In this document: positions 1-64,000 of the stretch, piece after piece | Numbering within the stretch: position 1 is the stretch's first letter | How the letters are laid out: every line of letters starts with the position of its first letter | Translations under genes and position numbers: made by a program | Notes under the pieces: generated by a model | Told to the model about the DNA's origin: nothing | The model's input: the letters and a program-made list of their open reading frames with translations, nothing else | The model's database searches: none | Assembly: GCF_004323635.1 (NCBI RefSeq) | Contig: NZ_CP036515.1 | Coordinates: 1,971,501-2,035,500, forward strand | Direction: 5' to 3' | Source of the DNA: Lichenihabitans psoromatis | GTDB taxonomy: Bacteria > Pseudomonadota > Alphaproteobacteria > Rhizobiales > Beijerinckiaceae | DNA length: 64,000 nt

Positions 1-476
1 GAGGGTCGGGTCGGACCACACCATCTTGAGGGCTCGACATTGTCTGTCTGCCGTCACCATCGTACCCGGAAAAGACCCGGTCATCGTCAAATTGAAGCTC
101 CGTCGTGAGGGCCTTTTGATAAGGACAATCACCCGCAAGTCTGCTCGCGCAGACATTAATGAATTATACCGTATAGCGGATATATATTGCTGCGTCGATC
201 AAGCCAGCGTGGCCTGTGATCAATCGCCACCGTCGACCGTTACCAGTATACGGGAATGCGGCACGTCGCGTTGGCGTCCGTGGTGATAACGCGCATGAGG
301 TTGACCGATTGAATGGCTGAGATGGAGGATGAGCGACACCATCCATCCGATCTTGGTTTGCTGCTATAAAGTCGCGGCACCTGCACGACGGTCACGGATC
401 CTGCTACGCTACCACCGAATGACGGCTCGCAACCGTTACGGCCATCTCGGTGCTCGTTCGCCGGAAAGGACCAGCC
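1..476. other. Non-coding start of window
   Basis: No open frame here has a convincing start, signal or family motif. The centre (about 150-200) is AT-rich. A short inverted repeat GTCTGC-tcgc-GCAGAC lies at 139-154. The last part holds the ribosome binding site GGAAAGGA of the next gene at about 463-470. The window may begin just outside another gene, but nothing supports one. Confidence 0.5.
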
Positions 477-1205
477 GTGTCACCATTCTTAAGCCGTTTG
501 CTTCTCTGCTGGGTGCTGTCGACGACCGGCGTGTCGGCGGAAACGCTGGCGCTTCCGACCCGGCTCATCGATCTTTCGTCTGATCAGGGGGAGGCTCTGC
601 TTCTCGAGACGAAGCCTCTCGATGCCTACCTGCCGATCAGCGTCGCCTTCGAGACGCAAAAAACGCAGGCCTATTGCGGTGTCGCCAGTATCGTCATGAC
701 GCTCAACGCGCTGAAAACGCCCGCGCCCAGCAGCCCGCCCTACCAACCCTATGCCGTCTTCACGCAAGATAACGTGCTCGACCAAAGGACCGAAGCGGTG
801 CTGCCGCGCGACGTGCTGGCCCGCCAGGGTATGACACTCGATCAACTCGGCGGCCTCTTGGCCCTGCATCCCTTGCTCGTCGAGGTGCATCATGCGGTGT
901 CCGGCGGCCTCGACACGTTTCGCAAAACAGCCGGCGATTATCTTTCGACCAGAGGGCATGTGGTCATCGTCAACTATTTGCGAAAATCGCTGGATCAGGA
1001 GCGGGGCGGCCACATTTCGCCACTGGCGGCTTATGACGCGAAGGCGGATCGCTTTCTCATCTTGGATGTTGCGCGCTACAAATATCCGCCCGTATGGGTC
1101 ACGGCATCAGACCTGTTCGACGCCATGAATACGATCGATGCCGATAATGACGGCAAGACCCGAGGCTATGTGCTCGTGGCGAACGGAGCCGGGGCGCAGC
1201 GCTGA
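477..1205 (+). CDS. Secreted phytochelatin synthase-like cysteine peptidase
   Basis: The 242-residue protein matches the phytochelatin synthase (Pfam Phytochelatin) catalytic domain. The triad is visible: Cys67 in AYCGVAS, His179 in GGHISPL, and Asp197 in LDVARYKYPP, the last being the strongly conserved plant-type block. Bacterial single-domain members usually hydrolyse glutathione or its S-conjugates to gamma-Glu-Cys, and polymerise poorly. A signal peptide occupies about residues 1-21 with a cleavage-like GVSA, so the enzyme should act in the periplasm. I chose GTG at 477 because GGAAAGGA sits seven bases upstream; an upstream GTG at 450 lacks this. It converges on the sulfonate transporter genes, so a sulfur or thiol role is possible but not shown. 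Family assignment is secure; substrate is not. Confidence 0.85.
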   Translation: MSPFLSRLLLCWVLSTTGVSAETLALPTRLIDLSSDQGEALLLETKPLDAYLPISVAFETQKTQAYCGVASIVMTLNALKTPAPSSPPYQPYAVFTQDNVLDQRTEAVLPRDVLARQGMTLDQLGGLLALHPLLVEVHHAVSGGLDTFRKTAGDYLSTRGHVVIVNYLRKSLDQERGGHISPLAAYDAKADRFLILDVARYKYPPVWVTASDLFDAMNTIDADNDGKTRGYVLVANGAGAQR

Positions 1206-1232
1206 GGGCATTTCGACGAGTATCGCCTCCGC

Positions 1233-2000
1233 TCAGGTCGACATGAGTTGCGTCAGCAACCGCTCCTCGAGATCAAGCGCCTCGACATGCCGGGTCGAGC
1301 GCGGCCGCGGCGCAGCGTTGAAAACATCGAGCGTGACGGCGCCATCTTGCAGCACGATGATGCGATCGGCCAGCCGAACAGCCTCGGCCACGTCATGGGT
1401 CACCAGCACGGCCGTAAAACCCTGTGTGGTCCAGACATCGGCGAGCAACGTCTGCATTTCGAGCCGCGTCAAGGCATCGAGCGCTCCGAGCGGCTCGTCC
1501 AGCAGCAGCAGGCCAGGGCGGCTGACCAGCGCCCGGGCTAGCGCGACCCGCTGCTTTTGCCCGCCGGAGAGAACGGTTGGCCAATCCTGGGCGCGCGCCT
1601 CGAGCCCGACCGCCCGGAGTGCGTCGATCGCGAGGCTTCGGCCGGCCTGCCGCGGGACCTCGGCCTTGAGGCCGATCGCGACATTATCGAGCACGCGAGC
1701 CCAAGGCAGCAGGCGCGGCTCCTGAAACATGATGCGGGCGCTGCCGGGCTGGGCGGGGCCGCCGTCGAAGGTCAGCCGTCCTGTGGTAGGCTGATCGAGC
1801 CCGCAGATCAGTCGCAGCAAGGTGCTCTTGCCCGAGCCGCTGCGTCCGACGATGGCCAGGAACTGTCCTGCCGGAACGTGCAAGGATAGCCCCGACAGGA
1901 CATGGGTACCCTCGAAGCTCTTGCCGATCCGGTCCACCGCGATCGACACACCCTTGGTGGACGAGGCGATAACTGCCTCCTGCCGTGGAGCAAGGCTCAT
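1233..2000 (-). CDS. ssuB: Sulfonate-type ABC transporter ATPase
   Basis: This 255-residue ABC ATPase energises the neighbouring permease. It has a Walker A motif GRSGSGKST near residue 50, a Q-loop in MFQEPRLLPW, the signature LSGGQKQR, Walker B LLLLDEP and the switch histidine in LVTHD. The sequence MFQEPRLLPW followed by DNV is typical of the SsuB/TauB/NrtD group. The start at 2000 overlaps the permease stop as ATGA, so the two are translationally coupled; an open frame continues further upstream but only by reading through the permease gene. It is the second gene of ssuC-ssuB, divergent from the binding protein. The exact substrate (alkanesulfonate, taurine or related) cannot be read from the ATPase. 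Confidence 0.85.
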   Translation of the reverse strand: MSLAPRQEAVIASSTKGVSIAVDRIGKSFEGTHVLSGLSLHVPAGQFLAIVGRSGSGKSTLLRLICGLDQPTTGRLTFDGGPAQPGSARIMFQEPRLLPWARVLDNVAIGLKAEVPRQAGRSLAIDALRAVGLEARAQDWPTVLSGGQKQRVALARALVSRPGLLLLDEPLGALDALTRLEMQTLLADVWTTQGFTAVLVTHDVAEAVRLADRIIVLQDGAVTLDVFNAAPRPRSTRHVEALDLEERLLTQLMST

Positions 2001-2848
2001 GGCGCGCTCGACGCGGACGAGGCGCGCCACGGCATGCAGAGGCGCTCGACCAGTGTTGCGGCCTCGTCGGCCAGCTTGCCCAGAAGCGCATAGATCACGA
2101 TCGCCATGACGACGATGTCGGTCTGCATGAATTCCCGCGCCTGCATGGCCATGTAGCCGAGGCCGGATTGAGCCGCGATGGTTTCGGCGACGATCAGGGT
2201 TAGCCACATGATGCCGAGGCCGAAGCGGATCCCGACGAAGATCGAGGGGAGAGCGCCGCGAAAAATGACGCGTCGAAACAGCGTCGGGAGCGACATGCCA
2301 TAGCTCCGGCCCATCTCGATCAATTGCGGATCGACCGAGCGGACACCATGGAGCGTGTTCAGGTAGACCGGGAAAAAGACCCCGAGCGCCACCAGGAAAA
2401 GCTTAGCGGATTCGCCGATGCCGAACCACAGGATGACCAGCGGGATCAGCGCCAGATGCGGCACGTTCCGAAGCATCTGCAGAGTCGTGTCGGTGAGCCG
2501 ATAGCTGAGGCGGGATAGGCCGTTCGACAAGCCGAGTATGAAACCGATACTGCCGCCAACCACGAATCCCGTGATGGCTCGCAGAAAGCTGACCGCCATA
2601 TTGGCCGGAAGCTCACCCGTCAGGGTCGTCTTCCAGGCCGTCATGAGTACCGCAGAGGGGCGCGGTAGGATCGTTTCGGGCACGAAGCCGAATTGGCTGG
2701 CGAGCTGCCACGCGAGGAGCAGCACGGCCGGGACCAACCAGCCTTGCAGGTGCGACGCGACATTCCCGACCGCCAACGGAACGCCTGAGCCGGATTGGCG
2801 AAATGGCCTCACCTCGATCACGCCAAGAGCCCTGGACCTGTTGCTCAT
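1997..2848 (-). CDS. ssuC: Sulfonate-type ABC transporter permease
   Basis: The 283-residue inner-membrane permease belongs to the BPD_transp_1 family, SsuC/TauC branch. Recognisable features are the first helix after a 35-residue cytoplasmic start, the segment RNVPHLALIPLVILWFGIGE, which is diagnostic for this branch, and the EAA-type loop around SLPTLFRRVIFRGALPSIF. About six hydrophobic segments fit the usual length of 250-280. It is the first gene of the minus-strand pair and overlaps the ATPase gene by four bases. The 109-base gap to ssuA holds the shared promoter region and the motif at 2881-2901. No monooxygenase (ssuD) or flavin reductase (ssuE) is nearby, so only uptake is encoded here. 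Confidence 0.85.
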   Translation of the reverse strand: MSNRSRALGVIEVRPFRQSGSGVPLAVGNVASHLQGWLVPAVLLLAWQLASQFGFVPETILPRPSAVLMTAWKTTLTGELPANMAVSFLRAITGFVVGGSIGFILGLSNGLSRLSYRLTDTTLQMLRNVPHLALIPLVILWFGIGESAKLFLVALGVFFPVYLNTLHGVRSVDPQLIEMGRSYGMSLPTLFRRVIFRGALPSIFVGIRFGLGIMWLTLIVAETIAAQSGLGYMAMQAREFMQTDIVVMAIVIYALLGKLADEAATLVERLCMPWRASSASSAP

Positions 2849-2880
2849 GCCTCATTCACCCGTCGTCAAAGCATTTCTAT

Positions 2881-2901
2881 AAGTTGACCAAATTACTAGA
2901 C
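2881..2901 (+). promoter_or_regulatory. Sulfur-transport promoter motif, ssu copy
   Basis: The segment starts AAGTTGAC and ends TAGAC, with a central TT. Sixteen of its 21 positions are identical to a segment at 25856-25876 ahead of the sulfate-binding protein gene. The motif ends 56 bases before the ssuA start here and 55 bases before the sbp start there. It also lies 33 bases upstream of the divergent ssuC start. A shared activator site or promoter element for sulfur-uptake genes is the simplest inference. Confidence 0.5.
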
Positions 2902-2957
2902 ATTGCAAGTTCCAGTTGGGTCTTGGGTGCTATGCTGTAACGGATGGGGACTTTTCG

Positions 2958-3905
2958 ATGCTCGGACATGTGCGTTTCGTCGCCGCGATGGTGGTTGGAG
3001 CCGCTACTCTGCTCTGCGGGGTTTCGGCCCATGCCGCCGATCCGGTGGTGCGGATCGGCTATCAAAAATATGGAACGTTGATCCTGCTGAAATCGAGGGG
3101 TGAACTCGATGCGAAGCTGAAGGCGATCGGCTACGGCGTGACCTGGACCGAGTTTCCAGCGGGACCGCAACTGCTCGAAGGGCTGAATGCGGGCGCGATC
3201 GATATCGGTGCGACCGGCGAGGCACCGCCCATTTTCGCGCAGGCCGCCGGTGTGCCGATCGTCTATGTGGCGAGCGAGCCGCCCGCGCCATTGGGTGAAG
3301 CGATCCTGGTTCCGAAAGACAGCACGATCCGCGCCGTCTCGGATCTCAAGGGCAAGTCGGTGGCGCTCAACAAGGGGTCGAACGTCCATTATCTGCTGGT
3401 CAAGGCGCTCGAAAAGGCCGGCGTCGCCTACACGGACATCAAGCCGGTGTTCCTGGCCCCCGCCGATGCGCGGGCCGCTTTCGAGCGCGGCTCCGTCGAC
3501 GCCTGGGCGATTTGGGATCCCTATTATGCGGCTGGACAGGCCGGCACGGGCGCCAGGACTCTGGTGACCGGGACCGATCTCGTCCCGAACGCACAATTCT
3601 ACCTCGCGTCGAAGACCTTTGCGGCCAACAACGCGAAGGCGATCGACGTGGTGATCGCGGCTCTCGACGACACCGACCAATGGGTGAGTGCGCACCAGGC
3701 CGAGGCCGCGGCGCAATTGAGCGACGCGATTCATATTCCGGCTTCGATCATTGCGACTGCGCTTGGCCGACAAAGCTATGGCGTCGCTCGCATCACGACG
3801 GGAGTCGCGGCCGAGCAACAGAAGGTGGCCGACGCCTTCGCGATATTGGTGTTGCTGCCGAAGTCCGTCAGCATCGCCGACGCGATCGCGACGCCGGTTC
3901 CTTGA
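2958..3905 (+). CDS. ssuA: Sulfonate-type ABC transporter substrate-binding protein
   Basis: The 315-residue periplasmic protein has a signal peptide of about 27 residues ending in AHA, and then the NMT1/SsuA-type two-lobed fold. Typical strings are RIGYQKYGTL, the GATGEAPPIFAQAAG block that lines the ligand cleft, and DLKGKSVALNKGSN at the start of the second lobe. DAWAIWDPYY is a signature of aliphatic sulfonate and taurine binders. The ATG at 2958 has a GGATGGGGA ribosome site at 2942-2950; an earlier in-frame start at 2916 would spoil the signal peptide. It is divergent from ssuCB, together making a complete importer. Substrate within the sulfonate class is inferred. Confidence 0.88.
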   Translation: MLGHVRFVAAMVVGAATLLCGVSAHAADPVVRIGYQKYGTLILLKSRGELDAKLKAIGYGVTWTEFPAGPQLLEGLNAGAIDIGATGEAPPIFAQAAGVPIVYVASEPPAPLGEAILVPKDSTIRAVSDLKGKSVALNKGSNVHYLLVKALEKAGVAYTDIKPVFLAPADARAAFERGSVDAWAIWDPYYAAGQAGTGARTLVTGTDLVPNAQFYLASKTFAANNAKAIDVVIAALDDTDQWVSAHQAEAAAQLSDAIHIPASIIATALGRQSYGVARITTGVAAEQQKVADAFAILVLLPKSVSIADAIATPVP

Positions 3906-3927
3906 GGGTCGCGGCTGGCGCGGTCGG

Positions 3928-5169
3928 CTACTGGCTCGACAGGGCGCGGAGCAATGCGCTCGTCGGGTTGCCGTCCGGCACCATCTTGACGCGGGCCTGT
4001 GCCAGCCGGATCGTGTCCCGCAAGGCAAGACTGATCCGGCCTTCGCGGTTATCGACCGGAAAGCCGAGAGCGACGAGGCGCGTCTGAAGGGCGATCCGAT
4101 CCGGCCGCGACATGGGTACGGCCGTCGGCCAAGCGGCCTTGATGGTCGCGCCGCCCTCCATGCGGTCTGCCAATTGCGCGACGCTCAGCACATAGGCGTC
4201 GGAGAAGTTATAGGTCTTCAGCACCTCGAAATTCTCGGTCACGAGGAAGGCGGGTCCCGATGCGCCCGCCGGAAAGAACAAGACGGCGTCGCCCGGGCTT
4301 TGGAGCGGCGAGCCGTCGGCGCGCGTGACGCCGCGCGCGGCCCAGTCCGCAAAGCTGCCTCGGCCGATCGCAACATCCAGCCCCTGCGGCAGCTTCACCT
4401 CGAAGCCCCAGGGCCGGTCGGGTCTATACCCCTGCTGACGCAGAAAATTTGCGATGGAGGCGAGCGTATCGGGCACGCTCCCCCAGATATCCCGGCGGCC
4501 GTCGCCGTCCTGATCGACCGCATATTTGACGAAGCTCGAAGGCATGAATTGCGGTTGCCCCATCGCACCGGCCCAGGATCCGACGAGATCCTGCCGCCGC
4601 ACGTCGCCCTTTTGGAGCAGGTCGAGGCAAGCCAGCAGTTCGGCCCGATACAGTGTCGGCCGGTAGTTCATGGCCGCCAACGTCGCCAGCGAACGCACCA
4701 CATCCTTGCGCCCGGTCGACGCGCCATAGTTGGTTTCGAGGCCCCAGACCGCCACCAGAATGGATCGCGGTACACCGTAGCGGTTCTCGATCGCGCTGAG
4801 ATCGCTGGCCCAGCGGGCCCCCTCAGCGTTGCCGGCCGCGACCCGCGCTGGCGTGACTTGCGACGCGAGATACGCGCCGATCGGTTTGGCGAATTCGGGT
4901 TGCGAGCGGGTCAGCGGTGCCAGCGCGGCATCCGGCGTCATGGCCGCGAAGGTGGCGTCAAAAACCGCGCGCGAAACACCCCGGCTCTGAGCCTCCGGCC
5001 AAATTCCCTCGAGAAACGCCTGAAAGGTCGTCGAGTCGATTGCCACTGTTGCGGGTTGCGCCATCGATGCGGCTGCGGCCACGCCAGCAAAGGGAAACAG
5101 CAGGGTCAGTGCACAAGCGGCCACGAAGAGGGGTGTCTCGCGAATGAGGCGGCCGGTTCTCTGTCGCAT
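3928..5169 (-). CDS. MltB-family lytic murein transglycosylase
   Basis: This 413-residue protein cleaves peptidoglycan between MurNAc and GlcNAc with formation of 1,6-anhydro ends. A signal peptide covers about residues 1-34. The transglycosylase domain (SLT_2) holds the catalytic glutamate E145 in WGLETNYG, the GSWAGAMGQPQFMPSSF block, and DGDGRRDIWGSVPD. The last 60 residues (PDRIALQTRLVALGFPVDNREG) are a peptidoglycan-binding domain of the PG_binding_1 type. The ribosome site AGAGGGA lies close before the ATG. It converges with ssuA and stands alone in its orientation. The protein has no lipobox, so it is likely soluble in the periplasm, unlike E. coli MltB. Confidence 0.9.
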   Translation of the reverse strand: MRQRTGRLIRETPLFVAACALTLLFPFAGVAAAASMAQPATVAIDSTTFQAFLEGIWPEAQSRGVSRAVFDATFAAMTPDAALAPLTRSQPEFAKPIGAYLASQVTPARVAAGNAEGARWASDLSAIENRYGVPRSILVAVWGLETNYGASTGRKDVVRSLATLAAMNYRPTLYRAELLACLDLLQKGDVRRQDLVGSWAGAMGQPQFMPSSFVKYAVDQDGDGRRDIWGSVPDTLASIANFLRQQGYRPDRPWGFEVKLPQGLDVAIGRGSFADWAARGVTRADGSPLQSPGDAVLFFPAGASGPAFLVTENFEVLKTYNFSDAYVLSVAQLADRMEGGATIKAAWPTAVPMSRPDRIALQTRLVALGFPVDNREGRISLALRDTIRLAQARVKMVPDGNPTSALLRALSSQ

Positions 5170-5324
5170 CGATGTCCCTCTGTCACGCGTGGTCGCGCAG
5201 CCTTACTCGAACGGGTCGATCGAGGAAACACGAGCGTTGGTCGAGCGCTGCATGGACGGTGGACTTCCCGCGCCTCGTCCTGACATAAGGTTTCGGGACA
5301 AGATCGCAGCGGGAGACGACGTCT

Positions 5325-6422
5325 TTGAGCACGAGCATGATGGTAGTCGGCAGCCTCAATCGTGACACGCCGTATTTCGGCACCGCGGCTGGCGTCGGAT
5401 TGTCCGTGTTCCGCTTCGATTCGGCGGTCGGCACGGCCGAGTTACTCTGCGAGGAGCGTGGGATCGACAATCCGACCTACCTCTCCGCAAAGGCCGCCAC
5501 CGGCTGCATCTATGCCGGTTCGGAAGTGTTTGGCTGGCACGAGGGAACCGTCACGGCTTTCCGCTTCGACGCGGAGACTAACCGCCTCGATTATATCAAC
5601 AAGCAACCGAGCCTTGGGAGCACCACGGCGCATACCGGCCTCGACCCGGACGGGCACCATGTGCTGGCCGCCAATTATGCGCTGGCGCCAGCCGGGGAAG
5701 GGCCGGATCGTGCCGTTGTGATATTCCCGGTCCGCCCGGATGGCGGCCTCGGCGCGCCGATATCCAGCATTCGCCATGTGGGGCAGGGGCCGAATGCCGA
5801 GCGTCAGGAGCGGTCGCACGCGCATTGCATTCTGCCGAGCCCGGACGGCCGTTTCGCAATCGTGGCCGATCTCGGTCTCGATCGTCTGTTCTCCTATCGG
5901 CTATCGGAGGGACACTTGTCGGAACCGGCCGCCGCGAGCCTTGCGCTGACGCCGGGCTCCGGGCCACGCCATTTCCTGTTCCACCCCAACGGGGGCATCG
6001 CGCTTCTCGTCGGCGAACTCGACTCGACCCTGACGTCGCTGCGCTACGAGGCCGAGACGGGCACGTTCCAGACGATCGAGACCGTGCCGATGCTGCCGCC
6101 CGATTTTACCGGGCCGAGCGACGCCGCCGATCTGCAACTGCATCCGGCCGGTTTCGTCTATGCGTCTAACCGGGGCCACGACAGCATCGTCATCCATAAG
6201 CTGGACGCGGATACCGGCGATCTCACTAGTGTTGGCCACCATCCGTGCGGCGGGCATATTCCGCGCAACCTCGCGATCGACCCCACCGGGGAGTTCCTTC
6301 TCGTCGCCAACCAGAAGAGCGACCGCATCTCGATCTTCCGCATCGATGCAGCGAGCGGGACCTTGTCGGATCATGGCTCCCTCACGCACGGCACGCCGAT
6401 GTGCATCAAGTTCATGGTCTAG
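5325..6422 (+). CDS. Seven-bladed beta-propeller lactonase (6-phosphogluconolactonase type)
   Basis: The 365-residue protein belongs to the Lactonase family (PF10282), whose best-known member is the YbhE/Pgl 6-phosphogluconolactonase of the pentose phosphate pathway. Repeated blade motifs are visible, such as HTGLDPDGHHVLAANY, HCILPSPDGRFAIVADLGLDRL, GPRHFLFHPNGG, LHPAGFVYASNRGHDSI and IPRNLAIDPTGEFLLVANQ. There is no signal peptide, so a cytoplasmic sugar-lactone hydrolase is likely. GCGGGAGA lies just upstream of the ATG. Other family members act on different lactones or on muconate-type substrates, so the precise substrate is inferred. The DUF202 gene follows 44 bases downstream on the same strand. 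Confidence 0.8.
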   Translation: MSTSMMVVGSLNRDTPYFGTAAGVGLSVFRFDSAVGTAELLCEERGIDNPTYLSAKAATGCIYAGSEVFGWHEGTVTAFRFDAETNRLDYINKQPSLGSTTAHTGLDPDGHHVLAANYALAPAGEGPDRAVVIFPVRPDGGLGAPISSIRHVGQGPNAERQERSHAHCILPSPDGRFAIVADLGLDRLFSYRLSEGHLSEPAAASLALTPGSGPRHFLFHPNGGIALLVGELDSTLTSLRYEAETGTFQTIETVPMLPPDFTGPSDAADLQLHPAGFVYASNRGHDSIVIHKLDADTGDLTSVGHHPCGGHIPRNLAIDPTGEFLLVANQKSDRISIFRIDAASGTLSDHGSLTHGTPMCIKFMV

Positions 6423-6466
6423 CCGACGCTGCGTTGAGCCGGTCCATTCTCGATGAGGCGAACACG

Positions 6467-6847
6467 ATGATCGAGCGATACAGCGACCATGCGGCCAACG
6501 AGCGAACGTTTCTGGCCTGGGTCCGAACCGCCATATCGATCATGGCGTTCGGATTTCTGGTCGAGAAATTCGACCTCTTCCTTGAGATCGCGAGCAAGTC
6601 GTTGGCGGGCCGCCCCCTTTCGGTGAGCGGCCAGGCTACCGGCAACGTCGCGGGTCTGATTCTGATCGCGCTCGGCGGCGCGACCATGATCCTGGCGACG
6701 ATCCGCTACCGGAAGACGGCCCGCGACATCGACAGCGCGGACGTCCGGCCGGGGAGCGGAGCGAGGCTCGATGTCGCGCTCGCGGCGATGCTCGTGTTGC
6801 TCGGGGCGACCTTGTTCGTCTACCTCGTCTACACCGTCGTGGTGTGA
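6467..6847 (+). CDS. DUF202 (YidH-like) membrane protein
   Basis: The 126-residue protein starts with the DUF202 hallmark, SDHAANERTFLAWVRTAISIMAFGF, and has three predicted membrane segments: about residues 19-36, 60-80 and 103-125. Family members include YidH of E. coli; their biochemical role is unknown. ATG 6467 is preceded by GATGAGG. An open frame extends upstream to 6245 only because it overlaps the lactonase gene in another frame. It probably shares a transcript with the lactonase and converges with treZ, ten bases away. Confidence 0.8.
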   Translation: MIERYSDHAANERTFLAWVRTAISIMAFGFLVEKFDLFLEIASKSLAGRPLSVSGQATGNVAGLILIALGGATMILATIRYRKTARDIDSADVRPGSGARLDVALAAMLVLLGATLFVYLVYTVVV

Positions 6848-6857
6848 CCCCATCACC

Positions 6858-8795
6858 TCAGGTCTGCGGCGCGGCCTTGCCGGTCCGGTCATCCGGAGAA
6901 CTCGGCGGGTCGATCGGCATGCTCGAAGCTGCCTTCGGATCGACGGGCCGCATCACGATCGCGCACTGGCCGGGAATATGCCAGCCTTTCGCGGTCTCGA
7001 CGTCAGGGGTGCCTGTCCCTCCATAAGCAGGGTCTTCGCTCGACCACTGGACCGCCCAGGCCTTGCCGCGCGGAGGTGCCACGAGCGGTTCCGAAAAGCC
7101 CGGCCGGTTGAGGTCGCGGCCGAGATTGACGATCATCAGCCGGTCGTCTCCGTCCCGCTCCAAAAAACGCACCAGAAAAGCATGGGGGGCCAGAACGGCG
7201 CCATCGGCCGCCGGGCGGTGATGCGAGTTGAAGGCCCGGTCGTCGCGCCGCAGCCGCAACAGGTCGCGGTGCATGTCGAGAATTTCGGCATTGCGCTCCA
7301 CCTCGCTCCAATCGAGCTTGCAGATCTCGAAGGTCTTCAGCGATTCTGGATCGGGCAATTGGGCCTGACTGGCCGGCGTCGCGAGGCTTGGAAACTGCGC
7401 CAGATACTGATGCCGTCCGGCCCGCACCAATTTGGCGAGGTCGGGATGGTGATCGGCAAAATAGCGAAACGGCGCCGAGGCCCAGAATTCCTGCCCTTGA
7501 AATAGCATCGGCGTGCCGGGCATCAGGATCGAAAAAGCCGTGATGGCGCGGGCCGTGGCCGGGCTCGTCACCTGATGCAGACGCAAACCACGAGCCGAAT
7601 TGGCGACCTGGTCGTGGTTCTGCGTGAAGGTCACGAAGGCGTCGGGGTTGAGGTCGAGCGCCGGGGTGCCCCGCGCCTCCCCGGAGGCGCCGTAGATCTG
7701 GCCTTGGAACAGATAACCGTATTTGGCGGCCGAGATCAGCTCCTGCGGACTGCCCTCGTAATCCTTATAGTAGAATTCGCTCCGTCCCGTGGCCGCCACC
7801 ATCGCCGAATGATGCAGATCGTCGTTCCACACCGCGTCGAGCCCGAAGCCGCCCGCCTCGGCGGGACGAACAAGATCGGTGTTCTGCGGCTCGTTCTCGG
7901 CCACGATGATGATCGATCGTGATCCGGCCGCGGACCGGGCCGCTCGACCCAGCGCCGCGACGACGTGATCGGCGGAATCGTCGTAGATGTTCTGTGTCGC
8001 GTCGAGGCGAAGACCGTCGAAATGATATTCGGCGATCCAATAGGCCGCGTTGCTGATCGTGAGATCGCGCATGCCATGGGCGTTGGGTCCGTCGTAATTC
8101 AGCGCTTCGCCCCAATCAGTCTTATGCCGATCCGTGAAGTAGTCCTTGGCAAAGGTGTTGAGGAAATTCCCGTCGGGTCCGATGTGGTTGTAGACGACGT
8201 CGAGGATCACGCCGAGGCCGATGCTGTGCGCCGCGTCGACAAACGCTCTGAGGTCGTCGGGCTCGCCGTATAGACGGGTCGGCGCGAACAGGTCGACGCC
8301 GTCGTAGCCCCAACCGAAGCGGCCCTGAAAGTCGTTGACCGGCATCATGTTGACGACCGTGATGCCGACATCCTTGAGGAACGGCAGCTTCTTGGCGGCG
8401 GCGGCCCAGGTTCCCTCTGGCGTGAAGGTGCCGATATGCATTTCGTACAGCACCTGACCATTGATGGTCAGGCCGGTCCACGCCTGATCGGTCCAGCCGA
8501 AAGCTGCGGGATCGATGACCTGCGAGGGTCCCGTCGGGCGCTCAGGCTGAAAGCGCGAGGCGGGATCGGGATATAGCATGGCATCATCGTCGAGCCGGAA
8601 CCGGTAGCGCGCGCCAGCCGCGAGGCCCGCGAGCGTTCCGGCAAAGTAGCCGTCCTGGTCGGCCGCGAGCGGATGCTCGCCACCATCGAGCACCACCGAC
8701 ACACGCTGGTGCGATGGCGCCCAGACCCGGAACGACACGCCATCCGGCACGAGTTCCGCCCCAATCGGAAACCGTCGCGGAAGGGGATGAGTCAT
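6858..8795 (-). CDS. treZ: Malto-oligosyltrehalose trehalohydrolase
   Basis: The enzyme hydrolyses maltooligosyl-trehalose to release trehalose (TreY-TreZ route from glycogen). The 645-residue protein begins with an N-terminal CBM48-type beta domain (VSFRVWAPSHQRVSVVL), followed by a GH13 barrel. The nucleophile is Asp265 in FDGLRLDAT, the acid/base is Glu300 in VAENEPQ, and the third acidic residue lies in FTQNHDQVAN. The YEMHIGTFTPEGTW segment is typical of TreZ rather than of branching enzyme. It is somewhat longer than usual, with a Pro/Ser-rich tail of about 30 residues. No treY, glgX, glgB or otsA is near in this window, so the partner enzymes must be elsewhere. Confidence 0.9.
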   Translation of the reverse strand: MTHPLPRRFPIGAELVPDGVSFRVWAPSHQRVSVVLDGGEHPLAADQDGYFAGTLAGLAAGARYRFRLDDDAMLYPDPASRFQPERPTGPSQVIDPAAFGWTDQAWTGLTINGQVLYEMHIGTFTPEGTWAAAAKKLPFLKDVGITVVNMMPVNDFQGRFGWGYDGVDLFAPTRLYGEPDDLRAFVDAAHSIGLGVILDVVYNHIGPDGNFLNTFAKDYFTDRHKTDWGEALNYDGPNAHGMRDLTISNAAYWIAEYHFDGLRLDATQNIYDDSADHVVAALGRAARSAAGSRSIIIVAENEPQNTDLVRPAEAGGFGLDAVWNDDLHHSAMVAATGRSEFYYKDYEGSPQELISAAKYGYLFQGQIYGASGEARGTPALDLNPDAFVTFTQNHDQVANSARGLRLHQVTSPATARAITAFSILMPGTPMLFQGQEFWASAPFRYFADHHPDLAKLVRAGRHQYLAQFPSLATPASQAQLPDPESLKTFEICKLDWSEVERNAEILDMHRDLLRLRRDDRAFNSHHRPAADGAVLAPHAFLVRFLERDGDDRLMIVNLGRDLNRPGFSEPLVAPPRGKAWAVQWSSEDPAYGGTGTPDVETAKGWHIPGQCAIVMRPVDPKAASSMPIDPPSSPDDRTGKAAPQT

Positions 8796-8923
8796 GGAGA
8801 GGTCCTCGGTTGGGCTGGAGGCTTATAGCTGTGCCTGAGCCACAACCGAATGACCATGCCCCGTCGCGAGTTCCCGCCGCGCGTCGATCGGCACGACAAA
8901 CAACATCGCGGACGACGCGTCGT

Positions 8924-9565
8924 TTACAATCGTTGCTTCAGCCCCTCGGCCAAGGCACGCAGCAGCAGCCGGCAGGAGGCCGCGCCCGCATCGTGGAAGC
9001 CGCGCGACCGTTCGCCGAGGCGGCTGGCCCGGCCGATCTTCGCCACCATGTCGCGGGTCGATTCAAAGCCCGCATCGGCGGCCGTCTCGAGCGCCGTGAG
9101 GCAAGCCGCGAAGGTCTCGCCGCGCGCCGCCGCCGCATCGAACGCGGCCGAAGCCGGGGCGAGCACGTCCACCAGCGATTTGTCGCCCGGTTTGGCTTCG
9201 CCGAGATCGGTCACGGCCGCGATGCCCTTGTGCAGCATTCGCCCGAAGTCGTCCCGGTCGAGGCTCGTCTTGCCCTTCAGGAAGGTCGACATGTCGAGGA
9301 AGAAGCTGCCGTAGAGCGGCCCCATCGATCCACCGATCTCGTCCAGCAACGTTTCGGCCAAGGTCGCGAAGCCATCGCCGAGGCTCTGCGGCGATGCCGC
9401 GAGCTTCTGGCCCGTCATGCGGAAACCCTTGCTCATGTTGACGCCATGGTCCCCGTCGCCGGTCGCCCCATCGAGTTCGCTGAGATAGGCCGCATGGGCC
9501 ACAATGGCCGTGACCATATCGTCGAGGATGGGTCCGGCGGCTTTGAGATCGACGCTGTCGGCCAT
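8924..9565 (-). CDS. dhaL: DhaL-type subunit of dihydroxyacetone/tetrulose kinase
   Basis: The 213-residue protein is the nucleotide-binding half of a two-subunit ketose kinase. The Mg-binding aspartates are in ATGDGDHG near residues 32-39; DEIGGSMGPLYGSFF and PGDKSLVDVLAPA are the other DhaL hallmarks. It starts at 9565, sharing one base with the dhaK stop (TAATG), so translation is coupled. No DhaM phosphotransferase subunit is present, so ATP rather than phosphoenolpyruvate is the likely donor, as in the erythrulose kinases described from mycobacteria. It is the last gene of a seven-gene operon that starts with the ABC importer. Substrate (dihydroxyacetone or a C4 ketose) is inferred from context. 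Confidence 0.85.
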   Translation of the reverse strand: MADSVDLKAAGPILDDMVTAIVAHAAYLSELDGATGDGDHGVNMSKGFRMTGQKLAASPQSLGDGFATLAETLLDEIGGSMGPLYGSFFLDMSTFLKGKTSLDRDDFGRMLHKGIAAVTDLGEAKPGDKSLVDVLAPASAAFDAAAARGETFAACLTALETAADAGFESTRDMVAKIGRASRLGERSRGFHDAGAASCRLLLRALAEGLKQRL

Positions 9566-10572
9566 TATTGAGCTCCTGTCACGGTCAAGCCGATCGAATG
9601 CGCCGGGGCGGCGATCAGGCGGTCGAGTTCCGCATCGAGCCGCGTCACGGTGATCGAGGCGCCCATCATCTCGAGCGAGGTGAAGTAATTGCCGATGAAG
9701 CGATGCCGGATCGTGATCCCATGGCTCGCCAGGATTTCGACGACGTGCCCATAGAGGATGTAGAGCTCCATGACGGGCGTCGCGCCGAGGCCCGAGACCA
9801 GCACCGCAACCTCGTCGCCGCGCTCGAACGGTAGGTCCGGCACGATGGTGTCGAGCATCAGGGCCGCCATATCCTTGGCGGGCTTGGTCGGCATCACCGC
9901 GATGCCCGGCTCGCCATGATGGCCGATACCGACCTCCATTTCGCCGTCCTTGATGATGAAATTCGGCTTGCCAGCGGCCGGGATCGTGCACGCCGACAGG
10001 CCGATGCCGACGCTGCGGGTGTTGTCGATCGCCTTCTGGGCGACCGCGATCACGGCGTCGAGATCGGCGCCCTCAGCGGCCAGCGCCGCCGCCGCTTTCC
10101 ACATGAACACCTCGCCGGCCACGCCGCGCCGCTTTGATCGCTGGTCCACCGGGGCCGAGGCCGCGTCGTCATTGGCCACGACGGTCTTGACGGTCAGCCC
10201 CTCGCGTTCGGCCAGCCGTACCGCCATTTTGACGTTCATGTTGTCGCCGGCGTAATTGCCATAGAGGCAAGCGACGCCGCGCCCGCCATCCGCCGCCTTG
10301 AAGGCAGCCTCGAAGGCGCGGGCGGTCGGGGATGCGAAAACCTCGCCGATCGCGACGGCATCGACGAGCCCCGGGCCGACGAAGCCGACGAAAGCGGGCT
10401 CGTGGCCCGATCCGCCGCCCGTCACAATGCCGACGCGGCCCTGCTGCGGGACCGCGACGGCGCGGATGACCCGGTTATGGCTGGTGCGGGCGAGAAGATC
10501 CGCATGCGCTGCCGTGAGGCCGACGAGCGCATCCTCGACGACGTTATCGGGATCGTTGATGATCCGGTTCAT
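9565..10572 (-). CDS. dhaK: DhaK-type subunit of dihydroxyacetone/tetrulose kinase
   Basis: The 335-residue substrate-binding subunit forms a covalent hemiaminal with the ketose. It has the TGGGSGHEPAFVGFVG loop near residue 46, the acidic NYAGDNMN stretch, and the covalent histidine in the GIGHHGEPG motif near residue 215. ATG 10572 starts the conserved MNRIINDP; a longer frame reaches 10632 inside the dehydrogenase gene and is unlikely. It lies between the dehydrogenase (16 bases upstream) and dhaL (one-base overlap). In this operon it would phosphorylate the ketose made by the GolD-like dehydrogenase. Separate DhaK and DhaL polypeptides, rather than a fused kinase, are seen here. Confidence 0.88.
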   Translation of the reverse strand: MNRIINDPDNVVEDALVGLTAAHADLLARTSHNRVIRAVAVPQQGRVGIVTGGGSGHEPAFVGFVGPGLVDAVAIGEVFASPTARAFEAAFKAADGGRGVACLYGNYAGDNMNVKMAVRLAEREGLTVKTVVANDDAASAPVDQRSKRRGVAGEVFMWKAAAALAAEGADLDAVIAVAQKAIDNTRSVGIGLSACTIPAAGKPNFIIKDGEMEVGIGHHGEPGIAVMPTKPAKDMAALMLDTIVPDLPFERGDEVAVLVSGLGATPVMELYILYGHVVEILASHGITIRHRFIGNYFTSLEMMGASITVTRLDAELDRLIAAPAHSIGLTVTGAQ

Positions 10573-10588
10573 GCTGAGGTCCTCGTTG

Positions 10589-11356
10589 TCATTGGATGGT
10601 GTAGCCGCCGTCGATGGCGAGATCGGCGCCATTGATCATCGCGGCGGCCGGGGTCGCGAGATAAAACGCCGCAAGCGCGATCTCTTCCGGTTGGGCGAAG
10701 CGGCGAGACGGAATGAGCTTCTTCATGGCCTCGCCGATGTCACCGGCCCAAGCCTTGCGCCCGAGTTCGGTCTCGACGACGGTCGGGCTGATGGCGTTGA
10801 CCGTGATGCCCTTCGGGCCCCATTCCAAGGCCAGCACTTTGGTCATGCCGACGATCGCGGCCTTGCTGGTGCAGTAGGCCACATGGGATTGCAGCGCCAC
10901 CGAGGCGGCCTGTGACGCCAGATTGATGATGCGGCCGGAGCCCTGCTTCAGCATGTGCAGGCCCGCCGCCTGCGAAAACAGGAAGGGCGCCGTCAGATTG
11001 ATCTGCATCGTGAGATCCCAATCGGCGCGGGTCGCCTCCTCGGCAGGCGCAAGGCGCGCGACTCCGGCATTGTTGACGAGGATATCGATGCGGCCGAACT
11101 CCGCCGCGATCCGATCGATGCTCTGCTTGGGCGCGCCATCCTCCGCGACATCCGCCTCGATCCCAAGATGACCGTGTCCTACGAGCGCGGCGGCGGCGGC
11201 GGCGACCTTTGGGTCACGGTCGATGAGGGCCAGCCGCGCGCCGCGTTCGGCAAACAGAGTCGCGATCGCGAGACCGATGCCGCTCGCGCCGCCGGTCACG
11301 ACCGCGGTCTTGCCGGTCAGCGAAAAGGCCTTGTCGAAGGTGAAGTCGTCGGACAC
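10589..11356 (-). CDS. GolD-like polyol dehydrogenase (SDR)
   Basis: This 255-residue classical short-chain dehydrogenase has the NAD site TGGASGIG near residue 21, the NNAG motif, and the catalytic Ser-Tyr-Lys with YCTSK. The stretches INLASQAASVAL, VAYCTSKAAIVGMTKVLALEW and VNAISPTVVETELGRKAW, as well as the C-terminus DGGYTI, closely resemble Listeria GolD, an NAD-dependent arabinitol/glycerol dehydrogenase, and related polyol dehydrogenases. I infer oxidation of an imported sugar alcohol to the ketose. The start is GTG at 11356 with AGAAAGGA eight bases upstream. It sits between the DeoR regulator and dhaK in one operon, which links ketose formation to ketose phosphorylation. Confidence 0.85.
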   Translation of the reverse strand: MSDDFTFDKAFSLTGKTAVVTGGASGIGLAIATLFAERGARLALIDRDPKVAAAAAALVGHGHLGIEADVAEDGAPKQSIDRIAAEFGRIDILVNNAGVARLAPAEEATRADWDLTMQINLTAPFLFSQAAGLHMLKQGSGRIINLASQAASVALQSHVAYCTSKAAIVGMTKVLALEWGPKGITVNAISPTVVETELGRKAWAGDIGEAMKKLIPSRRFAQPEEIALAAFYLATPAAAMINGADLAIDGGYTIQ

Positions 11357-11407
11357 GAAGTTTCCTTTCTGGTTCGGTGACGTGGTGGAGATGTCAGGCG
11401 CGGGTGA

Positions 11408-12223
11408 TCAGCACGGCACGACGGTCAGGTTGACCTTCTGGTCGCGAAGGCGTTGTCGCTCGGCCTCCGGCAGTCCATCGTCGGTGATGACGTCGTCGAA
11501 GGCGTCGAGACCGATCAGCCGGTTCAGAGCCGTGACGCCGAACTTGCTGCTATCGACGATCAGGACCCTACGGTCGGCGACGCTCATCAAGGCGCGTTTG
11601 ATCTTCAACACCTCATCGTCCTGATGAAAGACGACGCCGCCAAAAACGGCGGAGGTCGACATGAAAACCGTGTTGGCGCGCAGCGTCGCGATGACGGTCT
11701 CGCAGGTGAGCCCGAAAAACGCGTTCAGCCGCGCATTATGGGTTCCGCCGAGCGCGATCAGCTTGATGCCATGCGCTTCCTTCAGCCGGTCGATCATGGC
11801 GAGGCCGTTGGTGATCACCGTCAAGGGCGTCAGGCGGGACAAATGCGGCGCGATCATCAGGGTGGTGGTCGATTCGTCGAGCAACAACGTCTGACCGGGA
11901 TGGACCAGCGCGGCCGCCGCGCGAGCGATGGCGGTCTTCTGCCGCTCGGCGAGATGCGAGCGATAGCCGAAACTACTCTCGACCGAACTCGACTCGTGCA
12001 GCGTCACGCCGCCGTGCTGTTTGCGAACCATGCCTTGTTCGGCCAGGGCATCGAGGTCGCGATGGATGGTCATGCGGCTGACGCCGAAGCGGGACGCCAA
12101 TTCGTCGACCTGCGCCGAGCCCGAGCGGATGATCTGCTCGAGCATCAGCTTGCGCCGGTTCTCGATCGCGCGTGCGCCACGGGCCGGGTCGGAGGTGAGA
12201 GGGTCCGCCGCGCTCGTCGGCAA
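11408..12223 (-). CDS. DeoR-family transcriptional regulator
   Basis: The 271-residue protein has an N-terminal winged helix with the helix-turn-helix in VDELASRFGVSRMTIHRDLDAL at about residues 39-60, and a C-terminal DeoRC sensor domain. LLLDESTTT and LIVDSSKFG are the sugar-phosphate-binding landmarks. DeoR regulators usually repress sugar operons and are released by a phosphorylated intermediate. The start appears to be TTG at 12223, with GGAG seven bases upstream; the first ATG (codon 27) would cut into the DNA-binding domain. It is embedded in the polyol operon between the binding protein and the dehydrogenase, so it likely controls this operon and the divergent kinase genes, perhaps through the inverted repeat at 16020-16037. 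Confidence 0.85.
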   Translation of the reverse strand: MPTSAADPLTSDPARGARAIENRRKLMLEQIIRSGSAQVDELASRFGVSRMTIHRDLDALAEQGMVRKQHGGVTLHESSSVESSFGYRSHLAERQKTAIARAAAALVHPGQTLLLDESTTTLMIAPHLSRLTPLTVITNGLAMIDRLKEAHGIKLIALGGTHNARLNAFFGLTCETVIATLRANTVFMSTSAVFGGVVFHQDDEVLKIKRALMSVADRRVLIVDSSKFGVTALNRLIGLDAFDDVITDDGLPEAERQRLRDQKVNLTVVPC

Positions 12224-12284
12224 GGCTAGCTCCAGTTCAGGTCGGCACCGGGGACACAGAATGCGCCCCCGGCTAGGCTAGTGT

Positions 12285-13313
12285 TTACTGGTTGGCATAG
12301 TCGCCCGAGGCGAGGTTCTGCTTCACCAGCTCCGGCAAGCCTTCGATGAACTTGTCGGAATGGTCGAACAACTGGTCGTAATACTTATCCACCGAAGCCT
12401 TGGTGATGCCGGGCATTTTCAGCATCATGAGGGCCGGCGGCTTCTTGCCATTCAGGTAGTCGATCGCGACCTGCATGGCTTCGCCGAGTTCGAGCGCGCC
12501 ATTTTGCAGATTGGTCTGGACCATGTCGCCCGAACGGAGGGCGCGGAGGCCATCCTTGATGCCGTCGACGCCGGAAACGGGAATCTTCCCGTTCATGCCC
12601 TTTTCCTTGAGGGCTTGCACGGCACCGATCGCCATATCGTCGTTTTCGGAGATCACGCCATTGATGTCCTGGCCATAGCGCGAGAGCCAATCCTGCATCA
12701 GCTTATAACCCTGCGTCCGGTCCCAGTTGGCGGTCTGCATCGCCAGGACCTTGATGCCGGTGTTCTTGGCCAGGATGTTCTGCACGCCGGTTGTGCGGTC
12801 CGTCGCGCCGGATTGGCCGATGGGGCCCTGCAGCACCACGACATTGCCCTTGCCCTTGAGCGCGTCGACGACCGCCTGAGCCTCCTGTTCGCCGGCTGCG
12901 ACATCGTCCGGCCCGAGATAGGCGACGAGCTGCTTGGCGGCCGGACCCGAAATGCTGGCATTGGTGGCGAAGACCGGAATGCCGGCCTTGACGGCCTGAT
13001 CGATCTGCGGACCGAGCGTGGAGGAGTTCACCGGAACGATGACGATCGCATCGACCTTTTGGTTGATGAACTGCTGGATCTGCGAAATCTGCGTATTCAC
13101 GTCGTCCTTCGCGCTCTGCCACAACAACGTCGCGTTGCCGGCTTTGGCGACGGCCTCGGCGCCTTGTTTGCCCCAGGCGATGAAGGACGTCATGTTATAG
13201 ACCGTGAAGCCGATCGTGGGGTGAGCTTTGTCGGCCTGAGCCGGCGCGCCCATCAGGGTCGCCACGCCCGCCAGAAGAAGCGCGGCCAAGCCGCTGCGCC
13301 TTGAATGCGTCAT
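12285..13313 (-). CDS. Ribose/polyol-type ABC substrate-binding protein
   Basis: The 342-residue periplasmic protein belongs to Peripla_BP_4 (RbsB-like, PF13407). A signal peptide spans about residues 1-27 (ends APAQA). Family landmarks are IGFTVYNMTSFIAWGKQG, the DVNTQISQIQQFINQKVDAIVIVPV block, the NDDMAIGAVQALKEKG block and SGVDGIKDGLRAL. ATG 13313 has a GGAGGAAAC ribosome site; an upstream start would precede the signal peptide by 12 residues. It is the third gene of the importer (ATPase, permease, binding protein). Given the metabolic genes downstream, its ligand is more likely a short polyol than ribose; this is an inference. Confidence 0.88.
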   Translation of the reverse strand: MTHSRRSGLAALLLAGVATLMGAPAQADKAHPTIGFTVYNMTSFIAWGKQGAEAVAKAGNATLLWQSAKDDVNTQISQIQQFINQKVDAIVIVPVNSSTLGPQIDQAVKAGIPVFATNASISGPAAKQLVAYLGPDDVAAGEQEAQAVVDALKGKGNVVVLQGPIGQSGATDRTTGVQNILAKNTGIKVLAMQTANWDRTQGYKLMQDWLSRYGQDINGVISENDDMAIGAVQALKEKGMNGKIPVSGVDGIKDGLRALRSGDMVQTNLQNGALELGEAMQVAIDYLNGKKPPALMMLKMPGITKASVDKYYDQLFDHSDKFIEGLPELVKQNLASGDYANQ

Positions 13314-13359
13314 TCGATGTTTCCTCCAGTGTTTTTTTGGGTCGTCCACGGTCAGACGA

Positions 13360-14364
13360 TCAGTCGTCTTTCCGATTCAGGGTGGAGTCGATGAAGACCG
13401 CTCCGATGATGATCACGCCCTTGATGATGAGCTGGTAGAAGGGCGAAACGTTCAGGATGTTCAGGCCATTATCGAGCACGCCGATAATCATGAAGCCGAA
13501 CACCGTGCCGAAGATGCTGCCGCGACCGCCCATGAGGCTGATGCCGCCGATGACGGCGGCCGCGATGGCATTGAGCTCGTAACCCGCGCCGGTGGTCGAG
13601 ATCCCGGCGGTGGCGCGCGAGGCCAGCACGACGCCGGCTAACCCGGCCAGCAACCCCGATAATGTATAGACCGTCAGCCGGATACCGCGGAGATCGACAC
13701 CCGCGACCCGCGCCGCCTGCGGGTTGCCGCCGGTCGCGTAGATGTGCATGCCAAGGCGGGTTCGCGACAGCAGGATCCACGAGCCGAGCACCGCCAGGAT
13801 CATCAGAAGCACCGGCACGGGGAACCCATAGATGTCGCCGCTGACCGCAAGGAACGGGTCGGACAGGCCGGAAATCGGCTGGCCGTCACTCAGGACGTAG
13901 GCGATGCCGAGCGCGATCGTCATCGTGCCCAGCGTCGCCACGAAGGCCGGTACGCGGGCGACCGCCACCAGCAAACCATTGGTGAGGCCGATCGCGCCGC
14001 CGGCCAGCACGCCGGTCAGCACCGCCGCCACCGTGAAGCCGACGCCATCCCGCTGCGCCACCAGGGCGGCCGCGACGCCCGCCATCCCGACGACGCTGCC
14101 GACCGACAGGTCGATGCCTCCGGTCAGGATCACGTAGGTGGCCCCGGTCGCCAGCAGCGCATTGGTCGAAACCTGCAGCAGAACGACGTTGAAGTTCGAG
14201 AGTGTAAAGAAGCTGCCGTTCGAGACGCCGAGCACGCCGACGAAGACGATGAGGATCAGCACGAGCGCGTAGCGCAGCAACAGGTCGCGCAGGTTGAAGC
14301 GCGACGGCGGCGCCATGGGGACCGTCAGGGCGGCCGTCGAAACGGGAGCGTCGCTAGGCTGCAT
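13360..14364 (-). CDS. RbsC-type ABC sugar permease
   Basis: The 334-residue inner-membrane permease is of the BPD_transp_2 family (RbsC/XylH type), with eight to ten hydrophobic segments. Recognisable motifs are ILTGGIDLSVGSVVGM near residue 80, RVPAFVATLGTM, GGNPQAARVAGVD, and the C-terminal AVIGGISLMGGRGSIFGTVFG. It carries substrate for the binding protein downstream. Its start overlaps the end of the ATPase gene by 11 bases, and 46 bases separate it from the binding-protein gene, where that gene's own ribosome site lies. Length and topology are normal for the family. Confidence 0.88.
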   Translation of the reverse strand: MQPSDAPVSTAALTVPMAPPSRFNLRDLLLRYALVLILIVFVGVLGVSNGSFFTLSNFNVVLLQVSTNALLATGATYVILTGGIDLSVGSVVGMAGVAAALVAQRDGVGFTVAAVLTGVLAGGAIGLTNGLLVAVARVPAFVATLGTMTIALGIAYVLSDGQPISGLSDPFLAVSGDIYGFPVPVLLMILAVLGSWILLSRTRLGMHIYATGGNPQAARVAGVDLRGIRLTVYTLSGLLAGLAGVVLASRATAGISTTGAGYELNAIAAAVIGGISLMGGRGSIFGTVFGFMIIGVLDNGLNILNVSPFYQLIIKGVIIIGAVFIDSTLNRKDD

Positions 14365-15940
14365 GTTTGGTCTTTCCCATGGCGAAACGCAGGATGGCTT
14401 CCTGGCTCACCTCGTCGCGGGACAACTCGCCCGCGATGGCGCCGCCGCGCATCACCAAAATGCGATGACTAAGATTGATGAGTTCGGGCATGTCGGAGGA
14501 GGCGAGCAGAACCGCGACACCACTATCGGCAAGTTCCTGGACGAGTTTGTAGATTTCGCTCCGGGCTCCGACGTCGATGCCGCGCGTCGGCTCGTCGAGG
14601 ATCAGCAGCTTCGGCGTACCGGTCACGAGCCAGCGCGCGATCGCGATCTTCTGCTGATTGCCGCCGCTGAGATGAGAGAGCGTCTGCGTCAGCTTGGAAT
14701 ATTTGACCCGGGTGCGCCCCAGCACGTCCAGCGTGCGGGTACGGCGCTCCGCATGGTCGACGAAACCGGCCGCGTTGGTGAACCGATCGAGATGCGGCAG
14801 CGTCACATTGTCGAGGATCGACAGCGACGTCAGGACGCCTGCGAGCTTGCGATCCTCCGGCACCATGGCGAGGCCGCGCCGGATCGAGGCCGCGGGATTG
14901 CCGAGCCCGAACGGTTGGCCATCGACCGAAACCGAGCCGGTGGCGCGCCGCAGCCCGAACAGACCTTCAAGCAATTCGCTGCGGCCGGCGCCGACGAGGC
15001 CGCCAAGGCCGACGATCTCGCCCGCCTTCACGCTGAACGAGGTCGATGCGCCGTAACCTGCGACCCGCAGGTCCTGCACCTCCAGAACCGTACGGTCGGA
15101 GCGTGAGAGCTTACGGTCCGGAAACAGATCCGGGACGTCGCGCCCGACCATGTCGGCGATGATCTGCCGCTCCGTCAGGGCGCTGGTCGGGTCGTGCCGG
15201 ATGAAGGCCCCATCCCGCATGATCGCGACCGTATCGGAGATCTGCTCGATCTCTTCCATGCGATGGCTTGTGTAAAGAATACAGGCTCCGCGTGAGCGCA
15301 TGACGCGGATCACGCGAAACAGCTGCTCGGTTTCGCGCGTGCTGAGCGAGGAACTCGGCTCGTCCATGAGCACGATGCTGCTGTCGCGGGAGGTGGCCTT
15401 GATGATCTCGATCATCTGGGTCGAGGCCACACCGAGGCGCCGCATCGAGGCCTGCGGGTCGATGTCGAGACCGAATTCCTCGAGCAGACGACGCGCCTCG
15501 GCCACCATGTCGCCGCGACGCAGGAAGCCGAACACAGACGTCTTCTCGCGCCCGATCATCAGGTTCTCCCACACCTTCATGTCTGGGATGGGCAGCAATT
15601 CCTGCGGGATGATGGAAACGCCGAGCTGCTGGGCGTGGCGCGGATCGAAGACGTAGACCGGCACGCCCTTGATGGTCAGGATCCCCTTATCGGGCGCGAG
15701 TTGGCCCGATATGATCTTGAACAGGGTTGATTTGCCGGCCCCGTTCTCGCCCGCCAGCACGTTGACGGTGCCCGGCTCGAACCGAGCCGTGATGTCGCGC
15801 AGCACCGGGATTCCGTCGAAGCCTTTGAACAGGCCATTGAACGCCAGCGCCGGACCAGACGGGAGCGCGTCCGGCGTGGCGGCGTGAGAGGTGGGTCGTT
15901 CCTCCTGCTTCGGCTGATCGGCTGATCGCTGATCCATCAC
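14354..15940 (-). CDS. RbsA-type duplicated ABC ATPase
   Basis: The 528-residue ATPase has two nucleotide-binding domains, as usual for carbohydrate importers of the CUT2 class. The first has Walker A GENGAGKST, signature-like LGVASTQM and Walker B IVLMDEPSSSLS. The second domain has a degenerate P-loop region (GLGGLVGAGRSELLEGLFG) and a good signature LSGGNQQKIAIARWL with LILDEPTRGID, which is the normal asymmetry. A 35-residue polar N-terminal extension is present. The start is GTG at 15940, immediately followed by ATG; GAGGAAA lies seven bases before the GTG. It is the first gene of the polyol operon, 168 bases from the divergent kinase gene. Confidence 0.88.
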   Translation of the reverse strand: MMDQRSADQPKQEERPTSHAATPDALPSGPALAFNGLFKGFDGIPVLRDITARFEPGTVNVLAGENGAGKSTLFKIISGQLAPDKGILTIKGVPVYVFDPRHAQQLGVSIIPQELLPIPDMKVWENLMIGREKTSVFGFLRRGDMVAEARRLLEEFGLDIDPQASMRRLGVASTQMIEIIKATSRDSSIVLMDEPSSSLSTRETEQLFRVIRVMRSRGACILYTSHRMEEIEQISDTVAIMRDGAFIRHDPTSALTERQIIADMVGRDVPDLFPDRKLSRSDRTVLEVQDLRVAGYGASTSFSVKAGEIVGLGGLVGAGRSELLEGLFGLRRATGSVSVDGQPFGLGNPAASIRRGLAMVPEDRKLAGVLTSLSILDNVTLPHLDRFTNAAGFVDHAERRTRTLDVLGRTRVKYSKLTQTLSHLSGGNQQKIAIARWLVTGTPKLLILDEPTRGIDVGARSEIYKLVQELADSGVAVLLASSDMPELINLSHRILVMRGGAIAGELSRDEVSQEAILRFAMGKTKHAA

Positions 15941-16019
15941 AACGTTTCCTCGCTGGCATCGTCATCTGGTGTGACGTTTTTCGAGCCAGAGTGTATAAAT
16001 CACATTCTCTAGGACAAAC

Positions 16020-16037
16020 GTAACATTGCGATGTTAC
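16020..16037. promoter_or_regulatory. Candidate operator between divergent polyol operons
   Basis: A perfect 7-base inverted repeat, GTAACAT-tgcg-ATGTTAC, lies in the 168-base gap between the importer ATPase start (15940) and the kinase start (16109). An AT-rich stretch with promoter-like sequence (GTATAAATCAC) precedes it at about 15991-16003. Its central place suggests that one regulator, most simply the DeoR protein of the operon, could control both directions. I saw no second copy of the repeat within the locus. Confidence 0.5.
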
Positions 16038-16108
16038 ACGTCAAGCAAAATACACCGTCGCGCTCGTCGGGCGATATAAGTGATTTGGTCGTCGGGAAAG
16101 GGGAACGC

Positions 16109-17641
16109 ATGCTGCTCGGGCTCGATTGCGGCTCCACCGCCATCAAAGCGGTCCTGTTTGATCCAGCGGGCCGGACGGTCGCGACCGGGACCGGGAGGAC
16201 GGATCCGCGCACGCCTTTGCCGGGTCACGTCGAGCAGGACATGCCGAGCCTGTGGGCCGCTGCGGCGGGAGCCATTCGAGATGTGTTGCAACAGTCCGGC
16301 ATCGATCCGGGCGCAATCTCCTGTGTCGGCGTCACGGGTCATGGCGACGGGCTTTACCTGATCGACAGAGCGGGCACGCCTCTCGGCGCCGGCATCCAAT
16401 CGGTTGATAGTCGGGCGCATCGGATCGTCACCGGTTGGGAACGCGATGGTCGGCTTGAGGAAGCCCTGCGCCTGACGGCGCAACGACCGTCCTGCTTTGC
16501 GGCGACGGCCCTCCTGGCCTGGATCAAGCGGCATGAGCCGGAACGCTACGGCCGGATCGGTCATGTCTTGTTCTGCAAGGATTGGCTTCGACTGTGTCTG
16601 ACCGGCGTCGTGGCGACGGACCCGACCGATGCGAGCACGGCTTTCACCGATCCGCTCACGCAAGCCTACGACCCCGCGATCCTCCATCTGTTCGGGCTCG
16701 ATGATCTTGGCGGAGCGCTTCCCCCCATCCTGCCGAGTTGCGGCCGCATCGGTGTGGTCACTCAGGAGGCCGCCGCCATTACCGGCCTCCTGGCAGGAAC
16801 ACCCGTGTCGGGTGGGTTGCACGACGTGACGGCGGGAGCGGTCGGGCTCGGCAATCTCGAGGCGGGCGTCCTCTCGATCACGGCCGGCACCTTCAGCATC
16901 AACGAAACGCTATCGGATCATCTCGTCTCCGATCCGCGCTGGTCGGCCCGCGCCGGATTGCGGCTCGGCCAATGGATGAACATGTCGATCTCGCCCGCAT
17001 CGTCCAACACGGTGGATTGGTTTCTGCGCCAAGGCTACGCGGCGGAGCTTGACGCGCGGCTTGGGGGGCCATCGATCTGGACCCGCCTCGACGCCGATCT
17101 CGCGGTCGCCGCGACGGCGGATGCGCCGCTGTTTCATCCCTTTCTCTATGGATCGCCCTATAACGGGCCGGCGAGTGCCAGCTTCTTCGGCCTGCGCTCC
17201 TGGCATACACGGGCCGATATGCTGCGTGCCGTGATGGAGGGTGCCGTGTTCAATCACCGCTTTCACGCCGATGCTCTGGCGTCCCGTTTCCCGATCCACC
17301 GCGCGGGTGTGACCGGCGGCGGATCGTCAGTCCCGCGTTTCGCACAATTTTTCGCCGATGTGCTCGGTCTGCCGGTCGATATCGCCGAAGCACCGGAGGC
17401 GAGTGCGCTCGGTGCCGCGATGGCGGCCGGCGTCGGCGTCGGGCTCTATGGATCGCTGCCGGAGGCCGCCATGGCCTGTTGCCGTACCGCCGCGCGTTAC
17501 GAGCCGCATCCCGAACGGCACGCCCTGCTCAGCCAGCGCTATGCGCGCTACAGCGCCTTGGTTGAGGCCGTTCGACCACTCTGGGCCGAGATGGCCGGCA
17601 GCGCCGGACCGATGACCTCCAGCCGAGACGGTCGCTCATGA
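16109..17641 (+). CDS. FGGY-family polyol/sugar kinase
   Basis: The 510-residue kinase has the N-terminal phosphate-1 motif GLDCGSTAIKAVLFD, a GVTGHGDGLYLID loop, and the C-terminal FGGY signature region with VTGGGSSVPRFAQFFADVLGLPV. The FGGY family phosphorylates glycerol, xylulose, erythritol and others. The overlap with a GlpD-like dehydrogenase gene is the arrangement of EryA-EryB (erythritol kinase and erythritol-phosphate dehydrogenase) in Brucella and rhizobia, so a kinase for a C4 or C5 polyol is a reasonable guess. ATG 16109 has GAAAGGGGA upstream; an earlier start at 16031 falls inside the inverted repeat. Substrate is not determined. Confidence 0.82.
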   Translation: MLLGLDCGSTAIKAVLFDPAGRTVATGTGRTDPRTPLPGHVEQDMPSLWAAAAGAIRDVLQQSGIDPGAISCVGVTGHGDGLYLIDRAGTPLGAGIQSVDSRAHRIVTGWERDGRLEEALRLTAQRPSCFAATALLAWIKRHEPERYGRIGHVLFCKDWLRLCLTGVVATDPTDASTAFTDPLTQAYDPAILHLFGLDDLGGALPPILPSCGRIGVVTQEAAAITGLLAGTPVSGGLHDVTAGAVGLGNLEAGVLSITAGTFSINETLSDHLVSDPRWSARAGLRLGQWMNMSISPASSNTVDWFLRQGYAAELDARLGGPSIWTRLDADLAVAATADAPLFHPFLYGSPYNGPASASFFGLRSWHTRADMLRAVMEGAVFNHRFHADALASRFPIHRAGVTGGGSSVPRFAQFFADVLGLPVDIAEAPEASALGAAMAAGVGVGLYGSLPEAAMACCRTAARYEPHPERHALLSQRYARYSALVEAVRPLWAEMAGSAGPMTSSRDGRS

Positions 17642-19344
17642 CCCACCCTGATCCGCATGCGGTCCGTGCCGAGACACTGCGCCGTTTGACGGCCGATCCG
17701 AAAGTACCGGTGCTGATCGTCGGCGCCGGGATCAACGGTGCCGGCACATTCCGGGATCTCGCTCTGCAGGGCGTCGATTGCCTGTTGGTCGACAAAGGCG
17801 ATTGGTGCGGCGGCACCAGCGCGGCGCCCTCGCGCCTTATTCACGGCGGGCTGAAATATCTTGAAACGGGCGAGTTCCGGCTCGTCGCTGAATCGACCCG
17901 CGAGCGCAATTTGCTGCTCCGCAACGCGCCGCATTTCGTCAAGCCGCTGCCGACCATGGTCCCGATCAGGTCCTATGCGGGCGGCCTGCTGCCCTCGATC
18001 AAACGCTTTTTAGGGCGCAAGGCCAAAATGGCGGATCGAGGCTTATTGATCGTGGAGGTCGGGCTGGCGATCTACGATTGGCTCGGTCGCAAGCACCGCG
18101 TCATGCCGCGTCATGGCGTGATGCTCCAAGCCGCGGCACGGCGGCGCTTTCCGAAGCTCGATCCATCGATCGTGGCAGCCTCGACCTATTACGATGCGAG
18201 CGTCACTCAGGCCGAACGGCTCTGCTACGAGCTCGTGGTCGATGGGCAGAAGGCTCATCCTGGTGCGCGGGCGCTGAACCACGTGGCGGTCACGGGGCTT
18301 GCCGACGGTCGCATTCTCCTCACCGATCAGGTCACCGGTGCCGCCAGCGCGGTCGAGCCGAAGGTCGTGGTCAATGCGGCCGGGCCGTGGATCGATCAGG
18401 TCAACCACGCGGTGGGGCTCAACAAGGCCTATATCGGCGGCACCAAGGGGTCGCATCTCGTCGTCGACAATCCCGAACTGGTCCGCCAGATCGACGGTCA
18501 CATGATTTATTTCGGCTCCTCCGATGGCCGGATCTGCCTCGTCTATCCGTTCTTCGGCCGCGCGCTGATCGGCTCGACCGACATCAAGGCCGATAATCCG
18601 GACGATGTCGTCTGTGACGATAGCGAGGCGGATTACATGCTCGGCATGCTGGGCGAGGTGTTCCCGGATTTGTCTGTCACCCGAGAGCAGATCGTCTACC
18701 GCTACACGGGCATCCGCCCGCTGCCGGCGGCTCAGGTCGATGATCCGGGCGAGATCAGCCGCGATCACTCATTGGCGCGCGATATGTTGCCCGGCGGCAG
18801 CGTTCCGGTGCTGTCGATGATCGGCGGCAAATGGACGACGTTCCGCGCCTTCTCGGCCGATACGACCGATGTCGTGCTCGGCTTGGTGGGACGACAGCGA
18901 CGTCGCGACACGACCTTCGAGCCGATCGGGGGAGGTCGGGACTATCCGATCACGCCATCGGCACAACGGGGCTGGATCGCGGGCGTTGCGGCGGCCTTCC
19001 GGATCGGGCCGGCGCGCGCCGGCGTTCTGCTGGACCGTTATGGCACCACGGCGGAGGCCATGCTGGCATCGTTCGATGGCTCTCCGGAGATGCCGCTGGC
19101 GAGCCTTCCCGGCTATACCGAGGCCGAAATTCGCTGGATCGTTCGGCACGAACAGGTCGTGACCCTCGACGATCTCGTGTTTCGCCGCCTGCCGATTGCC
19201 TTTTCCGGGCGCCTCGACATCAAGGCTTTGACGGAACTCGCCACGGTGGCGGGTGACGTCCTGGGATGGAGCGCCGACGAACGGGATGCGGAGATCGCGC
19301 GCGTCGCGCGCGTCGCCAAGCATCGGCATGGCGTTCGACTTTAA
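17638..19344 (+). CDS. GlpD/EryB-like FAD-dependent polyol-phosphate dehydrogenase
   Basis: The 568-residue flavoprotein resembles aerobic glycerol-3-phosphate dehydrogenase. The FAD Rossmann motif is VLIVGAGINGAGTFRDLALQG near residues 24-44. It also has GGTSAAPSRLIHGGLKYLE, and the substrate-side blocks YPFFGRALIGSTD and YRYTGIRPLP. The C-terminal domain of about 130 residues is the usual DAO_C. It begins within the kinase stop (ATGA), so kinase and dehydrogenase are coupled. The pairing suggests oxidation of the polyol phosphate made by the kinase, with electrons passed to the quinone pool, as for EryB or GlpD. It converges and overlaps by four bases with the diguanylate cyclase gene. Confidence 0.85.
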   Translation: MTHPDPHAVRAETLRRLTADPKVPVLIVGAGINGAGTFRDLALQGVDCLLVDKGDWCGGTSAAPSRLIHGGLKYLETGEFRLVAESTRERNLLLRNAPHFVKPLPTMVPIRSYAGGLLPSIKRFLGRKAKMADRGLLIVEVGLAIYDWLGRKHRVMPRHGVMLQAAARRRFPKLDPSIVAASTYYDASVTQAERLCYELVVDGQKAHPGARALNHVAVTGLADGRILLTDQVTGAASAVEPKVVVNAAGPWIDQVNHAVGLNKAYIGGTKGSHLVVDNPELVRQIDGHMIYFGSSDGRICLVYPFFGRALIGSTDIKADNPDDVVCDDSEADYMLGMLGEVFPDLSVTREQIVYRYTGIRPLPAAQVDDPGEISRDHSLARDMLPGGSVPVLSMIGGKWTTFRAFSADTTDVVLGLVGRQRRRDTTFEPIGGGRDYPITPSAQRGWIAGVAAAFRIGPARAGVLLDRYGTTAEAMLASFDGSPEMPLASLPGYTEAEIRWIVRHEQVVTLDDLVFRRLPIAFSGRLDIKALTELATVAGDVLGWSADERDAEIARVARVAKHRHGVRL

Positions 19345-20867
19345 GCCGCGCTCAGGAGCCGATCGCCCCGGCAGCAATTTCGACCGTCGGCTTTGGCGCG
19401 ATACATCGCCTGGTCGGCCGCCGCAATGAGGATGTCGCTGTCTGTACCAAGCGTCGGCTGACAGGTCGCGATCCCGATGCTGACCGTCGCTGTTTTGTTG
19501 CCCGATGCGACATGCGGGTGCCGCAGCTTTGCGATCGATGCGCGAATGTTTTCCGCGACCTGAAAGGCGCCCGCTGCGTCGGTGGCCGGAAGAATGATGG
19601 TGAATTCCTCACCCCCGTATCGGGCGGCAAGATCGGCCGGCCGTCGTAAATTGCTCGACATGCAGGTCGCAAACTTCTTCAGCAATTCGTCGCCCGCTTG
19701 ATGCCCGAAGGAATCGTTGAAGTCTTTGAAGTGGTCCGCATCGATCATCAGAAGCGACAGCTCAGAACGATCCCGGATGCCGCGTCGCCATTCGATATCC
19801 AGCGCTTCGACGAAGCGCCTGCGATTGGCCAATTGGGTCAACGGGTCCGTTGCGGCCAGACGAGCCAAGGTCGTTTCGACAGCCGCACGACGCGCGATTT
19901 CTCCGTTGAGCAAGATCAGAAGCGCCAGGCAGCCGATGCAGAGCAGCGCCAGGATAGCGCCGATGATCAGCGCCTTTCGCCACCATGCCGCATAAGCGGC
20001 ATCGCCCGGGATTTCGACGACCTGGATAAGCGGCAGCGAGCCGATCCGGTGAAACGACACGATTCGACTCTCGCCGGCGATGGGCGACAACCCCTCGAAA
20101 TGTCCCTTTTGCGCCGAATTGAGAATCGCAAAATTATCGGCATTGCGGATATTGCGGCGAATTTCAGCGTTCACGAAAGGTTCGCGAAGAATGATCGTGC
20201 CATCGGTTCGGAGCAGCGTCGAGGCCCCGCCAGGACCAAGGTTCAATCCTTGGTAGAGCGTGGTGATGTAGCTCAGCTTGATGTAGCCGACCACGACACC
20301 TCCAAAGCTGCCATCGGCATGATCGATGCGGCGGCTGAGAGCGACCATCCATGTGGCCGTGAGACGACTGACGAAGGGCTTGCTGACAAACAGACCAACA
20401 TCTCTCGTGCCGCTGTGGACTTGAAAATATTCTCGGTCCTGAAACGAGCTCGTCGCGCGGATCGAAGCCTTGGAGGCGGCGCGAATGAAACCCGTGTCGT
20501 CGAGAACAGCGATCGAGACATTCTCATCCGACGCAAGCCAGCTATCGAAGAGAACGAGGTCGCGCAGCTTCGGATCCAAGTTCTGGACGGCTGGATTGCT
20601 CCACAATTTGGTGATCGACAGAAGGCCGTCGTCGATCAATTGAAGATTGCGATCGACATCGCTCGCGACTGTCGATGCCAGATTTCCGGCGGCATTTTGG
20701 ATCTCATTGCTGACGTCGCGGCGGGCATCGTGCATGACGAGACCAAAGACAAGACAGATCGCCAGCAATCCAACAGCCAGGATGCCCATCAGCAATCGAC
20801 GCGCGGCGATGCTCTCGCCTAATCGGCCGAAAGCCTTGGTGGACGTCGATTCTGCTCGCTGCAGCAT
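19341..20867 (-). CDS. Membrane diguanylate cyclase with extracytoplasmic Cache-like sensor
   Basis: This 508-residue protein makes cyclic di-GMP. A first membrane helix lies near residues 24-46, followed by a periplasmic sensor of about 250 residues that fits the dCache type (DREYFQVHSGTRDVGLFVSKPF). A second helix lies near 300-322 and a GGDEF domain fills the last 165 residues. The active-site motif is GGEEF, and the inhibitory I-site RPAD stands five residues before it, so product inhibition is expected. No EAL domain is present. The start at 20867 has AAGGGAG close upstream. A link to curli, about 18 kb away, is only a general expectation. Confidence 0.9.
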   Translation of the reverse strand: MLQRAESTSTKAFGRLGESIAARRLLMGILAVGLLAICLVFGLVMHDARRDVSNEIQNAAGNLASTVASDVDRNLQLIDDGLLSITKLWSNPAVQNLDPKLRDLVLFDSWLASDENVSIAVLDDTGFIRAASKASIRATSSFQDREYFQVHSGTRDVGLFVSKPFVSRLTATWMVALSRRIDHADGSFGGVVVGYIKLSYITTLYQGLNLGPGGASTLLRTDGTIILREPFVNAEIRRNIRNADNFAILNSAQKGHFEGLSPIAGESRIVSFHRIGSLPLIQVVEIPGDAAYAAWWRKALIIGAILALLCIGCLALLILLNGEIARRAAVETTLARLAATDPLTQLANRRRFVEALDIEWRRGIRDRSELSLLMIDADHFKDFNDSFGHQAGDELLKKFATCMSSNLRRPADLAARYGGEEFTIILPATDAAGAFQVAENIRASIAKLRHPHVASGNKTATVSIGIATCQPTLGTDSDILIAAADQAMYRAKADGRNCCRGDRLLSAA

Positions 20868-21214
20868 CACCGCTCCCTTGAGCAGGATCGGATATGGTCG
20901 AGCCACATGGCGGCTCGACCCCGAGAAGACTGCTCGCCCTTTGAATGAGAAGCGCTAACGACACGGCGATCGCACTCTCGAGATTGGTGCGATGCATAGC
21001 ATAACTCTTCGAGCGAGAGATTAACGACGCTCGCCGAGGCGCGGCACAGTCGACATGATGCCGCTGTCGATTTTCGTTCGCATCATCCAGTCATCGCTGT
21101 TCTTGCGACGTGTCGCACCCAAGCCACGCGCCTCGTAAGATGCCGATTACTTTCTGTTATCTTGCAATTTGATGCGTCATCCAATAGAGGCTGTCTGCAA
21201 GCAAGGAGAAATCA
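20868..21214. other. Intergenic region upstream of mucR and the cyclase gene
   Basis: This 347-base divergent gap holds the promoters of both genes. The part next to mucR (about 21138-21190) is AT-richer, with several T-A steps such as TTACTTTCTGTTATCTTGC. MucR/Ros proteins prefer this sort of DNA and often control their own genes. No hairpin with a T-run and no small open frame with a ribosome site is evident. Confidence 0.4.
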
Positions 21215-21739
21215 TTGGCCAACCTCGATCGACACCAAGTCCTTGAATGGACCGCAGATATCGTTGCCGCTTTTGTGAGCAACAATGCAGTCCACGCGGG
21301 AGATGTTTCCGATATCATCACCACGGTTTATGCGTCGCTGACTGCGATTGCGTCGCCGAAGCAGCCGAAAGAGCCTGTGCAGGATTTGGTACCTGCTGTC
21401 TCCATCAAAAAATCGGTAACGAACGACTATCTGATCTGTCTCGAAGATGGAAAAAGCTTCAAATCGTTGAAGCGTCATCTACAGAGCGCTTACGGCCTCA
21501 CGCCGGATCAATATCGCGCCAAGTGGGGCTTGCCGCGCGATTACCCCATGGTTGCGCCGGCCTATGCGGCCGCACGGTCGTTGCTCGCGAAGGAAAGCGG
21601 TCTCGGCGTTCCGCGCAACGGCGAGACGGTTGCTGCCGCTCTCGAAACGATCCAGGCGCCGGCAAACGACGCGATGTCGACCGAAAACCGTGACGGTCGT
21701 GTCGAGAAGCGTCGGGGACGGCCGAAGAAAGCCGCCTGA
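21215..21739 (+). CDS. mucR: MucR/Ros-family regulator with degenerate zinc finger and AT-hook tail
   Basis: The 174-residue protein belongs to the Ros/MucR family, global H-NS-like regulators of alphaproteobacteria. The DNA-binding domain has the family core FKSLKRHL and the block YRAKWGLPRDYPMVAPAYAAARS. Of the zinc ligands, Cys75 and His88 remain. The second Cys is Asp78, and the second His position holds Tyr93 with no His nearby. Some Mesorhizobium homologues also lack ligands and fold without zinc. Unusually, the last nine residues contain RRGRPKK, a textbook AT-hook. The N-terminal 60 residues match the oligomerisation region. The start is TTG at 21215, with AAGGAG at 21203-21208. A strong terminator follows. 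Confidence 0.9.
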   Translation: MANLDRHQVLEWTADIVAAFVSNNAVHAGDVSDIITTVYASLTAIASPKQPKEPVQDLVPAVSIKKSVTNDYLICLEDGKSFKSLKRHLQSAYGLTPDQYRAKWGLPRDYPMVAPAYAAARSLLAKESGLGVPRNGETVAAALETIQAPANDAMSTENRDGRVEKRRGRPKKAA

Positions 21740-21801
21740 CCACGCCGTCAGCCACGATCATCGAGCCTCGTGCTTCGGTCGTGGCCTCCATAAGATCGAC
21801 A

Positions 21802-21843
21802 ACAGAAAGCCAGGTCGACGCGAGTCGCCTGGCTTTCTGTTTC
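21802..21843 (+). terminator. Rho-independent terminator after mucR
   Basis: A perfect 13-base-pair stem is formed by ACAGAAAGCCAGG and CCTGGCTTTCTGT, with a loop that can itself pair (CGAC-gcga-GTCG), followed by TTT. It stands 63 bases after the mucR stop and could also serve the convergent DUF1127 gene on the other strand. Confidence 0.9.
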
Positions 21844-21900
21844 ATCGAATCGCTGCGGCGTCGCGCCCAAGGGCGTCGCCGCCGCGTGTCGGCATTCTGT

Positions 21901-22053
21901 TTAGATGCGAATGCCGGTCTTGACGGCTGCTTCGATTTCGCCGCGCGACAGACCGATGTCGTCCAGTTCGCGATCGGTCAGGCGATGCAATTCGGTGATC
22001 GCATCGCGGCTGCTGCGCCAGTTCTTGAAGGAAACGTAGAGGGCCTTGATCAT
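21901..22053 (-). CDS. DUF1127 small protein
   Basis: This 50-residue protein was found by direct translation. It begins MIKALYVSFKNWRSSRD and continues with ITELHRLTDRELDDIGLSRGEI, the standard DUF1127 core (YjiS-like); the arginine-rich, LxDIGL motif is complete. Short DUF1127 proteins in alphaproteobacteria have been linked to phosphate and carbon metabolism, RNA turnover and stress responses, but no single function is settled. It converges on mucR and shares the terminator region. The preceding 350 bases are AT-rich and non-coding. Confidence 0.88.
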   Translation of the reverse strand: MIKALYVSFKNWRSSRDAITELHRLTDRELDDIGLSRGEIEAAVKTGIRI

Positions 22054-22412
22054 GGTTCTTACTCGTCTTGCCGGACCTCGGTCTAAACCGTCTGGTCCGA
22101 TTGTTCTGACCCTATGTAAGCCTCATTGGTGCGGCGCAACACAGACGAGTTCTCACACCAGTTATGATGATTTAGCATGACGTTTTTCATATATTTTCAA
22201 CATTATGGCACTTCATACAGCGTAAAGAGCAATAATTAGGCACTAATTTTAACTGCATGCTTTTTAGGCGAGCATGTTTTCCAGGCCAAAATGCTGCAAA
22301 CGCATGACAGAGCGAGCTCCGATCATCGTCGACAGCGCGGATGTCACCTGATCGCGCGCACTGGAGTCCGGCCGCTCTTCGTTCAAAAGAGAGAATCATG
22401 GGAGTGTGAAGG
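22054..22412. other. AT-rich intergenic region
   Basis: This 359-base divergent gap separates the DUF1127 gene from the YcaQ-type gene and is clearly AT-richer than its surroundings, especially at about 22160-22280. A weak hairpin, CATGC with GCATG around an 11-base loop, ends at 22276 and is followed by TTTT. This could be a poor terminator on the plus strand, but I see no matching upstream transcript. Promoters for both flanking genes are expected here. Confidence 0.35.
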
Positions 22413-23624
22413 ATGCGGCCGACGGAAACCGCTTCATCACGGTCCGGTCGATCGCTCATGCCGCGCACACCAATGACGCCCATCGCCCTCGATCAGTCGC
22501 TCGCGCGCCGCATATGGCTTCACGCGCAGAGGCTTGATGGTCCCGCTCCGTTCGGCTCGGGCGCTGCAGCGACTCAGGCCGCGATCGACCATCTCGGTTA
22601 TGTGCAGATCGATACCATTCACGTCATCGAGCGGTGCCATCACCACATTCTGTGGAGCCGGATCCCGGATTACCGGCGCGGGCACCTGCATCGAGCGCAG
22701 ACGATCGAAAAAACATCATTCGAATATTGGACCCATGCCCTGTCCTATGTGCCGACAGCAGACATGCGGTTTTTCGTGCCGGCGATGAGGCAGCACAAGC
22801 GGGACCCGAAAACCTGGTTTGAAACGGTCAGCCGGGAGGACATGCGGAAGGTTCTGACCTTGATCCAAACCGGCGGCCCCCTGACGATCCGCGATATCGA
22901 GGATGATGTCCTGGTCGAGAAGGATCATGCCTGGGCAAGCCGAAAACCGTCCAAGCGGGCGCTTCAGATGGCCTTCTACGCCGGCGATCTGACGATCAGC
23001 GAACGGGTCGGCATGCTGAAAACCTATGATCTGACACCGCGTCATTTTGGCTGGGATGCCTTGCCGAAGCCCGCCACAGAGCGTCAGATCGCGGCTTATC
23101 TGCTCGACCGCGCGCTTCGGTCGCAAGGGCTCGTCAGCCTCGAGTCGATCTGCCACCTCGATGCCAAGCGCAAACCAGAGATTGCTGCCCTGATCGCGGC
23201 GCGAGTCAAACGGCGCACGCTGGTGCCGGTTGTGATCGAGGGCGAGGGCAAAACCCAGCATTGGGCCGAACCAGCCGCGCTCGAGCCGCCTCGTCCGGAT
23301 CGAGACCTCACCCACATCCTCTCGCCCTTCGACCCGCTGATCATCCAGCGCAAACGACTGAAGCTGTTCTTCGGCTACGATCACCGCTTCGAGGCTTATG
23401 TGCCGAAGCAGAAACGCATCTTCGGCTATTTTGCTCTGCCGGTTCTGGTCGGGGACGAGGTCGTGGCCGTGATCGATCTCAAAACCGACCGGGAGCAGCG
23501 AGCTTTGTTGATCCAGCAATGGACGTGGGTCGGCCTGGGCTCGCCGCAACGCCACAAGGCGCTTGTCGAGGACGCTCTGGGGCGATTCGAGACTTTCCAG
23601 TTTCGTCCGGCCGTCCTCGACTGA
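22413..23624 (+). CDS. YcaQ/AlkX-type winged-helix DNA glycosylase
   Basis: The 403-residue protein belongs to the HTH_42 family (formerly DUF1006), whose members YcaQ (AlkX) and AlkZ excise bulky alkylated bases and interstrand cross-links. The family's QxD catalytic motif is present in GYVQIDTIHVIERCHHHILWSR near residue 65. RKPSKRALQMAFYAGDL and the C-terminal ILSPFDPLIIQRKRLKLFFGYDHRFEAY blocks are also typical. Start choice is uncertain: GTG/ATG options occur within the first 21 codons. The QxD motif places it nearer the bacterial YcaQ group than AlkZ of Streptomyces. It stands alone in its transcription unit. Confidence 0.85.
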   Translation: MRPTETASSRSGRSLMPRTPMTPIALDQSLARRIWLHAQRLDGPAPFGSGAAATQAAIDHLGYVQIDTIHVIERCHHHILWSRIPDYRRGHLHRAQTIEKTSFEYWTHALSYVPTADMRFFVPAMRQHKRDPKTWFETVSREDMRKVLTLIQTGGPLTIRDIEDDVLVEKDHAWASRKPSKRALQMAFYAGDLTISERVGMLKTYDLTPRHFGWDALPKPATERQIAAYLLDRALRSQGLVSLESICHLDAKRKPEIAALIAARVKRRTLVPVVIEGEGKTQHWAEPAALEPPRPDRDLTHILSPFDPLIIQRKRLKLFFGYDHRFEAYVPKQKRIFGYFALPVLVGDEVVAVIDLKTDREQRALLIQQWTWVGLGSPQRHKALVEDALGRFETFQFRPAVLD

Positions 23625-23884
23625 GATGCCCGACAAGGGTCACGCCGCCGCCGCAAGATCGCTGGGACGAGACCATGATTCGGACAAGAAACGCTGCGAC
23701 ATTCTGACTGTTGATCCGGGCCCCTCTGGCGTATGTCGAAGTTTCGACTGCGCGATGTCGGATCAGACTGCGCGAAACCCGCAATCGGGTTTGCCAATCT
23801 GCATCGGGTCTGGCGACATCTTTCCCATGACTTGACCAGATTGGTTCTTTAGCGCGGAAACTCGTGCTTCCATGGAGGACTTGT

Positions 23885-24370
23885 TTGTCAGAGATCTTGA
23901 ACAAAGCAGGCAATGGCCGCGATCATCAATCGGTCGCAGCGGAAGCGGCCCTGTCGCGGGCCGCCGATCTGATGGAGGCGCTCGTCGCCGCCTACGCGCT
24001 GATGGCGCATGCCGACGGTGAAGTTGCTGCCGCCGAACGGCAAAGGATGTTTTCGATCCTGCGAGGCAACCCGGCGATGTCGATCTTGTCGCGCCACGAT
24101 ATCGCCGACGAGGCCGCTGTCCACGAAGCGAATTTCAGGCTCGATCCGGAAGTCGCCCAGCAGATCGCCCGCGAAAAACTGATGGCTGTCGCCAATCGCC
24201 GCGACGCCGTCAGCACGATCATAGCGGCCTGTCGCGAGATCATTCCGGCTGACGGCGTGGCCCACCCGGCCGAGTATCGTCAACTCGCCGAAATCAAGTC
24301 CATGTTGGGGCGCCCCGACGAGGCCCGGCTCGGACGGTCCTGGCACGATGGCGGAGCCGATGACCGTTGA
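23885..24370 (+). CDS. TerB-family protein
   Basis: The 161-residue helical protein matches the TerB fold (tellurite resistance TerB, COG3793-like). A conserved acidic segment AYALMAHADGEVAAAERQRM lies near residues 34-53 and REIIPADGVAHPAEYRQLAEI appears in the second half, each with the Asp-Gly-(Glu/Val) motif thought to bind metal. The start is probably TTG at 23885, since GGAGG lies six bases upstream; a GTG at 23864 would add seven residues without a ribosome site. No other ter genes are nearby, so tellurite resistance is not implied. The next gene overlaps its stop codon. Confidence 0.7.
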   Translation: MSEILNKAGNGRDHQSVAAEAALSRAADLMEALVAAYALMAHADGEVAAAERQRMFSILRGNPAMSILSRHDIADEAAVHEANFRLDPEVAQQIAREKLMAVANRRDAVSTIIAACREIIPADGVAHPAEYRQLAEIKSMLGRPDEARLGRSWHDGGADDR

Positions 24371-24759
24371 CCGCTAACGATCTCGACCGGGGCCACGCGG
24401 TGGCCCCGGTTTCTGCGTCCCCCGTCGGCTTTCAGTCGGAGGTTGATCCGGACCGCAGCCCTGCAACGGATTTGTCGGCCGCCTGGGACGACCGGGTCAG
24501 CCGCTCGCTCACGCTGCTGCCGGATCGTGTCAGGCGAGGCGTCGAATGGCTCCGTGTGCCGTCGCGGCGCTGGCTGCGTTTGGTCGCTGGATGTTTGTTC
24601 ATCCTCGGCGGGTGTCTGTCGATCCTGCCGGTTCTCGGGCTCTGGATGCTGCCCCTTGGCTTCGCGCTTCTTGGAGAGGATTTCCCGCCCTTGAAGCCGC
24701 GCCTTGAGCGCGTTGCGCTGTGGTTCGAGCGGCAGTGGAGCCGGATGCGATCGCGCTAA
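24367..24759 (+). CDS. Small membrane protein, PGPGW-like
   Basis: The 130-residue protein has a polar N-terminal half and two adjacent hydrophobic segments at about residues 70-85 and 88-102, separated by a tight Pro/Gly turn (ILPVLGLWMLPLG). This fits the putative transmembrane protein family PGPGW. A basic, amphipathic C-terminal helix follows. Translation may start at TTG 24367, which overlaps the TerB-like stop as TTGA, although no strong ribosome site decides it. Function unknown. It probably forms an operon with the TerB-like gene. Confidence 0.6.
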   Translation: MTANDLDRGHAVAPVSASPVGFQSEVDPDRSPATDLSAAWDDRVSRSLTLLPDRVRRGVEWLRVPSRRWLRLVAGCLFILGGCLSILPVLGLWMLPLGFALLGEDFPPLKPRLERVALWFERQWSRMRSR

Positions 24760-24774
24760 AATGTGGGCTGGCGC

Positions 24775-25722
24775 TCAGGGCAGGGCGTAGAGGCGCATGA
24801 ACAGGGCTTGCGACCGCGGGAATGTGCCGTCGTCGATTTGGCTCGGCCAGGCGCCGCCGGCGATGTCGAAATAGATCGCGAAGGCGATGTGGGCTTGGTT
24901 CTGGCGGAACCAGTCCGTCATGTGCTGCACGAAAGAGGGGTTATCGCCGGCCTGCCCGACGCCCCATTCGGCATAGCTCATGTCCTTGCCGTGTCGTTGC
25001 GCGAAATCGCGTTGCCAGGTCAAACCGAACGGGGCCTCCAGCACGCTTGCGGTCCAGCGTGCCTCGGGACTTTTGTGGTCGGCGTAATCATAGACGTCGA
25101 GCCCGATCGTATCGACCACGTCATCGCCTGGATAGGCCAGGTCGGCCGCCATATCTTGCGCCCCCCAACTCGGACACCAATCGAAGCGAAAGCGGGGCGA
25201 GACGGCGCGAAATAACGCGACCACATGGCGGAAGGCCGCCACATAGGCTTGCGGATCCGGCCCGGCAAACCACGCGGTCTGCTTGTCGTTCATCTCCCAG
25301 CCGAAGCGGATCACGGCGCTGGGTTGTGCCGCAGCGATCGCCATGGCGGCTTGCCGGAATTCGGGATCGTGGAGCCCCGCTGCGACATCGGAAAGCGGCG
25401 TTCCCTTCATGGTCAACGGCACTGACCACACCATCCGGCGGGTCGGATTGGCGGCTTTCCAGAGGGCCGGCAAGAAGGCCGTCTCGCCGAAGCTGTCCCA
25501 GGTGGATTTGCCGAAATAGTCGAGCGCCGGCACCGATGAAAGTGGCCGATTGAGCCGCGCTTCCCACAGCGCCATATTGCTTTCGCGACCCTCTGGTCCC
25601 CAGGCCACGAAAGCCCCCGCGAGTTTCCCGGGGAGGGGTATCTCGGCTCTCGCAATCGAAACGTCGAGCGCGAACCAGACCAGCGCGACCGCGATCGTGA
25701 CTAAGCCATCGGTTCGTCTCAT
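24775..25722 (-). CDS. Secreted GH26-like glycoside hydrolase
   Basis: The 315-residue protein has a signal peptide of about 26 residues (ends IARA) and a TIM-barrel resembling GH26 (mannanase, lichenase and related beta-glycanases). Candidate catalytic residues are Glu143 in RFGWEMND (acid/base) and Glu252 in SYAEWGVGQ (nucleophile), in the right order and spacing for clan GH-A. GLDVYDYADH between them is a typical barrel strand. Start 25722 gives a normal signal peptide; ATG 25755 would add 11 residues and cannot be ruled out. Similar proteins in rhizobia lie near exopolysaccharide genes, but no such genes are here. It is divergent from the sulfate importer. Confidence 0.7.
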   Translation of the reverse strand: MRRTDGLVTIAVALVWFALDVSIARAEIPLPGKLAGAFVAWGPEGRESNMALWEARLNRPLSSVPALDYFGKSTWDSFGETAFLPALWKAANPTRRMVWSVPLTMKGTPLSDVAAGLHDPEFRQAAMAIAAAQPSAVIRFGWEMNDKQTAWFAGPDPQAYVAAFRHVVALFRAVSPRFRFDWCPSWGAQDMAADLAYPGDDVVDTIGLDVYDYADHKSPEARWTASVLEAPFGLTWQRDFAQRHGKDMSYAEWGVGQAGDNPSFVQHMTDWFRQNQAHIAFAIYFDIAGGAWPSQIDDGTFPRSQALFMRLYALP

Positions 25723-25855
25723 CGGAGGAGGCTTTCCAGCGTGGTGATGCGGCATGCGTTTCGTAAGTCGTCTCGGCTCGATATTGAATTGCGCGGCGGC
25801 TGTCGAGGATGGTCGTCGATCGACTTGCAGCCCCGCATCGCATCCTCCACACACA

Positions 25856-25876
25856 AAGTTGACAAGCTTTATAGAC
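25856..25876 (+). promoter_or_regulatory. Sulfur-transport promoter motif, sbp copy
   Basis: AAGTTGAC at the left and TAGAC at the right with a shared central TT match the segment at 2881-2901 at 16 of 21 positions. The motif ends 55 bases before the sbp start codon, against 56 in the ssuA promoter. Both motifs are followed within ten bases by GCAAGT. Confidence 0.5.
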
Positions 25877-25931
25877 TGATCGCAAGTGAGGAACGATCGA
25901 TATGCCATCGCTGGTCGCCAAGGAGATTTCG

Positions 25932-27026
25932 ATGCTGACGAGACGCCGCCTTATCGCTGGAGCGGGTGCGATTGTTGCGAGCGCTCACGTCGGCGTTCCG
26001 GCCTGGGCCGCGCAGGACGTCAAGTTGCTCAACGTCTCCTATGACCCGACCCGCGAACTCTATAGCGTCATCAACGAGGCTTTCGCGGCTGACTATAAAG
26101 CCAAGACCGGCACGGTGGTGACGATCGAGCAATCGCATGGCGGCTCGAGCAAACAGGCGCGCTCGGTGATCGACGGCCTTAAGGCCGATGTCGTGACGCT
26201 CGCGCTCGATTGGGACGTGACGGCCATGGAGCGGGCCGGGCTCATCAAGCCGGGCTGGCGCGACCGGCTGCCCGACAATGCCTCTCCCTACACGTCGACC
26301 GTTGCGTTTTTGGTCCGCAAGGGCAATCCGAAGGGCATCAAGGATTGGAGTGACCTGACCAAGAGCGACGCGCAGGTCGTGACCGCCAACCCGAAAACAA
26401 GCGGTGGCGGACGGTGGGCCTTTTTGGCGCTGTGGGGCGCTGTCGCCAAGGCCAAGACGCATGACCTGTCGACCGTGGCCGGCAACGACGAGGCGAAAGC
26501 CGCAGCCAAGGCCGCGACGGCCTTCCCGGTGCTCGATGATGCCACGGCCCGCACCGTCATCACGACTTTCTACAACAGCCACGTTCCGGTGCTCGACACA
26601 GGCGCGCGCGGCTCGACCGTCAGCTTTGCCCAAAAGCAGATCGGCGACGTGCTGGTCAATTGGGAGAACGAGCTTTGGCTGGCGCTGGAGGAGTTCGGCG
26701 CCGACAAGTTCGAGATCGTCTATCCCTCGGTCAGCATCTTGGGCGAAGCGCCGGTCGCGGTCGTCGATGCCGTGGTGGATGCAAAAGGAACCCGTGCGGC
26801 CGCCGAAGCCTACCTGCAATATCTCTACACCAAGGACGCGCAGGACACGATCGGCCAGCTTCATTACCGCCCGCGCGACATCGAAGCTCTCGCGCGCTAC
26901 AGCAAGGATCTGCCGCCCATCAAACTCTTCACGATCGACGAGACCTTCGGCGGCTGGACCAAGGCGCATGCGACTTTCTTCGCCGATGGCGGGGTGTTCG
27001 ATGCTCTCTACAAGCCGCTGAAGTAA
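25932..27026 (+). CDS. sbp: Sulfate ABC transporter substrate-binding protein
   Basis: This 364-residue periplasmic protein is of the Sbp/CysP family. The family block LLNVSYDPTRELY follows the signal peptide, and EQSHGGSSKQARSVIDGLKADVVTLALD, which includes the oxyanion-binding loop, lies near residues 68-95. NPKTSGGGRWAFLALWG and VNWENELWLAL are further signatures. The signal carries twin arginines (TRRRLIAGAG), so export by Tat is possible. ATG 25932 is preceded by AAGGAG; an earlier in-frame start at 25902 precedes the ribosome site. First gene of sbp-cysT-cysW-cysA. Confidence 0.9.
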   Translation: MLTRRRLIAGAGAIVASAHVGVPAWAAQDVKLLNVSYDPTRELYSVINEAFAADYKAKTGTVVTIEQSHGGSSKQARSVIDGLKADVVTLALDWDVTAMERAGLIKPGWRDRLPDNASPYTSTVAFLVRKGNPKGIKDWSDLTKSDAQVVTANPKTSGGGRWAFLALWGAVAKAKTHDLSTVAGNDEAKAAAKAATAFPVLDDATARTVITTFYNSHVPVLDTGARGSTVSFAQKQIGDVLVNWENELWLALEEFGADKFEIVYPSVSILGEAPVAVVDAVVDAKGTRAAAEAYLQYLYTKDAQDTIGQLHYRPRDIEALARYSKDLPPIKLFTIDETFGGWTKAHATFFADGGVFDALYKPLK

Positions 27027-27159
27027 GGTCGGGCAGCCCAATGACAGCGCTTGACGGCTTGTCCGCGGTTCGCAAGAACCGATCGTGGTCGAGCCAAGGC
27101 TTATGCGTGACGACAAGGCCAATAAGGATCGGTAGACCCCTCCGCTGTGAGCGGCGCGC

Positions 27160-28059
27160 ATGAGCGCGACGCCGCGCGTCATCCCGGGCTTTTCGCTCAC
27201 TCTCGGTTACACGCTCTTTTATCTGTCGCTGCTGGTGCTGATCCCGCTCGGGGCGTTGGTGTTCAAGACCACGCAACTGACATGGGCGGAATTCTGGGGA
27301 ACGGTCAGCGATCCAGTGGTGGTCGCGTCATACCGCCTGACGTTCGGCGCATCGGCCATCGCGGCGCTCGTCAATGCCGTGTTCGGTTTGATGGTGGCCT
27401 GGGTGCTGGTTCGCTACAGCTTTCCCGGTCGGCGCATCTTCGATGCCTTAATCGATTTTCCTTTCGCGTTGCCAACCGCCGTTGCCGGTCTCACGTTCAG
27501 CAACCTCTATCTGAAGACCGGCTGGATCGGCGGTCTCGGCGACAATATCGTGGGCGCGCTGAACCGGCTCGGCAGCTTCGTCGGGCGGCCCGATTTGCTG
27601 CCGGCGGACGCGCTATCGGGGCTCGACTTCGCCTATACCAACACCAATGTCGGCGTCGTGCTGGTGCTGATTTTCGTCGGCCTGCCGTTTGTGGTCCGCA
27701 CCGTGCAGCCGGTGCTGCAGGAGTGGGACACCGAATATGAACTTGCGGCCCGCAGCCTCGGGGCGAGCCCGTTCACGATCTTTCGGCGCGTCATCTTTCC
27801 GGAGATCTTCCCGGCTTGGCTCAGCGGATCCTCGCTGGCCTTCGCGCGCGCCGTTGGCGAATATGGCTCGGTGATCTTCATCGCCGGTAACATTCCGGGC
27901 AAGTCGCAGATCGCCCCGTTGCAGATCGTGACGAAGCTCGATGACTTTCATTACGCGCAGGCGACCGCGATCGGCGTCGTTCTGCTCGGGGCGTCGCTGA
28001 TGATCCTGCTGGTCGTCAACGGCTTCGAGGCCTGGGTGCGCCGACGGAGGATCGCTTGA
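27160..28059 (+). CDS. cysT: Sulfate ABC transporter permease CysT
   Basis: The 299-residue permease has six predicted membrane segments and the EAA loop in EYELAARSLGASPFTIFRRVIFPEIFPAWLSG near residues 195-225. SLLVLIPLGALVFKTT in the first helix and FPFALPTAVAGLTFSNLY are typical of CysT (CysU). The 133-base gap after sbp contains no gene. It pairs with CysW as the two halves of the sulfate/thiosulfate channel; 20 bases separate the two genes. Confidence 0.9.
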   Translation: MSATPRVIPGFSLTLGYTLFYLSLLVLIPLGALVFKTTQLTWAEFWGTVSDPVVVASYRLTFGASAIAALVNAVFGLMVAWVLVRYSFPGRRIFDALIDFPFALPTAVAGLTFSNLYLKTGWIGGLGDNIVGALNRLGSFVGRPDLLPADALSGLDFAYTNTNVGVVLVLIFVGLPFVVRTVQPVLQEWDTEYELAARSLGASPFTIFRRVIFPEIFPAWLSGSSLAFARAVGEYGSVIFIAGNIPGKSQIAPLQIVTKLDDFHYAQATAIGVVLLGASLMILLVVNGFEAWVRRRRIA

Positions 28060-28079
28060 TGGTGCGAGGATTGGTCTAG

Positions 28080-29123
28080 ATGGCAGCCGCACCGGTGCTT
28101 GGGGGTGCTCTGGCGGGTCCGGTCAAAACCGGCATCGAGGAACCGCGCATCGTCCGCGTCACGCTGATCGCCCTTTCGATCGCGTTCCTGACGCTCTTCA
28201 TCGTGCTGCCGGTCGCCAATGTGTTCACCCAGGCGTTCAGCAAGGGCGTCGACGCCTATGTGCAGACGTTCGGCACGGAGAGCGGCGGCCCCCCGCCGAA
28301 GACGATCCTCGACAAGCGCCGCGCGGCGATGAAACGCGCGCAGGTCGAAAAGACCTGGGGCGCCATCAGGATGTCGGTCGGCATCGCGGTCGTCGTGGTC
28401 CCGCTCAACATCGTATTTGGCCTGATGGCGGCCTGGTGCGTCACCAAATTTCGCTTTCGCGGCCGCGCGTTATTGGTGGCGCTGATCGATCTCCCGTTCT
28501 CGGTCTCGCCGGTCATCGCCGGTCTCGTCTTCGTGCTGCTGCTCGGGCGGAGCGGGCTGTTCGGCGCCTGGGCGACGGGTTTCACCTGGCCCGACCCCAC
28601 CTCGCTGACGTGGCAGGGCTTTGCCGGACACGTCTGGCCCCTCACGTTTTCGCGCAGCTATGAGGGCGTCATTTTTACGCCGCTCGCCATCGCGCTCGCG
28701 TCGATCTTCGTGACGTTCCCCTTCGTGGCCCGAGCGGTCATCCCGCTGATGCAGACGCAAGGCTCCGACGAGGAATTGGCCGCCCTCTCGCTCGGGGCGA
28801 GCGGTTGGCGCATCTTCCGAACCGTCACGTTACCCAATATCCGCTGGGCTTTGCTCTATGGGATCATCCTGTGCACCGCGCGGGCCTTCGGTGAGTTCGG
28901 CGCCGTCTCGGTCGTGTCGGGCAACGTCGATTCCAACGACACGATGCCGCTTCGCATCGAGAAGCTGTGGAACGAATATGATAATCAGGCCGCCTTTACG
29001 GTGGCGTCGCTGCTGGCTTTGCTGGCGGTGGTGACGCTCGTGATCAAGACCGTCATCGACATCAAGGCGGCGCGCGGTCGCGCGGTGGTGCCGCTCGCCC
29101 AGCAGAACGAGACGATTCGATGA
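28080..29123 (+). CDS. cysW: Sulfate ABC transporter permease CysW with an insertion
   Basis: The 347-residue protein carries the CysW signatures [51 protein letters not shown] and [16 protein letters not shown]. It is 50-60 residues longer than the usual 290. The extra length lies between the first and second helices at about residues 55-95, where a charged segment ([20 protein letters not shown]) is predicted to sit outside the membrane. The reading frame is open throughout. It overlaps cysA by four bases (ATGA). The insertion is unlike E. coli CysW and is noted separately. Confidence 0.88.
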
Positions 29124-30181
29124 GCATCGAGGTCCGCGGGATCACCAAGACCTTTGGGTCGACGCAGGTTTTGAAAAACGTCGACCTGTCGATCAAGTCA
29201 GGCGAACTGGTGGCGTTGCTCGGGCCGAGCGGTTCGGGCAAGACCACCTTGCTGCGCGTCATCGCCGGCATGGAGGCGGCCGACCCCGGCAGCGGCGCGA
29301 TCCTGTTCGACGGGCAGGATATTTCGGCCAAAGGCATCGGCGACCGGCGGATCGGCTTTGTGTTCCAGCACTATGCTTTGTTCAAGAACATGACCGTGTT
29401 CGAGAATATCGCCTTCGGGTTGCGCTCGAAGCCCTGGCGCGCGCGCCCCACCAACGCCGCCATTGCGGCCAAGGTCGAGGAACTGCTGGGCCTCATCCAG
29501 TTGCAGTCGCTGGCGGGCCGGTACCCGGCGCAATTGTCGGGCGGCCAGCGCCAGCGTGTCGCTTTGGCGCGTGCCCTCGCGGTCGAACCCCGCGTGCTGC
29601 TGCTGGATGAACCGTTTGGCGCGCTCGATGCCACAGTGCGGCGGGAGCTTCGTCGCTGGCTGCGGCGCTTGCACGAGACCATCCATGTGACCACGATCTT
29701 CGTGACGCATGATCAGGAAGAGGCGCTGGAGGTGTCCGATCGGGTCGCCGTCATGCGGTCGGGGCGGATCGAGCAATTCGCGACCCCGCAGGAGGTCTAT
29801 GACAATCCCGCGAGCCTCTTCGTCTTTCAGTTTCTCGGAGCCTACAACCTGTTCGGCGCGCGGCGCGACACCGATGCGGCGTCGGATGTGGTCGCCACCA
29901 AGCCTCTGTCAGACGGGGGCGTAAAGCCCGGAATGACGCTGGTGCGCCCGCATGATGTGGTCATCGCCCGCACCGATCTCGGTGGCGGCTTTCCGGCCAC
30001 CATCCGGCATATCGGCGTTGCGGGGCCGACGATCCGGGTCGAACTGCATCGCGTCGATACGGGCGACACGATCGACGCGGAACTGACGGCCGAGCAGAGC
30101 CGCCAGTTGCGCCTCGCGGCGGGCGAGACGGTGTTCGTCACGTCCCGCCACGAACATTCGTTCGAGGATTACTCGATCTAG
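29120..30181 (+). CDS. cysA: Sulfate ABC transporter ATPase CysA
   Basis: The 353-residue ATPase has Walker [10 protein letters not shown] at about residue 37, [21 protein letters not shown] around the Q-loop, signature LSGGQRQR, Walker [12 protein letters not shown] and switch [18 protein letters not shown]. About 110 C-terminal residues form a TOBE-like regulatory domain, including [19 protein letters not shown] and VRPHDVVI, as in CysA. It is the last gene of the sulfate operon and converges with the NMT1-type binding protein gene, 13 bases away. Nothing separates it from CysA of other alphaproteobacteria. Confidence 0.92.
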
Positions 30182-30194
30182 GTTTTGGCGCCCC

Positions 30195-31193
30195 TTAGGG
30201 CTTCGTTGCGGCGTCATAGATCTTGTGGGTCCAGGCGCCTTTAGGCTCGGTGGTCAGCACTTTATTGTCCAATAGGATCTGGACGGTGCGCTTGTAATCG
30301 GCGGGGTCGAGATAGCCGACCCCCTTCGAGCCTTCCAGCAGCGGCACGATCTCTTGCACCATGGTGGTCTGGTGCTCTTTGGTTTGCGCGCCAGTTGTAT
30401 CGTTCTTCAGGATGATTGCGACCGTTTCATCCTGATGGGCCGCCACATATTCCCAGCCTTTGATCGAGGCCTTGACGAACCGGGCGAGCGCGTCGGCTTT
30501 CGTCGGATCCTTCAGTTCCGCCTCGGTCGTGTAGAGGCCATCCTCGAGCATGCCGATGCCCTGATCCTGCCACTTGAACGTCACGAGGTCGGCCTTCTTG
30601 AGCTGCCCGGACTCGAGGATCTGATGATATTCATTATAGACCATCGTGGCGATGCAATCGGCCTGCTTCTGGAGCAGCGGGTCGACGTTGAAGCCCTGCT
30701 TCAGCAAGGTCACGTCTGGCGAGGCGCCCTCGTATGTGTAGCCGAGCTTGTTCATCCAGGTCAGGAACGGGTATTCGTTGCCGCCGAACCAGACCCCGAT
30801 AGTCTTGCCCTTGAAATCGGCCGGCGTCTTGATGCCGGTATCCGCGCGGCAGGTCGTCATCTGAGCCGATTTCTCGAAGATCTGGGCGATGTTGACGAGC
30901 GGCTCGCCCTTCTCGCGAGCCGCCAGGGCCGCCGGCATCCAATCCACGATGACGTCCGCGCCGCCCGCCGCGATCACCTGTTCGGGCGCGATGTCGGGGC
31001 CGCCCGGCTTGATCGTCACGTCCAGCCCGGCATCCTTGTAGAAGCCCTTGTCTTGCGCGACGTAGTAGCCGGCGAATTGGCCCTGCGTGACCCATTTCAA
31101 TTGCAGCGTGAGCTTGTCGGCCGCATGGGCCTCCCCCGCCAACCCGAGAACCGCGGCGGCTGCGGCCAGATATGATGTTCGCTTGAACGACAT
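30195..31193 (-). CDS. NMT1/THI5-type ABC substrate-binding protein
   Basis: The 332-residue periplasmic protein has a signal peptide of about 24 residues (ends EAHA) and the NMT1/THI5 fold. LQLKWVTQGQFAGYYVAQDKGFYKDAGLDVTIKPGG near residues 30-65 is the family hallmark. NMT1-type proteins bind pyrimidines such as formyl-aminopyrimidine (ThiY), riboflavin (RibY) or related heterocycles. The pyrimidine-salvage CCCFC motif of yeast THI5 is absent, as expected for a transporter. It is the last of four genes with two different permeases. Ligand not determined; a RutR-like palindrome ahead of the operon hints at a pyrimidine or related compound. Confidence 0.82.
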   Translation of the reverse strand: MSFKRTSYLAAAAAVLGLAGEAHAADKLTLQLKWVTQGQFAGYYVAQDKGFYKDAGLDVTIKPGGPDIAPEQVIAAGGADVIVDWMPAALAAREKGEPLVNIAQIFEKSAQMTTCRADTGIKTPADFKGKTIGVWFGGNEYPFLTWMNKLGYTYEGASPDVTLLKQGFNVDPLLQKQADCIATMVYNEYHQILESGQLKKADLVTFKWQDQGIGMLEDGLYTTEAELKDPTKADALARFVKASIKGWEYVAAHQDETVAIILKNDTTGAQTKEHQTTMVQEIVPLLEGSKGVGYLDPADYKRTVQILLDNKVLTTEPKGAWTHKIYDAATKP

Positions 31194-31221
31194 GCGCGGT
31201 CTTCCCTGCAGGTTGTGGCCC

Positions 31222-32415
31222 TTATCGTCCTCGATAGGACGGGTGCCAGGAGGTGACGGCTCGCTCGAGAAGAGACAAGCCGCCGTAAAGTGCTGAACCG
31301 GTCACGGCCGCTACGAGAATGGTGGCCCATACCATCCCGAGATTCATGCGCGCCACCTCGGTCGAGATGCGAAACCCCATGCCAGCAATTGGCGTGCCGA
31401 AGAATTCCGCCACGATGGCGCTGATCAGCGCGAAGGTCGAGTTGATCTTCAGTGCATTGAAGATGAACGGTAGCGCGTTGGGAAGCCTGACCATCAGCAA
31501 CGTGCGCCAGTAACCCGCCGCGTAGGAGCGCATGAGATCGAGCTGGAGCCGCTCTGTCGTGGCCAGCCCGGCCAGCGTGTTGGTCAGCATCGGGAAGAGC
31601 GTCGTGACGACGACGACCGCGGCTTTCGACTCCCATCCGAAGCCGAACCACATGATCATGATCGGCGCGATGCCAACCATCGGTACGGCGCTGACGAGAT
31701 TGCCATAGGGCAATAGCCCGCGCCCGAGCGCCGGGAAGCGGTCGCAGAGGATCGCGATCGCGAGGCCGGCCGAGCAGCCGATCAGGTAGCCGCGTAACGC
31801 CGAGCGCAGCACCGTCTGGGTAAAATCGCCGGCCAGGATCGCGCCATTGCCGAACGCCGTCACGGCGACGAGGCTGGGCGGTGGGAGCAGGATCAGCGGC
31901 ACGCCGAAGCCGCGCACCACCACTTCCCATAAATAAAGTATCAGGATACCGAAGACGGCCGGCACGACGAGGCTGCGGCCCCAGCCCGGATCTTCGCTGA
32001 GGCGCGTCAGCACGCGCCAAACGAGCAGGATCACGGCCGCTACCATCAGCCAAGCCCCCACGCCGAGCGCGAGCCCGAAGGCAAGCAGCCAGAACGGGAG
32101 CGCGGCACCAGCCAGAATGGCCGGCGTCAGCATCAAGGCTTCTAAGCGTGGCCGCCGACTGCGCTTGCGAACAACGAGGTCGCAGACGAGACACGTGGTC
32201 AGAACGAGCGCCGCCACCGCGAGCGCAGGGTGTAGCGACCCCCACGAGAGCGCCGTCCAGGTGGTCTGGCCGACGGCATCGAGCGGATCGGCATCGGGGT
32301 CGACCGGAGGCGCGACGCCGCGCCAAGCCACGGGCCAGAACAAGGCCGCGATGGCCACGACACAGGCGGCGGCGGGCAGTGGGGCAAGGCCGGGGCGCCG
32401 CGACCAAAGCGTCAT
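31222..32415 (-). CDS. ABC permease with extra N-terminal membrane region
   Basis: The C-terminal 250 residues form a SsuC/ThiX-like BPD_transp_1 permease, with LSAVPMVGIAPIMIMWFGFGWESKAAVVV as the typical loop region and ALPFIFNALKINSTFALISAIVAEFFG after it. In front is an extension of about 140 residues with roughly four further hydrophobic segments, making 397 residues against a usual 250-280. The start at 32415 overlaps the first permease gene as ATGA. Two non-identical permeases (306 and 397 residues) imply a heterodimeric channel. Confidence 0.8.
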   Translation of the reverse strand: MTLWSRRPGLAPLPAAACVVAIAALFWPVAWRGVAPPVDPDADPLDAVGQTTWTALSWGSLHPALAVAALVLTTCLVCDLVVRKRSRRPRLEALMLTPAILAGAALPFWLLAFGLALGVGAWLMVAAVILLVWRVLTRLSEDPGWGRSLVVPAVFGILILYLWEVVVRGFGVPLILLPPPSLVAVTAFGNGAILAGDFTQTVLRSALRGYLIGCSAGLAIAILCDRFPALGRGLLPYGNLVSAVPMVGIAPIMIMWFGFGWESKAAVVVVTTLFPMLTNTLAGLATTERLQLDLMRSYAAGYWRTLLMVRLPNALPFIFNALKINSTFALISAIVAEFFGTPIAGMGFRISTEVARMNLGMVWATILVAAVTGSALYGGLSLLERAVTSWHPSYRGR

Positions 32416-33332
32416 CGCAATTGCCCCGTGCGGCCAAGCAGCAGCCGTTCGATCGCCGCGATCGTGTAGACAAGCGCGAGGCTGAGCACCGCCGCCGCGA
32501 CCAGCGCGCCCCAGATCTGCAGCGTCTGGCCGTAATAGGAGCCGGTCAGCAGCCGCGCGCCGAGCCCTGCCGTCCCGCCGGTCGGCAATTCGGCCACGAT
32601 GGCCCCGATGGTCGAGACCGCAACCCCGATTTTCAGGCCGGTGAACAGCATCGGCAGCGAACTCGGCAGTTTCAGTTTCCAGAAGAGCTGCTGGCCGCTG
32701 GCATGATAGGTTTTCAATAATTCGGCCACGAGCGGGTCGCTGGAGCGAAGGCCCTTGACCATGCCGATCGTCACCGGAAAAAACGACAGATAGGCGCAGA
32801 TGATCGCCTTGGGCAGCAATCCGGTCAGCCCGATATTGCCCAGAATCACCACCGCCATGGGGGCAATCGCGAGAATCGGCACCGTCTGCGACGCCACCAC
32901 CCACGGCATGACGCTGGCCTCGAGAACGCGGCTATGAACGATACCGATCGCCAGAATGGCGCCGAAGACCGAGCCGAGCACGAAGCCGCTGATGGCCGTC
33001 CCGGCCGTGACGCCGCAATGGTAGAGCAGGCTGTGCGGATCCGTCGGCGCGTAGAACAACACCGTCCTGACCAGTTCCCCGACGATCTGATCCGGCGTGG
33101 GCAGCAGCGGGCGGCTCGCCGTGAAAGCCTGGCGGACGAAATCGTCAAAGCTCCATGCCGCTCCGGTCTGGGCCAGTCGAGCGGTCGCTTGCGGCCCATT
33201 CAGCACGAGTGCCAGGCCGTACCAGACAATGAGGATAACGGCTCCGACGATCGCGACCGGCATGATGTGAGTGTTGTGCCCCGATCGAGGCAGCGGACGA
33301 GCGTCGATCCGGCTGAGCGCGCTAGTCGTCAT
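32412..33332 (-). CDS. ABC permease (NMT1-type importer), first subunit
   Basis: The 306-residue inner-membrane protein is a BPD_transp_1 permease of the SsuC/ThiX type. WVVASQTVPILAIAPMAVVILG is the family's loop, and the segment SSLPMLFTGLKIGVAVSTIGAIVAELPTGG contains the following helices. A large loop follows the first helix, near residues 45-90. ATG 33332 overlaps the ATPase gene by 11 bases; an in-frame start at 33365 would reach further into that gene. It pairs with the longer permease downstream. Confidence 0.83.
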   Translation of the reverse strand: MTTSALSRIDARPLPRSGHNTHIMPVAIVGAVILIVWYGLALVLNGPQATARLAQTGAAWSFDDFVRQAFTASRPLLPTPDQIVGELVRTVLFYAPTDPHSLLYHCGVTAGTAISGFVLGSVFGAILAIGIVHSRVLEASVMPWVVASQTVPILAIAPMAVVILGNIGLTGLLPKAIICAYLSFFPVTIGMVKGLRSSDPLVAELLKTYHASGQQLFWKLKLPSSLPMLFTGLKIGVAVSTIGAIVAELPTGGTAGLGARLLTGSYYGQTLQIWGALVAAAVLSLALVYTIAAIERLLLGRTGQLR

Positions 33333-34212
33333 AGCTATGGCCCGCCTTGAGTCCATGGCGGACACGGGCCGCGACCTCCGCGAAAGTCGGTGTGTCCCGC
33401 AGATCGAGCGTGCGCAAGCGAGGTAGAGGACTGTCGATCACATCGAGAATGCGGCCGGGTCGCGGGCTCATGACGACGATATGGGTCGACAGGAACACAG
33501 CTTCGGCGATCGAATGGGTGACGAAGACGCAGGTTTTGCCGGTCCGCTCCCATAATTGTGTCAGATTGAGGTTGAGTTGGTCACGCGTGATCTCGTCGAG
33601 GGCGCCGAACGGTTCATCCATGAGCAGTAAGTCCGGCGCAAAACCGAGGGCGCGGGCGATCGAAACGCGCTGCTGCATACCGCCGGATAATTGCCACGGA
33701 AATTTTCTCTCAAAGCCGGACAAGCCGACAAGGTCGAGTTCGGCCGCAACACGCCGCTCCCGTTCGGCCCGGTCAATCCCGATGATTTCGAGCGGCAAAG
33801 CGACGTTGCCGGCCACCGTTCTCCACGGCAGAAGGGCGGGTGCCTGGAACACGTAACCATAGTGCCGCGCTTCGCGGGCGCGCTGCGGATCGAGGCCATT
33901 GATGGTCAACGATCCCGATGTCGCACGTTCGAGGTCGGCGATGACGCGCAGCAAGGTCGTCTTTCCGCAGCCGGACGGGCCGATCAGCGACACGAACGCG
34001 CCACGCTCGATCGAGAGGTCGACGTTCGACAAAGCGTGAACCGGCCCGTCTGTCGCCGCGAACGTCACCGAGAGGTCGCGCGCGACCACGATTGGCTGAT
34101 GACCGGGTGTCTGACGCTCGTGGCCGGTGCGTTGATCTCGACGATCCTCGACACGCGCCGCCGCGTCTGCTGCCGCAGACCCGACCGTGAGACCCAGACC
34201 CGCAGTCATCAT
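33322..34212 (-). CDS. ABC ATPase of the NMT1-type importer
   Basis: The 296-residue ATPase has an N-terminal polar extension of about 40 residues, then Walker A GPSGCGKTT, VFQAPALLPWRTV at the Q-loop, signature LSGGMQQR, Walker [13 protein letters not shown] and switch VTHSIAEAVFLS. This is the SsuB/ThiZ group. GTP- or metal-specific changes are absent. It is the first gene of ATPase-permease-permease-binding protein. Two ATG codons follow each other at 34212 and 34209, with GGGGA about 12 bases upstream. A RutR-like palindrome lies 27-42 bases before the start. Confidence 0.85.
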   Translation of the reverse strand: MMTAGLGLTVGSAAADAAARVEDRRDQRTGHERQTPGHQPIVVARDLSVTFAATDGPVHALSNVDLSIERGAFVSLIGPSGCGKTTLLRVIADLERATSGSLTINGLDPQRAREARHYGYVFQAPALLPWRTVAGNVALPLEIIGIDRAERERRVAAELDLVGLSGFERKFPWQLSGGMQQRVSIARALGFAPDLLLMDEPFGALDEITRDQLNLNLTQLWERTGKTCVFVTHSIAEAVFLSTHIVVMSPRPGRILDVIDSPLPRLRTLDLRDTPTFAEVAARVRHGLKAGHSYDD

Positions 34213-34494
34213 TCCGTATCCCCGTCCACCATCGGGGTTTGACCGAATGGTCAGCTATCCTGCTGGCTGTCGCTGCGCCGATCAAGACATAAGATCGTCG
34301 TGAAAAGGGCTCTGTTTCGCGATTTAATCGCTCAAAGCATCTTCAAACAACTCGACAGTCGAAATGGATCTTTCGGACTAACTCGGACGTTGCCTGTGAC
34401 TCTACGCCACAATGAATTTAAGCAGAAGATAAAATATGAATTTAGAAACAAATAATTAATATGGTTCGAGGATGCGTTCGAAATAGAGGCAGCG
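34213..34494. other. Divergent AT-rich promoter region
   Basis: This 282-base gap lies between the NMT1-type importer operon and the MerR-type gene. Next to the importer is the palindrome at 34239-34254. A six-base inverted repeat GCGATT-t-AATCGC lies at 34319-34331. The last 100 bases before the MerR gene are strongly AT-rich (for example AATTTAAGCAGAAGATAAAATATGAATTT in part). No riboswitch fold such as a TPP element was recognised. Confidence 0.4.
34239..34254. promoter_or_regulatory. RutR-like palindrome upstream of NMT1-type importer
   Basis: TTGACCGAATGGTCAG matches 12 of the 14 fixed positions of the E. coli RutR consensus (TTGACCA-N2-TGGTCAA). RutR is a TetR-family regulator of pyrimidine degradation that senses uracil. 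The site is 27-42 bases upstream of the ATPase start, a good place for an operator or an overlapping promoter. A binding TetR-family protein is not encoded in this window. Confidence 0.5.
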
Positions 34495-34896
34495 ATGGCG
34501 TATGACCAGACGGAGACCGCTCGACTTAGTATCGCGGAGCTTGCGGCACAATACGATCTGACATTGCGAACTTTGCGATTTTACGAGAAACGAGGCTTGT
34601 TGCATCCAGAGCGCGTCGGAACACGTCGATACTTCGGACCAACTGAAATGAAGCGACTCGAATTCATTCTCAAGGTGCGTGATTGGGGCTTCACACTGAC
34701 AGAAATCGGTGAGTTGCTTGGAAACGGCAAGACGAATTCGGATGGAACTCCAGTCGTGCCAACCGATTTAGTCGAAACTCAGATCTCTCGGCTCGAACGT
34801 CAACGCACGCAAATCGACCACGCGATCGAAACACTGCAGCGTGAGGCCGTGCACGCGACCGCTCCTGCCGAGCAATCCCACTCTAGCGCACCCTGA
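34495..34896 (+). CDS. MerR-family transcriptional regulator
   Basis: This 133-residue protein has the MerR DNA-binding domain at residues 10-80: SIAELAAQYDLTLRTLRFYEKRGLLHPERVGTRRYF, with TEMKRLEFILKVRDWGFTLTEIGELL as the second half. A short C-terminal helix (ISRLERQRTQIDHAIETLQ) would form the antiparallel dimer coiled coil. There are no metal-binding cysteines, so it is not a metal sensor of the MerR/CueR kind. Codon use and base composition are AT-richer than the neighbours. It is divergent from the NMT1-type importer, but whether it controls it is unknown. Confidence 0.85.
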   Translation: MAYDQTETARLSIAELAAQYDLTLRTLRFYEKRGLLHPERVGTRRYFGPTEMKRLEFILKVRDWGFTLTEIGELLGNGKTNSDGTPVVPTDLVETQISRLERQRTQIDHAIETLQREAVHATAPAEQSHSSAP

Positions 34897-34957
34897 CCGA
34901 CGCATTTAACGAGGCGCGTCGTGGAAGGCCTGGTCGGCGACGACCTGATCGTGCTCG

Positions 34958-35236
34958 TCATGGGCGATCATATTTTTGCACGCGGGTCGCTCCAAGCGCT
35001 TTCAGACCATGCCGCTTCAGGGTCGTCTGCCAGCCTTGCAGTTCTTCCCCCGTCAGACGATATCGCGCCGCTGCTTCATGAAACGAGAGGACGCCGTCCT
35101 CGATGGCCGAAACCACCTCGGCCTTCCGGCGAGCGGTCCAACGACCGGAAACAGATTTCGGCAAATCGCTTGCGGTCACCGGGCGTCGCACGACAGGACG
35201 CGATCCCGGCAATCCGAATTTTGTATCCTGTGCCAA
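34958..35236 (-). CDS. sciP: SciP-like DUF1153 protein
   Basis: The 92-residue protein matches DUF1153, whose Caulobacter member SciP binds CtrA and limits CtrA-dependent transcription. The family core is clear: PVVRRPVTASDLP, then GRWTARRKAEVVSAIEDGVLSFHEAAARYRL, and the ending W-x10-GLKALGATRVQKY. Length equals the family norm of about 90. I chose TTG at 35236, because GGAGG stands five bases upstream; a TTG at 35260 would add eight residues. A CcrM-type GAATC site lies 55 bases upstream at 35291. It converges on the MerR gene. It may be the orthologue or a second copy of SciP; this cannot be told from one window. Confidence 0.78.
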   Translation of the reverse strand: MAQDTKFGLPGSRPVVRRPVTASDLPKSVSGRWTARRKAEVVSAIEDGVLSFHEAAARYRLTGEELQGWQTTLKRHGLKALGATRVQKYDRP

Positions 35237-35526
35237 AGTCACCTCCGAGAACAACGCCAATATAAGTCGTTATGACGCAGAACTCCCCTAGAATCGAAGC
35301 CGATGTCCGGCCGTTGGGATCTGAGAAGCAACTTGGTGATCGCAACGTAAACAGCGACACTTCAATTCGATTAAAGTTGTTTGCTCCTTGCAGCGGTCGC
35401 AACGAGGTTTGACGCCGTTCAAGATCCGCGTGCCGATCCTCCGATTCGACCGCAAGAAACGGAGTGGCTGATCGCGGAAGCGCCCCTAGACATCGCCCCA
35501 GTGATTTCGAAGGGGGCTGGGTTGTG

Positions 35527-36273
35527 ATGATACTCGAGGGCAAGGTCGCTATCGTAACGGGGGCATCGACAGGGATTGGGCACGCGATCGCCCGGATGTT
35601 CGCGGTGCAGGGGGCTGCCGTCGTGCTGGTCGCGCGACGGACATCCCGGCTCGATGACCTTGCCGACGCTATTCGCCGTGAGGGAGGCCGCGCTGCCGTC
35701 ACGGCGGGTGATATTCGGCTCTCCGAAGTCCATGATGCAGCCGTGTCGACCGCGCTGCGCGAGTTTGGCGGCCTCGATATCGCCATCAATAACGCCGGCA
35801 CGGTCGGGTCGATTAAACCGCTCGCCGACATTGCGCCCGAAGAGTGGAACGACACGCTGAACACCAACCTGACGGCAGCCTATCTCGGAGCGCGCAGCCA
35901 AATCCCTGCCATGCTCGAGCGTGGGGGCGGCTCTATCGTGTTCACATCGAGCTTCGTCGGGACCAGCGTCGGATTGCCCGGTATGGCAGCCTAAGGTGCG
36001 TCGAAAGCCGGCCTGATGGGGTTGGTGAAGGGGATCACGGCTGACTATGCCGCGCACCGCATCCGCGCCAACGCCCTGTTACCGGGTGGCGTGGATACGG
36101 AGATGGCTGGCGATCAAAGCCAAAAGGACTGGGCCGCCGGGCTGCACGCCATGAAACGCATCGCGCAGCCGGACGAGATCGCCTCTGCGGCGCTGTTCCT
36201 CGCCAGTTCACTGGCGAGCTTCGTCACAGGGTCAGCCTTGTGGGCTGACGGCGGCAATGCGGCGGTGAAGTAA
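35527..36273 (+). pseudogene. SDR-family dehydrogenase broken by stop at catalytic tyrosine
   Basis: A complete 248-codon short-chain dehydrogenase can be read in one frame, except for TAA at 35992-35994. The first part has the cofactor motif TGASTGIG, NNAG, and the catalytic serine (VFTSSF). The stop replaces codon 156, where the family has the tyrosine of YxxxK; GASKAG, with the lysine, follows at once. The rest is normal (NALLPGGVDTEMA and the C-terminal GSALWADGG). A TAT or TAC to TAA change explains it. The ribosome site AAGGGGGC precedes ATG 35527. It is either a young pseudogene or a sequencing error. Confidence 0.85.
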
Positions 36274-36331
36274 CGAATGAGATGGATGTCGCTCCGTCTC
36301 AACCAGAACGGAACGCAGCAAATCCCCTTCG

Positions 36332-37015
36332 TCAACAGATGCTCGCGAGGTCGGTGACCCGGACCGTGGCGCCCCGCTCCGTGGCGACCTGCTCCGGCCC
36401 GCTCCGAAACACCGGGCGTTGCGCCGGTAAGCGCGACATCAAGGCCACGAGCTCGGCTTGGCGCTTCGTGCTGGTTTTGAGGAAGACGGCGCGCAATTGC
36501 GCCCGCAGCGTCGCGATGCTGGTTTGCCGAAGCTTCGCGATCTCCTTCAAGCTGCGGCCGGAGTAGAGATTGCGAGAGAGCTCGATCTCGCTCTTGGTCA
36601 GGCCGAACGCGCCGCTCAGCATCGGCACGGAGACATCGCTGGTTTCGTCGGGGTCGATCAACAGCGCGAGAGCCGCAAAGCGTGTGCCGCGTGGCGTCGC
36701 ATAGTCTTCAACCGACAGGACATGAACGATCAGCGGACGTCCCTTGGCTCGTGCCAAGGCACTCGGGCCACAGGGCTGCCCGCGGTCTGCCGCCGCCACG
36801 GCTTCGGCCACGAGGGCCTTCAATTGGGCTGTCTCGGATCGCCCTGGCACGAGAGCGACCCCGAACAGCTTACGGCATAAGGCGGCCGCCTTACTGTTCA
36901 GACGGAGGATCTCGCCGTCGCCGCCGATTTGTAGGCTCGCGAATCCGAGCAGACCGAAGGCCGCCATCGTGTCGGTCACGTCGCTTTCCGACAAGGGGCC
37001 GAGCAAGTCCGTCAC
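36332..37015 (-). CDS. LuxR-type regulator (PAS-like N-terminus)
   Basis: The 227-residue protein ends with a LuxR/GerE-type helix-turn-helix at about residues 135-195: FGLTKSEIELSRNLYSGRSLKEIAKLRQTSIATLRAQLRAVFLKTSTKRQAELVALM. The first 110 residues look like a PAS-type sensor (LGFASLQIGGDGEILRLNSKAAALC). No receiver domain is present. The start is GTG at 37015, overlapping the stop of the upstream secreted-protein gene as GTGA, so the two are coupled. The pair is divergent from the curli operon. The classic curli regulator CsgD is also LuxR-type, so this is a good candidate for local control of curli, by inference only. Confidence 0.78.
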   Translation of the reverse strand: MTDLLGPLSESDVTDTMAAFGLLGFASLQIGGDGEILRLNSKAAALCRKLFGVALVPGRSETAQLKALVAEAVAAADRGQPCGPSALARAKGRPLIVHVLSVEDYATPRGTRFAALALLIDPDETSDVSVPMLSGAFGLTKSEIELSRNLYSGRSLKEIAKLRQTSIATLRAQLRAVFLKTSTKRQAELVALMSRLPAQRPVFRSGPEQVATERGATVRVTDLASIC

Positions 37016-37713
37016 GGTCGCACCCGCGGCATTTGCTGCTGGATTTCAATCGGGCTCGGCTCGCCAACAGCCGGGGGCAACCTCTTGGCGGGTTGCTGCT
37101 GTACGAAACGCTGTGTCGGCAATTGTGAGCCGTGAGTTCCGGGCATGGGCGCGGTTTGTTGCTGGGCCATGATCTGTGGCACCGGCTGAACATGAACCGG
37201 CAGAGGCAGGATCGTCGCAACCACCACCGACGTCTTTTGTGCCGCCAGACGGCCTGGACGCAGGTTGAGGAACATCACTTTCCTGGTTTCGACGTTGTAG
37301 GCGCATTCGTAGCTCATCCGAATCCAGTCGCGATCCGGTGTCTGAAAACGAATGACGTCACCTCGGTAGCGAACCGTGAAGTCGCGTCCTTCCGGCGGCT
37401 CGGCCTGCTGGAAGATGCCGGGCACCGGGCGGTTCAGCCAATCGAAATCGGTCGGGGATTGCGCCTCGATCAAAGGCGCGCAGAGTTGCGCCGCATGATC
37501 GGTGTTGAGCCTGACGCAGGCGGCGTCGCAGCCGGAAGCAGGTGCGGTCGCGGGCCGTGTGTCGGTTTGAGCAGGCGGCGCGATCGGGGCGGTCGCGTCC
37601 ATGGCCCCGACGGGACCCGCGAAAGCAACGAACGTTGCTGCGAGGGCGACAAAGCCCGCCAAAAGGATAGCCGTGCGGAATGATATCCAGAGGCTATCGA
37701 TTGTCGATGCCAT
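37012..37713 (-). CDS. Secreted or membrane-anchored protein of unknown function
   Basis: This 233-residue protein has an N-terminal hydrophobic segment near residues 14-36 that is a signal peptide or anchor. Then follow a Pro/Thr/Ala linker, a compact domain of about 100 residues (CAPLIEAQSPTDFDWLNRPVPG up to YECAYNVETRKVMFLNLRPGRL) with four cysteines in the region from residue 62 onward, and a Pro/Gln-rich tail of about 70 residues. I do not recognise a family. The ribosome site GGAGGGGAG is strong. Its stop overlaps the start of the LuxR-type regulator. Genes coupled in this way often form a signal-regulator pair, and the location beside curli genes suggests a surface role. Confidence 0.7.
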   Translation of the reverse strand: MASTIDSLWISFRTAILLAGFVALAATFVAFAGPVGAMDATAPIAPPAQTDTRPATAPASGCDAACVRLNTDHAAQLCAPLIEAQSPTDFDWLNRPVPGIFQQAEPPEGRDFTVRYRGDVIRFQTPDRDWIRMSYECAYNVETRKVMFLNLRPGRLAAQKTSVVVATILPLPVHVQPVPQIMAQQQTAPMPGTHGSQLPTQRFVQQQPAKRLPPAVGEPSPIEIQQQMPRVRP

Positions 37714-38012
37714 GTCGCTCCCCTCCCTACTGCCGTGATCTGAACGTCAACAATGCAGCGTGTATGTCGTACCGCGCGGCAACGACAGCGTGCAATATTA
37801 TTTAGGCATTTTGACCAGTATTTAAGCAATAATTAAATTTATTAAGGTCGAAGCACGCCCATTTTTCTCAATGGCGACGTAGAAGTTTCTTTCGATTCGG
37901 CCCCTACGATCACGATCACAAAGATCACGGCGCTTTGTCAAAGACGATTCAGGATGAGGAACGCATCGGCACAGCCGCCGTGTTGTTTTAGTCACGACTA
38001 TAAAAAAGAGAG

Positions 38013-38043
38013 GCGACGCTCACGCCGGACTCGTCGCGTTTTT
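38013..38043 (+). terminator. Bidirectional terminator-like hairpin in csg control region
   Basis: GCGACG and CGTCGC form a six-base-pair stem around a 13-base loop. On the plus strand G and TTTTT follow; on the minus strand a T-rich run (T6 after CTCTC) follows. It lies 152 bases upstream of csgA and 300 bases from the divergent start, far from any gene end. It may end a short transcript or act as an attenuator in a long csgA leader. Confidence 0.4.
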
Positions 38044-38112
38044 GCAGTGCAGATGGCCATTTAAAAAAATTATTAATTACATCTTACTCTATATGGATGA
38101 TTGCGTGCAGAT

Positions 38113-38125
38113 TTGATTAAATCAA
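38113..38125. promoter_or_regulatory. Palindrome upstream of csgA
   Basis: TTGATT-a-AATCAA is a perfect six-base inverted repeat 70-82 bases upstream of the csgA start. It resembles an FNR/FixK box (TTGAT-N4-ATCAA) but the spacer is one base too short. It may be an operator for the local regulator; this is a guess. Confidence 0.35.
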
Positions 38126-38194
38126 TAGCTCACAGCCGAAGCCATGGTGCCAATCCGATGATTGCTGCCGAAATGGTCTTTTTGGGAGCTGATG

Positions 38195-38995
38195 ATGCGC
38201 AAGATTCTTCTGGTTTCGACGGCCCTCTCGGCCATGCTGATCGCGGGCTCCGCCATGGCCAGCAATGCCGTGGTGGATCTGACTCAGTCAGGCGTCGATG
38301 GAAATGTCTCCATCGATCAGACCGAAAATGCGTATTATGGCACCTCGGCGATCAGCAACTCGGCCACGGTCACCCAGCATTCGGGCTCGACCAGCGCCGA
38401 TATCACGGTCATCCAGAATGGTGATTTCGCCAATAGTGTCGTCTCGGATCAATATGGCTATCGGTCACAAGCGGCCATTTATCAGGGCAGCAACGGATAT
38501 GCCGGCGATGACTCGGTCAACTCGACCCAGCGTGAGCGAGCACAACTGACGGTTCACCAGGGCGCTGATGGTACCACATCGTCAAACAGTTCGGTTTTCA
38601 ATGATCAGACCGGCCGAGTAGTTGCTAATATTACTCAAGGTAACGGAAACAATAACACAGTTCAAAGCACGCAATCTAATGCGGCTTATTTGTATAATAA
38701 CTTCAACTCGACGCAGAGCGGCAGCAATAATCTTATCAATAGCGCCCAATATGGCGGTCTTTTTGGCGGAGACAACTTTTCTGCAGCGCAAACTGGCAAT
38801 AACAACACGATCCATAATCTGCAGAACGGAAATTATCTGACCGCTGTCGTGACGCAGATTGGCAATGGCAACGACGTCGACGGAACGCAGACTGGTTTCA
38901 ATCAGACCATCACGGTCGCGCAGACGAGCAACAACAACAGCACCAGCTATAATCAGTCGAACCTGAACAACACCGCGCATGTGACGCAGCACTAA
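38195..38995 (+). CDS. csgA: Curlin major subunit (CsgA-like)
   Basis: The 266-residue protein has a signal peptide of about 22 residues (ends SAMA), and then around ten curlin-type repeats. The recurring pattern is a short strand with a Gln, then Gly/Asn, then a second strand, as in VDLTQSGVDGNVSIDQ, ITQGNGNNNTVQSTQ, FSAAQTGNNNTIHNLQ and VTQIGNGNDVDGTQTG. Such repeats stack into amyloid fibres outside the cell. ATG 38195 has GGGAG six bases upstream; ATG 38192 is too close to it. Base composition drops in GC at 38630-38770. It is twice as long as E. coli CsgA (about 150). Two hairpins follow its stop. Confidence 0.88.
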   Translation: MRKILLVSTALSAMLIAGSAMASNAVVDLTQSGVDGNVSIDQTENAYYGTSAISNSATVTQHSGSTSADITVIQNGDFANSVVSDQYGYRSQAAIYQGSNGYAGDDSVNSTQRERAQLTVHQGADGTTSSNSSVFNDQTGRVVANITQGNGNNNTVQSTQSNAAYLYNNFNSTQSGSNNLINSAQYGGLFGGDNFSAAQTGNNNTIHNLQNGNYLTAVVTQIGNGNDVDGTQTGFNQTITVAQTSNNNSTSYNQSNLNNTAHVTQH

Positions 38996-38996
38996 A

Positions 38997-39040
38997 GAGC
39001 GGTCGCGCTCCGAGCCGACCTGCTTGAAAGGGAAGGCTCG
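38997..39040 (+). promoter_or_regulatory. Tandem hairpins after csgA
   Basis: GAGCG-gtcg-CGCTC (38997-39010) is followed without gap by CGAGCC...GGCTCG (39011-39040). There is no T-run, so these are more likely to stabilise the csgA message or cause partial termination than to end transcription fully. This would keep the major subunit in excess over the downstream products. Confidence 0.4.
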
Positions 39041-39066
39041 GCGCAACGTTTGGCCGGATCGCCTTC

Positions 39067-39387
39067 ATGCAAGCAAGCGACGCAAAACCCGCTATCGTCT
39101 GTGCCGTCATCGACGAGACACGGGGTGCGTCGCTCGTCTTTCATGGCGAGATCGTAACCCGCAATGTGGCTTCTGGGCTCTACCGGTTATCGATCGTCAA
39201 GGGCGGACCGGCCGGCTCGAGCACCATCCGACAGGGCGGCGCGTTTACGAGCCGCTCGGAGCAAGCCGTAATGGTCGGTGGAGGCGCATTAAGCCTCGAG
39301 CCTGGATCGACTTATGCGATTAGCCTTGTGGTCGAAATGGGAGGTCGATCTATCGATTGCGCTCCAGCTTCGGGGAAACAGCCATGA
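39067..39387 (+). CDS. csgH: CsgH-like curli chaperone without signal peptide
   Basis: The 106-residue protein matches the CsgH-like domain of alphaproteobacteria, a beta-sandwich that holds curlin soluble in the periplasm. The core SGLYRLSIVKGGPAGSSTIRQGGAFTSRSEQAVM and the C-terminal strand with ISLVVEMGGRSIDC are characteristic. Members are normally exported, yet this one starts MQASDAKPAIVCAVIDE and has no hydrophobic leader. The frame is closed by TGA at 39025-39027, so no ATG, GTG or TTG start upstream could add one. Only a weak ribosome site is seen. It lies between csgA and csgB; the csgB start overlaps its stop (ATGA). Confidence 0.78.
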   Translation: MQASDAKPAIVCAVIDETRGASLVFHGEIVTRNVASGLYRLSIVKGGPAGSSTIRQGGAFTSRSEQAVMVGGGALSLEPGSTYAISLVVEMGGRSIDCAPASGKQP

Positions 39388-39926
39388 TGCGGATTCGAAT
39401 GAGGCGAGCCTTGGTCGGCATCGGAGCCGCACTAGCGGTTGGTGCGGTGGTGACGCCTGAAGTTGCGCGCGCGCAAAGCGCGAATTTGGTGAACGGATCG
39501 AGCCCTTATACTGACGTATCGGATTATCTGCTGGTGCAGCATCAGGCGATTCCAACCAATGCGACCGGCACTGCCAATCCTTATGCGGTCGACCGGAGCC
39601 TTGGCAGCGCGACCCTGACGAGCGGGAGCAATGTGGCGTCGGTAACACAACGCGGCACTCAAAATGCTGCCAGCATCGCGCAAAATGGGTTTGGCAATAA
39701 CAGCACCACGATCCAGCTCGGCAACGATAATCTCTCATCGCTCACGTCCATCGGGGATGGCAATCGTCTCTCCAGCACGCAGATCGGCTCGGCCGATGTG
39801 GCGACGATCGCGGTGCAGGGACAGGGCAATGCGATTGTGGCCACGCAGATTGGGTCGGGCCTCAGCTACGGGCTGCGGCAGGTCGGTGATGCCAAGACCG
39901 TGACGGTTGTTCAGGCACGCCGATGA
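39384..39926 (+). CDS. csgB: Curlin minor subunit (CsgB-like nucleator)
   Basis: The 180-residue protein has a signal peptide of about 31 residues (ends VARA), a non-repetitive stretch of about 50 residues, and then five curlin-type repeats, such as VASVTQRGTQNAASIAQNG, TIQLGNDN and IAVQGQGNAIVATQIG. The last repeat is positively charged (VTVVQARR), which recalls the basic final repeat by which E. coli CsgB stays on the cell surface. ATG 39384 overlaps the csgH stop and has CGGGGAAA upstream. I call it the nucleator from its position and basic end, not from direct identity. Confidence 0.8.
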   Translation: MMRIRMRRALVGIGAALAVGAVVTPEVARAQSANLVNGSSPYTDVSDYLLVQHQAIPTNATGTANPYAVDRSLGSATLTSGSNVASVTQRGTQNAASIAQNGFGNNSTTIQLGNDNLSSLTSIGDGNRLSSTQIGSADVATIAVQGQGNAIVATQIGSGLSYGLRQVGDAKTVTVVQARR

Positions 39927-40039
39927 CACCGCCCAGACGCATCGAGGACCAAGCCGCTCGACAACTTCAGATTGCTTAAAGTCGTGAAATACTGCTCTGT
40001 CGGATTTGCAAAATGCGGCCCAAAGAAGGACGTTTGCCT

Positions 40040-40492
40040 GTGACGCTCAACCCGGCTCATCGCTGCTCCGCGCTCGCCGTTGCGGCTGCCCTCGCGGTCC
40101 TCTGCGCCTCTCCGGCAAAGGCCGGTAGCATCGTCTACACGCCGACCAACCCGCAATTCGGGGGCAGCCCGCTAAACGGCAATACGCTGCTGTCGGTCGC
40201 GCAGGCGCAAAACCTTCCGCAACTTGCCGCATCGAAGAAGGCCAGCCTCGCCAATACCTCCGGCACCACGCAGACCGCTGGACAGATCTTCGCGCAGCAA
40301 TTGACCAGCCAACTCTATAGTTCGCTTGCCAATCAGATTACCTCGGCGATCTTCGGCGAAAACGCGCAGCAGAACGGCACGTTCGCGTTCCAGGGCACGA
40401 CCATCAACTTTAACCGGGTCGGCAGCAACGTGAACGTCTCGATCAACGATGGGACGACGATCACCAATGTCACGGTGCCGGCGGGACCATGA
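40040..40492 (+). CDS. csgF: Curli assembly factor CsgF
   Basis: The 150-residue protein has a signal peptide of about 27 residues (ends AKAG), followed directly by the CsgF hallmark YTPTNPQFGGSPLNG, which plugs into the CsgG pore, and LLSVAQAQN. A Ser/Thr/Gln-rich linker and a C-terminal beta region (TTINFNRVGSNVNVSINDGTTITNVTVP) complete the family pattern. I chose GTG 40040, with GAAGGA nine bases upstream; ATG 40013 would lengthen the leader. CsgF anchors the nucleator at the secretion pore. csgG follows within 36 bases. Confidence 0.9.
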   Translation: MTLNPAHRCSALAVAAALAVLCASPAKAGSIVYTPTNPQFGGSPLNGNTLLSVAQAQNLPQLAASKKASLANTSGTTQTAGQIFAQQLTSQLYSSLANQITSAIFGENAQQNGTFAFQGTTINFNRVGSNVNVSINDGTTITNVTVPAGP

Positions 40493-40527
40493 GTGTACGT
40501 CATGTTTCAGAGCCGCTTGGGGGATCG

Positions 40528-41430
40528 ATGCGTCGCGTGACATGGGCCTTGTTGCCGCTGGTGCTTCTGCTGGGGGGCTGTCAGCCTGGCACACCCGAAT
40601 TGTTCGAGCAGGCCCCGAAAGTAACGCCGGCGTCGGCCACGGGCGTGAACCTGGAACTGCTTGCGCCTCCGCGTGCCAAGATCGACATCGCGGTCTATTC
40701 CTTTCCCGACCTCACCGGCAAGAACGAACCGAACGACAATGTCGCGGTTTTCTCCCGTGCCGTGACTCAGGGCGGCCTCGGCTACCTCGTCGATAGTTTG
40801 CAGCGCGCCGGGAACGGCAAGTGGTTCACGGTCATCGATCGCGGCAATCTCAACGATCTTTTGCAGGAACGGCAGCTGATCCGACAGACCCGGATTGAAT
40901 TCGACAAGGACGCGGCCAAGCCGCTGCCACCGATCCGCTTCGCCGGCCTGTTGCTGCAAGGCGGCATCATCGGCTTCGACTCCAACATCGTCACGGGGGG
41001 CGCAGGTGCGAATTTCCTCGGCATCGGGGCCAACGGTCAATATCGGCAAGATGTGGTGACGGTGGCGCTCCGGGTCGTCTCGGTTCAGTCGGGCGAGGTG
41101 CTCAACAGCGTCACGACCTCAAAGACGATCTATTCGGTCGCACTGACGGCCAACACCTATCGCTTCGTCGCGGTCGACAAGCTGCTGCAGGTCGAGGCGG
41201 GCGTGACGCGAAACGAACCGACCCAGATGGCGGTGCGGCAGGCCATCGATCTCGCGGTCTATGCCACCATCATGGAAGGCACCCGCAAACACGTCTGGGG
41301 CTTCGCCAACGAGGCCGCCGGCGCGAAGCTGATCGCCGACTATCTCGACCGGGATAAAGTCGAACCACTTTCGACCCTGAATTTGACGCCGGCCATTCCG
41401 GTGTCGACCTTGCAGGTGCCCAAGAGTTGA
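40528..41430 (+). CDS. csgG: Curli secretion pore lipoprotein CsgG
   Basis: The 300-residue outer-membrane lipoprotein forms the nonameric curli pore. A lipobox LLGGC places the acylated cysteine at residue 18. CsgG family features follow: IDIAVYSFPDLTGKNEPNDN, a glutamate-rich DLLQERQL near residue 120, GGIIGFDSNIVTGG for a barrel hairpin and the C-terminal AVRQAIDLAVYATIMEG. ATG 40528 has GGGGG upstream; an earlier ATG at 40489 overlaps the csgF stop and would add 13 residues before the lipobox. It is the last gene of the csgA-H-B-F-G unit. No csgE or csgC is present here. Confidence 0.9.
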   Translation: MRRVTWALLPLVLLLGGCQPGTPELFEQAPKVTPASATGVNLELLAPPRAKIDIAVYSFPDLTGKNEPNDNVAVFSRAVTQGGLGYLVDSLQRAGNGKWFTVIDRGNLNDLLQERQLIRQTRIEFDKDAAKPLPPIRFAGLLLQGGIIGFDSNIVTGGAGANFLGIGANGQYRQDVVTVALRVVSVQSGEVLNSVTTSKTIYSVALTANTYRFVAVDKLLQVEAGVTRNEPTQMAVRQAIDLAVYATIMEGTRKHVWGFANEAAGAKLIADYLDRDKVEPLSTLNLTPAIPVSTLQVPKS

Positions 41431-41485
41431 TGATGCCCGACCGCTAACGGCTCCGGCTCCGGCGCGGGTCTTCGGGGTCGCGCCA

Positions 41486-41779
41486 TCACGGCGCGATGGA
41501 AAGCGCCGGTGCCGTCCGGCCTGGATGCTCGCTATCGAGAAAGATCGGCGCATCGGCGGATTTCGGCGTCGATGAAAATTTCCCGCGCATCTTGCGGCCG
41601 CCCTGGTTGGTCAGGATACATTGCTGAAGCTTGGCGGGATCGGTCAGGGTCGTGCATTCGTTGATATTCTGCGGAAAAACTTCGCTCTGCGCGATCGAAA
41701 CCGAGTAACGCGCCGACGATCCATAGATGAGTGTTGCACAAGCCGTCATGAGGATCATTCGTTTGATGGTCACGACCAT
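41486..41779 (-). CDS. Small secreted protein, unknown
   Basis: The 97-residue protein has a signal peptide or N-terminal anchor (MVVTIKRMILMTACATLIYG) and a short mature part with two cysteines (NECTTLTDPAKLQQC), then a polar tail. AGGAAAC precedes the ATG by about nine bases. A long open frame continues upstream to 42325 but is antisense to the TonB-like gene and is not used. No family recognised. It is convergent with csgG. Confidence 0.55.
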   Translation of the reverse strand: MVVTIKRMILMTACATLIYGSSARYSVSIAQSEVFPQNINECTTLTDPAKLQQCILTNQGGRKMRGKFSSTPKSADAPIFLDSEHPGRTAPALSIAP

Positions 41780-41966
41780 GCCGTTGTTTCCTGAGACATA
41801 CCGTTGCGGCAAGACTTGTTTGTGGGAGCTTATCCGGAAGTCCTCCCCAAGGATAGTCGGAAGATCCTGAGGGGGCATCGGGAGCGTGGCTTTGACAACA
41901 ATAGGGTTGTTTGCGAGGGGGCAAGCGGGTCTATTCTGTGGGCTGGTAACCGATGGAGAAGTCGTC

Positions 41967-42335
41967 ATGTCGATGGGTCCCGTCTGGGGCGCATTTCTGA
42001 TCGCCGTTGCGGCTGGCGCCACCCCGCCGGTCGCGACGCTGCGTGACCTTGGGCCGGTCTTGACCCACTGTTTCAAGGCACCCGATCGCTCGACGGGCTC
42101 GGAGGTCACGGTTTTGCTGAGCCTGACGCGCGATGGCGCGGTGCTGGGCAAGCCGAGGATCACCTTTTCAAAACTCGTCGGCGAGCCGGAGGACAAGCGC
42201 GCTTTCGTGGCGGCGGTGCTCGGATCCCTTTCCGCCTGCACACCCGTTTCCCTCGTCCCGAGCTTCGGTGGTGCGATCGCGGGTCGACCGCTGACGCTTC
42301 GGTTCATCGGGGGCGGACCCGCCAAAGCGATCTGA
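41967..42335 (+). CDS. Secreted TonB C-terminal-like domain protein
   Basis: The 122-residue protein has a short signal peptide (MSMGPVWGAFLIAVAAGA), and then a domain with the TonB/TolA C-terminal pattern: HCFKAPDRSTGSEVTVLLSLTRDGAVLGKPRITFSK near residues 35-70, A-x-LGSLSACTP near the end. Free-standing domains of this type occur as small periplasmic proteins in rhizobia; their role is unknown. ATG 41967 has GATGGAGAA upstream. No TonB box, ExbB or ExbD is nearby. It converges with the DUF4126 gene. Confidence 0.6.
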   Translation: MSMGPVWGAFLIAVAAGATPPVATLRDLGPVLTHCFKAPDRSTGSEVTVLLSLTRDGAVLGKPRITFSKLVGEPEDKRAFVAAVLGSLSACTPVSLVPSFGGAIAGRPLTLRFIGGGPAKAI

Positions 42336-42350
42336 CGAGACTGTTCTGGC

Positions 42351-42815
42351 TTAGCCGAGCGACGAGACGATCCAGAGCGCGCCGCCGACCGCGATCACAT
42401 CCTCGAGGATGGCGGCAACATGGTCGTTGCCGAATGCGGATGCGAGGCGGCTTCGCGCCTCGGCGCCTGCGAGCGTTCCAACGATCGCGCCGAAGAGACC
42501 AGCGATCAGGCCGCCGACCAGATTGCCGAATGCACTGCCGATCGTGGCACCGCAAAACGCGCCGCTCACGATCCGAGAGCCGAACTGGAACGGAACCCTG
42601 CGGCTCGGCGTGTTCGGCAATTGATCGGCGACGAATTCGCCGAGCGCCAGAAGCGAGAAGACCCAAAGCGTGATCGGATGGGCCAGGAACGCGGCCCATG
42701 TGCCATCGACATGAAGCCAACCGAGATGAACGGCCCAGGTCACCGCAGCCGGCGCCGTCATGGTGCGGAGACCCGCGACCACGCCGATCAACAAGGCAAA
42801 AAGGAGAGTCGTCAT
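42351..42815 (-). CDS. DUF4126-like membrane protein
   Basis: This 154-residue integral membrane protein has about five hydrophobic segments and a glycine-rich middle (GLIAGLFGAIVGTLAGAEARSRL). GVVAGLRTMTAPAAVTWA at the start and LALGEFVADQLPNTPSRR are the recognisable family strings. Function unknown. ATG 42815 has GGAG nine bases upstream; the frame remains open to 42848. It lies between convergent TonB-like and co-directional tag genes. Confidence 0.65.
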   Translation of the reverse strand: MTTLLFALLIGVVAGLRTMTAPAAVTWAVHLGWLHVDGTWAAFLAHPITLWVFSLLALGEFVADQLPNTPSRRVPFQFGSRIVSGAFCGATIGSAFGNLVGGLIAGLFGAIVGTLAGAEARSRLASAFGNDHVAAILEDVIAVGGALWIVSSLG

Positions 42816-42860
42816 GGCCGTACTCCGGTTAGAATTGGCGCAGAGCATGCCGCCTTGCGG

Positions 42861-43433
42861 TCACTTTGCAAGCGAGCCCTCGCCGCAACCTGCTTCGGAC
42901 CTGAAGCAATCGGCCACATGGTCGTTGACGATGCCGGTCGCCTGCATCCAGGCATAGACGATCACGGGCCCGACGAATTTGAAGCCGCGCTTCTTCAAGG
43001 CCGCCGATACCGCCTCGGAGAGAGGCGTCTTGGTCGGGACATGACCCGCATGGGCGATCGGCGCGCCGCCTGCCATGCCCCAAACGAAGGTCGCGAAATC
43101 TTCGCCAGCAGCCTGCATGGCGAGATAAGCGCGTGCATTGCCGATCGTGGCCTCGATCTTGGATCGTGACCGGACGATCCCGGCATCTTGCAGCAAGCGC
43201 TCGACATCGACGCTGTCGAAGGCCGCGACCCGCTCTGGGTCAAACGCCGCGAAGGCCGCGCGGAAGGCGTCTCGCTTCCGCAGAATCGTCGACCAGGACA
43301 GCCCCGCCTGAAAGCCATCGAGCATCAGCTTTTCCCACAAGGCTCGACTATCGCGCTCAGGCACGCCCCATTCGGTATCGTGGTAGGCTTGCATCATCGG
43401 GTCGTGCCCGGCCCAGGCGCAGCGATGCGGCAT
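42861..43433 (-). CDS. tag: DNA-3-methyladenine glycosylase I
   Basis: The enzyme removes 3-methyladenine from alkylated DNA. The 190-residue protein shows Tag hallmarks: RCAWAG at the N-terminus with one of the zinc ligands, YHDTEWGVPERDSRALWEKLMLDGFQAGLSWSTIL, and the C-terminal VGPVIVYAWMQATGIVNDHVADCFR, with the remaining His/Cys zinc ligands. Glu in FQAG-preceding helix and Trp residues for base stacking are conserved. ATG 43433 is chosen at the start of homology; the frame continues 45 codons upstream with no homology. It is divergent from the hydrolase gene. A second glycosylase, YcaQ-type, lies at 22.4 kb. Confidence 0.92.
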   Translation of the reverse strand: MPHRCAWAGHDPMMQAYHDTEWGVPERDSRALWEKLMLDGFQAGLSWSTILRKRDAFRAAFAAFDPERVAAFDSVDVERLLQDAGIVRSRSKIEATIGNARAYLAMQAAGEDFATFVWGMAGGAPIAHAGHVPTKTPLSEAVSAALKKRGFKFVGPVIVYAWMQATGIVNDHVADCFRSEAGCGEGSLAK

Positions 43434-43557
43434 CGTGATGGTGTCCTTCGTTGCGGCTCTGTCTGCCACACCGCATGCGTGCGAGCAAAGCAGGCATCCG
43501 CAACCGCACCGCAGACGGGACGTTGCCCCACAGACTGCCACCGAACAGGATCGGCTT

Positions 43558-44586
43558 ATGACATCCACCCGTCTTTTAACGAGCCTGATGCTGGCCGCGA
43601 GTCTCCTGACCTGCGGTTTCGCGAGCGCCGACGATGCAGGCCCGGTCTACGGGCCGGAACTTCAGGGGTTCGATTATCCCTATCCGGTGCATAATTTCAA
43701 CTTCGAGTCGCAACGGCGGTCGCTTCATATGGCCTACATGGATGTCGCGCCGACCGGCAAAGCCAATGGCGAGACGGCCGTGCTGCTGCATGGAAAGAAC
43801 TTTTGCGGCGCCACCTGGGAGAACAGCATCGCGTTTCTCAGCCAGGCCGGCTATCGCGTCGTGGTTCCGGACCAGATCGGCTTCTGTAAAGCCAGCAAGC
43901 CGGAGGCTTACCAATTCTCGTTCCAGCAACTGGCGCGCAACACCCACGCCCTGCTCGAAAGCCTGAAGATCGATCGCATCACGGTGGTGGGCCATTCGAC
44001 CGGCGGTATGCTCGGCATTCGCTACGGCCTGATGTACCCCAAAGACGTGACGCGGCTCGTGCTCGTCGATCCGATCGGGCTCGAGGATTGGAAGGCGCTC
44101 GGCGTTCCCTCGCTCAGCGTCGACCAGTGGAACGCGCGGGAGATGCAGAGCACGGCCGATCGCATCCGCGCCTATGAGCAAGCCACTTACTACGGCGGCA
44201 CCTGGAAGCCGGCTTATGAGAAATGGGTGCAGATGCTGGCCGGCCTGTCTCGCGGCGAAGGCCGCGTCGCGGTCGCCTGGAACTCGGCCCTTCTCTACGA
44301 CATGATCTACACGCAGCCGGTCGTCTACGAACTCGACAAGCTGACCATGCCAACGCTGCTGATGATCGGCGACAAGGATACGACGGCGATCGGCAAGGAT
44401 GTGGCGCCGCCCGAGGTCAAAGCGAAGCTCGGGCATTATGAGGTGCTCGGCAAGCAGGCCGCCAAGGCCATTCCGCACGCGACGCTTGTGGAATTCCCGT
44501 TGCTCGGCCACGCGCCGCAGATGCAGGATCCGGACGCCTATCGCTCTGCATTGCTCGATTGGCTGGCGCGCACGCCCGCCCAGTAG
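43558..44586 (+). CDS. Secreted alpha/beta hydrolase
   Basis: The 342-residue protein has a signal peptide of about 24 residues and an alpha/beta-hydrolase fold. LLHGKNFCGATWE provides the oxyanion loop, Ser147 in VVGHSTGG is the nucleophile, DKDTTAIG holds the acid and LLGHAPQ the histidine. Similar periplasmic hydrolases act on esters, lactones or epoxides; the substrate is not known. ATG 43558 has ACAGGA upstream; an open frame extends to 43435 without a signal. It forms a lone unit with the small secreted-protein gene convergent, six bases away. Confidence 0.8.
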   Translation: MTSTRLLTSLMLAASLLTCGFASADDAGPVYGPELQGFDYPYPVHNFNFESQRRSLHMAYMDVAPTGKANGETAVLLHGKNFCGATWENSIAFLSQAGYRVVVPDQIGFCKASKPEAYQFSFQQLARNTHALLESLKIDRITVVGHSTGGMLGIRYGLMYPKDVTRLVLVDPIGLEDWKALGVPSLSVDQWNAREMQSTADRIRAYEQATYYGGTWKPAYEKWVQMLAGLSRGEGRVAVAWNSALLYDMIYTQPVVYELDKLTMPTLLMIGDKDTTAIGKDVAPPEVKAKLGHYEVLGKQAAKAIPHATLVEFPLLGHAPQMQDPDAYRSALLDWLARTPAQ

Positions 44587-44592
44587 GGTCTG

Positions 44593-44943
44593 TCACCGGC
44601 CGCAGCCGAAAGGCGGAAAGGTACTCGCTGTCCCGGCATTCATGGCCAGCACCACCATATCGTTGGCAAGCTTCAACTCTTCGGGCGAGCGCGGGCAAAC
44701 GTTGTGCGGGCCGGTGCATCCGGAGGCCAGGAAGGCGTCGTGGCGGCTGAGGAAGTCCAGTCCGAGACCCTTGGTGCCGCCGCGCGCGATCGTCTGCGAC
44801 CAGGCTGCCGTGTAGCGGATGCATTTCGTCCCGCTCCAACTCCGGGCCGGCTGGCTCTGTGTAGCCGCAGACGCAGGGCAGGGCATGATCGCAAGCAGCG
44901 CGAGGATCGAACCCGTGGCGATCGATTGGGAAAAGCGGATCAT
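44593..44943 (-). CDS. Small secreted cysteine-containing protein, unknown
   Basis: The 116-residue protein has a clear signal peptide (about residues 1-26, ends ASA). The mature part of 90 residues has four cysteines (GTKCIRY, ASGCTGPHNVCP, FGCGR), likely two disulfides, and a short helical region with SPEELKLANDMVVLAMNAG. No family recognised. The ribosome site is weak. It is divergent from the beta-barrel protein gene. Confidence 0.6.
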   Translation of the reverse strand: MIRFSQSIATGSILALLAIMPCPASAATQSQPARSWSGTKCIRYTAAWSQTIARGGTKGLGLDFLSRHDAFLASGCTGPHNVCPRSPEELKLANDMVVLAMNAGTASTFPPFGCGR

Positions 44944-45090
44944 ATCGGTCTCGCGTCGCGATGGCTTGGACCTTACACGGATCTCGGACGCCCCCGAAAC
45001 GGCGTCTCGTCATCGAGGCATTGGAGCTCGGGCCGAAACATCTTATGATGCGTGCATCGGAGCATATCGCTTCTTGGCCCGGACCCATTC

Positions 45091-45693
45091 ATGGCTCGTC
45101 TGATCTCGTCTTTGTTCGTTGCGGCCGGTCTCAGCGCGGGCGCTGTTTTGCCCGCCCTTGCGGTGGACGCGAGCACGGCGATGTTCCCCACGCTCCCGGC
45201 CCTGGCCCTCGACCCTGAGCCGACGCCATCGATCTGGCACGGACTGTCGGTCGGCACCGAATTGATCGTCGCTGGCGGCAAGCACCAGAAGGGGGCCGGC
45301 GTCGGCGGTGCCCTGACGGCGAGCTACGATCACGAATTTGCGAATCATATCGTGCTCGGCATCGACGGCTCGACCGGCTATTCGCCATCGTTGTTCGGCT
45401 CGAAGTACGTGCGCGGCTATGACTTTGCGGCAACCGACGTGAAGGTCGGTTACGACATGGGCCGTTTGATGCCTTATGTGACCACCGGAGTCGTGCTGGC
45501 GAAGCCGCGATTTGGGCCGGGCTTTGGCTATTCGGCATCCGATTCGATCAACAACGTGTTCAACGATACGTCGGATCTGCAATCGGCGGCGCGGGTCGGT
45601 GCAGGCGTTGAATATGCGCTGACCAATAATCTGACGGTCGGGGTCGGGGTCTCGGTGACGCGCAGTCATGGCGGTTTGATCTCACCGTTCTAA
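45091..45693 (+). CDS. Outer-membrane beta-barrel protein
   Basis: The 200-residue protein has a signal peptide of about 23 residues and then alternating hydrophobic strands ending in a terminal aromatic residue, as in an eight-stranded barrel of the Omp25/opacity type. Strands such as GVGGALTASYDHEFANHIVLGIDG, DVKVGYDMGRLMPYVTTGVVLA and RVGAGVEYALTNNLTVGVGVSVTR are clear, and the last residue is Phe. ATG 45091 opens the signal sequence. Function in detail is unknown; the type is common in rhizobial surfaces. Confidence 0.75.
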   Translation: MARLISSLFVAAGLSAGAVLPALAVDASTAMFPTLPALALDPEPTPSIWHGLSVGTELIVAGGKHQKGAGVGGALTASYDHEFANHIVLGIDGSTGYSPSLFGSKYVRGYDFAATDVKVGYDMGRLMPYVTTGVVLAKPRFGPGFGYSASDSINNVFNDTSDLQSAARVGAGVEYALTNNLTVGVGVSVTRSHGGLISPF

Positions 45694-45765
45694 CGTCGCG
45701 ACGAGCGCCCCGCGGCGTGCCGGGTCGCTCCATCTGCCGCCAACCTTAGTCGAGTGAGCGATCCC

Positions 45766-46236
45766 ATGTCCGAAACCCGCCCGCCCCTGCCGCCCTTCAC
45801 GATCGAGACCGCGACCCAGAAGGTGCGTGGCGCCGAGGATGGCTGGAACTCGCGAAATCCGGCGCGCGTGGCGCTTGCCTATACGGAGGATAGTGCCTGG
45901 CGCAATCGTGCCGAATTCGTGCACGGGCGCGCTGCGATCGAGGCTTTCCTGACCCGCAAGTGGAACCGCGAGCTCGATTATCGGCTCATCAAGGAGCTTT
46001 GGGCCTTCACGGGTGACCGGATCGCTGTTCGTTTCGCTTACGAATGGCATGACGATTCCGGGCAGTGGTTCCGCTCCTACGGGAACGAGAACTGGCATTT
46101 CGCGACAAATGGGCTGATGCAACGACGCTTTGCCTGCATCAACGATCTGCCGATCACCGCCGCCGACCGAAAATACCACTGGCCCCTCGGTACTCGGCCC
46201 GCCGATCACCCCGGTCTGTCGGACCTCGACCTCTAA
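45766..46236 (+). CDS. DUF1348 (NTF2-like) protein
   Basis: The 156-residue protein matches DUF1348, a subfamily of SnoaL/NTF2-like folds. [59 protein letters not shown] is the conserved core, and [22 protein letters not shown] follows. Biochemical role unknown. ATG 45766 fits the family start; GTG 45754 would add four residues. Its stop overlaps the convergent CoA-transferase gene by four bases. Confidence 0.82.
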
Positions 46237-47387
46237 TCCCGAGCCGGCCAGCCGGCCGCGCCCGTCAGGGCCGCATTATGCTGGCCCTTCGTCGGGGCCG
46301 GAACCGCGAGGCTGAGCTCGGCACCGGAAAAGCGGATCGGCGTCCTGACCCCCGGGATCCCGCCGGGGGCGATCTGCATCGCGCGAGACTGCACCTGTGG
46401 GTCGGCGAACACATCCGCGACCGTGTTGATCGGCCCCGCCGGCACCCCGACCGCTTCGAGCCGATCGAGCAGATCCTTGCGCGTGATCGATCGTGTCCGC
46501 TTGGTCAGCAGTGTCGTCAGGTCGGTTCGGTGAGCGACGCGGGCCGCATTGCTGACGAATCTGGGGTCGCGCGCAAGCTCCGTCTCCCCAAGCACGTCGC
46601 AGAGGCGCTCGAACTGCCGGTCGTTCCCGCAGGCCACGATGATATTGCCGTCCGCGACCGGGAAGGTCTGATAGGGGGCGATGTTCGGATGGGCGTTGCC
46701 AAGGCGGGTCGGCGCCGTGCCGGTCGCGAGGAAGTTCATGGCCTGGTTGGCCAGCACTCCGGTCATGCAATCGAGCAGCGCCATGTCAATGTGTTGGCCG
46801 AGGCCCGTCCGCTCGCGTTGAGAAAGGGCCGCTTGGATGCCGATCACGCCGTAAAGCCCGGTGAAGATATCGGCGAAAGCGACACCGATCTTCTGCGGCT
46901 CACCGGCCGGGTCGCCGGTCAGGTCCATGATGCCGCCCATGCCTTGGATCATGAAATCGTAGCCGGCCCGCTGTGCATAGGGTCCGTCCTGCCCGAAGCC
47001 GGTCACCGAGCAATAGATCAATCGCGGATTGCTGCGGCTGAGGCTCCCATAGTCGAGCCCGTATTTGGCGAGCCCGCCAACCTTGAAATTCTCGATCAGG
47101 ACGTCGGCGTCTTTGGCAAGGTCGCGGAGCGTCGCGAGGTCGTCGACGTTTTTGAAATCCAGCGTCACCGAACGCTTGCCCCGATTGCAGGCATAGAAAT
47201 AGGCGGCCGAACAATCGTCTCCTTGGTCGATGAAGGGTGGGCCCCAACTGCGGGTGTCGTCGCCCTCTGGACTCTCGACCTTGAGCACGTCGGCGCCAAG
47301 ATCGGCCAGGGTCTGGCCGATCCAGGGTCCCGCCAGAATGCGGGCGAGTTCGAGAACGCGGAGGCCTTGAAGGGGAGCGTCTGACAT
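46233..47387 (-). CDS. Family III CoA transferase (CaiB/BaiF type)
   Basis: The 384-residue enzyme moves CoA between carboxylic acids. Family features are [32 protein letters not shown], the Asp144 candidate catalytic residue in [31 protein letters not shown] and the C-terminal [18 protein letters not shown]. Formyl-CoA and oxalyl-CoA metabolism, bile acids, carnitine or succinyl-CoA-dependent substrates are all known in the family. No oxalyl-CoA decarboxylase is nearby. ATG 47387 gives the family start, but ATG 47408, overlapping the upstream stop, is also possible. Confidence 0.85.
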
Positions 47388-47404
47388 CGGTGCGGGATTT
47401 TCTC

Positions 47405-47638
47405 TCATCGGGGGTTGCGTCTCAACCAATCCGCCACGGCGGTGCGGGCACGCTCGGGCGAGTAGCCGGGGAGGGGCTCGCCCTGTTCATCGATCAGTCC
47501 GGCTTCGAGGTCCGCCGCCGCGATATACCAATGCGCGTCGACCCAGGCCGACACGTCCTCATCGGGCGCTGAATTGCGTCGGCAGACCCGCTCGGTGACG
47601 GCGCGCGCCATGGCTTCGAGATTGCTCATCTGGCTCAT
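47405..47638 (-). CDS. Small hypothetical protein
   Basis: The 77-residue protein has no signal or membrane segment. Acidic and helical in character, it contains DAHWYIAAADLEAGLIDEQG and RARTAVADWLRRNPR. GGCGGAG precedes the ATG at 47638 by ten bases. It is immediately upstream of, and possibly coupled to, the CoA-transferase gene. No family recognised. Confidence 0.55.
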   Translation of the reverse strand: MSQMSNLEAMARAVTERVCRRNSAPDEDVSAWVDAHWYIAAADLEAGLIDEQGEPLPGYSPERARTAVADWLRRNPR

Positions 47639-47740
47639 GTGCCAAAAGCTCCGCCGTCGCTCGTGAGCCCGCGTCGATGGACCTTGCGGAACTTTGACTC
47701 CAATTGCTTCGTTTCAGCTTGAGCAGAAGGAAACCGGATC

Positions 47741-47980
47741 ATGCGTTTCGTCTTTGGACTCATCGTCGGTTGTTTGCTGACCGTCGGCATCGCCTATGTT
47801 CATGACCTCAATCAGCCCACCGGCCCCGCTCTGGTGGCGACCGATACGACCGGCTCGGCAACAGTCCCGGACGGCCGGATGGTCAATTGGGACGTGGTGA
47901 ACCGCAATCTCCGCGGGGTCAATGGCTGGATGCAGGCGCAATGGACCTGGATCACCGGACAGGTGAACCGCGCCGGCTAA
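47741..47980 (+). CDS. Small single-span membrane protein
   Basis: The 79-residue protein has one N-terminal membrane helix (MRFVFGLIVGCLLTVGIAYVHD), followed by a periplasmic stretch with aromatic residues (MQAQWTWITGQV). AGAAGGAAA precedes the ATG. Small proteins of this build are common in Beijerinckiaceae-like genomes but have no assigned role. It lies 17 bases ahead of the SnoaL-like gene on the same strand. Confidence 0.6.
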   Translation: MRFVFGLIVGCLLTVGIAYVHDLNQPTGPALVATDTTGSATVPDGRMVNWDVVNRNLRGVNGWMQAQWTWITGQVNRAG

Positions 47981-47997
47981 GTCGCGAGGCAGTCCGA

Positions 47998-48387
47998 ATG
48001 GTGACGGATCTGTCCACACTCTACCGGAGCTACATCGCTTGCCTGAACCAGCGGGATTGGTCGCGGCTCGGCGAGTTCGTCCATGAGGATGTTATCCATA
48101 ACGGCAACAGCCTTGGTGTGGCTGGTTATCGTCGCATGCTCGAGCGAGACGTTGCAGAGATCCCGGATCTTGTCTTTCACGTGGAGATGCTGGTGTCCGA
48201 AGCCCCTTACGTGGCAAGTCGACTGATCTTCGACTGCCGCCCTGTCGGAACGTTCCTCGGCTTGCAGGTCAACGGCAGGCGGGTCCGTTTCGCCGAACAC
48301 GCCACCTACGCATTTCGAGCGGGACGGATCAGGGAGGTTTGGTCGCTGATCGACAAGGCCGCGATCGAGGCGCAACTCGCCCCCTAA
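47998..48387 (+). CDS. SnoaL-like ester cyclase family protein
   Basis: The 129-residue protein is a SnoaL-type member of the NTF2 superfamily. The pattern LNQRDWSRLGEFVHEDVIHNGNSLGVAGYRRMLERDVAEIPDLVFHVEMLVSE is typical, with the pocket His and Asp in the centre, and GRIREVWSLIDKAAIE at the end. Family members include polyketide cyclases, but many are uncharacterised. ATG 47998 starts 17 bases after the preceding small membrane protein gene. Confidence 0.75.
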   Translation: MVTDLSTLYRSYIACLNQRDWSRLGEFVHEDVIHNGNSLGVAGYRRMLERDVAEIPDLVFHVEMLVSEAPYVASRLIFDCRPVGTFLGLQVNGRRVRFAEHATYAFRAGRIREVWSLIDKAAIEAQLAP

Positions 48388-48532
48388 CCGGCGGCGCGTT
48401 GTCGGCCGCCGTGTTTCCGCTGCGCGACATGGCATCACGGGAGGCGAGAGCCCGGAAACAAAGGCCCCGTTCTGTGTTTGCGAAGGAAGCTGCTTAGCGC
48501 GGCTTGCGAAGCGTAAACAGCAGGGAACGCGC

Positions 48533-49807
48533 ATGTCGGATCTCACACGTCGAACCGTCCTTGGTGCGTCGGCCGGTCTTCTCAGTGTCGGGCTCACTCA
48601 GGCCCGAGCGGCCGAAGTCGGCACGATGCCGGAAGACCCTCACGCCATCGGCACCGTGACCGGAAGCAAGGTGGAGCTTCCGCCGCTGCATGCGGCCTCC
48701 GAGGCGGAGGGACCGCTGCCAAACCCCGATCCATTCACCAAACGGCTCGGAGTGGCTGTGGTCGGGCTCGGCCATTTGTCCTTGGGCGAGATCTTGCCAG
48801 GGTTCGGCCAGAGTAAAAGCGTCAAGGTCGTGGCACTTGTCAGCGGCCATCGCGAGAAGGCTCGTGCGGTGGCGGCGGAGTATAACGTCCCGGAACGCGC
48901 CCTCTACGATTATGCCTCGTTCGACAGCATCAAAAACAATCCCGAGATCGATTTCGTCTACATCGTTTTGCCCAATGCGATGCATCTCGAATTCGTCACC
49001 CGTGCGGCGCAGGCCGGCAAACATGTGCTGTGCGAAAAGCCGATGGCGACCACCTCCGCCGATGCCGAGCGGATGATTGCGGCCTGCCGCGACGCCAAGG
49101 TCAAGCTGATGATCGCCTATCGGATGCAATATGAGGCCACACAGCGGGCCGCGATCGCGATGGTTCGCAAGAAAGAGATCGGCGAACTGCGGCTCATTCA
49201 AGCCGTCAATGGGCAGAACGACACGCCGGGCCAATGGCGTCAGGTCAAGGCCATCGCGGGCGGCGGATCGCTGCCGGATGTCGGGATCTACTGCTACAAC
49301 GCGTTCCGCTATCTGACCGGCGAAGAGCCGGTTGAGGTCACCGGCCGAATGACGCAGCCGACGGGGGATCCGCGTTTCTCACAAGTCGAGGATCTCGCCA
49401 ATTTCACCCTTCAGTTCCCGTCCGGCGTCATGGGGGTCGGGACGAGCGGTTATAGCATCCACGAAGCTCGCGCCCTCAAAGCGATGGGAACGACGGGGTG
49501 GATCGGCCTCGACAATGCTTTTGCGTATAACAACATCGCGATGACGGTATCGCGCAAGGTCGGCCAGGTGAACGGCATCGATCACCGGCAATATCCGCCG
49601 AAAAGCCAATTCGCGACCGAGATGGACCATTTCGCTGACACGATCCGCCGCGATGTCGTGCCTCATACGCCGGGCGAGGAGGGCCTCCAGGATATCCGGA
49701 TCATGGAGGCGATCTATCGCGCGGCGGAAGGCGGCAGTCCCGTCAAAATGCCGCTCGTCCAAGGGCTCGATACGACACGCGGTCCTGCGCCTGCGACGGA
49801 GGGTTAA
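48533..49807 (+). CDS. Tat-exported Gfo/Idh/MocA oxidoreductase (GFOR-like)
   Basis: The 424-residue protein has a Tat leader with twin arginine (TRRTVLGASAG) and a long Pro-rich stretch, and then the nucleotide-binding domain. VAVVGLGHLSLGEILPGF gives the Rossmann motif near residue 75. VLCEKPMATT contains the family EKP motif, and GGSLPDVGIYCYNAFRYLTGEEP is the catalytic-domain block. Zymomonas glucose-fructose oxidoreductase has the same plan: Tat export with tightly bound NADP. A periplasmic sugar dehydrogenase or GFOR-like role is likely; substrates are not known. CAGGGAACG precedes the start. Confidence 0.85.
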   Translation: MSDLTRRTVLGASAGLLSVGLTQARAAEVGTMPEDPHAIGTVTGSKVELPPLHAASEAEGPLPNPDPFTKRLGVAVVGLGHLSLGEILPGFGQSKSVKVVALVSGHREKARAVAAEYNVPERALYDYASFDSIKNNPEIDFVYIVLPNAMHLEFVTRAAQAGKHVLCEKPMATTSADAERMIAACRDAKVKLMIAYRMQYEATQRAAIAMVRKKEIGELRLIQAVNGQNDTPGQWRQVKAIAGGGSLPDVGIYCYNAFRYLTGEEPVEVTGRMTQPTGDPRFSQVEDLANFTLQFPSGVMGVGTSGYSIHEARALKAMGTTGWIGLDNAFAYNNIAMTVSRKVGQVNGIDHRQYPPKSQFATEMDHFADTIRRDVVPHTPGEEGLQDIRIMEAIYRAAEGGSPVKMPLVQGLDTTRGPAPATEG

Positions 49808-49842
49808 GCTGCCCTCCGCTCAGCGGCGCGGCGAACTCCGGT

Positions 49843-50688
49843 TCAGCCGCCCATGTAGGTCTTGAAGGCCTCGGCGTAATCGGGGTGCCAACGCGATAAG
49901 GCTGGACGATTGTCGATGATGTCGCCCATCGCCCAAGCCATCCGCTTTTCATCGGTTGCGCGATCGACGTCATTGTCCGGGCAGAGAATGTAGAAGTCGC
50001 CCCGGCCAAGCGCCTCGAGCATGAAGTCGACAACCTGCTCCCCGCTCCAGGCGGCGGCCGGTCTCTCATCCTGACCGGTCATTCCCGTGAAGGTGAAGCC
50101 GGGGATCAGCAGATGCGCCGAAACCCTGCAACCGGGAACGGACCGGAGTTCGTGCGCCGTGCTTTCCGTGAACACACGGACGCCGGCTTTGCTGACGTTA
50201 TAGGCGGTGTTGCCGGGCGGCGTCGTAATGCCCTGTTTCGATCCCGTGTTGATGATCAGCCCGGGGGTGCCCTGGGCCATCATCGCATGCGCGAAGGCCT
50301 GAACGCCGTTGATGACACCCCAGAGATTGACGCCGAGCAGTTCATGCCACGCGGGGCTGGGGTCGAGCGCCTTACCGACGATGCCGACACCCGCATTGTT
50401 CATCAGCACGTCGACCGAGCCGAACGCGTCGTAGGTTGCGATCTTGAGGGCCAGAACCTCGTCGCCCTTGGCGACATCGGTCGCGACCGCACGGATGGCG
50501 GCGGAGCCGCTCGGAGCGTGTTCGATCACAGCACGCTCGGCCGCCTGCAGCGCGACGCCGGGCCGATCCGCGATCATGACCTTCATGCCCTTCGCCGCGA
50601 AGATTTTGGCTGCCGCAAGTCCGATGCCGCTCGCGCCCCCCGTGATGACGGCGACGCGGTCTTTGGCGATGGCTGGATGTGTGGTCAT
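49843..50688 (-). CDS. Short-chain dehydrogenase
   Basis: The 281-residue SDR has a cofactor motif TGGASGIG near residue 18, NNAGVG, the catalytic Ser in INTGSKQG, and YxxxK in AYNVSK. Cofactor preference for NAD is suggested by IADRPGVAL with an acidic residue at the end of the second strand. ATG 50688 has GGGAGACC upstream. The end of the sequence (DFYILCPDNDVDRATDEKRMAW) is typical of a large, uncharacterised subfamily. It lies downstream of fdsD on the same strand with a 55-base gap and could be the last gene of the formate dehydrogenase operon. Confidence 0.8.
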   Translation of the reverse strand: MTTHPAIAKDRVAVITGGASGIGLAAAKIFAAKGMKVMIADRPGVALQAAERAVIEHAPSGSAAIRAVATDVAKGDEVLALKIATYDAFGSVDVLMNNAGVGIVGKALDPSPAWHELLGVNLWGVINGVQAFAHAMMAQGTPGLIINTGSKQGITTPPGNTAYNVSKAGVRVFTESTAHELRSVPGCRVSAHLLIPGFTFTGMTGQDERPAAAWSGEQVVDFMLEALGRGDFYILCPDNDVDRATDEKRMAWAMGDIIDNRPALSRWHPDYAEAFKTYMGG

Positions 50689-50743
50689 GGCGGTCTCCCA
50701 TAGCTTGATCGCGGACCTTGGGTGGACCAGACGAACGCGGGCG

Positions 50744-51022
50744 TCAACCCGCGTCGCTGGCCCCGATCTCACCCACGGCCGCCGGACCTGCGGCTTCCTT
50801 TTCGGCGGGGTTCGGAGCCTCGACAGGGTGGCGGAACGCGGCCCGCACCAATGGATCGAGACTGGGCGCGTCAAGCGCCTCGCCAAGCTTCAGCCGCATC
50901 TTGGGTGTCCAGAACGACACGACATGATCGTGGATGCCGGTCATCGCCTGATTGTCGGGATAGGAATGGAAATAATTGGCGATCTGGTTCGCCATGCGGA
51001 TGAGTTTGTCGTCGCTGTTCAT
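50744..51022 (-). CDS. fdsD: Formate dehydrogenase delta subunit
   Basis: The 92-residue protein matches FdsD: LIRMANQIANYFHSYPDNQAMTGIHDHVVSFWTPKMR near residues 7-43 is the family core. The C-terminal 35 residues are a low-complexity Ala/Pro tail. FdsD is needed for full activity of NAD-dependent molybdenum formate dehydrogenases. It starts at 51022 within the fdhD stop (ATGA). It is separated from fdsA by the MFS and fdhD genes, but all run in one direction. Confidence 0.88.
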   Translation of the reverse strand: MNSDDKLIRMANQIANYFHSYPDNQAMTGIHDHVVSFWTPKMRLKLGEALDAPSLDPLVRAAFRHPVEAPNPAEKEAAGPAAVGEIGASDAG

Positions 51023-51831
51023 GCAAGCACCTTGTCGGATGTGATGCGGTCGGCCCCGTGGAACAGCGTGACGCCATCCCGGCGGGCGATACCCACGAGC
51101 GTGATGTCGAGCGCCCGGGCCCGCTGCAGGGCGAGCGAGGTCGGCGCCGAAATCGCCACCAACGTGCGCGCCCCGAATGTCGCGACCTTTTCGACCATTT
51201 CGAAGGAGGCACGGCTGGTGATCAGCACGAAGCCGTCGTCGGGTGATTGACCGTCCCGGAGCAGCGCACCGATGAGCTTATCGAGCGCGTTGTGCCGCCC
51301 GACGTCCTCGCGCACCAGTTTGATCGCGCCATCACGTCCACACCAGGCCGCGCCATGGACCGCGCGTGTTCGAGCACCGAGCGGCTGCTGCGCGTCGAGC
51401 TCTCCCACGGCGCGCTCGATCGCACCGAGCGATAGGGTGGGCGCGGGACCCTGCCGTGCCAGAGCGCGAGGCAGTGCATCGAGATCCTCGATCCCACAGA
51501 GCCCGCAACTGGTCCGTCCGGATAAAGCGCGTTTGCGAGCCAGATGCGTGTGCAGCCGCGCACCGACGAGATCGATCCGCAGCCGCAAGCCATCCTCGAG
51601 CGTCTCGAGGCTGACGGACCTGATATCCGCCGGGCTCGTGATGATGCCCTCCGTCAGGCTGAATCCGTAGCCAAAATCCTCGAGGTCGTCCGGCGTCAGC
51701 ATCATGACGCCGAACGGAATATCCGCGTAAGTCACCTGCACCGGCGTTTCGATCGCGACCGACCGCGTCTCGTCCCGGATCTCACCGGCAAACGTCAACA
51801 CGCGGATGGGAGCATTTTGAAAACCGGACAT
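51019..51831 (-). CDS. fdhD: Formate dehydrogenase sulfurtransferase FdhD
   Basis: The 270-residue protein delivers sulfur to the molybdenum cofactor of formate dehydrogenase. FdhD signatures are LTEGII near residue 60, the essential C-x2-C in TSCGLCGIEDL, and RAVHGAAW with VREDVGRHNALDKLIGALL, a cofactor-binding block. The C-terminal ITSRASFEMVEKVATFGARTLVAISAPTSLAL is equally typical. It begins five bases after the MFS stop and its stop overlaps fdsD, so it is tightly built into the operon. Confidence 0.93.
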   Translation of the reverse strand: MSGFQNAPIRVLTFAGEIRDETRSVAIETPVQVTYADIPFGVMMLTPDDLEDFGYGFSLTEGIITSPADIRSVSLETLEDGLRLRIDLVGARLHTHLARKRALSGRTSCGLCGIEDLDALPRALARQGPAPTLSLGAIERAVGELDAQQPLGARTRAVHGAAWCGRDGAIKLVREDVGRHNALDKLIGALLRDGQSPDDGFVLITSRASFEMVEKVATFGARTLVAISAPTSLALQRARALDITLVGIARRDGVTLFHGADRITSDKVLA

Positions 51832-51836
51832 CTCGC

Positions 51837-53507
51837 CTATTTGAACAGGATCACGGCATTCGACAAGGTGATCCAGATCCCCCAGGCGATCGGCAGAAGA
51901 ATAACGGCCCAGGCCAAGGCCGCCGTCGAGGTGAAGCCGCCGCCGCCGATGCCGAAGCTGAGATCGGGTCGATCGGACTGCGCGCGGCCAGGAGCCGAAC
52001 CCCTCGGGGTCGCGGGGGTCGGGATCGTCTTATCGGCCATAAACCAGCGGTCCGACAGCGGCCGCACCAGAAGATTGGCCACGAAGCCGATCGCCAGCAT
52101 GCCGGCCAGAATATACATGGTGCGGCTGTACAGCATTGGTCCGGTCAGCCCGTTCGCGATCTGCGCCTCGCGAATATAGTTGACCACAACCGGTCCGATG
52201 ATGCCCGCCGTCGACCAAGCGGTCAGCAAGCGGCCGTGGATTGCACCAACGAATTGCGTGCCGAAAATGTCGGCCAGATAGGCCGGCACGGTTGCGAAAC
52301 CGCCGCCATACATCGACACGATGACGCAGAAGAACCCCACGAACAGAGCCATGCTGCCTGCCTGAGCAGCCCATGGCACGGCCGCGTAGAGCAGGATGCC
52401 GAGCACGAAGAAGGTGGCATAGGTGGTCTTGCGGCCGAGCCGGTCTGACAGCGATGCCCAGAAGAACCGACCGCCGATGTTGAACAAAGACAGAAGGCCG
52501 ACGAAGCCGGCCGCAATGGCGGCGATCTGCCCCTTCTGTCCGACGTCGAGTTGCGCGAAAGACAGTTCGGGGTGACCGATGAGGCGGCCGGAGAAGATCT
52601 CCTGCAACATCGGCGATGCGATACCGAGCACGCCGATACCGGCCGAGACGTTGAGGCAGAGAGCGGCCCAGATCATCCAGAAGGCCAGCGTCTTATGAGC
52701 GTCCTTCAGATCGACGTTGCGGCTGGTGATCATCGCATTCGTGGTCGACTTCGGAACGAAGCCGGCCGGTTGCCAATGTGCTGGTGGCACCCGATAGCCC
52801 AGGGCGCCCGCCACCATGAAGACCGCATAGATGGCCGCGAGAGTCAGGAAGGTCTGCCAAACGCCCACCGACGTGTCACTGCGGAAGTGACTCATCAGCA
52901 TTTGAGCGAGTGGCGATCCGATCAGCGCACCGCCGCCGAACCCCATAATGGCCATGCCGGTCGCCATGCCGCGACGGTCGGGGAACCATTTGATGAGCGT
53001 CGAAACGGGGGAGATGTAGCCGAGCCCGAGCCCAATCCCACCGATCACGCCGGAGCCGAGCCACATCATCCACAATTGATGCAGGTAGATGCCGAGCGCC
53101 GAGATGACGAGGCCGCCGCACCAGCACAGAGCCGAGGCCAGGCCCGCCTTGCGGGGGCCGGCGCGCTCGAGCCAACCACCGAACAGGGCCGCAGACAGGC
53201 CAAGGAAGACAAAGAAAAGCGTATAGATCCAGCCGAGATCAGCCACGCGCCAGTCGCAGGTCGTGGTGAAAAGCGCACTTGCGAGCGTGAGATCGGCGCA
53301 GGTTTTGGCTTGTGTGACGCCGATGGCGCGGGACAGCGGCAGCCAGAAGACGCTGAACCCGTAAGCCATGCCGATGCAAAGATGGATACACAAAGCGGCC
53401 GGAGGCAGTAGCCAGCGGTTGTAACCGAGCTCGGCAACGATATGGTCCCGATCGAGAAACGACGTTTTCGCGGGGCGCGAAGTGGACGGCGCGGCAGTGA
53501 TACTCAA
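51837..53507 (-). CDS. OFA-type major facilitator transporter
   Basis: The 556-residue transporter has about 12-14 membrane segments and matches the oxalate/formate antiporter (OFA) branch: GMAYGFSVFWLPLSRAIG near residue 45, YISPVSTLIKWFPDRRGMATGMAIMGFGGGALIG near 170 and FNIGGRFFWASLSDRLGRK in the middle. The C-terminal 80 residues add a Pro-rich loop and a further hydrophobic segment, longer than in Oxalobacter OxlT. The start is TTG at 53507, with GGGATGAAA upstream. Located inside the formate dehydrogenase operon, it may move formate or oxalate; this is inference. Confidence 0.82.
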   Translation of the reverse strand: MSITAAPSTSRPAKTSFLDRDHIVAELGYNRWLLPPAALCIHLCIGMAYGFSVFWLPLSRAIGVTQAKTCADLTLASALFTTTCDWRVADLGWIYTLFFVFLGLSAALFGGWLERAGPRKAGLASALCWCGGLVISALGIYLHQLWMMWLGSGVIGGIGLGLGYISPVSTLIKWFPDRRGMATGMAIMGFGGGALIGSPLAQMLMSHFRSDTSVGVWQTFLTLAAIYAVFMVAGALGYRVPPAHWQPAGFVPKSTTNAMITSRNVDLKDAHKTLAFWMIWAALCLNVSAGIGVLGIASPMLQEIFSGRLIGHPELSFAQLDVGQKGQIAAIAAGFVGLLSLFNIGGRFFWASLSDRLGRKTTYATFFVLGILLYAAVPWAAQAGSMALFVGFFCVIVSMYGGGFATVPAYLADIFGTQFVGAIHGRLLTAWSTAGIIGPVVVNYIREAQIANGLTGPMLYSRTMYILAGMLAIGFVANLLVRPLSDRWFMADKTIPTPATPRGSAPGRAQSDRPDLSFGIGGGGFTSTAALAWAVILLPIAWGIWITLSNAVILFK

Positions 53508-53642
53508 GTCGTTTCATCCCAAATTGTGGTGAGCGACCTCTTTGGGTCGCCGAGTTGAAGAAGCTACGGATTGCGACAGGCAGCGATGTCACCGCCTCGT
53601 CGTATCAGTCGATCGTCGGCAAATTACACCGTAGCCCGATGG

Positions 53643-56486
53643 CTACTCAGCCGCCTCGAGCTTGGCCGCCATACGGGTCAGGGAGATGTCTTCTTCGTAG
53701 AACTTGGCTTGCCAGTCCGAGGGACGGTTGGTCTTCCGCACCTGAACCGCCGTCACCTTGTATTCGGGGCAGTTGGTTGCCCAATCCGAGTAATCGGTCG
53801 TGATGACGTTCGCGCCCGTCTTAGCGTGGTGGAAGGTCGTGTAGACGACGCCGGGCTGCATCCGCTCGCTGATCCGTGCTTTGAGCGATGTGTCGCCCGA
53901 ACGACTGACCAGCGCGACAAGATCGCCCTCGTTGATGCCGCGGTTCTCGGCGTCGAACGGATGGATTTCGAGCACGTCCTCTTCGTGCCACGACGAATTA
54001 GCGGTGCGGCGTGTCTGCGCCCCCACATTGTACTGGCTGAGGATGCGCCCGGTCGTCAGGATCAGCGGAAAGCGCGGACCGGTTCGTTCCTCGGTGGCCG
54101 TGAACTCCGTCATCATGAACTTGCCCTTGCCGCTGACGAAGCGCTCGACATGCATCATGGGAGTGCCGTTCGGCGCCGCCTCGTTGCAGGGCCACTGAAT
54201 GGAACCGAGCTCGTCGAGCTTGCCGTAGGACACGCCCGAGAAAGTCGGGGTCAGTTTGGCGATCTCGTCCATGATCTGGCCGGGGTGGCTGTAATCCATC
54301 GGATAGCCGAGCGCGTTCGACAGCGCCATCGTGCCTTCCCAATCGGCGAGACCACCCAGCGGCGCCATGACCTTGCGGACGCGGCTGATCCGGCGCTCCG
54401 CATTGGTGAACGTCCCGTCCTTTTCCAGGAACGACGATCCCGGCAGGAACACATGGGCGTATTTCGCCGTCTCGTTCAGAAAGATGTCCTGAATGACAAT
54501 ACATTCCATGGCTCGCAGGCCCGTCGTCACGTGCTGGGTGTCGGGGTCGGATTGCGCGATATCCTCGCCCTGGATGTAAAGACCCTTGAAGCTGCCATCG
54601 ACGGCTTCATCCAGCATATTATTGATGCGGAGGCCGGGCGCATTCTGCAACGTCACGCCCCACAGGCTCTCGAACATGTGGCGGGTCGCGTCATCTGAGA
54701 CGTGGCGATAGCCGGGGAGTTCATGAGGGAACGAGCCCATATCGCACGAGCCTTGGACGTTGTTCTGGCCCCGCAGCGGGTTCACACCGACGCCGGCCCG
54801 GCCGATGTTGCCGGTTGCCATGGCAAGGTTCGCCATGCCCATCACCATCGTCGAGCCCTGGCTATGCTCCGTCACGCCGAGGCCATAGAAGATTGCCGAA
54901 TTGCCGCCGGTCGCATAAAGCCGCGCGGCCGCCCGAAGATCGGCGGCGGGAACGCCCGTGATGGCTTCGACGGCCTCCGGCGCATGGCGCTCGTCGGCGA
55001 TGAACCGGGCCCAGCCTTCGAAGGCGTCAAGATCGCAGCGTTCGCGGACATAGGTCTCGTTCACCAAGCCCTCGGTGACGACCACATGCCCAAAGGCGTT
55101 GATGAGCGCGACATTGGAGCCGGGCTTGAGAGGCAGGTGATAATCAGCCCTGATGTGGGGCGATTTCACGAGATCGATTTTGCGCGGATCCGCGACGATA
55201 AGGCGGGCGCCGGCCCGGATGCGCTTCTTCATGCGCGATGCGAACACCGGATGACCGTCGGTCGGGTTGGCGCCGATTACGAGGATCACATCGGCATGGT
55301 CGACCGAGGCGAAATCCTGCGTGCCGGCCGACGTGCCGACCGTGACCTTCAGGCCGTAACCCGTGGGCGAGTGGCAGACGCGGGCGCAGGTGTCGACGTT
55401 GTTGTTGCCGAAGCCGGCGCGCACCAGCTTTTGAACTAGATACGTTTCTTCATTGGTGCAACGGGACGAGGTAATACCGCCGATCGAATCACGGCCATAT
55501 TGCGCTTGGATCCGCTTGAACTCGGACGCCGCATGGGCGATCGCCTCGGCCCACGTCACCTCCTGCCACGGATCGGTGATCTTGGCGCGGATCATCGGCT
55601 TGGTGATGCGGTCCTTGTGGGTCGCATACCCATAAGCGAAGCGGCCCTTGACGCAGGAATGACCCTCGTTGGCTTTGCCGTCCTTGAACGGCACCATGCG
55701 AACGACCTTGTCGCCCTGCATTTCGGCCTTGAACGAGCAGCCGACGCCGCAATAAGCGCAGGTCGTCACTTCGGAATGTTCCGGATGGCCCATGGCGATC
55801 ACGGATTTTTCGTTCAAGGTCGCGGTCGGGCAGGCTTGCACGCAGGCCCCGCAGGAGACGCATTCCGAGCTGAAGAAATCCATGCCGCCGGGCGAGACCT
55901 TTGAGTCAAAGCCGCGCCCCTGGATCGTCAGCGCGAAAGTGCCTTGCACCTCTTCGCAGGCTCGCACGCAGCGCGAGCAGACGATGCATTTCGAGGATTC
56001 GAAGGTGAAATAGGGGTTCGAGCTATCGGTCGGGGCGTGGGTGTGGTTCTCGCCATTATATCCGTAGCGAACCTCGCGTAGGCCGACCTGACCGGCCGTA
56101 TCCTGCAACTCGCAATCCCCGTTGGCCGAGCACGTCAGACAATTGAGCGGATGGTCGGAGATATAAAGCTCCATCACGCCGCGGCGCAATTTTGCAAGTC
56201 GGTCGGTCTGGGTCTTGACCACCATATTGTCTTCGGCGGGCGTCGTGCAGGAGGCCGGCGTGCCGCGCCGCCCCTCGATCTCCACGAGGCACATGCGACA
56301 GGATCCGAAAGCCTCCAGCGCATCGGTGGCGCAGAGCTTCGGGATCTTGGTGCCCTTCAGCGAAGCCGCCGCCATGACGGAGGTGCCGGCCGGAACGGTG
56401 ATCCGCTCCCCATCAATCGTTAGCGTCACGGTCGTTCCGCTGACGCGGATCGGGGTGCCGGTGTCGAGTTCCTTGATCAGAGCCAT
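53643..56486 (-). CDS. fdsA: NAD-dependent formate dehydrogenase catalytic subunit
   Basis: The 947-residue molybdenum enzyme oxidises formate to CO2. The iron-sulfur sites are all visible: a [2Fe-2S] site C52, C63, C66, C80; a His/Cys cluster with H112, C116, C119, C125; two ferredoxin-type clusters (C167-C177 and C209-C219); and a cluster next to the molybdenum site (C243, C246, C250, C278). The active-site Cys-His pair lies in CARVCHSPTG at residues 371-372, so it is a cysteine enzyme rather than selenocysteine. ATG 56486 has GAGGA upstream. It follows fdsB by ten bases. Confidence 0.95.
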   Translation of the reverse strand: MALIKELDTGTPIRVSGTTVTLTIDGERITVPAGTSVMAAASLKGTKIPKLCATDALEAFGSCRMCLVEIEGRRGTPASCTTPAEDNMVVKTQTDRLAKLRRGVMELYISDHPLNCLTCSANGDCELQDTAGQVGLREVRYGYNGENHTHAPTDSSNPYFTFESSKCIVCSRCVRACEEVQGTFALTIQGRGFDSKVSPGGMDFFSSECVSCGACVQACPTATLNEKSVIAMGHPEHSEVTTCAYCGVGCSFKAEMQGDKVVRMVPFKDGKANEGHSCVKGRFAYGYATHKDRITKPMIRAKITDPWQEVTWAEAIAHAASEFKRIQAQYGRDSIGGITSSRCTNEETYLVQKLVRAGFGNNNVDTCARVCHSPTGYGLKVTVGTSAGTQDFASVDHADVILVIGANPTDGHPVFASRMKKRIRAGARLIVADPRKIDLVKSPHIRADYHLPLKPGSNVALINAFGHVVVTEGLVNETYVRERCDLDAFEGWARFIADERHAPEAVEAITGVPAADLRAAARLYATGGNSAIFYGLGVTEHSQGSTMVMGMANLAMATGNIGRAGVGVNPLRGQNNVQGSCDMGSFPHELPGYRHVSDDATRHMFESLWGVTLQNAPGLRINNMLDEAVDGSFKGLYIQGEDIAQSDPDTQHVTTGLRAMECIVIQDIFLNETAKYAHVFLPGSSFLEKDGTFTNAERRISRVRKVMAPLGGLADWEGTMALSNALGYPMDYSHPGQIMDEIAKLTPTFSGVSYGKLDELGSIQWPCNEAAPNGTPMMHVERFVSGKGKFMMTEFTATEERTGPRFPLILTTGRILSQYNVGAQTRRTANSSWHEEDVLEIHPFDAENRGINEGDLVALVSRSGDTSLKARISERMQPGVVYTTFHHAKTGANVITTDYSDWATNCPEYKVTAVQVRKTNRPSDWQAKFYEEDISLTRMAAKLEAAE

Positions 56487-56496
56487 GCTCAGGTCC

Positions 56497-58053
56497 TCAT
56501 TCGGCGGCCGCAAGCAGCGGCGCACGGTTGAAGTCGTCGGGGAAATGCGTGATGGCGCTCAACACCGGCACGGGGGTCAACCCGCCCATGGCGCAGAGCG
56601 AGGCTTCGGTCATCAACTGACAGAGGTCGTCGATCAGCTCGAGATTCTTGGCGCGCTCGACGCCCGACAGCACCTTGTCCATCGTCTCGACGCCGCGGGT
56701 CGCGCCGATCCGGCAGGGGGTGCACTTGCCGCAGCTTTCCTGAGCGCAGAATTCAAAGGCGAAACGCGCCTGATGCGCGAGATCCACCGTGTCGTCGAAA
56801 ACGACGATGCCGCCATGGCCGATCAAGCCTTTAACGGCCGCGAACGCCTCGTAATCCATTGGCGTATCAAAAAGGCGATCGGGAAAATACGCCCCGAGCG
56901 GACCACCGACCTGGACGGCGCGGATGGGTCGCCCGGTCGCGGTGCCGCCGCCGAACTGATCCAGCACTTGCCGAAGCGTCAGGCCGAAGGCCGTTTCGAT
57001 CAATCCACCCTGCTTGATGTTGCCGGCGAGTTGGATCGGCAGCGTCCCACGCGAGCGGCCCATGCCGAAATCGGCATAAGCCTGCGCCCCGTTCGCCATG
57101 ATCCACGGCACGGTCGCGAGCGACATAACGTTATTGACGACCGTGGGTTTGCCGAACAACCCTTTGAGGGCCGGAAGCGGCGGCTTGGCACGCACGAGCC
57201 CACGCCGCCCTTCGAGGCTCTCGAGCAACGAGGTTTCCTCGCCGCAGATATAGGCGCCCGCGCCCAGCCGCGCCTCAATCGTGAAAGCATGACCGGAACC
57301 GGCCACCGACGGCCCGAGATAGCCCGCCTCGGTCGCGGCCAGGATGGCGCGGTTCATCGCCGCGAAGGCATGCGGATATTCCGATCGGATGTAAATGAAA
57401 CCTTTGGTGGCCCCGACCGCGAGAGCCGCAATCGTCATGCCTTCGACGAGCGATAGCGGATCGCCCTCCATCAGCATGCGATCGGCGAATGTTCCGCTGT
57501 CGCCCTCGTCGGCGTTGCAGACGATATATTTCTGGTTGTCGACGGCCAACCGGACCGTGTTCCACTTGATGCCAGTCGGGAACCCGGCACCGCCGCGCCC
57601 GCGCAGGCCGGACAGCTTCACCTCGTCGACGATGGCGGTCGCGTCCATCGCGAGCGCGCGGTCGAGCCCGACATAACCGCCATGAGCCCGATAATCCGCG
57701 ACCGAAATGGGATCGACGAGGCCGCAGCGCGCGAAGGTCAACCGTGTCTGCGCTTTCAGATACGGGATCTCATCCGGCGGACCGAGCCGCAGCCTGTGGT
57801 CGCCGCCCAGCATCAGCCCGGCATCCAGCAAACCTGCGACGTCATCCGGCTCGACAGGACCGTAGGCGATGCGCCCACCATCCTGATTGATCTCGATCAT
57901 GGGTTCGAGCCAGAACAGGCCGCGCGACCCGGTTCGGACAATCTGGACATCAAGGCCGCGCCGACTGATTTCAGCCTGGAAGGCGGCCGCCACCTCATCC
58001 GCACCGACCGCGAGAGCGGCCGCATCGGTCGGAATGTAAAGCACAGATGTCAT
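56497..58053 (-). CDS. fdsB: Formate dehydrogenase beta subunit (NADH/FMN)
   Basis: The 518-residue diaphorase subunit passes electrons from FdsA to NAD. It has an N-terminal thioredoxin-like region, then the FMN/NADH block LRGRGGAGFPTGIKW near residue 160, GAYICGEETSLLESLEGRRG, and the [4Fe-4S] site ESCGKCTPCRIG near residue 435. This is the NuoF/HoxF family. The ATG at 58053 overlaps the fdsG stop as ATGA. An open frame extends upstream through fdsG in another frame and is not used. Confidence 0.94.
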   Translation of the reverse strand: MTSVLYIPTDAAALAVGADEVAAAFQAEISRRGLDVQIVRTGSRGLFWLEPMIEINQDGGRIAYGPVEPDDVAGLLDAGLMLGGDHRLRLGPPDEIPYLKAQTRLTFARCGLVDPISVADYRAHGGYVGLDRALAMDATAIVDEVKLSGLRGRGGAGFPTGIKWNTVRLAVDNQKYIVCNADEGDSGTFADRMLMEGDPLSLVEGMTIAALAVGATKGFIYIRSEYPHAFAAMNRAILAATEAGYLGPSVAGSGHAFTIEARLGAGAYICGEETSLLESLEGRRGLVRAKPPLPALKGLFGKPTVVNNVMSLATVPWIMANGAQAYADFGMGRSRGTLPIQLAGNIKQGGLIETAFGLTLRQVLDQFGGGTATGRPIRAVQVGGPLGAYFPDRLFDTPMDYEAFAAVKGLIGHGGIVVFDDTVDLAHQARFAFEFCAQESCGKCTPCRIGATRGVETMDKVLSGVERAKNLELIDDLCQLMTEASLCAMGGLTPVPVLSAITHFPDDFNRAPLLAAAE

Positions 58054-58523
58054 CGCGACAGCCCCTCGATCTGAGCGTCGATCTTGCCCGTCGTCAGCCG
58101 CGCCAAAGGCTTGTCGTCGAGCAACGCGGCCGGCGCGGTCGCACAGAGGCCGAGACAGAACACCGGCTCCAGCGTCAGCTCGCCATCGGGCGTCGTGTCG
58201 TGCCAATCGATCCCATGTCGCGTCCGGCAATGCTGATGTAGCGCCACCGCTCCCATCGCCTGACACGCTTCGGCGCGGCAGAGTTTCAGCACATGGCGGC
58301 CAGCAGGTTTGCTGCGGAAATCGTGATAGAAGCTGATCGTCCCGAAGACCTCGGCTTTCGACAGATTAAGCGCATCTGCGATCAGGTGAACGGCTTGTGG
58401 ATCGACGTAGCCGAACGCATGCTGCAGTGCATGCAAGATTGGAAGCGTTGCACCATCAAGATGTTGCTGGCCGGCGATAATCTCGCTGGCACGAGCCGCA
58501 CTCCACGTTTCGATCCCTGACAT
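58050..58523 (-). CDS. fdsG: Formate dehydrogenase gamma subunit ([2Fe-2S])
   Basis: The 157-residue protein is a NuoE-like subunit with one [2Fe-2S] cluster: cysteines in LKLCRAEACQAMG and in VFCLGLCATAPAALL. LPILHALQHAFGYVDPQAVHLIADALNLSKAEVFGTISFYHDF is the usual N-terminal helical region. It is the first gene of the fds operon. ATG 58523 is preceded by GCGGAA; a GTG stands directly before it. The gap to the LysR gene (91 bases) holds the ATAG-N7-CTAT site. Confidence 0.93.
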   Translation of the reverse strand: MSGIETWSAARASEIIAGQQHLDGATLPILHALQHAFGYVDPQAVHLIADALNLSKAEVFGTISFYHDFRSKPAGRHVLKLCRAEACQAMGAVALHQHCRTRHGIDWHDTTPDGELTLEPVFCLGLCATAPAALLDDKPLARLTTGKIDAQIEGLSR

Positions 58524-58600
58524 CACGGTTCCGCTTGTTTGTTTCGCTGTTTAGAATTGTCATAAGTCAGCGAAAAACAAGGTCGTAAAACCGTCGCTTG

Positions 58601-58615
58601 ATAGAGTTTGTCTAT
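58601..58615. promoter_or_regulatory. LysR-type (OxyR-like) site upstream of fdsG
   Basis: ATAGAGTTTGTCTAT has the form ATAG-N7-CTAT, the core of OxyR-like and other LysR-type binding sites (T-N11-A). It overlaps the stop codon of the LysR gene by one base and lies 78-92 bases upstream of the fdsG start, in the position expected for an activator site. Confidence 0.5.
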
Positions 58616-59511
58616 TATGCCGTTTCGGCAGCACTCGGGCGCTGCGTGGTTTCGGCAAACAGCGCCTGCACCAACGTGGTCATCGGATTACGATCCGGTA
58701 CCACCAAGCCGATCAGATTTGCGAGCTCGGGCCCGACGATCGGCAGAGCGACGATGTCGGCGGGTAAAACCGAAAGGTCGACCAAGGCGGCTGGTAGGAT
58801 GCTTGACCAAAAGCCCGTTTTGACATGCGACAAGAGGACGATCATCGAATCCGTTTCGAGCCGGGGCGACAGCGTAATGCCGGCCGCTTGGCTGACTTTG
58901 TCAATAATCCGCCGGTTCTGCATGTCTCGCGTGAGCAGACAAAGCGGCCGTTCACCGACTGAACGCCAGGCGATCGTGTCGTCACGCGGCGGCGCGGAGA
59001 TCCGAGCCGTCACATAGCGGTAGCGCTCGTAATACAGCGGCAGCATTCGGACATGGGTCAGGCTTTCATTGTCGATGTAGGTGACCCCCGCATCGATCTC
59101 GAAATTTTCCAGCTTTCTCAGGATGTCGTCGGACGTGCGGGACATCACCGAAAAGCGAACCGCCGGATGGCGTTGAGCGAAGCCTGTGGTCAAGCCTGCG
59201 ACGATCGGAAGCGCCGATGGGATCGCGGCAATCCGTAAATGTCCGCTCAGGCCGTGTTTCAACGCCTTGATTTCCTGGCGCATCGCCTGCGCGTCGCCAA
59301 CCATGCGGCGCGCCCAGGCCAGCACGCGCTCGCCCTCGGGCGTAAAGCCCAAGAAGCGGGAACTCCTCTGCACGATGAGGATGCCGAGCGTATCTTCCAG
59401 CTGCTTCAAGCCTGCCGACAAGGTCGGTTGCGTGACGCCGCACAGATCGGCGGCGCGACCGAAATGTTTCTCACGCGCCAAAGCGACGACATATTCGAGC
59501 TTGTCGATCAT
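58615..59511 (-). CDS. LysR-family regulator, probable regulator of the fds operon
   Basis: The 298-residue protein has an N-terminal winged helix (LEYVVALAREKHFGRAADLCGVTQPTLSAGLKQLEDTLG) and a LysR substrate-binding domain (HLRIAAIPSALPIVAGLTTGFAQRHPAVRFSV and following). The OxyR-style redox cysteines are absent. It is directly upstream of fdsG in the same direction. LysR regulators in this position are known for fds operons in other proteobacteria and respond to formate, so I infer activation by formate. Confidence 0.88.
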   Translation of the reverse strand: MIDKLEYVVALAREKHFGRAADLCGVTQPTLSAGLKQLEDTLGILIVQRSSRFLGFTPEGERVLAWARRMVGDAQAMRQEIKALKHGLSGHLRIAAIPSALPIVAGLTTGFAQRHPAVRFSVMSRTSDDILRKLENFEIDAGVTYIDNESLTHVRMLPLYYERYRYVTARISAPPRDDTIAWRSVGERPLCLLTRDMQNRRIIDKVSQAAGITLSPRLETDSMIVLLSHVKTGFWSSILPAALVDLSVLPADIVALPIVGPELANLIGLVVPDRNPMTTLVQALFAETTQRPSAAETA

Positions 59512-59605
59512 CGCGCTTTATATCGCATCCATCAGTCGAACACCCGCCGCAAGCGGCTGGATTGCGCGCACGTATCGCATCCGTTCGCCCAGCTTGCGTC
59601 GCCTC

Positions 59606-60559
59606 TTAGGCCAGGACAGCGCGGTCGTGCGGTCCTTCGCCCAGCGCGGCATCGTCGAGATCTTGCAGGGTGGGATGAAAGGGCGCGATCTCGCGGACAT
59701 CCACGCTGACGGTCATGCCCGAAAAGGCGGCGGCGTCGCCGAAATACGTGCCCGAGAGCGGCACGGCCTGACGCGGGTCGCGAGCGACTGCGACACGGAT
59801 CAGATCGCGGTTGCCGACGATGCCGTTCGTCGGGTCGAACTCGACCCACCCCGCGCCGGGCAGATAGATCTGGCACCACGCATGGGTGTTGCCACCGCCC
59901 TTGTGAGAGGTGTCGCCCGCGTCAGACGGAACATTGAGATAGCCCGACACGAACCGGGCCGCGAGCCCGAGGGCGCGCGCGGCTTCGATCATCAGCACCG
60001 CGAAGTCTCGGCAGGTCCCCTTGCGGGTCGTCAACGTCGTGATCGGATCTTGTGTGCCGTGTTCAAGCCGCCTGGAATAGGTGAAGCTCTCCTTGATCGC
60101 GTAGGTCATGGTCATCAGCAATTTGGCAGTTTCGGTCTCGCGTCCACGATGCACGAAGCGCCGGACCCATTGATCGAGCGCGTGTTCGGGGTCGAGATAT
60201 TGTCGCTCGATCAGGCGCGCGAGATCCGGCATCTCGTCCGGCCCATAGGTGAACGGATAGGTCCGCGCAAAATCCTCTATCGAGAAATCGGGTGTGTTCA
60301 GCGGCGTGTGGTCGAGCACGATTCGCGTGTCGAATCGCAGCTGTGCGGCCGGCTTTGAAAAGCTGGCGATCGCGACGCAATTGCCGAACACATCATGGAG
60401 CCAGCGGAGACGTCGAGGTTCTGGATCGATCACGAGATCGGAGGAGATCAGCCGCTGGTCATAGCTGTCGCGGGGCCGAAACATGATCCGGTGTTCGCCG
60501 AAGCGAACCGGTGTTTTGTAGCTGTAGGTCGTCAGATGGCGAACCGATAAAACCGACAT
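59606..60559 (-). CDS. Transglutaminase-like cysteine protease family protein
   Basis: The 317-residue cytoplasmic protein has the bacterial transglutaminase N-terminal domain (LSVRHLTTYSYKTPVRFGEHRIMFRPRD) and a transglutaminase core with the full triad: Cys183 in RKGTCRDFA, His226 in NTHAWCQIY and Asp242 in FDPTNG. Such proteins are usually thought to be peptidases; substrates are unknown. They often occur in groups with ATP-grasp and alpha-E proteins, which are absent here. A second, different member lies 117 bases upstream on the same strand. Confidence 0.87.
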   Translation of the reverse strand: MSVLSVRHLTTYSYKTPVRFGEHRIMFRPRDSYDQRLISSDLVIDPEPRRLRWLHDVFGNCVAIASFSKPAAQLRFDTRIVLDHTPLNTPDFSIEDFARTYPFTYGPDEMPDLARLIERQYLDPEHALDQWVRRFVHRGRETETAKLLMTMTYAIKESFTYSRRLEHGTQDPITTLTTRKGTCRDFAVLMIEAARALGLAARFVSGYLNVPSDAGDTSHKGGGNTHAWCQIYLPGAGWVEFDPTNGIVGNRDLIRVAVARDPRQAVPLSGTYFGDAAAFSGMTVSVDVREIAPFHPTLQDLDDAALGEGPHDRAVLA

Positions 60560-60676
60560 GGATGTCTCAAGGTTCGATCGACAAGGGCAGCGACATGCCC
60601 CCGTCGATCATCGATCGCTGCACTCCGCACATTCAGCGACGTGGGATCAATCGTTTTATTTGGGCTTTCCCGCGCC

Positions 60677-61573
60677 TTATCGCCCCGATTGCGGGCTGCG
60701 AAGCGGCTCATCGGCGGAGGCCTCTGCTATCGATTCGATCGAGGGGAGGGTCCCCATATTCACATCATCCGGAATTTCGTCGGTCACGACGGTAAAGCCG
60801 ACGAGATTGGCCGGGCCGAAAGCTGTGGAGATCGCCACATCGGTCGCGTCCCGGCCACGCGCCATGACGATCCGGCCGATCCGAGCATGTTTGTGCCGGG
60901 CGTCAAACGTGTACCAGCGGCCATCCAGGAACACTTCGAACCAGGCGCTGAAATCCATCGGCGTATCGCCGACCGGGACTCCGATGTCGCCGAGGTAGCC
61001 GGTGCAATAGCGTGCCGGAATATTCATGCAGCGGCATAAGGTGACCGCGAGATGAGCAAAGTCGCGGCACACGCCGACCTGCTCGGCATGGCCTTCGCTC
61101 GCCGTCCGCGTGTTGCGCGCATGAGCATAGCCGAAGCTGATGCGCTGGTTGGCATAGGCCACGATGGCTTCGACACGTTGCCATCCGCGCGGACTATTGC
61201 CGAACAGCGACCAAGCGAGGTTGCTCAACGCCTCGGTGTCGCAATAGCGGCTTGCCAGCAGGAACACTAAAACATCGTCGGGCAGCTCCTCGACCGGAAT
61301 TTCCTTGGCATGAGGCGCATATTCGTCTTCAAGCCCGCTATCGCGAATAAGAAAGTCGCTGGTCAGGCGGGTTTCGCCGACAGGCGCAAGGATGCGGGTG
61401 ACGCGATTGCCGAAAGCATCCGTATAAACGCGCGAGGCGACCTGGGGCGTGAAGGTGATCTGCTGTGGCGTCAACAGATCCTGCTCGCGCGACGGATGCA
61501 CGCTGAGAAGAAAGAGCATCGGGGTGGGGATGTTACAGAAATATGTGATGTCGAAGCCGCAGCGTATTTTCAT
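60677..61573 (-). CDS. Transglutaminase-like protein with altered triad
   Basis: The 298-residue protein has a distinct N-terminal domain (IRCGFDITYFCNIPTPMLFLLSVHPSREQDLL) and a transglutaminase core. Cys169 in VGVCRDFAH and Asp224 in YTFDARH are present. At the expected histidine position the sequence is MDFSAWFEVFL, giving Ser209 instead of His. The family's usual GRIVMARGRDATDVAISTAFG tail follows. Activity may be lost, altered or rescued by another residue. It lies upstream of the other transglutaminase gene, in the same direction. Confidence 0.82.
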   Translation of the reverse strand: MKIRCGFDITYFCNIPTPMLFLLSVHPSREQDLLTPQQITFTPQVASRVYTDAFGNRVTRILAPVGETRLTSDFLIRDSGLEDEYAPHAKEIPVEELPDDVLVFLLASRYCDTEALSNLAWSLFGNSPRGWQRVEAIVAYANQRISFGYAHARNTRTASEGHAEQVGVCRDFAHLAVTLCRCMNIPARYCTGYLGDIGVPVGDTPMDFSAWFEVFLDGRWYTFDARHKHARIGRIVMARGRDATDVAISTAFGPANLVGFTVVTDEIPDDVNMGTLPSIESIAEASADEPLRSPQSGR

Positions 61574-61912
61574 CGTCGGATCACCGTCAGTTTCAACAAG
61601 CGGAAGGTCGGCGACGGGTCGAATGCCTTTCGGATCGATACCCGCCGTCTCCCATGGACGAACTGAGCATCATTTGCGCCATAATGGCAGCGCGATCCGC
61701 CTGACCCCGTTTTTTTAAGCGCTGATCCCGTCGAGAGGTTGCGCAAGATGAGCGTCTCTTCCATCGCCGCGACGGCGCCTCGGCCAATCGGCGTAGACGT
61801 TATGACTAAAAAAAAGGCAATTTGGAAAAATCGCAGATTTAATGTCTATTTTTGAGGTCGACGGCTTGCGTTTTATACCGAGCTGGTCAAATTAGCACAC
61901 CTGCGATGGTCC
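61574..61912. other. Non-coding region between transglutaminase gene and small RNA
   Basis: This stretch carries the promoter of the minus-strand transglutaminase gene and is AT-rich from about 61790 to 61880. Short open frames at 61570-61790 show no homology or ribosome site. Nothing else is recognised. Confidence 0.4.
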
Positions 61913-61939
61913 AAAAAAAAGGACCGCTAAAAGCGGCCC
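61913..61939 (-). terminator. Rho-independent terminator of the small RNA
   Basis: On the minus strand GGGCCGCT and AGCGGTCC form an eight-pair stem (one G-U) around a TTT loop, followed by eight T residues at 61920-61913. This is among the best terminators in the window and defines the transcript's direction. Confidence 0.88.
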
Positions 61940-62040
61940 AGAGTCTAGGGAGGAAACGCCCAAGAAGGGCATGCGACAACCAACGTCGCATGGGTAATAC
62001 TATGCTGCATTGCCGCAAAGGCAAGCTGTGTAACGAGGCG
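61913..62040 (-). ncRNA. Candidate trans-acting small RNA with anti-Shine-Dalgarno segment
   Basis: On the minus strand, about 120-128 bases form a row of hairpins and end in a strong terminator. In transcript order: TTGCC-tttgc-GGCAA; CATGCGAC-gttggtt-GTCGCATG; GCCC-ttctt-GGGC; an unpaired stretch containing TTTCCTCCCTAG; and GGGCCGCT-ttt-AGCGGTCC followed by eight T residues (61920-61913). An AT-rich promoter-like segment (CAATAAAATATAAAA) lies just upstream at about 62042-62060. The exposed CCTCCC is complementary to ribosome binding sites, as in the alpha-r14/NfeR1 and CcsR-type small RNAs of alphaproteobacteria. The 5' end is estimated. Alternatively it is the 3' end of the kinase message. 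Confidence 0.6.
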
Positions 62041-62145
62041 CCCTTTTATATTTTATTGTCTGTGGTAATTTTACAGCAGATAGGCTCGTCGAGATACGTT
62101 TGGCGCATTCGATCTTGCGCCGCCGTTATCGGCATCGAACAGACC

Positions 62146-63207
62146 TTAGATGCTGTCGGTGTTTGAAAACAGCATGGATGCGTGCGTCCCCGGTCCGTCG
62201 CTGCGATATTCGACCGTCGTCGCAAGCTTTGTTGCCATCGCCTTAACGATTGATCGACCGATCCCGGTCCTGGTGCCGGACTTTTCTGTGGCGACTTTGC
62301 CGACCCCTTCATCCTCGACGATCAGGCGCGTTTGGCGACAGGTCACGGCCTCGAGCCGCACGCGGATGGGACCGCTTCCGGTCGGATAGGCATATTTCAT
62401 CGCATTGATGACGAGTTCCGTCACGATGATGCCGATTGTCACCGCGGTGTCCGGGTTGATCTCGATCTCGTCGGCCAGCAGCACGAGTTGCGACGTGGCT
62501 TCCTGTGCATCGGCGGACTGGCGAAGATCCTCGATCAGTCCGGCCAGATAATGATGCAGCGCAACGGCCGTCACGTCGTCCGACGCATAGAGCCGACGAT
62601 GGACCTGGGCGATCGCCAGAACCCGCCGGTTCGCATCGGCCAATGCCGCGCGTGTGGCCGCATCGGCCGAACTTGCCTGCATGTGCAAGAAGGCTGCGAC
62701 GAGTTGAAGGCTGTTGCCGACCCGGTGATTGACCTCGCGCATCAGCACTTGCCGCTCTGCCGCCAGGGCCTCGAAGCGGTCTCGTGCCGCCCTGATCTCA
62801 CGGTCCGTTTCCGCTTTTTGCCGGCGTAAGGCCGTGCTTTCGATCGCCGAGCGGATCGCTGCATCGAGCAGATCATAGAAAGCGCCTTGAACGTCTTTGA
62901 CCACGTAATCGGCTGCGCCCGCCTTGAGGGCCGCGACCGCGATGCTGCTTTCGTTGGTGCCTGTCACGTAGATGACGGGCGGTGGATCGGGCAGGTCGCA
63001 AATGCGAAGCAGCGTCGTGAGACCGTCCTGTCCCGGCATATAATGGTCAAGCGCCACGCAATCGATCGTACCGGCCGCGATGCGGGCCAAGCCATCCTCG
63101 CCGCTCGAGACCGCCTCGACCGCATAGCCACGCCTCTGCAATTGCCGCTCGATAAGCCGAAGCAGGGCTGGGTCGTCGTCGATGTAAAGAATACGGGCGG
63201 ATGTCAC
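62146..63207 (-). CDS. Receiver-HisKA_2 histidine kinase
   Basis: The 353-residue soluble protein begins with a receiver domain: Asp10-Asp12 acidic patch, phosphoacceptor Asp54 in CVALDHYMPG, Thr83 and Lys104. A coiled linker follows, and then a HisKA_2-type dimerisation domain with His161 in REVNHRVGNSLQL, and an ATPase domain with N-box ELVINAMKYAYP and G-box GIGRSIVKAM. This arrangement (receiver before HisKA_2/HWE kinase) is common in alphaproteobacterial general stress and light signalling. It has no membrane segment or PAS domain. It follows the single receiver gene by six bases and is last in the cassette. Confidence 0.88.
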   Translation of the reverse strand: MTSARILYIDDDPALLRLIERQLQRRGYAVEAVSSGEDGLARIAAGTIDCVALDHYMPGQDGLTTLLRICDLPDPPPVIYVTGTNESSIAVAALKAGAADYVVKDVQGAFYDLLDAAIRSAIESTALRRQKAETDREIRAARDRFEALAAERQVLMREVNHRVGNSLQLVAAFLHMQASSADAATRAALADANRRVLAIAQVHRRLYASDDVTAVALHHYLAGLIEDLRQSADAQEATSQLVLLADEIEINPDTAVTIGIIVTELVINAMKYAYPTGSGPIRVRLEAVTCRQTRLIVEDEGVGKVATEKSGTRTGIGRSIVKAMATKLATTVEYRSDGPGTHASMLFSNTDSI

Positions 63208-63213
63208 GTGAGG

Positions 63214-63648
63214 TCAGGCCGGCTCGGGAACCTGCATGACGGATAGAAACAGCCCGAGCTGTCTCACCGCCTCGGCGAAATTTTGATAAATCACCGGTTT
63301 GGTGATGTAGACGTTGCAGCCAAGGTCATAGCAGCGTTGGATTTCAAGCTTGTCGTCGGTTGTGGTCAACATGATGACCGGTAGCCGCTTCAAGATGCTA
63401 TTCTCCTTGACGCGTTTCAGCACCTCGGCGCCGCTCATGTCCGGCAGGTTGAGATCGAGCAGGATCAGCAGCGGAGTAGCCTTGCGATCCGCCGGCAACC
63501 CGCGCTGTTGGAAAAGGTGAGCGAGCGCGCTGGCTCCATCGCCGAAATGCACGATCTCGTTTTCGACGCCTGCGCGGCGGAGGTTCTTTTCGATTAACCG
63601 AGCATGACCCTCGTCATCCTCGATCATGATGATGGTCGGTAGGGTCAT
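63214..63648 (-). CDS. Single-domain response regulator
   Basis: The 144-residue protein is a lone receiver of the Rcp1/CheY type: acidic Glu10-Asp11-Asp12, phosphoacceptor Asp65 in LLDLNLPDMSG, Thr96 in MLTTTDD and Lys117 in YITKPV. The loop between the second strand and Asp65 is extended (RGLPADRKATP), as in receivers that serve phytochrome-like kinases. Its start overlaps the upstream kinase stop (ATGA at 63648), so it is probably the direct partner of that kinase. Confidence 0.9.
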   Translation of the reverse strand: MTLPTIIMIEDDEGHARLIEKNLRRAGVENEIVHFGDGASALAHLFQQRGLPADRKATPLLILLDLNLPDMSGAEVLKRVKENSILKRLPVIMLTTTDDKLEIQRCYDLGCNVYITKPVIYQNFAEAVRQLGLFLSVMQVPEPA

Positions 63649-64000
63649 GATGATCCATCGTCCTCCGTCATGTCGGCGGCTTTCGGCAGCACTACCGTAA
63701 AGACGCTGCCGAGCCCTGGCTTACTATCGAGCCGGATGGTGCCTTGCAGTCTTCGAACCAGCGAGCGCACGTTGGCAAGCCCGATGCCTTCGCCCGGCTC
63801 GTCCTGTTGCCCGGCCCGACGAAAAAGTTCGAAGACGCGCTCGCGATCCTGCGGCTCGATACCCCTCCCGTTGTCGCTCACCTCGAATGTCACGGTCGTG
63901 GCGGATTCGTCGGCCGCGATGTGGATCCGACCGGGGACCCCCGGCTGCGGATATTTGACCGCATTCTCGACCAGGTTGGAAAACACCTGCTCGACCGCGA
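63645..64000 (-). CDS. Histidine kinase C-terminal part, cut by window end
   Basis: Only the HATPase domain is visible: AVEQVFSNLVENAVKYPQPG with the N-box Asn, VSDNGRGIEPQDRERVFELFRR with the G1 box, GEGIGLANVRSLVRRLQGTIRLDSKPGLGSVFTVVLP with G2. The frame is open through base 64000, so the sensor and dimerisation parts lie outside. The next gene overlaps its stop. Phytochrome-type kinases often stand in this position, but the missing N-terminus prevents a call. Confidence 0.88.
   Translation of the reverse strand, partial: AVEQVFSNLVENAVKYPQPGVPGRIHIAADESATTVTFEVSDNGRGIEPQDRERVFELFRRAGQQDEPGEGIGLANVRSLVRRLQGTIRLDSKPGLGSVFTVVLPKAADMTEDDGSS

Follow-up and report, generated by a model that had tools for sequence, protein, structure and literature searches.

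A further, dispersed alpha-r8 (suhB/MmgR/SisA) small RNA paralogue, very probably encoded between a histidine kinase gene and a transglutaminase-like gene of Lichenihabitans psoromatis

The feature at 61913-61990 on the minus strand of the window (the whole stretch of 64,000 nucleotides of Lichenihabitans psoromatis DNA that was analysed) is very probably a genuine small RNA (sRNA) gene. It was assigned, with the same high confidence, as a dispersed paralogue of alpha-r8 (suhB/MmgR/SisA) and an ordinary member of a known family. A sequence-only reading of the window had suggested searching the minus strand with Rfam covariance models. When this search was run, RF00519 (suhB, described as MmgR; alpha-r8) matched at 61977-61906 with 64.1 bits, above its cut-off of 41. 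The match covered positions 1-77 of the 77-position model, with an E value of 6.6e-11 over the entire window. No other Rfam family exceeded its cut-off at 61977-61906; Hrs13 gave 20.1 bits (cut-off 52) and anti-hemB gave 18.4 bits (cut-off 49.5). According to PMC1273637, the suhB family has been in Rfam since at least 2005. The RF00519 match, the fold and the T8 run agreed with what the sequence-only reading had described in general terms, an alphaproteobacterial trans-acting-type sRNA with an exposed anti-Shine-Dalgarno motif and its own terminator.

The order of the elements from 5' to 3' was a 5' hairpin, a second hairpin, the unpaired UUUCCUCCCU, UAGACU and the terminator. The 5' hairpin (ATGCGAC/GTCGCAT, 61971-61991) was obtained from the fold, and the second hairpin (GCCC-TTCTT-GGGC, 61958-61970) was seen in the Rfam match, the fold and the alignment of copies. 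The 10-mer UUUCCUCCCU (61947-61956) is the presumed seed with anti-Shine-Dalgarno character, and the identical 10-mer is reported for SisA-D (PMC12559287). Folding of 61988-61913 gave -27.2 kcal/mol with a z-score of -3.39, and the 10-mer was open whether the MFE or the centroid structure was taken. The single-stranded segment that had been proposed as TTTCCTCCC corresponded to TTTCCTCCCT here (61956-61947), and its unpaired state was confirmed in both structures. When the originally proposed 128-nt version was folded, the MFE structure paired part of CCUCCC with the second hairpin, and the centroid did not. The mean unpaired probability of UCCUCCC was 0.66 in the window copy, for a segment that extended 9 bases beyond the T-run and contained a competing GGACC there. 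Over 35 genus copies the mean was 0.76, with 33 copies above 0.5 and 16 above 0.8. Two features expected of alpha-r8 were present, a single-stranded UUUCCUCCCU on the 3' side of a weak hairpin and an intrinsic terminator at the 3' end.

The 3' end was given by the intrinsic terminator (61913-61939), which the terminator scan resolved into an 8-pair stem at 61939-61921 and T8 at 61920-61913. The eight-pair stem and T8 noted earlier on the minus strand were therefore recovered. The 5' end was predicted from the best promoter-like pair, a probable -35 box TTGCCT (62019-62024), a 16-nt spacer and a probable -10 box TAGTAT (61997-62002), which together (62024-61997) matched the consensus at 8 of 12 positions. 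A strict sigma-70 scan (at least 9 of 12 matches) over 61700-62300 gave no promoter. The stretch GCAGCATAG at the -10 box was also found at an equal distance from the core in C1:33329, the nearest paralogue among the copies compared. Over the 35 genus copies the mean promoter-like score was 7.09, compared with 6.05 in shuffled sequences (maximum of 200 shuffles, 6.37). This pair places the start near 61990, so that the sRNA would be transcribed from its own housekeeping-type promoter as an RNA of about 78 nt. The predicted length agrees with the 77 nt given for MmgR (PMC7143759). For an alpha-r8 RNA, a transcript of some 60-80 nt from a promoter of its own would be expected. It replaces the 120-128 nt RNA starting at 62040 that had been proposed, and the AT-rich stretch (about 62065-62040) once taken as promoter-like lies upstream of the best pair. 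Two of the three hairpins in that proposal, located upstream of the 10-mer (61991-61971 and 61970-61958), were retained. The most upstream one (TTGCC...GGCAA) lies in the -35 box and spacer, and with a start near 61990 it falls within the promoter.

Five copies of RF00519 scored above the cut-off in the genome (4.84 Mb, three contigs), with 52.8-66.7 bits. They were located at C1:33329, C1:1086990, C1:1499322, C1:2033406 (the window copy) and C2:108303, the last on a separate 152-kb contig. The C1:1499322 copy sits between genes for Inositol_P (PF00459) and FGase (N-formylglutamate amidohydrolase, PF05013). The name suhB derives from a neighbour gene of the inositol-monophosphatase family (PMC1273637), and the FGase gene is described as the usual alpha-r8 neighbour (PMC12559287). 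Placement beside FGase, which is usual for the family and not required of each copy, was seen for C1:1499322 and not for the window copy. An autoinducer-synthase gene was located within 1 kb of the C2:108303 copy.

Three other explanations of the window copy were weighed. The sequence-only reading had likened the RNA to the alpha-r14 (NfeR1) and CcsR groups, and the small size, the three helices, CCTCCC and the terminator speak for such an assignment. The alpha-r14 RNAs and other CCUCCUCCC-loop RNAs are indeed similar to the present RNA in that they have an anti-Shine-Dalgarno motif, occur in multiple copies and act in trans (PMC7143759, PMC3927594). However, each of the three loops of alpha-r14 RNAs is described as carrying the motif (PMC7143759), and similar CCUCCUCCC-loop RNAs have three or more repeats of it (PMC3927594). 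Here CCUCCC occurred once, in the linker between helices, and not unpaired in each loop of three hairpins. In addition, Rfam gave RF00519, with Hrs13 and anti-hemB far under their cut-offs. The RF00519 match and the motif layout ruled out an alpha-r14/NfeR1 identity in favour of alpha-r8, and the probability left for an alpha-r14 or CcsR-type RNA was negligible.

The other two explanations concern the neighbourhood. The upstream neighbour is an ORF for a receiver and HisKA_2 histidine kinase (62146-63207, minus strand), whose stop is separated from the predicted sRNA start by about 155 bp, and the downstream neighbour is an ORF for a transglutaminase-like protein (60677-61573, minus strand). 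Some or all of the RNA might arise from the response-regulator/kinase mRNA, as the 3' part of a transcript that would stop at the same terminator, and then be excised. The kinase and the sRNA are on one strand about 155 bp apart, and the only minus-strand terminator-like site in 61700-62300 is that of the sRNA, which leaves no such site in the interval from the kinase stop to the sRNA. Against this, the promoter-like pair lies at the proper distance and is partly common to the C1:33329 paralogue. The four neighbour proteins of the window also had no homologues by tblastn at 32 further loci (30 in genus relatives and two in the same genome, most spanning only 1.5 kb per side), so that no synteny of the window copy was found at the loci compared. 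Moreover, the surroundings of 80 relatives of the transglutaminase gene (57-68% identity; none known as a genus member) were searched with a pattern, and no convincing alpha-r8 RNA was seen in the stretches covered. Processing from the kinase mRNA was accordingly considered unlikely, and the RNA as nothing but the kinase 3' untranslated region was kept as a rival that is not favoured. The copy could also be a duplicated, inactive one that is retained merely as the terminator of the kinase operon. Its function could be covered by the four other copies, and of the six NfeR1 copies of Sinorhizobium just one could be detected reliably under the conditions tested (PMC7143759), which meant that silent copies exist in another multi-copy sRNA family. 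However, the 10-mer, both hairpins and the terminator were intact here, and the 64.1 bits lay within the range of the five copies, which made an inactive copy quite improbable. An active alpha-r8 gene with its own promoter was the preferred reading.

The alpha-r8 copies were then counted beyond this genome. DNA matches in six genus genomes, the present one included, numbered 5, 12, 10, 8, 11 and 3. In a family-wide sample, 115 of 119 genomes were matched at E 1e-5. The counts were 5, 12, 11, 8 and 12 for the five genus members sampled; for the other 114 genomes the median was 2 and the mean 2.1, and only one of these genomes had 8 or more (10). Multiple copies were already known, five in Bradyrhizobium japonicum and four in Caulobacter (PMC1273637). 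Two near-identical copies were found on small contigs of one genus relative (L136, 13846-13925, 52 kb; L137, 2046-2125, 23 kb), and both carried GTTCCTCCCC instead of GTTTCCTCCCT. Searches with blastn gave matches in 19 plasmid records from six genera, and all five of those checked with Rfam were verified. These five (L131-L135) came from Methylobacterium/Methylorubrum plasmids of 33-50 kb and scored above the Rfam cut-off, with the match near position 4000, or near 3020 in L133. Genes of the parA type were located within 3 kb in three of them, and toxin-antitoxin or recombinase genes were nearby in four. No match indicating phage origin was obtained among 50,697 records of a phage collection.

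The structure was compared across genus copies. Of 45 pattern matches, 35 genus copies were analysed after L023, four chance matches (L053, L087, L098 and L121) and the plasmid copies L131-L135 were left out. The 35 aligned copies are a subset of the 49 genus matches; L041, for example, does not fit the pattern. GGGCG and TCCTCCC were invariant in the alignment because the selection pattern required both, and their invariance is no evidence of conservation. The 5' hairpin lay outside the selection pattern. Its stem score was at least 5 in 28 of the 35 copies, compared with a mean of 11.7 copies when 5' arms were swapped between copies (maximum 17 in 500 rounds) and a mean of 3.0 when letters were shuffled (maximum 9). 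There were 21 distinct 5' stems among the 35 copies, and 12 copies had a TTCG loop. Three copies scored 4.5, and four (L002, L005, L028 and L142) scored zero because the test requires unbroken stems; L002 formed a bulged hairpin when folded. The sequence of the 5' hairpin varied among the copies and its pairing tended to be kept. A column-wise count of structure pairs gave 52.2% paired cells, no more than with the structure slid by one column; its brackets were out of register, since the 5' hairpins differ in where the loop falls and the columns of helices 2 and 3 were misplaced, and it counts neither way.

The closest known system was SisA-D of Caulobacter crescentus (alpha-R8). As described in PMC12559287, these RNAs also have the identical UUUCCUCCCU 10-mer after a weak hairpin and an intrinsic terminator, and they form a set of dispersed siblings that have no upstream motif in common and of which one lies beside an FGase gene. 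In contrast, five copies were found here, and the window copy has different neighbours. MmgR of Sinorhizobium meliloti (alpha-r8), an RNA with a link to PHB, is likewise described with three predicted stem-loops and an anti-Shine-Dalgarno motif, and it is Hfq-dependent (PMC7143759). However, S. meliloti reportedly has no alpha-r8 RNA other than MmgR (PMC12559287), whereas the window copy is one of five, and the motif of MmgR is placed in the first loop (PMC7143759), whereas it lies 3' of the second hairpin here. The SuhB sRNA of Sphingopyxis granuli TFA shares the family name. This RNA is reported to block thnR translation in an Hfq-dependent manner in carbon catabolite repression, and its reported length is 61 nt, compared with about 78 nt predicted here (PMC6563040).

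In Caulobacter, the 10-mer of SisA pairs with mRNAs with the assistance of Hfq, and TonB-dependent receptors and other genes are repressed (PMC12559287). By analogy, the present sRNA would bind Hfq, and an hfq gene is present in the genome. Assisted by Hfq, UUUCCUCCCU would pair with GGGAGGAAA-like Shine-Dalgarno regions as in SisA. This pairing would block ribosome binding and lower the expression of several mRNAs, with targets perhaps among those for taking up carbon sources and for the first steps of their catabolism. Since the siblings share the seed and mostly differ upstream, they would probably carry different signals to overlapping targets.

Candidate targets were searched for with the pattern GGGAGGAAA-N3-9-ATG, which occurred at four sites in the genome; the reversed pattern occurred at none. 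By Pfam, one of the four ORFs coded for a xylose-isomerase-like TIM barrel, read only over its first 205 residues, and the other three for an SBP_bac_1 solute-binding protein, an aldose 1-epimerase and an adenylate kinase. At three of the four sites the gene that follows is thus of a family that typically serves to take up or convert sugars, which is suggestive only. The six genus genomes contained 24 GGGAGGAAA sites, of which two (L157 and L166) were antisense to siblings and one (L156) was located by eye inside a coding sequence. Among the remaining sites, five started ORFs of 27 aa or less and 16 proteins were examined with Pfam, 15 of which had a domain. Seven of the 16 were five solute-binding proteins, one xylose-isomerase-like protein and one aldose-epimerase protein. 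Those solute-binding families often bind sugars. The other nine comprised three short-chain dehydrogenases, PhnJ, adenylate kinase, an NMT1-like protein, a reaction-centre H chain, a methyltransferase and one protein with no domain. Repression of carbohydrate uptake would be a reasonable guess from these 7 of 16, and the carbohydrate bias, counted without a fair background of gene functions, is suggestive only. One genus relative has such a GGGAGGAAA Shine-Dalgarno site in front of its gene for a photosynthetic reaction-centre H chain (L158, 1515-2294).

The bases flanking the GGGAGGAAA sites were counted by eye against CGGAGGAAA control sites, which were used for this comparison only; two sites antisense to siblings and a double reading were omitted. 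The next base was C at 12 of 22 GGGAGGAAA sites compared with 20 of 30 CGGAGGAAA sites, and CG followed at 9 of 22 compared with 9 of 30. The flanks extended complementarity no more than at CGGAGGAAA, and selection beyond normal Shine-Dalgarno pairing was thus not detected in these counts. Another sequence, GACAGGAGG, was rejected as a target control; it occurred at 66 sites, and only six of the 30 inspected started ORFs of at least 100 aa, which made it unfair. The control pattern AAAAGGAGG-N4-9-ATG gave six sites, all in one genus genome (G002, loci L197-L202), and none in the other five.

In Caulobacter, the SisA set is controlled by the sponge CrfA, which removes SisA upon carbon starvation (PMC12559287). 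In contrast, no conserved sponge was found here among exact 15-base complements; there were 44 such complements to siblings in the six genus genomes, and 43 were the siblings' own opposite strand. The search covered exact 15-base complements, and a CrfA-like partner with shorter complementarity would escape it. The single remaining complement was at C1:3462527 (L023). The exact complement of the 10-mer occurred at 10 genome sites, five of which were the siblings. Two of the other five (L019 and L021) were Shine-Dalgarno sites, and at L017, L023 and L025 no ORF longer than one codon started within 25 bases. L023 had 15 bases identical to siblings and no Rfam match. At about 1440-1570 of this locus, GGGCGTTTCCTCCCT and an ATGCCC-like arm were in common with the siblings, and there was no T-run. 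L023 is perhaps a decayed sixth copy, or an antisense partner on the opposite strand.

The feature is settled as a member of a known sRNA family, and its corrected probable ends give a corrected probe design. What is less ordinary is confined to the number of copies in the genus and to the copies found on plasmids. It is possible, though doubtful, that the genus amplified alpha-r8 (3-12 matches per genome, some on small contigs), with copies that mostly vary in promoter region and 5' hairpin, so that many signals would converge on one anti-Shine-Dalgarno seed repressing carbohydrate uptake (fan-in), with plasmid copies able to alter the carbon control of the host. If the plasmid copies are active, they would be a mobile carbon-control RNA. 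The sibling-rich lineage is well suited to asking why several sRNAs with the same seed are retained in bacteria. Elsewhere in the window, a terC RNA (RF03067) was matched by Rfam at 23708-23770 on the plus strand, with 50.4 bits and a cut-off of 39.9.
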